From a virus: a stretch of DNA of 26,046 nt. The notes beneath the pieces were generated by a model. The model was given only the letters and a program-made list of their open reading frames with translations, ran no database searches and was not told where the DNA came from. The position numbers and the translations under genes were made by a program. The stretch is from IMG/VR virus record IMGVR_UViG_3300009182_000287, positions 1 to 26,046 of that record. One strand, 5' to 3'. Below are positions 1 to 26,046 of this stretch, one piece after another; the first letter of the stretch is position 1; the number at the start of each line of letters is the position of its first letter.

Positions 1-362
1 AAAAACTAAACGCAGAAGATAATACTGATGCGCTCTTAGCTGAAGCTGAATACATCTTCAACAATGCTGCCGAGTTTCTCGGTGGTGTTGAGGAAGAGTA
101 TCTCCTCGCAGCCTAAAAACTAATATCGGATCCTATTAAGGATATTAGGAGCTAATACAATAGGTTAGAGTGGTATCTACGACACTAGTAAAACAAGCGT
201 AGGGGGTAGATATAGACTCTTCACTATATCAGGCAGACTTTAAAAGATAGGTTGGTAAGCCACAGCAGCCTTTAGTCAACCAAATGCTAAACTTACATAA
301 GCGTGTAGAAGTATAGACTTAACATTGTAAACACAGGGGTTCGACTCCCCTCGCCTCCACCA
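1..362 (+). ncRNA. ssrA: tmRNA (3' part; 5' end lies outside the window)
   Basis: Transfer-messenger RNA rescues stalled ribosomes and tags the unfinished protein for proteolysis. The 3' end is a clear tRNA-like domain: a T arm of AGGGG, loop TTCGACT, CCCCT, then the 3' acceptor strand, discriminator A and an encoded CCA at 360-362. Upstream is an in-frame tag reading frame ending in Leu-Ala-Ala and a stop at 114-116. The 230 nt between would hold the pseudoknots. Tag and acceptor end lie in one continuous molecule, so this is the one-piece form rather than the two-piece form of alphaproteobacteria. The 5' acceptor strand is cut off by the window edge. Phage-borne tmRNAs are known but uncommon. 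Confidence 0.9.
12..116 (+). other. tmRNA tag-peptide reading frame (about 34 residues)
   Basis: Reading from a GCA resume codon at 12-14, the frame begins AEDNTDALLAEAEY and ends EEEYLLAA before a TAA at 114-116. The C-terminal LAA is the classic ClpXP-type degron. The resume context CTAAAC-GCA resembles that of bacterial tmRNAs. Most bacterial tags have about 8 to 15 residues, so about 34 acidic residues is long. The resume codon is inferred; the LAA end and stop are directly visible. Confidence 0.75.
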
Positions 363-368
363 ATTTAA

Positions 369-600
369 TAGTACTCGGCAAATTCCTCTCCACAGCTGTT
401 CGGAAAGTTATGTGATGAAACCGGGTCATTCGTGAGTCATAACAAAACTGATACATAATGGAAGACGTTCCAAGTTGTCAAGACAAAAAGGCTCACATTA
501 ATTTAGTAGACCTCCGGCGCCTCTCCATATTAAAACTTTATATGATTTTTGCTGCAGCTTTTCATATAAAGTATGTGATGCGTAATTCCGGAGGTGTCTT
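369..600 (+). ncRNA. candidate structured RNA: two related stem-loop units downstream of the tmRNA
   Basis: This gene-free stretch contains two units of similar build. Each begins TAGTA (369-373, 504-508) and continues into a 5' stem ending in CGG. Each then carries CCTCTCCA (385-392, 520-527), an insert of variable length, TATGTGATG (409-417, 572-580), and a closing 3' stem beginning CCGG. In unit 1 the outer stem is 373-378 with 421-426. GTTATG (407-412) can also pair with CATAAC (438-443), which would make a pseudoknot. In unit 2, 511-517 pairs with 588-594 around a perfect 10-bp inner stem (535-544 with 563-572). A short hairpin with GGAA/TTCC arms lies at 460-471. The family is unknown to me. 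Confidence 0.5.
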
Positions 601-607
601 TTAGTAG

Positions 608-653
608 ACCGGGCGGGCCTCTGTACATACAAGCTATCTCACGCCCGGTTTTT
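608..653 (+). terminator. rho-independent terminator with a long loop
   Basis: An 8-bp GC-rich stem ACCGGGCG (608-615) with CGCCCGGT (642-649) is followed by a run of five T (649-653). It would end transcripts from the tmRNA and the structured-RNA region. The 26-nt loop is large for a terminator. The element also begins with the TAGTAGACC seen at the start of the preceding unit and carries CCTCT just inside the stem, so it may be a third, shortened member of that family. Confidence 0.75.
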
Positions 654-661
654 AATAAATA
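654..661 (+). promoter_or_regulatory. T4-late-like promoter octamer upstream of the HNH gene
   Basis: AATAAATA differs from the T4 late consensus TATAAATA at one base and lies 4 nt before the ATG at 666. It overlaps the tail of the preceding terminator. At this distance the transcript would start at or within the start codon. Confidence 0.4.
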
Positions 662-665
662 ATGT

Positions 666-1025
666 ATGGCTTCAACACGCTTAATACATACTAGAGATAT
701 AGCACAAGGTAAGATACCTGTAGACGGGCCTCAGCGTTCCTCTAAGTGGGTCACTGTACGTAAAGAACATCTTAAGAATAATCCAAAGTGTGCTGTATGC
801 GAGGGTACCCAGCAATTAAACGTTCATCATATTCAGCCTTTTCATCTTCATCCTGATCTTGAACTTGAACCTAGTAATCTTATTACATTATGTGAAAGTG
901 CTAGCTATGGTATCATTTGTCATATACTTGTCGGTCATTTAGGAGACTATAAAAACATTAATCCGAACTCAGTTGAAGATGCTAAGACTTGGAATGCTAA
1001 ATTGAAGGAACAGCACTTTGAATAA
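666..1025 (+). CDS. HNH homing-type endonuclease (free-standing)
   Basis: A 119-residue protein with an HNH nuclease core: a zinc-knuckle pair C42-x2-C45, the His-His motif at 54-55 (NVHHIQPFHLHP), the conserved Asn in PSNLITLC near 71, and CHILVGHLGD near 85-94. The protein cuts DNA at a metal-dependent beta-beta-alpha site and probably acts as a selfish homing nuclease. The central block is the form common in T4-like marine phages. It lies next to tmRNA and tRNA genes, frequent sites for such elements. No intron is visible in a neighbouring gene. There is no Shine-Dalgarno; the start follows AATAAATAATGT directly. Confidence 0.85.
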   Translation: MASTRLIHTRDIAQGKIPVDGPQRSSKWVTVRKEHLKNNPKCAVCEGTQQLNVHHIQPFHLHPDLELEPSNLITLCESASYGIICHILVGHLGDYKNINPNSVEDAKTWNAKLKEQHFE

Positions 1026-1033
1026 ATATATAC

Positions 1034-1150
1034 ATGCTGTCTATCTTTGAGGGAGCTATGTCAGGATTACTGTTCCTAATATTTTTAGGTATATACAGCG
1101 TTGTTGTTATTATTAATTTTTTTGTTGCACTATATAAGAAATGGTTCTAA
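1034..1150 (+). CDS. small single-helix membrane protein
   Basis: A 38-residue open frame between the HNH gene and tRNA-Glu. One hydrophobic helix (about residues 9-33) is followed by a basic and aromatic end, LYKKWF. The start at 1034 is preferred because AATAAATA lies at 1021-1028, 5 nt upstream, although that octamer overlaps the HNH stop codon. An internal ATG at 1058 has GAGGGAG only 2 nt before it. No function is recognised. Small membrane proteins of this type are frequent among phage accessory genes. Confidence 0.5.
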   Translation: MLSIFEGAMSGLLFLIFLGIYSVVVIINFFVALYKKWF

Positions 1151-1162
1151 TATAGATTTAAT

Positions 1163-1234
1163 GTTCCCATAGTGTAACGGTTAGCACCTGTCCCTTTCAC
1201 GGATATAGTAGGGGTTCAAATCCCCTTGGGAATG
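1163..1234 (+). tRNA. tRNA-Glu (anticodon TTC)
   Basis: A full cloverleaf of 72 nt. The acceptor GTTCCCA pairs with TGGGAAT (first pair G-U), followed by discriminator G at 1234. The D arm contains GTGTAACGGTTAGCAC. The anticodon loop CTTTCAC gives anticodon TTC. The T arm is AGGGG, loop TTCAAAT, CCCCT. CCA is not encoded. It would decode GAA/GAG, which are frequent in the acidic proteins of this window. Confidence 0.95.
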
Positions 1235-1253
1235 CACTTTTTAAAATAAAAAG

Positions 1254-1261
1254 TATAAATA
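1254..1261 (+). promoter_or_regulatory. late promoter of hsp20
   Basis: A perfect T4 late promoter octamer TATAAATA. Initiation about 6 nt downstream would place the mRNA start near 1267, exactly at the left arm of the inverted repeat that brackets hsp20. Unlike most genes here, this leaves a leader of about 63 nt, which carries a real Shine-Dalgarno. Confidence 0.6.
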
Positions 1262-1265
1262 ATTT

Positions 1266-1297
1266 TAGCTCTTGGTGCTCAACAGACTAAGACTAAA
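1266..1297 (+). repeat. left arm of the inverted repeat flanking hsp20
   Basis: TCTTGGTGCTCAA (1270-1282) is the exact reverse complement of 1835-1847, and AAGACTAAA (1289-1297) matches the reverse complement of 1824-1832. TAGC at 1266-1269 also matches, with a one-base bulge. This arm lies in the hsp20 leader. Confidence 0.8.
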
Positions 1298-1315
1298 CAT
1301 ATTAACTCGCTTAAC

Positions 1316-1322
1316 AAAGGAG
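1316..1322 (+). promoter_or_regulatory. strong Shine-Dalgarno of hsp20
   Basis: AAAGGAG ends 7 nt before the ATG at 1330. This is one of the few textbook ribosome-binding sites in the window, and it fixes the hsp20 start. Confidence 0.85.
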
Positions 1323-1329
1323 AACACAT

Positions 1330-1815
1330 ATGACAACAACAATAACACCATACACGATAGGTCGGGTAATCCCGGCAGCAGGCACTGGTTATAGCCAACT
1401 TCCAGCCCTGTTTAACGAAAGTTGGTTAACAGACGTTCTTAAGGACTTCGATAAGGCATTTGATATTCCAAATGCTACATATCCTTATAACGTTAAATCA
1501 AAGACCGATAAAGACGGTAACCCGGTGTGCTACACTATTGAAGTAGCTCTAGCCGGAGTCGGCAAGGATAATATTAATGTAAAGGTGCAAGATAGGCATC
1601 TGAATATTGATATTAGAAAAGAAGAGGAAGTAGATGATGAAGCTACTTCCTACGTCAAGAAAGGTATTAGCAGGAGGAAGGGACAATTGTCTTTCGCTCT
1701 TTCTGATAAAACAGACGCAAAAAACATTTCATCAACATATACAGACGGCTTACTGCGAGTAGTCGTACCTGTAATTCAACCGGAGGTCTACAATATAGAC
1801 GTAAAAGTTGATTAA
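1330..1815 (+). CDS. Hsp20 / alpha-crystallin small heat-shock protein
   Basis: A 161-residue small heat-shock protein. Such proteins are ATP-independent holdases that form oligomers and keep unfolding proteins soluble. The alpha-crystallin domain covers roughly residues 48-150, including the YTIEVALAGVGKDNINVKV strand region and the family end motif around GLLRVVVPV. The start of the family I-x-I tail is not clear. Hsp20 is a characteristic gene of marine T4-like phages, where it is thought to support folding of phage proteins or host membranes late in infection. A perfect late promoter and a strong Shine-Dalgarno suggest high late expression. The gene lies between two tRNA genes and is bracketed by an inverted repeat in its leader and trailer. 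Confidence 0.9.
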   Translation: MTTTITPYTIGRVIPAAGTGYSQLPALFNESWLTDVLKDFDKAFDIPNATYPYNVKSKTDKDGNPVCYTIEVALAGVGKDNINVKVQDRHLNIDIRKEEEVDDEATSYVKKGISRRKGQLSFALSDKTDAKNISSTYTDGLLRVVVPVIQPEVYNIDVKVD

Positions 1816-1822
1816 GAGTTTA

Positions 1823-1852
1823 TTTTAGTCTTGATTGAGCACCAAGAGGCTA
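1823..1852 (+). repeat. right arm of the inverted repeat flanking hsp20
   Basis: TTGAGCACCAAGA (1835-1847) is the reverse complement of 1270-1282. The flanking TTTAGTCTT (1824-1832) is the reverse complement of 1289-1297. It begins 8 nt after the hsp20 stop codon, so in the mRNA the leader and trailer could base-pair. Confidence 0.8.
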
Positions 1853-1875
1853 TATAATTTCTGAATCAATATAAC

Positions 1876-1950
1876 GCGTCGGTGGCTGAGAGGTCAAAGG
1901 CAATCCTCTGCAAAAGGATAAAATCGTCAGTTCAAATCTGACTCGACGCT
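1876..1950 (+). tRNA. tRNA-Cys (anticodon GCA)
   Basis: A 75-nt cloverleaf. The acceptor GCGTCGG pairs with TCGACGC (last pair G-U), followed by discriminator T at 1950, as expected for Cys tRNAs. The anticodon stem ATCCT/AGGAT closes loop CTGCAAA, giving anticodon GCA. The T arm is GTCAG, loop TTCAAAT, CTGAC. CCA is not encoded. Confidence 0.93.
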
Positions 1951-1989
1951 TTAATTTTTTAAGCTTGTAAATAAAAAAATAATATATAG

Positions 1990-1997
1990 AATAAATA
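1990..1997 (+). promoter_or_regulatory. T4-late-like promoter octamer
   Basis: AATAAATA lies 5 nt before the ATG at 2003. No Shine-Dalgarno is present between them. Confidence 0.4.
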
Positions 1998-2002
1998 TCT
2001 AT

Positions 2003-2272
2003 ATGGAGCCTTACTCTATAAAAGATAACACGGTTAAGTGGAGTGGCTTTTATAAGAGTGAAGAGTTAGCACAAAAATGTTTAGAAGAAAGATTAATAGT
2101 GCTTTCTAAGAGAAAAAAAATTTTAAGCGCTAAAAAAGAACTTCAAATTAGAAAACCTACAAATGAACTTTTACATAAGTTGAATGAGCAACGCAAATCT
2201 GTTACTGAAGGAATGCTTCTCTATAAATTTACTGTTATCTTAGTCGATAAAAATAATTTAACGAACGAGTAG
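2003..2272 (+). CDS. hypothetical protein, 89 residues
   Basis: I do not recognise a family. The protein is lysine-, glutamate- and leucine-rich and largely helical: residues about 18-60 (EELAQKCLEERLIVLSKRKK onward) look like one long amphipathic or coiled-coil helix. A short beta-like tail follows (YKFTVILVDKNN). It has no signal peptide or membrane segment. The 3' end overlaps the convergent methyltransferase gene by 15 nt. The start follows an AATAAATA octamer. Confidence 0.6.
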   Translation: MEPYSIKDNTVKWSGFYKSEELAQKCLEERLIVLSKRKKILSAKKELQIRKPTNELLHKLNEQRKSVTEGMLLYKFTVILVDKNNLTNE

Positions 2273-2920
2273 TATATCTAAATCATCTTTAAAGATTATA
2301 GAATCGTGAGTTAAATTCAAAGAGTTCCAAATTTCTTCTCTTTTTTTCTTTGTTAGTTTACGAAGATCGGACGAATAACCACCTTTAATCATTTTTTCGT
2401 AAAATTCTGTTTTCAAAGGTATTTCAAGAAACTCATTTTTAAGTATAACTTCTCTGCCTAACGATACAAACCTATCAGCATTAGCATGTACGTTAAAAGG
2501 TTCTTGTAGCCATACTTCATTATTATTAAAATATGTTGGTTTAGGCATCTGTAAAATAAGAATAGTACTGTTTGAATATTTTTCTAATACGTCCCAAATA
2601 TTCGGTATTAAATGAAAGCTTTGTTTAAAGATTAAAAGATCAGGTTTAATATTATCATAATTTTGAAAATCTATATTTAAAAACTCAAACTCGTTCATAG
2701 TACGAAAATCTACATTATCTACTCCTATGAGATTAGTACAGTGAGATTTAAAACAACTTGTAAACGCACCTGTGCCACATCCTACATCTAAAATAGTATT
2801 AATAGGAAGTAGATTATATGAATTTAATAAACTAATACATTTCACAGCCCAATGGAATTCTCTGTTTGTAGAGTCACAAAATTCCTTCCAAAGTTTCCAG
2901 CTTTTTGAAGTTTCTTTCAT
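2258..2920 (-). CDS. class I SAM-dependent methyltransferase
   Basis: A 220-residue Rossmann-fold methyltransferase. Motif I is ILDVGCGTGAF (residues 43-53), the S-adenosylmethionine-binding glycine loop. The acidic ribose-binding residue is probably in LIGVDNV near 70, and motif IV is near KPDLLIFKQSFH (about 92-103). There are no target-recognition domains typical of DNA methyltransferases, so a small-molecule, RNA or protein substrate is as likely as DNA. It is transcribed alone from a sigma70-like promoter in the shared 2921-2975 region, divergently from the deaminase pair. Its C terminus overlaps the convergent gene at 2272. The substrate cannot be told from the sequence. Confidence 0.8.
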   Translation of the reverse strand: MKETSKSWKLWKEFCDSTNREFHWAVKCISLLNSYNLLPINTILDVGCGTGAFTSCFKSHCTNLIGVDNVDFRTMNEFEFLNIDFQNYDNIKPDLLIFKQSFHLIPNIWDVLEKYSNSTILILQMPKPTYFNNNEVWLQEPFNVHANADRFVSLGREVILKNEFLEIPLKTEFYEKMIKGGYSSDLRKLTKKKREEIWNSLNLTHDSIIFKDDLDILLVR

Positions 2921-2937
2921 ATATTATTTAATAAAGC

Positions 2938-2971
2938 TTGAATATTATAGCAAGAGTCTCTATAATATCAA
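2938..2971. promoter_or_regulatory. near-palindromic bidirectional sigma70-like promoter
   Basis: On the plus strand TTGAAT (2938-2943) is 17 nt from a perfect TATAAT (2961-2966). On the minus strand TTGATA (2971-2966) is 16 nt from a perfect TATAAT (2949-2944). The two promoters share one interval, the -35 of each lying just beyond the -10 of the other, because the DNA is an imperfect palindrome: CTTGAATATTATAG and CTATAATATCAAG around a 9-nt centre. The plus ATG is 10 nt from the -10 (leaderless or nearly so). The minus ATG is 24 nt away. Confidence 0.75.
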
Positions 2972-2975
2972 GAGA

Positions 2976-3386
2976 ATGAAGTACTTTAAGCGACTAGAAG
3001 AAATAGCTCAAAGTTTAGTTGGTTATAACTCTGATAGGCGTTGTAGACATTTTACCTTTATTTTGTATAAAAACCGATTAATTGCTACAGGTACAAATAA
3101 CACAAAAACACATCCCTTCAATCTTATTAATAGAAAGGTATCGAGAGTAACAGGAGAAGATTATTCTGATCAAAAGCACACCTGTTCTGAATTAAACGCT
3201 ATAATGAAGCTTAAACGTTTAACAAATATTGATACAAAAAAATGTATATTAATAAATATAAGATATGATAGAAACGATAAGGTAGCTTTAGCTAGACCTT
3301 GTCAAAGCTGTCAAAATCTATTACGTTATCATGAATTCAAACAAATTATCTGGTCAACTAATGATGGAAGTTACGGCTATGAATAA
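2976..3386 (+). CDS. cytidine-deaminase-fold protein (CSE / PCxxC zinc site)
   Basis: A 136-residue protein of the zinc-dependent deaminase superfamily. The catalytic motif is HTCSE with zinc ligand C70 and proton-shuttle E72, followed by PCQSC with ligands C109 and C112. A Cys first ligand is the arrangement of free cytidine deaminases, unlike the His of dCMP deaminases. The start at 2976 is preferred over a longer in-frame start at 2772, because the extension would run through the methyltransferase gene and promoter. It overlaps the next deaminase by 8 nt. The substrate (a nucleoside, a nucleic-acid cytosine, or something else) is unproven. Confidence 0.75.
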   Translation: MKYFKRLEEIAQSLVGYNSDRRCRHFTFILYKNRLIATGTNNTKTHPFNLINRKVSRVTGEDYSDQKHTCSELNAIMKLKRLTNIDTKKCILINIRYDRNDKVALARPCQSCQNLLRYHEFKQIIWSTNDGSYGYE

Positions 3387-3795
3387 CAGAATTGATTGGG
3401 ATACATACGCTCTTCGTTTAGCAGAAGTAGCAGCTCTTCGTTCTGAAGATCCTTTTGTACAAGTTGGTGCATGTGCTTTAGATAAAGATAATAGAGTGCT
3501 TGGTGTAGCCTATAACGGCTTAGCCCCTGGTAAGGTTGTAAATGACGTATTCTGGGCTGATAGAGATGGTAGACGGCCTTATATATTACATGCTGAAGTT
3601 AATTTACTAACAATGTTTAAACGTAATGAGGCTTATACTGTAGCATGCACTTTAATGCCTTGTTCATCGTGTGCTGCTCATATTGTAGCACATGGCGTTA
3701 AGAAAGTAATCTATAGGGATATCTATAGTAAAGATATAAAAGCTTTAGATATATTTGAGTTTTACAATATAGAAGTTAAACGAATAACATCTTAA
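3379..3795 (+). CDS. deoxycytidylate (dCMP) deaminase
   Basis: A 138-residue dCMP deaminase, turning dCMP into dUMP as substrate for thymidylate synthase. Zinc site: H71-A-E73, then P94-C95-S-S-C98. The N-terminal block IDWDTYALRLAEVAALRSED and AYNGLAPG are typical of the family. The start at 3379 is chosen over 3331 because it begins the conserved block and gives an 8-nt overlap (ATGAATAA) with the previous stop, which implies translational coupling. T4-like phages use this enzyme to balance the dNTP pool of AT-rich genomes. The 3' end overlaps the convergent gene by 4 nt. Confidence 0.88.
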   Translation: MNNRIDWDTYALRLAEVAALRSEDPFVQVGACALDKDNRVLGVAYNGLAPGKVVNDVFWADRDGRRPYILHAEVNLLTMFKRNEAYTVACTLMPCSSCAAHIVAHGVKKVIYRDIYSKDIKALDIFEFYNIEVKRITS

Positions 3796-4628
3796 CCAAA
3801 ATCTACACCGTAACCGTTACCGCCACCTGAACTATTGTAGTCTTTAATAGCAGCGCTAATTTCAGGGTCTTGTTCTGCATAACGTCTTGCTTCATTTCTA
3901 TCAGTAACAGCGGCTTCAGGTGTTTTGCTTGTTCCACTAGCATTAGCTTGAGACTCTAAAATACCTTTATTAATTAATTCCTTAAGATATTTTTTAACTT
4001 TACCGAGCTCAAGACCTGACATTTGAAGTTGTTTTACTATTTTAGAACCAGTATTTGTTTCTCCAGAAAGACCGCCAATCTTGTTATAAATTGAAAGAAG
4101 ATCACCAGTAAGAGTACCTGCTTTAATTTCATCATCACTCTTAATATAATAATCAACTTTCAAATCAAAATCTGTGTTTGTATCGATATGCTCTTCAGCA
4201 CTTACATCATCTTCAGCCTTATCAGCTACCTCTTCATATTCTCTTTCAGTAGGTTCAGGTTTTGACAGTGTAGTTGTACCGTCCCTTTCATCAGTAATAA
4301 TTTTAGCACTTCTAAGAGCTGTATGAATACGACGAGCAGCAAATTTTGCATTGGTCATATTAATACCAGCAACTTCTTTAACAATAGGTGCTATATCTTC
4401 TTCTTGAAACTCTTTAAATTTTTTATCGGAGTGACCGCCTAAAGTACGAAGTTTTTCAATTGTCTTACGAGCTACTTCTTTTGATTGTTCGGGAGTTAAA
4501 GCATAATCCACTCCCGCTGAAAACGTTGCTTCAGCTTCTTCACCTGTTCCTTCATAGTCTGGTGCAATATCAATAGGCATCATTTCTGAAATGAGGTTTT
4601 CGTAAAGAGAATCAAAAGAGTTTGTCAT
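3792..4628 (-). CDS. acidic protein with a putative capsid-targeting leader
   Basis: A 278-residue, strongly acidic protein of no recognised family. The N terminus FDSLYENLISE, then M16, fits the T4 capsid-targeting pattern with an (I/L)-x-E cleavage site at ISE (13-15). Two helical segments, about 45-110 and 185-225, look like small winged-helix modules (for example SKIVKQLQMSGLELGKVKKY, then LKELINKGILES). A Glu/Asp-rich linker lies between them and the C terminus is glycine-rich. It is the last gene of the long minus-strand operon. It could be a DNA-binding internal head protein or a scaffold component; this is inference. Confidence 0.65.
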   Translation of the reverse strand: MTNSFDSLYENLISEMMPIDIAPDYEGTGEEAEATFSAGVDYALTPEQSKEVARKTIEKLRTLGGHSDKKFKEFQEEDIAPIVKEVAGINMTNAKFAARRIHTALRSAKIITDERDGTTTLSKPEPTEREYEEVADKAEDDVSAEEHIDTNTDFDLKVDYYIKSDDEIKAGTLTGDLLSIYNKIGGLSGETNTGSKIVKQLQMSGLELGKVKKYLKELINKGILESQANASGTSKTPEAAVTDRNEARRYAEQDPEISAAIKDYNSSGGGNGYGVDFG

Positions 4629-4641
4629 ATATGTTATATAT

Positions 4642-5019
4642 TTAAGGGATAGATGTTTTAATTTCTAATATTTTATTGTAATATTGTGACGGTGTTATAT
4701 TTTTAATTCTACAATTCTTCAATTCAGAATAATATAAATCATTTTTTCCGGCAAGAGCTTTTACACGATAATCAAAATAAATTAAATTTTCACTAGGGTA
4801 ATACTCAACATTAAACGGTATTGGTATTTCAAAACATTCTTTATTATTTTTGTTACTTAATAAAGTAAACTGAATATAAAAATGAGAAAGTTTAAAAATA
4901 ATAAGTCTACCTTGTTTTAAGTTTTTTTTACCTAAAGTGAAAAAAACGTTACCTTGAAGGTTTTTAACAAAAAAATCTTCTCCTGGTATATTATCGATGT
5001 ATGTGTTGGTTACGGACAT
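4642..5019 (-). CDS. hypothetical protein, 125 residues
   Basis: No family recognised. The sequence is rich in aromatic and beta-branched residues (GRLIIFKLSHFYIQFTLL, ENLIYFDYRVKAL), suggesting a small all-beta domain. The C terminus, SQYYNKILEIKTSIP, is helical. It is soluble, with no signal peptide. The start codon overlaps the stop of the upstream gene by one base (TAATG), so it is translationally coupled. Confidence 0.65.
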   Translation of the reverse strand: MSVTNTYIDNIPGEDFFVKNLQGNVFFTLGKKNLKQGRLIIFKLSHFYIQFTLLSNKNNKECFEIPIPFNVEYYPSENLIYFDYRVKALAGKNDLYYSELKNCRIKNITPSQYYNKILEIKTSIP

Positions 5020-5408
5020 TATGTATTAATAAATGCTGCCTTTTGATCAGATGACATAGATAAAAGGTTTTCGTTAAAATATTTCCAAAATTGTACTGGG
5101 TCTGGTGATGTTTTTATTACCGAAACGACATCTACATCATTACAATTTATCATTCGAAAATTTTGTAAAAAAATATCCCAGCAAGGTATTAAATTTTTAG
5201 CTGCTGGGTTATATTTTAAACTTCCATGAGATGGAGGATCATAATTAAGAATATTTCTTCCTAATTGAGAGTTAAGTAACTGAAAGTCATTAGTACATAA
5301 CATTCGTCTATAATCTTTATAACCGGGCTTTTCAATACGTCGTCTAAATCTTAATTCAACAACACTATTTTGAAGCATTATAGTTAATGCACCAATTCCT
5401 ATTCTCAC
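5019..5408 (-). CDS. WYL_2 / Sm-like SH3-fold protein (tentative)
   Basis: A 129-residue protein whose core (about residues 17-95) has a block RRRIEKPGYKDYRRMLCT and a later QNFRMINCNDVDVV. It resembles small phage proteins assigned to the WYL_2 Sm-like SH3 beta-barrel family, which have a conserved R-x-M-x-C/R-T and a final F-R-x-I strand. Function in phages is unknown. The start is a GTG that overlaps the previous stop (GTGA). An ATG lies at codon 11, so the first ten residues are uncertain. The 3' end overlaps the next ATG by one base. Confidence 0.6.
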   Translation of the reverse strand: MRIGIGALTIMLQNSVVELRFRRRIEKPGYKDYRRMLCTNDFQLLNSQLGRNILNYDPPSHGSLKYNPAAKNLIPCWDIFLQNFRMINCNDVDVVSVIKTSPDPVQFWKYFNENLLSMSSDQKAAFINT

Positions 5409-5839
5409 TTTTTCTTTTTAATTATTTTCTTCTCAGGTGTAGGCACCTCCTTTTTTATTGTTTCGCAAATACCAAAAATTCTATCTTCAGATAAGAAGAT
5501 CATCATCTTACCGTTACGTTGAAGCCCTTGAAGTCCACGATCACCAGGAAAGATAACTGTATCTCCAACCTTAACCTGTCTACAGGAAGGACCAGTAAGT
5601 TTAACTCTAGCTATACGCCACGCTCTATTATCAACAACTTGACCAGGTAGAATAATACCATTACGAATAAGACTCTTACCGTCTTCAGCTACATCTAAAT
5701 ACTCTACAGCAATAACATCAGCAAGTAGTTCTACAATTTCATAATCCTCTGGAAGAGGCATATCCTTGTAATCTTCTGGAGCAATACCATTATAGTTATT
5801 GTTTCCTAGATCTTGTTCAATAGGTGGTGGGTTACGCAT
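5405..5839 (-). CDS. GroES-like co-chaperonin (T4 gp31-type)
   Basis: A 144-residue protein with a GroES-like barrel. After a proline-rich N terminus, the core runs from EIVELLADVIAVEYLD (about 34-49), through RNGIILP (the mobile-loop region), ARVKLTGPS and KVGDTVIFPGDRG, to EDRIFGICE, matching GroES strand order. The tail is lysine-rich (EKKIIKKKK). T4 gp31 replaces host GroES on GroEL so that the major capsid protein can fold. The same role is likely here but not shown. Its neighbours are replication and nucleotide-modification genes, and the stop overlaps the next GTG start. Confidence 0.72.
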   Translation of the reverse strand: MRNPPPIEQDLGNNNYNGIAPEDYKDMPLPEDYEIVELLADVIAVEYLDVAEDGKSLIRNGIILPGQVVDNRAWRIARVKLTGPSCRQVKVGDTVIFPGDRGLQGLQRNGKMMIFLSEDRIFGICETIKKEVPTPEKKIIKKKK

Positions 5840-5847
5840 AAAATAAT

Positions 5848-6201
5848 TTATGTGACTTGTTCTTTAAGTTCAAGTAATTGTTTTATCTCTCTTTGTGATA
5901 GTTCCATATTAGAAGCTAATAATTCTACTTTGTTATCTTTTTCAGTCTTTTCAACTTTTATTTTCTTAATATAGTTAATCATTGGCATTCGATTAAACTT
6001 AGGAAATGCCGCTATAAGAAGCTTATAATGAATATTTTTATCTATGTTACCTAAGGAGTTTACTGTTTGATTAATAGCATTAGCTGCTTCATAAGAACTA
6101 AAAGCTAACCAACGATTAATAAGAAAAGGAACGTATTCTTCTAAAGGTAAGTTTCCTTTCTTTTTTACTAAAATATCTCCAAGGTAATCAAAGATTGTCA
6201 C
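5848..6201 (-). CDS. 62: clamp-loader small subunit (T4 gp62-like)
   Basis: A 117-residue protein resembling gp62, the small subunit of the T4-type sliding-clamp loader, which works with ATPase gp44 to load clamp gp45. The recognisable block is EEYVPFLINRWLAFSSYEAA, then a linker and NIHYKLLIAAFPKFNRMPMI. This is the gp62 signature of a Tyr-x-Pro-Phe-x-x-Asn-Arg stretch, then a second helix ending in basic residues. T4 gp62 is about 187 residues; marine-phage forms are shorter, as here. The start is GTG, overlapping the previous stop by four bases. gp44 and gp45 genes are not in this window. Confidence 0.7.
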   Translation of the reverse strand: MTIFDYLGDILVKKKGNLPLEEYVPFLINRWLAFSSYEAANAINQTVNSLGNIDKNIHYKLLIAAFPKFNRMPMINYIKKIKVEKTEKDNKVELLASNMELSQREIKQLLELKEQVT

Positions 6202-6785
6202 GCAATCGTTTTTGTTGTAGCTGTAAAGATGTCTTGAACCATTACCTGAAACATCTGAATAGCATCAACCATAAAAGCGTTAGAGGCTTCGTCGGTAAGG
6301 TGAGTAGAGTAAGCAAAATTAGGAGCCTTATTTCCAGCATTAATATTAATACCAACGTGAATAAGAACAGCACCATTTACATTAGTAGCAATAGACACAG
6401 AAGCCTTCTTAAATTCTTCTCCTTCCTTTACCATAATATCATCTCCATCTACGTAACCTTCCTTCTGAAGATACTTCGTACAAAGGAGTGAACCCAACTG
6501 AGCGTTATATAAACGCTGAAAGCAAACACCGGCAAAGAGATCAATATTAGGAATCTCAATAAGGAAGTTAATAGCTCTAATAGAGTAAATATAATCGTTA
6601 TTAATTGCATCTTCCAAGTCAATAAGATTAGTAGTAACTTCCATCGGAGCTTCAAATGCTACAATATTACCTACTGCACGGACATTTTTCTTGAAAAATT
6701 TATAAGCAAATCGCTGATGAAGCACTGCTCCATCATAGTAGTCACATCTTGTTATTGTCTTTAGTTCGTTACGGTTAATAATCAT
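6198..6785 (-). CDS. DUF366 family protein
   Basis: A 195-residue protein matching what I know of DUF366, a family best known from archaea: CDYYDGAVLHQRFAYKFF (about 14-31), IVAFEAPMEV, LIDLEDA, the SIRAINFLIE helix, CFQRLYNAQLGSLL, a DDIMV turn, and the late motif ASVSIATNVNGAVLIHVGIN. No biochemical role is established to my knowledge. It follows queC, a glutamine amidotransferase and a glycosyltransferase-like gene in one operon, so a step in 7-deazaguanine metabolism is the obvious guess. Its stop overlaps the gp62-like start by four bases. Confidence 0.75.
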   Translation of the reverse strand: MIINRNELKTITRCDYYDGAVLHQRFAYKFFKKNVRAVGNIVAFEAPMEVTTNLIDLEDAINNDYIYSIRAINFLIEIPNIDLFAGVCFQRLYNAQLGSLLCTKYLQKEGYVDGDDIMVKEGEEFKKASVSIATNVNGAVLIHVGININAGNKAPNFAYSTHLTDEASNAFMVDAIQMFQVMVQDIFTATTKTIA

Positions 6786-6794
6786 ATGTATATC

Positions 6795-7484
6795 TTATAC
6801 CCCTTTTGCTTTGTTGCAATAGACTTCTTTAAATTTCTTATTAGATTCTTCCCAATTATTTGTAAGCATTGAATCTCCTAGTCCGAAGTGAATAACGTTA
6901 ATAGGTAGTACACCCATACTGACATTATGCTTTTGACATTCTAGACAAAAAGCAAGATCGTAATGATGAAACGCAAACTCTTCATTAAAGCGTGCTGGTG
7001 TTGTCAGAATACGTTCAACATTAACAGCAAAGAATAAACCGTCCATTACAGTTACAGCTCCAGTAGTATCACCGAAGACAGTTGACCATATTTTACCGTC
7101 CTTAATATGTTTAACCTCCCCGCGTAAATGCTCTCGCTTTGACATTAAATGCCAAGCACATTTATCTTCCTGCAAACTAATTACAGTAGATCCCGCTAAA
7201 CCAGTAACTGTATAGTGAGACTTATTAAGATGTTCAACAAGGAAGAGAGTATCAAGAATAAGATCATCATGAACAAACAAAACAATCTTATCACTATTTT
7301 CATCAGTTATATAACGATTGTAAACAGTAGATAAACCTTCCTTGTTATCTCTTACAACATCAAAGTCAAACTCTTTTCGAGTATAAAAATCGTAATACTT
7401 CTTAAGAGACTTATAAATTGGTCTCTTTTGAAATTCTTCTTCTGTTTTTGCTTTAGTAGCTGTTACTAGTAGTACTTGTTTCAT
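6795..7484 (-). CDS. GT2-like glycosyltransferase
   Basis: A 229-residue protein of the nucleotide-diphosphosugar glycosyltransferase type (GT-A fold, family-2-like). An N-terminal strand MKQVLLVTAT, the helix STVYNRYIT (52-60) and the acidic metal/sugar site FVHDD (70-74) are followed by an acceptor-side motif FHHYDLAFCLECQ (about 168-180) and INVIHFGLG. It probably transfers a sugar to an unknown acceptor. Starting on the stop of the amidotransferase gene (ATGA), it is translated together with the deazaguanine genes. Modified DNA bases, a virion protein or a host surface glycan are all possible acceptors. Confidence 0.72.
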   Translation of the reverse strand: MKQVLLVTATKAKTEEEFQKRPIYKSLKKYYDFYTRKEFDFDVVRDNKEGLSTVYNRYITDENSDKIVLFVHDDLILDTLFLVEHLNKSHYTVTGLAGSTVISLQEDKCAWHLMSKREHLRGEVKHIKDGKIWSTVFGDTTGAVTVMDGLFFAVNVERILTTPARFNEEFAFHHYDLAFCLECQKHNVSMGVLPINVIHFGLGDSMLTNNWEESNKKFKEVYCNKAKGV

Positions 7485-8119
7485 AAATTATAGGGGTTGT
7501 CGTATTTAAAAATTTGATCTAGTTTAGGTTTTAATTTACCATCAATAAGCTCAAATATTAAACCGTCGTCATCAATAGGTTTGGATCCTTCAAATGATAC
7601 TGATGAAAAACTATTATTATTCATATGAAGAGAGCTACCCGCTTTAACAACCTTTAAGCTATTATAGTCATGATCGTAAACCCAGCTAGTTAATAAACCT
7701 TCATATTGTTCATATACTTTTTGTATATTTCCTTCATACTTTACTAAGTGATAGGGTATAATAGAACTATCAACAATAAACTCGGGATGTTCAGGAAATG
7801 TTTTAAAGTTAGTAATAATACCATTATGAGCTACATAGTACTGACCAAACTCAAAAGGATGACAATTACTTTCTGTAAAAACGGCTGAACTATTAGTAGG
7901 GGCTCTAGAATGATAAAGAAAGAATAACGGTTTATTAAGCTCGGTTACTATTTCTCTAAATAATTTTTCACCATCAAAAGGATCTTTTTGACGTTTTATT
8001 ACAACATTATTGTCACTATCAAAAGCTAAAAAACCAGATGAAAAATAGCCACGCTTAAGATTTTTTTCGTATAAATCCCAAGCTGTATCAAAATTAGATG
8101 ATCCGGCAATACCACACAT
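7481..8119 (-). CDS. class II glutamine amidotransferase (Gat partner of QueC)
   Basis: A 212-residue stand-alone Ntn-type glutaminase domain. The N terminus MCGIAG gives catalytic Cys2 after Met removal. Other expected residues are present: HSRAPT with R72, the oxyanion pair N99-G100 in AHNGIITN, and D117 in DSSII. There is no synthetase domain, so the ammonia must go to a partner. It lies 2 nt behind queC. In archaea and phages, Gat-QueC proteins fuse this domain to QueC and convert preQ0 with glutamine ammonia to the amidine of archaeosine. Here the same pair is split into two genes, so formation of archaeosine base or a related amide is the best guess. Confidence 0.8.
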   Translation of the reverse strand: MCGIAGSSNFDTAWDLYEKNLKRGYFSSGFLAFDSDNNVVIKRQKDPFDGEKLFREIVTELNKPLFFLYHSRAPTNSSAVFTESNCHPFEFGQYYVAHNGIITNFKTFPEHPEFIVDSSIIPYHLVKYEGNIQKVYEQYEGLLTSWVYDHDYNSLKVVKAGSSLHMNNNSFSSVSFEGSKPIDDDGLIFELIDGKLKPKLDQIFKYDNPYNL

Positions 8120-8121
8120 TA

Positions 8122-8814
8122 TTATATATTAATAGCATATGGAAGAGGATCAACTATTTCTGCTTTTTTAAATCCAGCTAATCTAGCTGCGCACGACGGA
8201 CATATCCCACAGCTTAATTCTCTTCCTTCGTAGCAAGTCCAAGTCTGATCAAACTTTACCCTTAAATCAACACCCATTTCAATAATTTCTTTCTTTGTCT
8301 TGTAGAGAAGAGGGGCCTGAATTTGAATACGATTCATTCTATTAAGAGCAAGACAGTTATTAATATGCTCAAGAAACTCTGAAGTACAGTCCCAGTAACC
8401 TGAAAGATTATCTACAGCTACAGCTCCGTAATAAACATCAGTAGCCCCTACTGCTTCAGCATAAGAACAAGCAATAGATAGTAGCATCATATTTCTATTA
8501 GGAACATAAGTAACAGGCTGAGCTTCACCAATAATGTCTTTCATCTTCGGCACATCAATATCATCAGAAGTAAGCGCTGAAGCCGGAACAAGGTTTCTAA
8601 AGAATTTTAAATCAATAACTTTATGCTCTTTTACTTTAGAGCCATGATAGCAATGGTTATTGTACATATAGCTCTCTGCTACAATTATTTCTTTCTTATG
8701 ACGCTGATTATAATCAAACGTTAGAGCATAAACTTCATCATGATTTTTAATACAGTGTTCTAAAAGAACAGTCGAATCCATTCCACCACTATAAACAACT
8801 ACAGCTTTAGACAT
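8122..8814 (-). CDS. queC: 7-cyano-7-deazaguanine (preQ0) synthase QueC
   Basis: A 230-residue QueC, the normal length. QueC uses ATP and ammonia to turn 7-carboxy-7-deazaguanine into preQ0, the shared precursor of queuosine, archaeosine and 7-deazaguanine DNA bases. The PP-loop SGGMDS is at 9-14, TYVPNRNMMLLSIA is typical, and the zinc site is C194, C202, C205, C208 (SCGICPSC). It is the first gene of the minus operon, behind a sigma70-like promoter. In phages, preQ0 genes usually serve genome modification against restriction; queD, queE, folE and a DpdA transglycosylase are not in this window. Confidence 0.93.
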   Translation of the reverse strand: MSKAVVVYSGGMDSTVLLEHCIKNHDEVYALTFDYNQRHKKEIIVAESYMYNNHCYHGSKVKEHKVIDLKFFRNLVPASALTSDDIDVPKMKDIIGEAQPVTYVPNRNMMLLSIACSYAEAVGATDVYYGAVAVDNLSGYWDCTSEFLEHINNCLALNRMNRIQIQAPLLYKTKKEIIEMGVDLRVKFDQTWTCYEGRELSCGICPSCAARLAGFKKAEIVDPLPYAINI

Positions 8815-8821
8815 ATTAAAG

Positions 8822-8849
8822 AGTATATATTACTCTTATAGGTTATCAA
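8822..8849 (-). promoter_or_regulatory. sigma70-like promoter of the queC operon
   Basis: On the minus strand, TTGATA (8849-8844) is 16 nt from TATACT (8827-8822), and the queC ATG begins 7 nt beyond the -10. The -10 overlaps a small palindrome, AGAGTA-5 nt-TACTCT (8820-8836), which could be an operator. The spacing predicts a leaderless mRNA. Confidence 0.5.
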
Positions 8850-8858
8850 GTATAAGAA

Positions 8859-11282
8859 TTAAACAGGATACAATATACCCATAGATATAACCCTACCTGT
8901 GATACTTGAATACGGATTTGTACTAGCAACGTAAGCAGTTTCTTGCCATACAGATACCGTTTCACCCGCTAGTGCTATAACTTTAGGTGATGTAGCAGCT
9001 ACAGATGCTGTATTACTTACATACGCCCCTACACCTAATGTAGTATTAGAACTTAAACTGACTTGCTGAGTCATTTGTGTACCATTAGGTGCTGGATTTG
9101 AAGAACTACTAGCATTACCTTTAACCATTCGAAATGATGGTAAATTATCGAGAGGTGCCCCAGGACCCGGTGCTGGGGCATTACCTACTGTATCAACAAT
9201 TACATTAATATTTTCAAGCAATAGATTATATCCTGTAGGAACAAGATAAAGATTAGCTACTGAACTACTGATATTTGTATTCTTAAAATTAAGAGTTGGT
9301 GATATAAGCGAAATAACAGAAGTACCAACATTATTTAATATGATACCTGCCGCACTAATATTACCGGATACAGTTAGCTTATTATTTGGTCTATCGGTTC
9401 CAACACCGAGATTACCGTTTACGTCAATACCGGTAGCGGTGACCGATGGTAATGCACCAAACGATGTAGATGTAACAAGCTTATTATTAACTTCATCATA
9501 GGTAATATTAAAACCGGATAAAGAATTAATCGGTGCAGCAGCAGTACCGTCTCCTCTTTCACCAATAAACAATACTGGGTTAACACCATCATTAGGAGTA
9601 GAGTGCTCAAGATTAATATAACGTGATGAAATAGATGTAGTAAAAAGAGTTGCAGTTTTAGTTGTACCTATACTGCTAAGATTATTTACGTAGGTAAAGT
9701 TAGCTTGAGAAGCGGATAAATTTGACCCTAAAATAAATGTATTATCAAAAGAAGTATAATTACTAGAACCTCCAGCAACGAAAGAGTAATTAGTATTAAG
9801 AATTAAATTTGATTGACCGCCTGCTATATTTGAAGTATTACTATTATTAATAGTATTTGATCTACCACCATTTACTATTGAATAATTACTATTTACTGTA
9901 TTATCTCTTCCTCCAAGGGTAGAAGCATACTGACCCGATGCTGTATTATTTAAACCTCCACCAACGACTGCGCCACTATTGCTAGCAGTATTACCGTAAC
10001 CACCAACAACTGAACTCGCCCATCCAGAAGCTGTATTACTCCACCCTCCACCAATGTGAGTGTAACCGCTGAGAGCAGTATTTAAACTACCACCACCGAT
10101 GCTTGACCAAGCACTGAGAGCTCTATTATTAGATCCGCCAGTAACAGTGGTAGCTAAATCTTTAGCGTCATTACCGTAACCGCCACCAACGTGTGCGTAA
10201 GCACTTATTGCAGTGTTTAGAGTACCGCCACCAATATTAGAATATAAACCACTAGCTACATTTGTACCACTTAACGGTAAAATAGAGCCTGTATTACTAC
10301 CTGTTATATAAGGGCTAAATGTAGCATTATTATTAATACCGTAAATAATACCTGTTGCACTTAAATTTTTAACAGTTAAAGTACTATCACTATAGATATT
10401 ACCTGTTGCACTTAAATTACCTACATTTATAGTAATAGCGCTTAAAGTTTTGACATTTAAAGTATCACTATAGGTGGTGCCTATAGCACTCAATGTATTT
10501 ACGGTTATAGTAGTAGCACTTAATGTTTTAATAGTTGCACTACCCTCACTGTAGATAGTACCTGTTGCACTTAAATTTCTAACAACAAGTGTAGTATCAA
10601 ATGATAATTTGACGGAACTAACGAATGCAACACCACTTAATGCTAAATTAGCGTTTGCTAAAGTTAAATTAGCTGCTGTTAAGCTTGCATTAGAAACCGT
10701 TAATGCGTTTGCAGCACTAAGTATAGCACCTTGAACTGTATTAAAGGCAGATGTAGCTGTACTAAAGGCTAAATTAGAAGTAGCATTAGCTGTATTAGCT
10801 GTACCAGCAGCTGCATTCCAAGAGACATAATTAGCATTAACAAGATTATAAGCGGTATCCCAGTTTATATTATTGCCACTAGTGCCTACTTTAATAGTGC
10901 TTAAGTTGCTTATGTTGGTAACAAAAAGGTTAATGGCACTAAGATTAGTAGCAGTGAGACTAACAGTTTTTATTAATCCGTTAGAATAAACGTTAGCAGC
11001 ACTAATATTACCACCAGCTGTTATATTATTATTTACAGTTAAATTACTAATATTAATATTAGAAATATTAAAACTACTAACTGATATATTTGAAGCTGTT
11101 AAATTATTAACAGTAATATTATTAGCGCTAATTAAACCTGTGAACGAAAAATTATTATTAATTGTACCACTATTATCAGAAGGAAATGTTATACTATTTG
11201 CTGATAAAGAAACAGCACTTAATGCGGAAAACTCGTTAGCACCACCTTGAATCATTGATGCGTTTAAGTACGTAATAGACAT
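8859..11282 (-). CDS. tail fibre / adhesin with YadA-like head repeats
   Basis: An 807-residue, Ser/Asn/Ala-rich fibre protein. The N-terminal half is a low-complexity series of NLTAxNI- and LSA-type beta repeats, with about three 27-residue copies around residues 227-317 (LSATGTIYS, LSAIGTTYS, LSATGNIYS). Residues about 335-520 contain roughly ten 15-residue repeats of the YadA/haemagglutinin head type (for example IGGGSLNTALSG, IGGGWSNTASGW), which form a trimeric beta-roll. A later stretch, GNLGVGTDRPNNKLTVSGNI, is the collar-like motif also found in the next gene. It probably binds the host surface. No C-terminal self-cleaving chaperone is visible. Confidence 0.85.
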   Translation of the reverse strand: MSITYLNASMIQGGANEFSALSAVSLSANSITFPSDNSGTINNNFSFTGLISANNITVNNLTASNISVSSFNISNINISNLTVNNNITAGGNISAANVYSNGLIKTVSLTATNLSAINLFVTNISNLSTIKVGTSGNNINWDTAYNLVNANYVSWNAAAGTANTANATSNLAFSTATSAFNTVQGAILSAANALTVSNASLTAANLTLANANLALSGVAFVSSVKLSFDTTLVVRNLSATGTIYSEGSATIKTLSATTITVNTLSAIGTTYSDTLNVKTLSAITINVGNLSATGNIYSDSTLTVKNLSATGIIYGINNNATFSPYITGSNTGSILPLSGTNVASGLYSNIGGGTLNTAISAYAHVGGGYGNDAKDLATTVTGGSNNRALSAWSSIGGGSLNTALSGYTHIGGGWSNTASGWASSVVGGYGNTASNSGAVVGGGLNNTASGQYASTLGGRDNTVNSNYSIVNGGRSNTINNSNTSNIAGGQSNLILNTNYSFVAGGSSNYTSFDNTFILGSNLSASQANFTYVNNLSSIGTTKTATLFTTSISSRYINLEHSTPNDGVNPVLFIGERGDGTAAAPINSLSGFNITYDEVNNKLVTSTSFGALPSVTATGIDVNGNLGVGTDRPNNKLTVSGNISAAGIILNNVGTSVISLISPTLNFKNTNISSSVANLYLVPTGYNLLLENINVIVDTVGNAPAPGPGAPLDNLPSFRMVKGNASSSSNPAPNGTQMTQQVSLSSNTTLGVGAYVSNTASVAATSPKVIALAGETVSVWQETAYVASTNPYSSITGRVISMGILYPV
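9715..10275 (-). repeat. YadA-head-type 15-residue coding repeats
   Basis: This stretch encodes about ten diverged copies of a 15-residue unit with a central GG and a following Asn (consensus roughly aromatic-x-x-I/V-G-G-G-x-x-N-T-A-x-S). One copy is twice as long (through YGNDAKDLATTVTGGSNN). Copies differ at the codon level, so the array is old rather than a fresh tandem expansion. Confidence 0.75.
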
Positions 11283-11299
11283 ATCAAGTTATTTAATCG

Positions 11300-13267
11300 T
11301 TAAGCACCAGCCATTACAACCCAAACATTACCATCTGATTGTAATTGAGTCCACTTACCTATTGCAGGTACACCAGTTTGTGGAATAATAAAATTACCTA
11401 GTTGTGTATTTGAAAGTGGCTGTACATTTGTATTTCCGCTATAAACAACAGTTGCCGATAAACATTTAACGTGTAACCATCTACCAGGACATGTATTAGC
11501 TGCAGGTAGATTTAATTTAGTTGTGTTATAACAGATTATAGAATTATGATAAGGTTGTATTGTAAAAACTCCTCCTGCTGAAACTGGTATATAGGTAGCT
11601 AGTGAACCTGATACCTGTAATGTAGAGGTAACAGTAGCACGATCATAATTACCAACACCAACATTACCATTAACATCTACACGCATTCTTTCAAAACCAG
11701 ATGTATACCACATATGAGTATATGGGTACGAAATACCGCTTGCAACGCCACTAACTTGAATACCGTAACTAATACCGTTGTCCCAAACTTGATTTGATGT
11801 ATTAACTCCTTCTCGAGTATTAGGAGTTTTAAACCAAAACATACCTGTACCATCTGGACTTAAATTCATTCTAGTACCAGTGTATAATGTACCGTTAATA
11901 TAAGTGTCGTTTGTAGAACTAATTGAACCGATAACAGTTAATTGTTTATTAGGAGATGTAGTATTAATACCTACATTACCATTACTATCAATTCGCATTC
12001 TTTCTACATTAGTAGAATCAATAATGTTATTAGTATTAGTAGTATTAAATCCTATAACAGTACCAATGTTTGTAGACGATTGAATATTTTTTGCTCTTAA
12101 AAATATACCGGCATTTGGCCCGTTATTAATAGAATTAGACCAAGCAGTTCCAGTATAGGAATATGACGCTAAACCACCTACAATATCACTATCCTGAGTA
12201 GCAGTTGGTGCAGCAGAAGTACCTCTAGCACGAGCGTTTCTTACAATTGATCCTTCAGTATCACTATAAGTGTATATATTTACAGGCTGTATATTATCAG
12301 CTAAAATTGTAAACATACTACCCGGCTCTGATACACCGATACCAACTCTACCTGCTGAAGTTATAGCTAAAGCGGTTTTTTTACCGCTTACTTGTAATGA
12401 CAACGTACCGTTAATATTATTAGGTAGCATAGCTAACTGACCTACAAGATTACCGTCACTATCTATAAATTGATACCCTGCTCCGTTAAGGTTACCTGAG
12501 CCTGATTTTAATTGTATAAGAGGGCTTCCTACCGAACTTTCAACTTTAACTGAAGCATGTTGAGGGGATTGTACACCACCGAATACATCAGTACGAGCAA
12601 TTTGAAAAGGAGCAGCACTATTATAAATATGTAATGTACGTCCATAAGTAGAATTTGGTTTTGTACCTATTCCAACACTACCGTTTGAAGACATATAAAC
12701 AGTGTTAGTTTTAAGATACCCGCCACTATAAAACCCTAAATCATCATCAGGACCAACACTAATACCACCTAAGCCTGTATTATAATCAACAACTATACCA
12801 TCTGTATATTGACCAGCAAAAGCTCCAACAGCATAAACTCCTTTTTGACTAATAATATCATTAACGGCTGTTAAATTAGTAATTAAAAAGTTTGTTGCAT
12901 TAAAATTAGTAGCAGTTAAAAAATTATATGATGTAGATGAAAGTGCTACTGTACCAATTAACGTAACGGCAACGTCGGTATTTGGATTTACTCCAGTCGG
13001 TATGTTTATTGTTTTATTAACAACATTAATATTATATTTTGCTGGTGATAATATATTACCGTCTACAGTTACAATATAAGCTGCAGCTAGTGAATTGAGG
13101 CTATAATTACCTGTTAAAGGTATATAAAAAGTCTCAAATACAGGCGGTGTAGTAGTTGTCCAATACACAAAAGATGTTGTATACGGAGTCGGATACCCCG
13201 CAATTCCCTGTAAAGCTGTAATTGGACTTGTAAATACTTGTGGATTATTAACGAATTCTGTACCCAT
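11300..13267 (-). CDS. long tail-fibre protein
   Basis: A 655-residue structural protein. The N-terminal region (about 1-130) carries a beta domain with FETFYIPLTGNYSLNSLAAA, likely the attachment part. The shaft has several copies of the fibre motif RMR(I/V)D-x-NGNVG(I/V), for example near 425 and 530, together with VGIGTKPN and VGIGVSEPG. The C terminus, about 560-655, is a compact domain ending GKWTQLQSDGNVWVVMAGA. These motifs are common in marine phage fibres. It lies immediately upstream of the YadA-type fibre and shares a divergent promoter region with the plus-strand gene at 13330. Confidence 0.8.
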   Translation of the reverse strand: MGTEFVNNPQVFTSPITALQGIAGYPTPYTTSFVYWTTTTPPVFETFYIPLTGNYSLNSLAAAYIVTVDGNILSPAKYNINVVNKTINIPTGVNPNTDVAVTLIGTVALSSTSYNFLTATNFNATNFLITNLTAVNDIISQKGVYAVGAFAGQYTDGIVVDYNTGLGGISVGPDDDLGFYSGGYLKTNTVYMSSNGSVGIGTKPNSTYGRTLHIYNSAAPFQIARTDVFGGVQSPQHASVKVESSVGSPLIQLKSGSGNLNGAGYQFIDSDGNLVGQLAMLPNNINGTLSLQVSGKKTALAITSAGRVGIGVSEPGSMFTILADNIQPVNIYTYSDTEGSIVRNARARGTSAAPTATQDSDIVGGLASYSYTGTAWSNSINNGPNAGIFLRAKNIQSSTNIGTVIGFNTTNTNNIIDSTNVERMRIDSNGNVGINTTSPNKQLTVIGSISSTNDTYINGTLYTGTRMNLSPDGTGMFWFKTPNTREGVNTSNQVWDNGISYGIQVSGVASGISYPYTHMWYTSGFERMRVDVNGNVGVGNYDRATVTSTLQVSGSLATYIPVSAGGVFTIQPYHNSIICYNTTKLNLPAANTCPGRWLHVKCLSATVVYSGNTNVQPLSNTQLGNFIIPQTGVPAIGKWTQLQSDGNVWVVMAGA

Positions 13268-13274
13268 TTATTAT

Positions 13275-13282
13275 TATTTATA
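13275..13282 (-). promoter_or_regulatory. late promoter of the fibre gene
   Basis: A perfect minus-strand TATAAATA, 7 nt before the ATG at 13267. It probably drives both long fibre genes. Confidence 0.65.
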
Positions 13283-13310
13283 GGAGCGATAATATATTTC
13301 ACATATTTAG

Positions 13311-13318
13311 AATAAATA
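13311..13318 (+). promoter_or_regulatory. T4-late-like promoter octamer
   Basis: AATAAATA lies 11 nt before the ATG at 13330, divergent from the fibre promoter at 13275-13282. Confidence 0.5.
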
Positions 13319-13329
13319 ATATTACTATT

Positions 13330-13731
13330 ATGATTACAAGAGATGATATTTTACTTCACGAAGCGTATATTTCTGCTAGTAAAAAAGGTGTTGAATTTCC
13401 AAATAAAGATGTTACAGATGATGTTCCCGATACTAACGGTGCTGTAGAAATGCATACTGAGCCTGTTGTTGTTTCTCTCTCGAACAACGAAGAACCAGAA
13501 TGTGGGTGCTCTGGTGAAACCCCTGAAGAACATGAAGAAGAAGAAATTTCAATGGCTAAAACAAATCTCTTTTCTATCTTTAGACATGCTCAAATGCTTC
13601 ACGACATGCTAGAAAATAACGTCGAATTAGATACCTGGATGTTTCAAAAGATTGCTGTTGTAGCAGACAAGTTAGCTGATGTAGCTAAAGTAGCTGAGTA
13701 TCATGCTGCTAAAGAAGGTGTAATCGGTTAA
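13330..13731 (+). CDS. putative head-associated protein
   Basis: A 133-residue acidic protein. Its start MITRDDILLHE, then AY, contains a candidate (I/L)-x-E prohead-protease site (LHE, 9-11). The middle (about 20-75) is a disordered Glu/Asp-rich linker with CGCSGE. The C-terminal 55 residues form a helical domain (FSIFRHAQMLHDMLENNVEL, WMFQKIAVVADKLADVAKVA) of a kind I associate with small T4-like phage virion or head-core proteins. Exact family unknown. It is followed by a strong terminator, so it is a single-gene late unit. Confidence 0.65.
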   Translation: MITRDDILLHEAYISASKKGVEFPNKDVTDDVPDTNGAVEMHTEPVVVSLSNNEEPECGCSGETPEEHEEEEISMAKTNLFSIFRHAQMLHDMLENNVELDTWMFQKIAVVADKLADVAKVAEYHAAKEGVIG

Positions 13732-13750
13732 GTTTTTCTCTGAGTTCATT

Positions 13751-13799
13751 CCCGTTCAACACGCTGTTCGGAGCAGCCTTGAACGGGGTTATTTTTTTC
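13751..13799 (+). terminator. rho-independent terminator
   Basis: A 9-bp stem CCCGTTCAA (13751-13759) with TTGAACGGG (13779-13787). A small inner GCTG/CAGC hairpin lies in the loop, and a run of seven T follows at 13792-13798. It ends the 13330 transcript. Confidence 0.85.
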
Positions 13800-13802
13800 T
13801 GG

Positions 13803-13892
13803 ATGTTCCTTGCTTCAGTCTTCATACTTGTGGAAATGATTAAGAGAAAAAAGAGTCTAGAAAATAAATTCTTCAGCCTTTTCTTCTTGTAG
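13803..13892 (+). CDS. possible 29-residue membrane peptide
   Basis: A short frame after the terminator: MFLASVFILVEMIKRKK and then a second hydrophobic end, FFSLFFL. The same frame is open and hydrophobic upstream through the terminator (LNGVIFFW), but without an ATG. It has no Shine-Dalgarno, and its 3' end carries the -35 of the next promoter. It could be a chance frame. Confidence 0.25.
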   Translation: MFLASVFILVEMIKRKKSLENKFFSLFFL

Positions 13893-13915
13893 TTCCACCA
13901 TCAACCAGCCATAAT
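13887..13915 (+). promoter_or_regulatory. sigma70-like promoter of the RecA/RadA-like gene
   Basis: TTGTAG (13887-13892), a 17-nt spacer, then CATAAT (13910-13915), with the ATG 6 nt beyond. The -35 is weak; the spacing and the -10 support it. The transcript would be leaderless. Confidence 0.4.
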
Positions 13916-13921
13916 AATAGT

Positions 13922-14836
13922 ATGAAAATTATTAATACTCAAAGTGGTTTCATTAGAGCATCAGACGTAGAGATCCCTGAGATCTATAATCGTCGCTTTA
14001 AGACTGGTAAGGAGGACCTAGACGCTATGTTCGGTGGTAACGGCTTCCTCCCTGGTATGTCATTTACTCTTGCTGCCGGTCCTGGTACAGGTAAGACGAC
14101 GATGCTCATTCAGATGCTTGAGCTTCTTGAGAAGAGTGGTAAGAAGACGGCGTACGTTTCTGCCGAAGAGTCTATTCAGCAGCTTGCTTTTACTTGTAAG
14201 CGTTTGAGTGTTCGTAGTGTTAAGGTTGCTAATATGACTGTTATCGAAGATATTTTTGATGCAGTTAAGATGAATAAGTTTGATTGTATCATTCTTGATT
14301 CTCTTCCTGCTTTAACTTGCCGTAAAAAGCTTCGTGGACGTCAGCTAGAGGAGTATCTCAGTAACTATATTACGGAGAAGGCTAAGGAACTAGAGTGCGT
14401 TGTCGGTATCATTCTTCACTTTACAAAGACTGGTACCTATAAGGGTTCTACTCTACTTCCGCACTCTGTTGATTGTAATATTGTAATGCAGAAGTCTAAA
14501 GATAACCCTATTATTCGAGAGATCGAGGTTACAAAGAATCGTTTCGGTGTCAGTGGGTTCAATGCTTTTATGATGCATGAATATGGATTTGACTTCGAGG
14601 CTGTTGAGATGGAGGTTAATCCTAACGAAGCCCCAAAGAAAAAAGGTAAGATAGAGCAGTATCGTCAAGCAGTACTTGAAGTTATTGAGCAGCAAGGCTC
14701 AGCTGATCTACCGACAATTACTCGTATTCTACAGTGCTCTATTAAAGCACAATCTACTCTTCGAGATCTAACACTACAAGGTATATTGGTTAAAGAGGGT
14801 CGTGGTAAGAGTGCTAAGTGGGTTACTGCTGACTAA
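13922..14836 (+). CDS. RecA-superfamily (RadA/KaiC-like) ATPase with C-terminal winged helix
   Basis: A 304-residue ATPase. FKTGKEDLDAMFGGNGFLPG leads into Walker A GPGTGKTT (about 53-60). SAEES (around 80) is the RadA/Sms-type acidic motif, and Walker B is CIILDSLPAL (about 121-130). It lacks the N-terminal zinc finger and Lon-like domain of true RadA. The last 65 residues (YRQAVLEVIEQQGSADLPTI onward) look like a winged helix. It may act in recombination, branch migration or helicase loading. It uses more G/C-ending codons (AAG, GAG, CTC) than its neighbours up to about 14640. The stop overlaps the convergent adhesin gene by 4 nt. Confidence 0.8.
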   Translation: MKIINTQSGFIRASDVEIPEIYNRRFKTGKEDLDAMFGGNGFLPGMSFTLAAGPGTGKTTMLIQMLELLEKSGKKTAYVSAEESIQQLAFTCKRLSVRSVKVANMTVIEDIFDAVKMNKFDCIILDSLPALTCRKKLRGRQLEEYLSNYITEKAKELECVVGIILHFTKTGTYKGSTLLPHSVDCNIVMQKSKDNPIIREIEVTKNRFGVSGFNAFMMHEYGFDFEAVEMEVNPNEAPKKKGKIEQYRQAVLEVIEQQGSADLPTITRILQCSIKAQSTLRDLTLQGILVKEGRGKSAKWVTAD

Positions 14837-16050
14837 ATTTCAGCATCAGCTGTAAAATGTACACCGTAATGTACATTGACAGTCCCTGTAGTTGTAATGT
14901 TTGTTACTACGTTAAAGGACGGTACGCGTTGATCACCAACATCATTATAGGTGCTAACCTGATAATCAGCAGCTGTTATACCATCATAAGCATGAAAATA
15001 TGGAGAAGCGCCTGTTGCAGGACTAAAAGCAGCAATAGTAGGTGTTGTACGCATTGTAATGGGATAATTCCAAGGTAGCATATCTAAAACAGGTTGGACA
15101 GGTTCAGTTGATTGAGATGTAATTGCATTACTTTTAGTAATTGTTCCAGGTTTATCGACAAAGTTATAAGTTTTAGAAAAGTATCGTTGACAGTATTGTA
15201 ATTCTGTACCAAGACTATGATACTCAAAAGGAGTAGCTGCAGCACCATTTTCAAACTGAATACCAGTAATCTGAAATGTATTACCGGTTGTTTGCATAAA
15301 GGTATTAAATGCTTTTGGTGTTTTTAAACCTGTGTAGTTTTGATCATTAGTCCAAATATTAAAGCGTGGGTTAATTTGACCTTTACCGGCTCCAACAATC
15401 CATAATATACCTAAACCGCTATTAAAATCTTTATTATTTAAAAATTGTGTATTAGGGGGAATTGTTATTGTAACATATTGCCAAGTATTATTTTTATTAA
15501 TAGTATATTCTGTTGTATATTGCGCGTTAATTTGAAACGCTTTATATGTAGTACCTTCATCTGCAGCTCTAGCAATATCGAATTCTGTACTGATATGATT
15601 TCTAAAAGCAATTGTATATATACCAGCAACGCTCGATTTAACCCAAAAAGATAAAGTAGCTTGTTTTGCTGATGTATAACCGTAATTTAAATCAAGAAGA
15701 TTATAACCTTCAATACGTTGACGTAAACCGTATGCATCATTATCATCGAGTATATTCTTAGCTGCAGCTACAGTATATTTTAATGAGTATGTAAATCCAG
15801 GAGGTGCATCTTTTATTTGTTGAACATTAGCTGTTCCTGTTGGAGTGTTTGTATTAGGTACAAAAGATTTATTATTAATAGCAAAAGCTGTATATCTATC
15901 AATAACGTATGTATCTACATTGTTAAGAAGCATTGAAGTAGCACAATTACGTTGATCGATACGCATTGCTCCATTAATAATCTTGTTTCTAAAGCCAAGA
16001 GCTCCATTATCGTATATTAAAGTACGAGACGCTGGGGTAAAAGTTGCCAT
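14833..16050 (-). CDS. tail adhesin / receptor-binding protein
   Basis: A 405-residue protein of the type often found as a marine-phage tail tip. The N terminus GFRNKIINGAMRIDQRN is a conserved start of this class, followed by DTYVIDRYTA. A middle jelly-roll-like part (about 130-225, with ATLSFWVKSSVAGIYTIAF and WQYVTITIP) resembles carbohydrate-binding modules. IQFENGAAATPFEYHSLGTE and LQYCQRYF precede a diverged C-terminal domain. It is expected at the distal fibre or baseplate. A late-type octamer precedes it. Confidence 0.8.
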   Translation of the reverse strand: MATFTPASRTLIYDNGALGFRNKIINGAMRIDQRNCATSMLLNNVDTYVIDRYTAFAINNKSFVPNTNTPTGTANVQQIKDAPPGFTYSLKYTVAAAKNILDDNDAYGLRQRIEGYNLLDLNYGYTSAKQATLSFWVKSSVAGIYTIAFRNHISTEFDIARAADEGTTYKAFQINAQYTTEYTINKNNTWQYVTITIPPNTQFLNNKDFNSGLGILWIVGAGKGQINPRFNIWTNDQNYTGLKTPKAFNTFMQTTGNTFQITGIQFENGAAATPFEYHSLGTELQYCQRYFSKTYNFVDKPGTITKSNAITSQSTEPVQPVLDMLPWNYPITMRTTPTIAAFSPATGASPYFHAYDGITAADYQVSTYNDVGDQRVPSFNVVTNITTTGTVNVHYGVHFTADAEI

Positions 16051-16057
16051 TACAAAT

Positions 16058-16065
16058 TATTTATG
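16058..16065 (-). promoter_or_regulatory. T4-late-like promoter octamer of the adhesin gene
   Basis: Minus-strand CATAAATA ends 7 nt before the ATG at 16050. It differs from the consensus only at the first base. Confidence 0.5.
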
Positions 16066-16066
16066 C

Positions 16067-16095
16067 TTGCGTACCTATAAAGAAAGGTATATTAT
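16067..16095 (+). promoter_or_regulatory. possible sigma70-like promoter
   Basis: TTGCGT (16067-16072), a 17-nt spacer and TATTAT (16090-16095), with the ATG of the coiled-coil gene 7 nt further on. It is divergent from and adjacent to the late-type motif at 16058-16065. The spacer contains an imperfect inverted repeat, TACCT/AGGTA. Confidence 0.35.
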
Positions 16096-16102
16096 ATAAA
16101 AT

Positions 16103-16294
16103 ATGAATTATAACTCATTTAGTCGCGAACAAATTGAATCAGCTCTTAAAGCTGTAAAACTTGAAAATGCTGATCTTCAAAACATTATTACAAAACTCAA
16201 AAAAGAAATTAAAAGTCTAAAACTTCAATGTACAGCTTTTGAAAGTGATAATTTATCTAAAAAGAACGTTGCACGTCGTCAAACAATTTATTAA
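16103..16294 (+). CDS. small coiled-coil protein
   Basis: 63 residues. After MNYNSFSREQIESAL, residues 12-50 form a heptad-patterned coiled coil (VKLENADLQNIITKLKKEI and on), and the tail is basic (KKNVARRQTIY). No enzyme motif. It is probably a small oligomerising or DNA-associated protein. It starts 7 nt after a candidate -10, without a Shine-Dalgarno, and is followed 11 nt later by another small gene. Confidence 0.6.
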   Translation: MNYNSFSREQIESALKAVKLENADLQNIITKLKKEIKSLKLQCTAFESDNLSKKNVARRQTIY

Positions 16295-16305
16295 ATTATA
16301 ATATT

Positions 16306-16437
16306 ATGGCAGGTAAAGGAAGTAAACCTCGTTCAACAGACATGAAAAAATATATTGCTAACTTTCCTAAATTTTCAGGAAAGCTAAAAGGTTTTACATT
16401 TAAAAAAGGTAAAATTACTAAAATATACAAAGATTAA
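16306..16437 (+). CDS. small basic phage protein (MAGKG... type)
   Basis: A 43-residue basic protein. The N terminus MAGKGSKPRSTDMKKYIANF resembles a short GKGDKPR-type phage protein seen widely in myoviruses, function unknown. The rest is lysine- and phenylalanine-rich (GKLKGFTFKKGKITKIYKD), consistent with nucleic-acid binding. It lies in the run between the coiled-coil gene and the VWA gene and is short enough to be missed by automatic annotation. Confidence 0.55.
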   Translation: MAGKGSKPRSTDMKKYIANFPKFSGKLKGFTFKKGKITKIYKD

Positions 16438-16484
16438 TAAGTCTTGGATTTAATATAACAGATGATGATTGGAATGTAATTTGC

Positions 16485-16492
16485 AATAAATA
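16485..16492 (+). promoter_or_regulatory. T4-late-like promoter octamer of the VWA gene
   Basis: AATAAATA lies 7 nt before the ATG at 16500. Confidence 0.5.
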
Positions 16493-16499
16493 ATACACG

Positions 16500-18173
16500 A
16501 TGTATTTTAGAAAAGAAGATAATTCTTTATTTGAAGCTTATAAGAAACGTATTTTAGAACAAGAAGAAGAAAATAGCGATGAAGTTATTGATCCTCAGAC
16601 ATGGAAGTCTGTTAAATGGATTTTAGATAGAGCTAAAGATTACGTAAAAGATAAAGATCTTTGGTTTTATCTTCGTGTTGAAGAACTTAAAATTACTGTA
16701 GTTAATGATAGTTCCGGTATTACAACAATGGCGGTTGACGATTACGGTAATATGTATATTAGCTGGAAGTTTGTATTAGATATGTGCTTTCCTTATAATG
16801 AAAAGAAAGAAGAAAGAGAATATAGAGCCGAGGGTATGGAAGAGATTGCCGGTGTATTAGCGCATGAGGCTTATCATACTTACTCTATGCACTTTTATAC
16901 CCAGAATGGTAGAAATCCTACTGCCTGGAACGTTGCTACTGATTACATTATGAATAGAGATCTTATTCATTCAGGATTTAAGCTACCTTCATTAGGTTGT
17001 ATACCAGTTAAGAAAGGGGATACATATCTTATTCCTGAATTACGTTCTCCTATTTCCGGTAAAATAGTGCTTAAAGATGTAGATATTACTCACTCCCATC
17101 GTCATCCTGGTAAGTTTATGGGTGAAGCCGAACTATATGATATTCTTTGGGATGCAATGAAGGAAGATCGTGAGCTTATGGAGATGCTTAAAAAACTTCA
17201 GGAGCAAATGGATAAGCATTTAACCGAAGAGCAAAAAAAGCAAATGGCTCAACAAGGTGGGCAAGGTAAGCCTGGACAAGGTAAAGGTATTCCATCTGCT
17301 GTTCCTGCTAACGACCCGAACTATCCAGGTGGTAGAGAATATGGTCAACCTAATAACCCAGGTAACAAGACTAAGTCAGAGAAAGAGGCTGATATGCAGG
17401 CGGCAGCGAATAACGCCGATCAAAAAACAACATCACAATTAGGGTCCGGTCATGGCGGGCCAAGAGGAGAGATTAAAATATCCAAGCCAAAGCTTAATTG
17501 GCGTGCTCTTTTAAAACAATACCTTAAGCCGAGTAGAACTAAAACCCGTACATCTTATGCAAAGGGTCTTCAGGTACGAGCGCTAACTCACCGCGGTGTA
17601 AAACCAAGAACAGTTAGTGAAGTTACAAAGCTTGAAAATATAATTGTTGCTGTTGATACATCCGGCTCAATTGGTGGTCCGGTTCTTAATACATTCTTAT
17701 CAGAAATTAATTCTATTATTGAAAATACAAATGAAATTGAATTACATATCTTGTTTTGGCATACTGATGTTTATAAAGATTTCTTTATAAAGAAAACAAA
17801 GAAAGGTAGTAGTGCTAAGGCTACAGATACAGATGTTGAGGGAAGTGTTGCTGCGCCTTCAGTTACAGATGAAAGCGGTAAAGATTATAAGTTTGGTAAT
17901 ATTAAAGATTTACTTCAACAGATTAAAACAACATCTGGTGGTACTGAACTTTCAAGTGTAGCTGATTACTGTAGAGATCACAATATAAAAAATATTGGAG
18001 CACTCATTATATTTACAGACGGTTATGTTGAAAATAATCCAAGATTGCCAAAAGTTGTTGGTGGTAGACCAATCTTTATTATTAATTCAAGTAAAGAAGA
18101 TCCAAGAGCAAATCCCGGTGAAAATTTAATTTCTCATGGGATTGTTAAAGTTGTTGAAGTAGAACATACTTAA
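16500..18173 (+). CDS. DUF2201-type metallopeptidase-like / VWA protein (MoxR partner)
   Basis: A 557-residue protein with two parts. The N-terminal metallopeptidase-like domain has A121-H-E-A-Y-H126, an HExxH zinc motif, and then WNVATDYIMN, a combination typical of the DUF2201 N-terminal domain. A Gly/Gln-rich linker (about 240-325) leads to a VWA-like domain with MIDAS D386-T-S-G-S, TSGGTELSS and FTDGYVE. Such proteins are paired with MoxR/CobS-type AAA+ ATPases, as here with the next gene 30 nt downstream. They are thought to remodel or metallate protein targets. The leader SLFEAYKKRILE, then Q21, fits a capsid-targeting sequence. Confidence 0.85.
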   Translation: MYFRKEDNSLFEAYKKRILEQEEENSDEVIDPQTWKSVKWILDRAKDYVKDKDLWFYLRVEELKITVVNDSSGITTMAVDDYGNMYISWKFVLDMCFPYNEKKEEREYRAEGMEEIAGVLAHEAYHTYSMHFYTQNGRNPTAWNVATDYIMNRDLIHSGFKLPSLGCIPVKKGDTYLIPELRSPISGKIVLKDVDITHSHRHPGKFMGEAELYDILWDAMKEDRELMEMLKKLQEQMDKHLTEEQKKQMAQQGGQGKPGQGKGIPSAVPANDPNYPGGREYGQPNNPGNKTKSEKEADMQAAANNADQKTTSQLGSGHGGPRGEIKISKPKLNWRALLKQYLKPSRTKTRTSYAKGLQVRALTHRGVKPRTVSEVTKLENIIVAVDTSGSIGGPVLNTFLSEINSIIENTNEIELHILFWHTDVYKDFFIKKTKKGSSAKATDTDVEGSVAAPSVTDESGKDYKFGNIKDLLQQIKTTSGGTELSSVADYCRDHNIKNIGALIIFTDGYVENNPRLPKVVGGRPIFIINSSKEDPRANPGENLISHGIVKVVEVEHT

Positions 18174-18177
18174 TACA

Positions 18178-18185
18178 TATAAATA
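18178..18185 (+). promoter_or_regulatory. late promoter of the MoxR-like gene
   Basis: A perfect TATAAATA, 18 nt before the ATG at 18204. A start about 6 nt downstream would leave a leader of about 13 nt. Confidence 0.6.
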
Positions 18186-18203
18186 TATTAAATAATATAT
18201 ATT

Positions 18204-19952
18204 ATGTCATCAAAAGATATCAAGAATTTAGAAGGTGTTTATAAACAAGTTTATATAACAGAAGCCGAAGATCCAAATACCCCTCCTGCTCCATCTGCTA
18301 ACGTTAGTAGACAAAAACCTTTAAGTTTTGCAGCTACAGCAAAACCATCTGCTCCTAAACAAGCAGAAGATGATCCTGATGCTATTTTAAAAAAAGCAAA
18401 ACAAATTGCACCTAAAGGGTTTATAGCCCCTAGAGGTACTCGTTTAGGTTCTCCGGAAGCTTGGAAGAATGCTACACCAGGTAAGTACGGAAGCGAAGAT
18501 CTTATTCAGTATAATGGAATGGAAGCACTTGAACGTGCTGTTATTAGTACATATCGTCAAAGGAAGAGCAAAAACGGATTAATGATTTATGGAGAACCCG
18601 GTGAAGGTAAGTCATCAAAGATAAAAGCATTTGCTAAAGAAGTTGCTAAAGAAAAAGGTAAAATATTTGTTGATTGGCAACAAATTCATTTTAACCGAGA
18701 AAATATTCCTGATTCTGTTTCATTAGATGCACCTACAAAAATTGAAATTTTAAAAAATCCTGAAAAGTATTTTGTTTTAGTTACTGAATATTGTAATGGG
18801 CGTAGTCCTGATGATTATCGTGGTATACCTGCTGATGTTCTTAATGACACTGTTCCTTATTACTCTACAAAGCAACCTCTCTGGATTTATTTTGTAACAT
18901 TACCTCACGCTGACGGTATTATCTTCTTTGACGAAGTAAATCATGATACTGGTTCTATTCAGAACGAACTATATAAAGTCTTTTTAGAGCGTACATTTGG
19001 GGATACTCGTATTTGTGAGAATTTTGCTATCTATGCTGCCGGTAATCTTGCTATGGAAGAACCTCTTAAAGAGCCACTTCGTAACCGTATGCGTCAAGGT
19101 GTTATTGTTATGAAGCCAGGTGATTGGTTAAAGTGGGCAGAGGAAGAAAATATTAATCATTACATTGTTGACTTTGTTAAATCAAATCCTGCAATTAACT
19201 TTAGATCGAAACCAGCAAGTGAGAATGCAGCTTTTCCTACACCTCGTACCATTACTATGTTTTCACAGGCTTTTGATGATATCTTAAAAGAGCATGAGAA
19301 CTCTACTCAATGGCAAAAAGATTATAAAGGTGCAGATTTTCCAGCCGTAGTATCAGATAGAGCTGCTGAGTATTGTGGACCAACATGGGCCGGTAAGTTT
19401 GTTGCTTATATGCGTGATATTGCTGGAGTTGACTTTAGTCAAATTAAACACGAGACACTACCTGAAGCAACAACTCAAGAGCTTTGGCCTATTCTTTCTT
19501 ACGTTCAACAGGAAATTAACGCCGTACACGCTCAATGGTCCGAAGATACTGATAACGGTAAGAAGCCAAGAAGCTTTATGAATTTTCCTGATGACCCTAA
19601 TAAGCTTCAAGAAGCTGATGTTATTACCGGTATTGCTAAAATAGCCAATCATCTTCTTCCTAATTGGTGTCGTCAACTCTTTAATAGACTTAAGCATCAG
19701 GTAACGTATACTGATCCAGCAACAGGTAGAAGAATTCCTGATGAAAATTTCTTTACTAAGTTGATAGTCTTTTTAATTAATGGTAATTATGATAATGCCG
19801 TTAAAAATGAATTTAATAAACCAGGTGGAACATACGCCCAGCTTCAAGAGTATCTTGCAGATATGCCTAAGCATATCCCTGCAGCCGACCTTGAAGGCGG
19901 AAGCGGGGTTGTAGCACCGGGTGCAAAAGCTGGCGTAAGCAAAAAGAAATAA
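18204..19952 (+). CDS. MoxR/CobS-family AAA+ ATPase
   Basis: A 582-residue AAA+ ATPase. Walker A is GEPGEGKSS (about 130-138), Walker B is IIFFDEVNH (about 241-249), and sensor/arginine-finger residues lie in AAGNLAMEEP and LRNRMRQG. The ATPase core fills residues 100-340, with a long C-terminal part of unknown fold to 582. MoxR and CobS-type ATPases pair with VWA proteins as chaperones or metal-insertion motors, and the VWA partner is the gene just upstream. CobS-like genes occur in marine T4-like phages. The leader LEGVYKQVYITE, then A21, fits a capsid-targeting sequence, and an Ala/Pro-rich linker follows. Confidence 0.85.
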   Translation: MSSKDIKNLEGVYKQVYITEAEDPNTPPAPSANVSRQKPLSFAATAKPSAPKQAEDDPDAILKKAKQIAPKGFIAPRGTRLGSPEAWKNATPGKYGSEDLIQYNGMEALERAVISTYRQRKSKNGLMIYGEPGEGKSSKIKAFAKEVAKEKGKIFVDWQQIHFNRENIPDSVSLDAPTKIEILKNPEKYFVLVTEYCNGRSPDDYRGIPADVLNDTVPYYSTKQPLWIYFVTLPHADGIIFFDEVNHDTGSIQNELYKVFLERTFGDTRICENFAIYAAGNLAMEEPLKEPLRNRMRQGVIVMKPGDWLKWAEEENINHYIVDFVKSNPAINFRSKPASENAAFPTPRTITMFSQAFDDILKEHENSTQWQKDYKGADFPAVVSDRAAEYCGPTWAGKFVAYMRDIAGVDFSQIKHETLPEATTQELWPILSYVQQEINAVHAQWSEDTDNGKKPRSFMNFPDDPNKLQEADVITGIAKIANHLLPNWCRQLFNRLKHQVTYTDPATGRRIPDENFFTKLIVFLINGNYDNAVKNEFNKPGGTYAQLQEYLADMPKHIPAADLEGGSGVVAPGAKAGVSKKK

Positions 19953-19953
19953 T

Positions 19954-20529
19954 ATGAATAACAAATTAACACTCAAGAGACTTGCCGAAGAGCATCATTT
20001 TGCAAATAGAGAGCTTACAGAAGAACAATATAGTCTTCTTAAAAGCTCAAAATATGCTACCGTCTTAAAAGAACCAAACACACAATTTGAGAACGTTTTA
20101 GAAAACGTTTTTCCTGGTGCTGAAGTAGAAGAAAAACCGGTAGAACTTTTTGATAGTGATTACGCACATTATCATTCTCCTTTCTATGTGCACGTTGATA
20201 GACATTTTATTGACGGTTTAGTTGACAATGTAAAAGATAAGTACAATCTTGGTGTTGAGAATCGTAAGACTAGTAAGTACGAAGATGTTGATTTACATGA
20301 ACTAAAATCTTTTATTAAGGATTATATTAAAGAGCATAAAGCAAAGTCAACTCTTCATAACGATGAAGAGCTTCATACTTTACCTATTAAGGATAGGCTT
20401 TCTAGAGTTAAATCTAAACATCTTTTTCATCATACCGAGAAAGAAGTTAATCATATTGTTGATGATGTTGCCCACGACATTTATGATGTTATGGATAAAC
20501 TCATTGCAATGAGTTCTAACGGGTACTAA
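19954..20529 (+). CDS. hypothetical His/Asp/Glu-rich protein
   Basis: A 191-residue protein of no recognised family, starting 1 nt after the MoxR-like stop, so probably translated with it. It is rich in His, Asp, Glu and Lys and mostly helical. It contains YAHYHSPFYVHVDRHFIDGL (about 70-89) and a C-terminal helix EVNHIVDDVAHDIYDVMDKL. The regularly placed His/Asp residues could bind metal, but no known metal-site motif is seen. Its position suggests a third component of the MoxR/VWA module. The 3' end overlaps the convergent LRR-like gene by 4 nt. Confidence 0.65.
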   Translation: MNNKLTLKRLAEEHHFANRELTEEQYSLLKSSKYATVLKEPNTQFENVLENVFPGAEVEEKPVELFDSDYAHYHSPFYVHVDRHFIDGLVDNVKDKYNLGVENRKTSKYEDVDLHELKSFIKDYIKEHKAKSTLHNDEELHTLPIKDRLSRVKSKHLFHHTEKEVNHIVDDVAHDIYDVMDKLIAMSSNGY

Positions 20530-22379
20530 ATTCTGTGTAGTATATCAGAGCTGCCCATCGCAGCTTGTTCTTCGTCTGACAGTGACTTATATGAAGCTTC
20601 TGTCTTTACATACTTCTCAATATCTTCTTGTGTGAAGTTCTCATCTTTATAACCTAAAGTGTATTTTGAGTAACCTTTTGTATTAACAATATCAATAGTA
20701 AGACCGTTTAATGATTTTAATTTAGGGCAATTGCTAAGATCGTAATTACCACCAATAATTTTTTTTGGAGAACCTTCTAAGCTAGTAAGATTCTTACAAT
20801 CGTTAATACTAAATGTTCCATATACTATTTCTGGAGCTCCTTCACAGGTTAAAAGCTGTTCATTATGACCGCCGTTAAAACCTCCTTTTTTATAGATAAA
20901 TGCATTATTACTAAGAGAATCTTCAATAGACTCTTTATGTCCTTCAGCTATAATTTTAGGTGCACCAATATAATTTTTAATATTTGAACTAGTACATGAG
21001 TAACTACCTGTTACAATTTCAGGACCTCCGACTAATGTAGTTATTGGAGTACTCATAATTATAAAATCTCCGTTAATAGTATTAGGACATCCTGCTAAGC
21101 TTTTTAACTTTTTGTGATCATACAGATTAAATTTACCGTTTAAAGTATCAGGCATATCTTCTAATTTAGATATATTACTACTATTAATTTCAATACCTTT
21201 TTGAACCTTAGGCATTCCTTTTGTGGTAGTAATGTTTGGAAAAAACTGCAAATCTAACTTAAGATCCCGAACTGATCTCGGCATAAAAGAAAAATCTTTT
21301 AACTGAGTTAATATGTACTTATTTTTATCGTTTGTATATTTACCACGACATTCAATATAAAAACTACCGCTTACAATAAAATCTTTAAAGAAATAAGGAT
21401 CTTTTAATTTTAAAGCATCATAAACAATATTACCGTGAAGAGTTTTAACTCCATTCTCTTCTGTTATTTTATAAAGACGGCTTATTACACTATAATCATC
21501 TGTTGTTTCATTAGTATGAATGTGCTCGTACGCATCAAAAATACTATAGATAATATCTTTATTTTGTTCAATTTTATCAAATTTTGAACTAATGCCAAAT
21601 TTTTCAAATTTAAAAATTTCTTTATGACTACCTGCAATACGATTACTTATAGCTTCCGGAGCTTCTACAAAATAATTGCATACACCTGAATCCCAATCTC
21701 TGTACGATTCGTGAGTGTCATCATAGGTATGAAAACCTCTTCTAGTAATAGTTGATAATCTCTCACAATCAGATTCTGATTTAAATTTTTTAGTAATAGC
21801 ATTATTCTGTTTATAAAAGCTAAAATAACCTTTAATAAGTGGTTCTATATCAGAACTTTTAATTGTATGAAGAATAGGTTTAATAGCAAAAATAGTATAA
21901 ACTGTTTTACCTTTTGTAATAGCTTTAGGTGTTGGAAGCCATTTATAGCCAAGAGGTGCTAAGAAATTTTTCATATAAGCTTCAATCTTAGGTGTTGAAG
22001 CAAACGGTACGTCAGCACCAACATATATCTTTAAATCTTTAGGATCAATAGCTTTCTTTGGATTACCAACATACTTTTGAGCTGCAGCTTTATCCTTAAA
22101 AGGACCGAATATAAAATGACTATGAACAAGGATTATATTACCATCATTCATTTTGATAGCATACTTTGTATATTGACTACCGGACTGCCATCCCACAATC
22201 TCACCTATTTGATTTAGATAAGGTAAATTCTTTTTCGGATGATATCTATCATAACCAAGTCCTCCTCCAGCAGTTTCACGAACAGCAACAATATCCCTCA
22301 TCTGAAATTTTGCCCTACCTCCCATATCAGTTGTATAATTTAACTCTTTCGCTTCTTTAAAAAATTGCTTAAAACTCAT
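20526..22379 (-). CDS. large protein with phage LRR-like repeats
   Basis: A 617-residue protein in three parts. The N terminus MSFKQFFKEAKEL closely resembles the T4 capsid-targeting leader MKTYQEFIAEA. A beta-rich domain (about 20-105; DIVAVRETAG, IGEIVGWQSG) and a middle domain follow. Residues about 400-560 carry about six irregular repeats of 20-25 residues with the pattern L-x-S-L-x-G-x-P-x-x-I-x-G-x-F/Y (for example NLTSLEGSPKKIIGG, KLKSLNGL), an LRR-like solenoid common in large phages. Probably a binding protein packaged in or attached to the virion; the target is unknown. Confidence 0.7.
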   Translation of the reverse strand: MSFKQFFKEAKELNYTTDMGGRAKFQMRDIVAVRETAGGGLGYDRYHPKKNLPYLNQIGEIVGWQSGSQYTKYAIKMNDGNIILVHSHFIFGPFKDKAAAQKYVGNPKKAIDPKDLKIYVGADVPFASTPKIEAYMKNFLAPLGYKWLPTPKAITKGKTVYTIFAIKPILHTIKSSDIEPLIKGYFSFYKQNNAITKKFKSESDCERLSTITRRGFHTYDDTHESYRDWDSGVCNYFVEAPEAISNRIAGSHKEIFKFEKFGISSKFDKIEQNKDIIYSIFDAYEHIHTNETTDDYSVISRLYKITEENGVKTLHGNIVYDALKLKDPYFFKDFIVSGSFYIECRGKYTNDKNKYILTQLKDFSFMPRSVRDLKLDLQFFPNITTTKGMPKVQKGIEINSSNISKLEDMPDTLNGKFNLYDHKKLKSLAGCPNTINGDFIIMSTPITTLVGGPEIVTGSYSCTSSNIKNYIGAPKIIAEGHKESIEDSLSNNAFIYKKGGFNGGHNEQLLTCEGAPEIVYGTFSINDCKNLTSLEGSPKKIIGGNYDLSNCPKLKSLNGLTIDIVNTKGYSKYTLGYKDENFTQEDIEKYVKTEASYKSLSDEEQAAMGSSDILHRI

Positions 22380-22396
22380 ACTGTAGTAATATATTT

Positions 22397-22404
22397 AATA
22401 AATA
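22397..22404 (+). promoter_or_regulatory. T4-late-like promoter octamer
   Basis: AATAAATA lies 5 nt before the ATG at 22410, in the divergent gap with the LRR-like gene. It drives the two plus-strand unknown genes. Confidence 0.5.
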
Positions 22405-22409
22405 ATACG

Positions 22410-22862
22410 ATGTTATTCGATCAATATTATAGTCTTCTAATGGAAAGCACAAGACCAATTTATAAAACAGTCTATCCAACTGATCGTTATGGAGGTAATC
22501 ATACTGTTGGTCTTACCATAGAGTTTGTTGATCTTAAAAAACAACTGTATGACTATAACGGTACCGGAGAAACCGACGCCGTACATTGGTCTTGGGATCT
22601 TATATTAGATGGAAAACGAGAAATAGTTATATGGAGAGATGAAGATACAAGTGGTCTACAGAATGATGGCGGTTGTTATTATTTAGAAAAAGATGAATGG
22701 GGTAATATAGTGCTTGGTGAACCTACTAAGGACCCAGAAGAAAGATACGAAATTGAAGAGTATATTGATAAAGAATGGCCTCATTCAAAGAGAGAAATGT
22801 ACGTTAAATTTAAAGGCGAAGATATAGACGATGATAAAATTATGACAGCTATAAAAATATGA
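22410..22862 (+). CDS. hypothetical protein with capsid-targeting-like leader
   Basis: A 150-residue acidic protein. The start at 22410 is preferred over 22365 because it follows the promoter octamer and gives the leader MLFDQYYSLLME, then S13, which matches (I/L)-x-E. The body is a small beta/alpha domain with several Trp and acidic residues (VHWSWDLILDGKREIVIW) and ends in an acidic helix. No family recognised. The stop overlaps the next start (ATGA), so the pair is translationally coupled. Confidence 0.65.
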   Translation: MLFDQYYSLLMESTRPIYKTVYPTDRYGGNHTVGLTIEFVDLKKQLYDYNGTGETDAVHWSWDLILDGKREIVIWRDEDTSGLQNDGGCYYLEKDEWGNIVLGEPTKDPEERYEIEEYIDKEWPHSKREMYVKFKGEDIDDDKIMTAIKI

Positions 22863-23344
22863 ACTTTAGAGAACATTATCAAATAAACGAAGGCATCTTA
22901 TCTCACGAATATAAAATTTGTGCTTTTTTTGATCAAAACCGTTTTAATAATCTTAAGCACGGAAGACCAGAAGAAGTTTGGAAAAAAGAAATAAAAAATA
23001 TTAAACAAGATATTATTTTTAGTATTGCTAATATTTTAAATAATATTCTTTTTGATGGTGTAGGAGGGGCTCTAAGTGATGGTAGAATGGATATAAAAAT
23101 AGATATGGACTCATTAGATAATACCCTTCGAGTTGTAACAATGTATGCTATCGGTGTTAAGATCCCAGTCCCTGATAAGCAGGCCATACAAATTTATCAT
23201 GTTTTAAATAAAGTTAGCGAACGAGTAACAAGCGTTAAGATAACTCTATCTCATGATATACTCAAACAACATCTCGATAAAGAGCTTAAAGGTAAGTCAA
23301 AAGAAGAAGTAGAACAAACTTTAGATACACTTAAAAAGATTTAA
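22859..23344 (+). CDS. hypothetical protein with capsid-targeting-like leader
   Basis: A 161-residue protein. The leader MNFREHYQINE, then G12, again fits (I/L)-x-E. A basic helix (EEVWKKEIKNIKQDIIFSIA) is followed by an alpha/beta region (MDIKIDMDSLDNTLRVVTMY) and a lysine-rich C-terminal helix. No known family. The 3' end overlaps a convergent small gene by 14 nt. Confidence 0.65.
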   Translation: MNFREHYQINEGILSHEYKICAFFDQNRFNNLKHGRPEEVWKKEIKNIKQDIIFSIANILNNILFDGVGGALSDGRMDIKIDMDSLDNTLRVVTMYAIGVKIPVPDKQAIQIYHVLNKVSERVTSVKITLSHDILKQHLDKELKGKSKEEVEQTLDTLKKI

Positions 23345-23582
23345 TTATCTTACTAACAATTAGCATACCTTTATCAGAGTTCCAATCTTGGTAAGCGTTA
23401 TATTTTGGTACATACTTCTGTACTTTCTTTGGCTTATAATCAACAACCCTATAAGGATTCTCAATTGTATAATGCCAATAGTATTCCTTTAAATGTTTAT
23501 TAACCTCTCCCATTGTCTTATATGGAGAGCATAATGAATTATTCCACGCTTTACCTGTCCAACGTTGAACAATATATCTCAT
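23331..23582 (-). CDS. hypothetical protein, 83 residues
   Basis: A small, basic, aromatic-rich protein with no known family: MRYIVQRWTGKAWNNS, then an EVNKHLKEYYWHYTIENPYR helix. The N-terminal Gln-Arg-Trp-Thr-x-x-x-Trp pattern is reminiscent of short phage domains that begin with a beta-hairpin. It is separated from the upstream minus-strand gene by 92 nt holding a perfect palindrome, so it may have its own promoter. Confidence 0.55.
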   Translation of the reverse strand: MRYIVQRWTGKAWNNSLCSPYKTMGEVNKHLKEYYWHYTIENPYRVVDYKPKKVQKYVPKYNAYQDWNSDKGMLIVSKIIKSF

Positions 23583-23627
23583 CGTTCAAGAAGCCAATTA
23601 ACAAAACAATTTAAATAATATAAGCAT

Positions 23628-23642
23628 CGAACTTTAAGTTCG
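23628..23642. repeat. 15-nt perfect palindrome (operator-like)
   Basis: CGAACTTTAAGTTCG has 7-bp arms around one central T. It is bracketed by two copies of ATTTAAATAA (23609-23618, 23644-23653). There is no T run after it in either direction, so a regulatory site fits better than a terminator. An AATAAATA on the minus strand overlaps the stop of the gene upstream. Confidence 0.5.
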
Positions 23643-23674
23643 TATTTAAATAATTTTATACTCACTGTTATTAT

Positions 23675-23929
23675 TTATTCGCAAATGTTTTTACTAAAGT
23701 TTTTCATAACACTTCTCGCACCGTTTGGTACATAATATTGACGTGTTTCATTAAAAAGTTTATTAGACATAATTTGAATTTCACCAGCTGTTTTATGACC
23801 GTAAATCATAACTCCTTTTCTAGGTACACCTAGCTTATGCTTATTAGCACATGTTGCACACGCTACAGTGTTTGGAAGTATTTCTAATCTTTCTCGTTCA
23901 ATAGGGTTTGTACAAATACGGCAGTTCAT
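23675..23929 (-). CDS. DksA/TraR-type zinc-finger protein
   Basis: An 84-residue protein with a C4 zinc finger: C3-x2-C6 in MNCRICTNPIERERLEILP, then C24 and C27 in ACATCANKH. This is the C-x-x-C ... C-x-x-C arrangement of the DksA/TraR zinc finger, fairly common in marine phages. The second half (KGVMIYGHKTAGEIQIMS) is the phage-specific extension. It lacks the long coiled coil of full DksA, so a direct role on RNA polymerase is doubtful. The start overlaps the previous stop by one base (TAATG). Confidence 0.75.
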   Translation of the reverse strand: MNCRICTNPIERERLEILPNTVACATCANKHKLGVPRKGVMIYGHKTAGEIQIMSNKLFNETRQYYVPNGARSVMKNFSKNICE

Positions 23930-24291
23930 TATGGATTAATAATAAAGCTTTTATCGTCTATAGTCAAGTTAAAAGTAGCATATTTATCTTCTCCCGACGG
24001 GCGAATAGTAGCTACTACATTAATAGAAAGAGTATTACCGTTCCATTTACCAGGGGTAAAATATGCACTATGAGCATTATTATACCAATCAGGAAGATTC
24101 TCTTTCTCGTAATCTTCTACAAGATTTTGCCCAGTCTTTATATTGTGAACAGAAATATCTGTTCCTTGTCGTTGAGGTGTAAATGTAACAATCCAGTTAT
24201 TGTTAGGGTCTTTAGTTATCATAGATGATTCAAAACTTTGAGTTTTAAGAGAACTTACTACAAGTAAAAGAACTAAAATAATTTTAAGCAT
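23929..24291 (-). CDS. exported protein with N-terminal signal peptide
   Basis: 120 residues. MLKIILVLLLVVSSLKTQS is a good Sec signal peptide (a Lys, then a hydrophobic core) without a lipobox Cys. The mature part (about 100 residues) is a likely beta-sandwich (NNWIVTFTPQRQGTDISVHN, TLSINVVATIRP, YATFNLTIDDKSFIINP) with no known family. It would act in the periplasm or outside the cell, an unusual place for an early phage product. It overlaps the small gene upstream by 8 nt and the zinc-finger gene downstream by 1 nt. Confidence 0.65.
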   Translation of the reverse strand: MLKIILVLLLVVSSLKTQSFESSMITKDPNNNWIVTFTPQRQGTDISVHNIKTGQNLVEDYEKENLPDWYNNAHSAYFTPGKWNGNTLSINVVATIRPSGEDKYATFNLTIDDKSFIINP

Positions 24292-24475
24292 TAATAGTTT
24301 GTCGTGTTAGTTCTAAAGGAGAAGGTTGTATTACTTGTTTAATACATTCTATTTCTACTTTATGTCCATAAAAACGACCTTTTTTATAAAACTCTTCTGC
24401 CTTTTCTTTACTAACATTTGTATAATGTTTCGGTATTGTATCTGTATATACAATTACATTAAACAGAGATTCCAT
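24284..24475 (-). CDS. hypothetical protein, 63 residues
   Basis: A small alpha/beta protein: MESLFNVIVYTDTIPKHYTN, then a helix SKEKAEEFYKKGRFYG and a strand HKVEIECIKQVI. No family recognised. Part of the early-type minus-strand gene run. Its end overlaps the next start by 8 nt. Confidence 0.55.
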   Translation of the reverse strand: MESLFNVIVYTDTIPKHYTNVSKEKAEEFYKKGRFYGHKVEIECIKQVIQPSPLELTRQTINA

Positions 24476-24506
24476 AGCAGTATTAATTATACTAAGTTAT
24501 ACGTAA

Positions 24507-24770
24507 TTAGCAAGCCGATAAAGAGGTAGGTATAAGATGTGACCAGGAAGCATTATCTCTTCTATCTTTAATAAGAAGTACTTCTTTAATATAAATATGC
24601 TCCCATTTTAGTGCTGCCATTAATCTATAATCAACAAGTATAGCTTTATTTTTTTTCTTTTGATTAAAACCTTTACCGTCCCAATAAAGTTTAGTCTGTG
24701 TATGTTGAACTAAATAAAGACCAAATACTTTTTTATCTAATTCTTTTTTATCAGGGTTAAAAGAAGCCAT
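24507..24770 (-). CDS. hypothetical protein, 87 residues
   Basis: A basic small protein, with a core GLYLVQHTQTKLYWDGKGF that looks like a beta-hairpin, then KKKNKAILVDYRLMAALKWE. No family recognised. The start lies 8 nt after the previous stop. An AATAAATA that overlaps that stop is probably accidental. Confidence 0.55.
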   Translation of the reverse strand: MASFNPDKKELDKKVFGLYLVQHTQTKLYWDGKGFNQKKKNKAILVDYRLMAALKWEHIYIKEVLLIKDRRDNASWSHLIPTSLSAC

Positions 24771-24778
24771 ATCAATAT

Positions 24779-25033
24779 TTATTCATCAATGCTTGTATAA
24801 GTTACAGTATGAATTGGCTTAAAAAGTTCTCCTAATTCGTCCTTATAATCTTGAATGCATCCATCAATCATCTGAATAGCTTCTTTTTCAGTAATACCTT
24901 CCCACCAAACATCTTCAATATTAATAATATCTGGAAGTTCTGACATACCTACTCCGAGTTCTTTATGACAGCGTAAATTTAAAGCTCTACGAAACGTACT
25001 TCTTGATACTGTATCTGTGTTTAAAGATATCAT
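24779..25033 (-). CDS. hypothetical acidic protein, 84 residues
   Basis: A small acidic protein: RSTFRRALNLRCHKEL helix, then IINIEDVWWEGITEKEAIQM and an acidic helix to the end. No family recognised. The ATG overlaps the stop of the small membrane-protein gene upstream (ATGA at 25033-25030), showing translational coupling. Confidence 0.6.
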   Translation of the reverse strand: MISLNTDTVSRSTFRRALNLRCHKELGVGMSELPDIINIEDVWWEGITEKEAIQMIDGCIQDYKDELGELFKPIHTVTYTSIDE

Positions 25034-25131
25034 TTATGAATAAAGTTAAATATAATTTGTATTATTAAGAGGGCGCCAATAACCCAGAGAGCATATTTTA
25101 TGGCTATAAGCGTCTCCTCTATTTTACGCAT
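25030..25131 (-). CDS. 33-residue single-helix membrane protein
   Basis: A short gene: MRKIEETLIAIKYALWVIGA, then LLIIQIIFNFIHK. A charged N terminus and one membrane helix (about 12-30). It starts 5 nt after the stop of the gene upstream and ends in a 4-nt overlap with the next start, so operon spacing supports it despite its length. No function is known. Confidence 0.6.
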   Translation of the reverse strand: MRKIEETLIAIKYALWVIGALLIIQIIFNFIHK

Positions 25132-25136
25132 TACGA

Positions 25137-25436
25137 TTAATGCTTAGCAGACAAAAGATATAGATAAAAAGTCTGTGCTACGAGGTTAACAACTATTCCA
25201 ATTGCAATCCAAGACAAGGCAGTAGCTTGAAGCTTATCATGTAATAGACCGTTTTGTACAGCTGTCCTAATACATTCAACAGAGTAATGAATTTCGTCGA
25301 GTGTGTCTCCAGTAACCTGGACCTTAGGAAGAGCTTTAGCTTTTGCTACTCGAGCACGATTTGCTCGAGCTATATTTAAAAGCTGCTTACGGGTTGGAAG
25401 TGGCTTTAGGGTTGTCTTTGTTGTTGTGTTCTTCAT
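25137..25436 (-). CDS. small membrane-anchored protein
   Basis: 99 residues. The first third is basic and Lys/Arg/Thr-rich (ARANRARVAKAKALPKVQV), then an acidic stretch (GDTLDEIHYSVECI), and one C-terminal membrane helix (LSWIAIGIVVNLVAQTFYLYLL, about 74-95). It is probably a tail-anchored protein with a cytoplasmic basic domain. First gene of the minus-strand early-type operon, behind a sigma70-like promoter with an 11-nt gap to the ATG. No family recognised. Confidence 0.6.
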   Translation of the reverse strand: MKNTTTKTTLKPLPTRKQLLNIARANRARVAKAKALPKVQVTGDTLDEIHYSVECIRTAVQNGLLHDKLQATALSWIAIGIVVNLVAQTFYLYLLSAKH

Positions 25437-25447
25437 ATTGTTTATAT

Positions 25448-25476
25448 ATTATAACTGATTGATATTGAAACTGCAA
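25448..25476 (-). promoter_or_regulatory. sigma70-like promoter of the early-type small-gene operon
   Basis: Minus-strand TTGCAG (25476-25471), a 17-nt spacer and a perfect TATAAT (25453-25448), with the ATG 11 nt on. It follows directly after a terminator, so it separates two transcription units. Confidence 0.7.
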
Positions 25477-25481
25477 GAAAA

Positions 25482-25551
25482 AAATTTAGGTGTTTAATGA
25501 AGGCTAAAAAACCTTGTTATAGATCATCTCTATACACTATGCCCTAAATTT
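25482..25551 (-). terminator. rho-independent terminator with a branched stem
   Basis: Read on the minus strand, AAATTTAGG (25551-25543) pairs with CCTAAATTT (25490-25482), followed by four more T (seven in total). An inner hairpin, AAGG/CCTT, lies in the loop. It ends the 26036-25556 unit just before the next promoter. Confidence 0.7.
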
Positions 25552-25555
25552 AAAA

Positions 25556-25831
25556 TTATCGTTGCCGTTGAATTACGTAATCTGTTGATCGGATATGGAC
25601 ATCATATCCATCTTGATCTTTAAAATCTATAATAGTATCTGTATGAAAAATACTATTAGTTGTATTCCAATGCTCAACTTCTTTTCCACCACTATAAATA
25701 GATATTCGATATTCAATAATCATTGGTTCTATATTTTTAATTGTTTCCTTACCTATAGTCATTCCTAAAAGGAGAGGTACTCCAATAACTACGAGTATGA
25801 CACTAATTACTTTCCAGGTAAATTTTCTCAT
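25556..25831 (-). CDS. membrane-anchored hypothetical protein
   Basis: 91 residues from ATG 25831. The longer frame to 25912 is not used, because it would overlap the upstream DUF2061 gene by more than 70 nt. The N-terminal helix (TWKVISVILVVIGVPLLLG, about 5-23) is a membrane anchor or uncleaved signal. The outer part looks like a small beta domain (IIEYRISIYSGGKEVEHWN, YDVHIRSTDYVIQ). No family recognised. Confidence 0.6.
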   Translation of the reverse strand: MRKFTWKVISVILVVIGVPLLLGMTIGKETIKNIEPMIIEYRISIYSGGKEVEHWNTTNSIFHTDTIIDFKDQDGYDVHIRSTDYVIQRQR

Positions 25832-25838
25832 AGTCTTA

Positions 25839-26036
25839 TTATATATTCTTTTTAAAATGTTCCCAAGCTCTTTCGTGAATATAAAACAAAGTAATCTTTG
25901 CAAAGAAGTCAAATACAGATACTCCTAATGATACAAAAGGCTTACCAGTAAAGAAGAAACAAGCAAGGAAGGTAGTTATAGAGCCAAGGATTCTATAAGA
26001 GATAGCTTTGAGTAATGATACAGTTCTAGTCTCCAT
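25839..26036 (-). CDS. DUF2061 membrane protein
   Basis: 65 residues matching the DUF2061 pattern: KAISYRILGSITTFLACFFF (about 10-29), a second hydrophobic helix (LGVSVFDFFAKITLFYI), then HERAW near the end, the family's hallmark (K-I-x-L-Y-x-H-E-R-x-W). It has two membrane helices. The family is widespread in bacteria and marine phages and its function is unknown. The start is 11 nt from the window end, so its promoter cannot be seen. Confidence 0.85.
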   Translation of the reverse strand: METRTVSLLKAISYRILGSITTFLACFFFTGKPFVSLGVSVFDFFAKITLFYIHERAWEHFKKNI

Positions 26037-26046
26037 AATCTTATTT

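Follow-up and report, generated by a model that had tools for sequence, protein, structure and literature searches.

Four adjacent genes in the window, the whole 26-kb fragment of a viral genome analysed here, quite probably form part of a pathway for 7-deazaguanine DNA modification, in which a DUF366 protein acts at the QueC step and the glycosyltransferase is not dedicated to the modified base. They make up one minus-strand operon in the order QueC, glutamine amidotransferase (GAT), glycosyltransferase (GT) and DUF366. ORF coordinates and profile searches confirmed the block as the first-pass annotation had described it: QueC and GAT are 2 nt apart, GAT and GT overlap by 4 nt (ATGA), and GT and DUF366 are separated by 9 nt. 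The operon continues past DUF366 into a clamp-loader-like gene, with a 4 nt overlap, and then into a GroES-like gene. Both had been overlooked at first, and their synteny is kept in relatives. The genes are:

8122..8814, minus strand: QueC, predicted 7-cyano-7-deazaguanine (preQ0) synthase (PF06508, 1e-62; TIGR00364, 3e-56, over cut-off; motifs)
7481..8119, minus strand: stand-alone class II glutamine amidotransferase, GAT (phrog_4736, 2e-11; GlmS, PurF and AsnB profile matches; catalytic residues)
6795..7484, minus strand: predicted GT-A fold glycosyltransferase, GT (PF13712, 3e-8, over the family cut-off; AlphaFold model; PDB matches)
6198..6785, minus strand: DUF366, predicted biotin/lipoate-ligase fold (PF04017, 8.5e-23; model; QueC adjacency in Melainabacteria)
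5848..6201, minus strand: clamp-loader small subunit, gp62-like, a replication gene (phrog_225, 4.5e-9; synteny in relatives)
5405..5839, minus strand: GroES-like co-chaperonin, gp31-like (phrog_3188, 9e-7; PF00166, 0.003, below cut-off; synteny)

The four-gene block is kept in relatives from IMG/VR. GAT was found near GT in 23 of 49 GT loci, and in most of these its end lies 4 nt inside the GT start. This recurrence indicates that the arrangement of GAT and GT is not due to chance.

The QueC encoded by the first gene lacks none of the known catalytic motifs. The canonical signature consists of SGGxDS, YxQxHxxE, VPxRN, YPDC and a Cys4 zinc motif with a Tyr after the first Cys (PMC13329287). 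The window protein reads SGGMDS, YNQRHKKE, VPNRN and YWDC (Trp replacing Pro), and its zinc motif, CYEGRELSCGICPSC, is of the CY..C..C..C type with a spacing of 7 instead of 8. Its predicted activity is that of a preQ0 synthase, with CDG as the substrate.

The catalytic residues previously reported for GAT are indeed present (Cys2, an HSRAPT motif, HNG and a conserved Asp), which gives it the N-terminal Cys, Arg/Thr motif, HNG and Asp of class II glutamine amidotransferases. Across an alignment of 12 homologues, Thr75, Asn99, Gly100 and Asp117 are invariant, and Cys2 and His98 nearly so. The match to GATase_6 (3.8e-5) falls below the Pfam cut-off, while a profile of the GAT family finds GlmS (6e-12), PurF and AsnB in the PDB. 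Searches for relatives that used the window GAT as query, or the window MoxR-like protein, found none. GAT adjoins QueC in most relatives and in KVP40-type vibriophages, where the split pair is already known, and its role would be to supply QueC with ammonia. In some phages the GAT is covered by a feature named amidoligase, but a role as amidoligase partner is less likely here, given the pairing with QueC in the window, in the KVP40 group and in Vibrio phage 2.275.O.

A probable deazaguanine pathway in longer relatives

No DpdA, FolE, QueD or QueE was found within the 26-kb window. The closest relatives, with a GT identity above 85%, are fragments as well. Five long contigs (91-227 kb) combine QueC, GAT and GT, namely G003 (218 kb), G012 (227 kb), G013 (128 kb), G018 (91 kb) and G027 (122 kb), and all five encode a DpdA3-type DNA transglycosylase. 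FolE or FolE2, QueD and QueE occur together in G003, G012, G013 and G027; they were not seen in G018, a partial contig. QueF is present in G003, G018 and G027 and absent from the stretches of G012 and G013 that were read, and three of the five contigs carry QueF with a formyltransferase. G003 has FolE2 (2e-72), QueF, the formyltransferase (6e-10), two QueD genes and QueE. Because DpdA3 accompanies the block in all five of these contigs, mostly with FolE or FolE2, QueD and QueE, a role in 7-deazaguanine DNA modification, first suggested as a candidate route, is now well supported.

The transglycosylase of G003 is 45.7% identical to a gene of Flavobacterium phage immuto whose record says DpdA, and its gene order (DpdA, formyltransferase, kinase, QueF) is that of immuto. 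Immuto differs in having neither GT nor DUF366, and a type I FolE rather than FolE2. DpdA-like genes of Campylobacter phages CP220/CPt10 are 43-46% identical to the G003 protein and have an adjacent kinase, but these phages also differ in lacking GT and DUF366. The Pfam TGT model PF01702 did not match the transglycosylase of the relatives, nor any protein of KVP40 or 2.275.O, and hhalign showed no link to bacterial TGT even for the known DpdA of phage 9g. The Pfam test is therefore insensitive, and the DpdA3 call is based on similarity to phage genes annotated as DpdA. We use the names DpdA3, DpdN and fdPreQ1 for what we take to be the corresponding genes and products. Three compact DpdA3 clusters (L096-L098) showed no GAT, GT or DUF366 in the stretch covered, so these three genes are not needed for the pathway as such.

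In the mechanism that we propose, FolE2 (or FolE), QueD and QueE, with genes outside the window, would produce CDG, which QueC would convert to preQ0 with ammonia that GAT passes on from glutamine. In some relatives, QueF and the formyltransferase may take preQ0 to preQ1 and then to formyl-preQ1. The DpdA3-type transglycosylase would exchange guanine in DNA for the deazaguanine, which would protect the DNA from restriction. DUF366 may act with the QueC step by binding or handling the acid, amide or adenylate. GT would be a core gene of this phage family, transcribed together with the others and probably not reserved for the deazaguanine base. The family is T4-like and known here only from metagenomes. 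It represents a T4-like group with no isolate among 50,697 phage records and with a predicted guanine modification involving DpdA3.

DUF366 and the QueC step

The link between DUF366 and QueC was the unexpected result of this analysis. The literature searched for DUF366, by name or Pfam number, gave no function for it, and tblastn against the 50,697 phage records returned one match, to a record that looks bacterial. The assignment to the family is clear (81.2 bits versus a gathering score of 29.9). The predicted structure (pLDDT 90) aligns with 2ddz at Z 20.9 and with biotin ligases at Z of about 12-13 over ~160 residues, so that DUF366, as modelled, shares the fold of biotin/lipoate protein ligases. 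The NCBIfam biotin ligase model matched a bacterial DUF366 at 2e-4, below its cut-off. By our reading, the KWPND motif with the catalytic lysine is absent, the matching stretch of DUF366 being VDGDD with no lysine. The DUF366 family has a solved archaeal structure, and members occur in the archaea M. jannaschii and M. acetivorans.

Three independent observations tie DUF366 to the QueC step, for which it would be an accessory: its place in the phage operons, a bacterial operon, and the loss of its motifs without QueC-GAT. In Melainabacteria (Gastranaerophilales), which are gut bacteria, QueC is directly followed by DUF366, with a median overlap of 3 nt, in 74 of 80 loci. These bacteria differ from the phages in that the common neighbours of the pair include no GAT-like gene. 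They carry TGT and mostly QueF, so a tRNA queuosine-type use of their QueC-DUF366 pair is likely. Among the phage loci of the GT set, DUF366 keeps its DLED and GDD motifs when it accompanies GAT, and the six GAT-negative loci with a DUF366 have all lost them. One 25-kb contig (L014) counts against the link, as it encodes a DUF366 with intact motifs and no QueC or GAT. We reject a replacement of QueD or FolE by DUF366, since both of these enzymes are also encoded in G003, G012, G013 and G027. An accessory role at the QueC step can be tested both in phage DNA and in bacterial tRNA.

The acceptor of the glycosyltransferase

The AlphaFold model of GT (pLDDT 94) has its best PDB matches in 2qgi/2nxv (TM 0.69), with a Foldseek E-value of 1e-9 to 2qgi, which was solved with UDP, and an acidic metal motif, HDD, is invariant among 15 GT homologues. 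By its model, the protein thus has the GT-A fold and acidic metal motif of a glycosyltransferase. No match was found by tblastn in the 50,697 phage records.

It is nearly as likely as not that the target of GT is a protein or surface sugar of the phage or host (a fibre, the capsid or a receptor), and that its place in the operon reflects chance or the timing of expression. The window has two fibre-like genes immediately upstream, and in L007 and L010 QueC is separated from GAT by fibre-like ORFs. Majastridin (2qgi/2nxv), the nearest fold among solved structures, has to our knowledge no known acceptor, which would fit such a role, as would the retention of GT independently of the deazaguanine genes. 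The neighbours of GT that persist across lineages, however, are not fibres; they are GAT, DUF366 and the clamp loader and, in L072, L074 and L078, also an apparent replicative helicase.

We consider it unlikely that GT adds a sugar to 7-deazaguanine in DNA, yielding a hypermodified glycosylated deazaguanine of a kind so far undescribed. The first-pass annotation had raised this from the coupling of the genes, and the coupling itself stands: besides the frequent overlap with GAT, a divergent DpdA3-like gene overlaps the GT start in the same manner in L045, L046 and L056. GT also occurs in each of the five long contigs that combine DpdA3 with QueC-GAT. It lies among genes for replication and base modification, and its dN/dS of 0.06-0.09 shows strong conservation. 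The case for glycosylation of the base is weak. A base-specific enzyme should occur only alongside a modified-base pathway, but the 210-kb contig G010 keeps GT although QueC, GAT, QueD, QueE and DpdA are all absent together, and a 16-row GT clade has none of these genes in the flanks covered. Furthermore, GT was not found in immuto, CP220, KVP40, 2.275.O or 9g, the end products of its carriers differ (with or without QueF and the formyltransferase), and the literature searched described no glycosylated DNA deazaguanine. If GT did act on the base, it would represent a new class of DNA hypermodification.

The split QueC-GAT pair and its product

The split pair had been likened to the fused Gat-QueC that makes archaeosine (dG+), the known product in Enterobacteria phage 9g (PMC6884629). 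This analogy is not supported. The same two enzyme classes are paired in 9g, and GAT has a weak profile match to 9g Gat (hhalign prob 89, E-value of 2e-6); in addition, G012 and G013 have DpdA3 with no QueF in the stretches read. However, the chain is fused in 9g, which also has a different DpdA, while the window has two ORFs. Split QueC-GAT phages whose DNA was measured contain other bases: phage 6E35.1a, which also has QueF, carries dPreQ1 at 15% of dG (PMC12028318), and phage nt-1 carries mostly dPreQ0 with a trace of dG+ (PMC6884629). Moreover, QueF, a consumer of free preQ0, is present in three of the five long relatives. Archaeosine is thus an improbable product, and the split pair should not be taken as its signature.

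The Schizotequatrovirus cluster of KVP40, nt-1 and 6E35.1a is the closest known system for the pair, with separate QueC and GAT genes that are adjacent or overlapping and have FolE, QueD and in many cases QueF next to them or close by. These phages are likewise T4-like, with a GroES-like gp31 nearby; they differ in their transglycosylase (KVP40.0122, read as DpdA2), in a type I FolE, and in having no GT or DUF366. As in KVP40, the split pair of 2.275.O lies within a deazaguanine cluster. It is very improbable that the pathway genes boost host queuosine in tRNA and leave DNA unmodified: QueC, QueD, QueE, QueF and FolE are common to the queuosine pathway, and some phages have such genes without DpdA (PMC6884629), but we reject this as the only role because DpdA3 co-occurs in all five long contigs.

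The window operon and its relatives

Re-reading the ORFs of the window bore out exactly the four genes, the order and the spacings claimed in the first-pass annotation:

8814-8122, minus strand, QueC
8119-7481, minus strand, stand-alone class II glutamine amidotransferase (GAT)
7484-6795, minus strand, GT-A glycosyltransferase (GT)
6785-6198, minus strand, DUF366 protein (PF04017)

The operon continues past DUF366, which overlaps at its end with a clamp-loader-like gene; a GroES-like gene comes next. Also T4-like are the tail-fibre proteins, Hsp20, VWA, a MoxR-like ATPase and two dCMP-deaminase-like genes. As the window is an entire IMG/VR virus record (26,046 nt) with no reported end repeats, it probably represents only a minor part of the genome. 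The record start truncates a tmRNA, whose 3' part was detected at 1-362 (Rfam RF00023, 54.5 bits; no ARAGORN call) and is followed by tRNA-Glu and tRNA-Cys. The protein of an HNH endonuclease gene at 666-1025 is 98-99% identical in the related loci L005 and L007, far exceeding most of the genes around it; it has probably moved recently, by homing or transfer.

Scans with GT and DUF366, together with a GT alignment, yielded about 50 viral loci, in which the block QueC-GAT-GT-DUF366-clamp loader-GroES is syntenically conserved. GAT lies near GT in 23 of the 49 scored GT loci and a DpdA-like gene in three; in most such loci, the end of GAT or of the DpdA-like gene overlaps the GT start by 4 nt. 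In L007 and L010, several kb with large fibre-like ORFs separate QueC from GAT, despite which GAT-GT-DUF366 remain contiguous. The L010 DUF366 (10001-10588) is 95% identical to that of the window and the adjoining GT only 75%, which is a sign of recombination within the block. In the 122-kb contig G027, an additional ORF (33636-34277), by eye 2-oxoglutarate-dependent oxygenase-like, separates clamp loader from GroES.

Deazaguanine genes and the split QueC-GAT pair

Relatives also support the core claim of a phage 7-deazaguanine DNA route. The 218-kb contig G003 carries genes for FolE2 (2e-72), QueE, two copies of QueD, QueF, a nucleotide-kinase-like protein and a formyltransferase (6e-10). Another of its proteins shares 45.7% identity with the annotated DpdA of Flavobacterium phage immuto, and 43-46% with the product of a gene found in Campylobacter phages. 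Immuto and G003 have the identical gene order DpdA-formyltransferase-kinase-QueF. Profile searches detected DpdA3, the transglycosylase type that would put a 7-deazaguanine in place of guanine in DNA, in contigs G012 (227 kb), G013 (128 kb), G018 (91 kb) and others, and found none in G010 (210 kb). The G012 match has one in-frame stop, and an open ORF of 285 aa spans nearly all of it. G012 and G013 each carry QueC, GAT, GT, DUF366, QueD, QueE, FolE2 and DpdA3; QueF was not found in G012, nor in the stretches of G013 that were read. G018 and G027 possess QueC-GAT-GT, plus DpdA3 with formyltransferase, kinase and QueF. Cui et al. 2023 reportedly described cases of complete guanine replacement among DpdA3 phages, and dPreQ1 is said there to be formylated by DpdN.

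The window QueC looks intact from its sequence. All motifs that matter in E. coli QueC (PMC13329287) were found, with YWDC replacing YPDC, and the zinc-loop spacing is seven residues rather than eight. The catalytic residues of class II enzymes are present in GAT, which by profile matches GlmS, PurF and AsnB. GAT C-termini read NPYNL, NPYEL or NPYFL (window 7481-7500), and the G003 kinase adjoining QueF (157467-158027) ends in a similar tail, NNPYEL.

In KVP40 and Vibrio phage 2.275.O, QueC is directly followed by GAT as in the window, within deazaguanine clusters with QueF, and this adjacency was found across KVP40-type vibriophages. The archaeosine analogy drawn earlier for the split pair is unsupported, as the two measured split-pair vibriophages show chiefly other bases: DNA modification in phage 6E351A, which has QueF and is taken to be record 6E35.1a, is 15% and consistent with dPreQ1 (PMC12028318), and nt-1 DNA contains mostly dPreQ0, with a little dADG and a trace of dG+ (PMC6884629). 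Given these measurements, the split pair most likely serves preQ0 synthesis, for which GAT would supply ammonia.

The glycosyltransferase

A GT-A fold was predicted for the GT at high confidence (pLDDT 94), and the best solved-structure matches of the model were majastridin structures, one with UDP. In a GT tree of 47 rows, the window groups with GAT-positive phages, and this clade is well supported. In the larger clade around it, L042 and L043 keep GT though QueC-GAT is gone, and in L045, L046 and L056 a divergent DpdA-like gene (profile E-value of 1.5e-16 to DpdA3) overlaps the GT start. The L045 DpdA-like ORF (3335-4126) is itself overlapped by a small P-loop kinase-like ORF (2913-3338). 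In a separate 16-row clade, GT precedes the clamp loader, and the flanks examined lack QueC, GAT and DUF366. G010 likewise has GT and lacks QueC, GAT, QueD, QueE and DpdA; its divergent FolE2 (156559-157428), which adjoins an ssb-like gene and has CPTSK in place of CPCSK, may be what is left of a lost pathway. Among isolated deazaguanine phages, GT was absent from all five searched (KVP40, 2.275.O, immuto, CP220 and 9g). Its dN/dS of 0.06-0.09 indicates strong purifying selection. This selection and the retention of GT where deazaguanine genes are missing argue that it is a functional core gene of the phage group, independent of the deazaguanine pathway. Glycosylation of a deazaguanine base by GT, as the first-pass annotation raised, is unproven and a possible, minority reading.

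DUF366

The DUF366 model (pLDDT 90) matched the P. horikoshii DUF366 structure 2ddz (Z 20.9), followed by biotin protein ligases (Z about 12-13). This fold suggests that DUF366 may bind an acid or adenylate; the biotin-ligase catalytic lysine motif is absent by sequence reading. Scanning bacterial and archaeal genomes with DUF366 gave 80 loci, titled Vampirovibrio or Gastranaerophilales almost throughout; being mostly from one bacterial order, they amount to roughly a single conserved operon. QueC lies upstream on the same strand in 74 of the 80 (median overlap 3 nt), and one such QueC passes TIGR00364. TGT was present in all 20 DUF366-carrying bacterial genomes checked and QueF in 18.

Among the phage GT loci, the DLED and GDD motifs of DUF366 are kept where GAT is present, except in L007, where the ORF is split and the tested piece lacks GDD. 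All six DUF366 loci without GAT (L042, L043, L045, L046, L056 and L079), which span at least two lineages, have lost both motifs. Together with the bacterial pairing, this loss points to DUF366 acting at the QueC step or close to it. L014 has an intact DUF366 before the clamp loader, and no QueC or GAT in 25 kb. Directly upstream (5927-9980), where other phages have QueC-GAT-GT, are sugar-nucleotide-like ORFs, by eye transketolase-like, HldE-like kinase and cytidylyltransferase-like, and epimerase-like. The DUF366 of L002 (MW495066.1 107552-125938; Microcystis phage MaAM05, 274 kb) has 99-100% identity to Vampirovibrio DUF366, and the stretch contains secF, glyS, fabI and fliM; MW495066.1 looks like a bacterial contig filed as phage.
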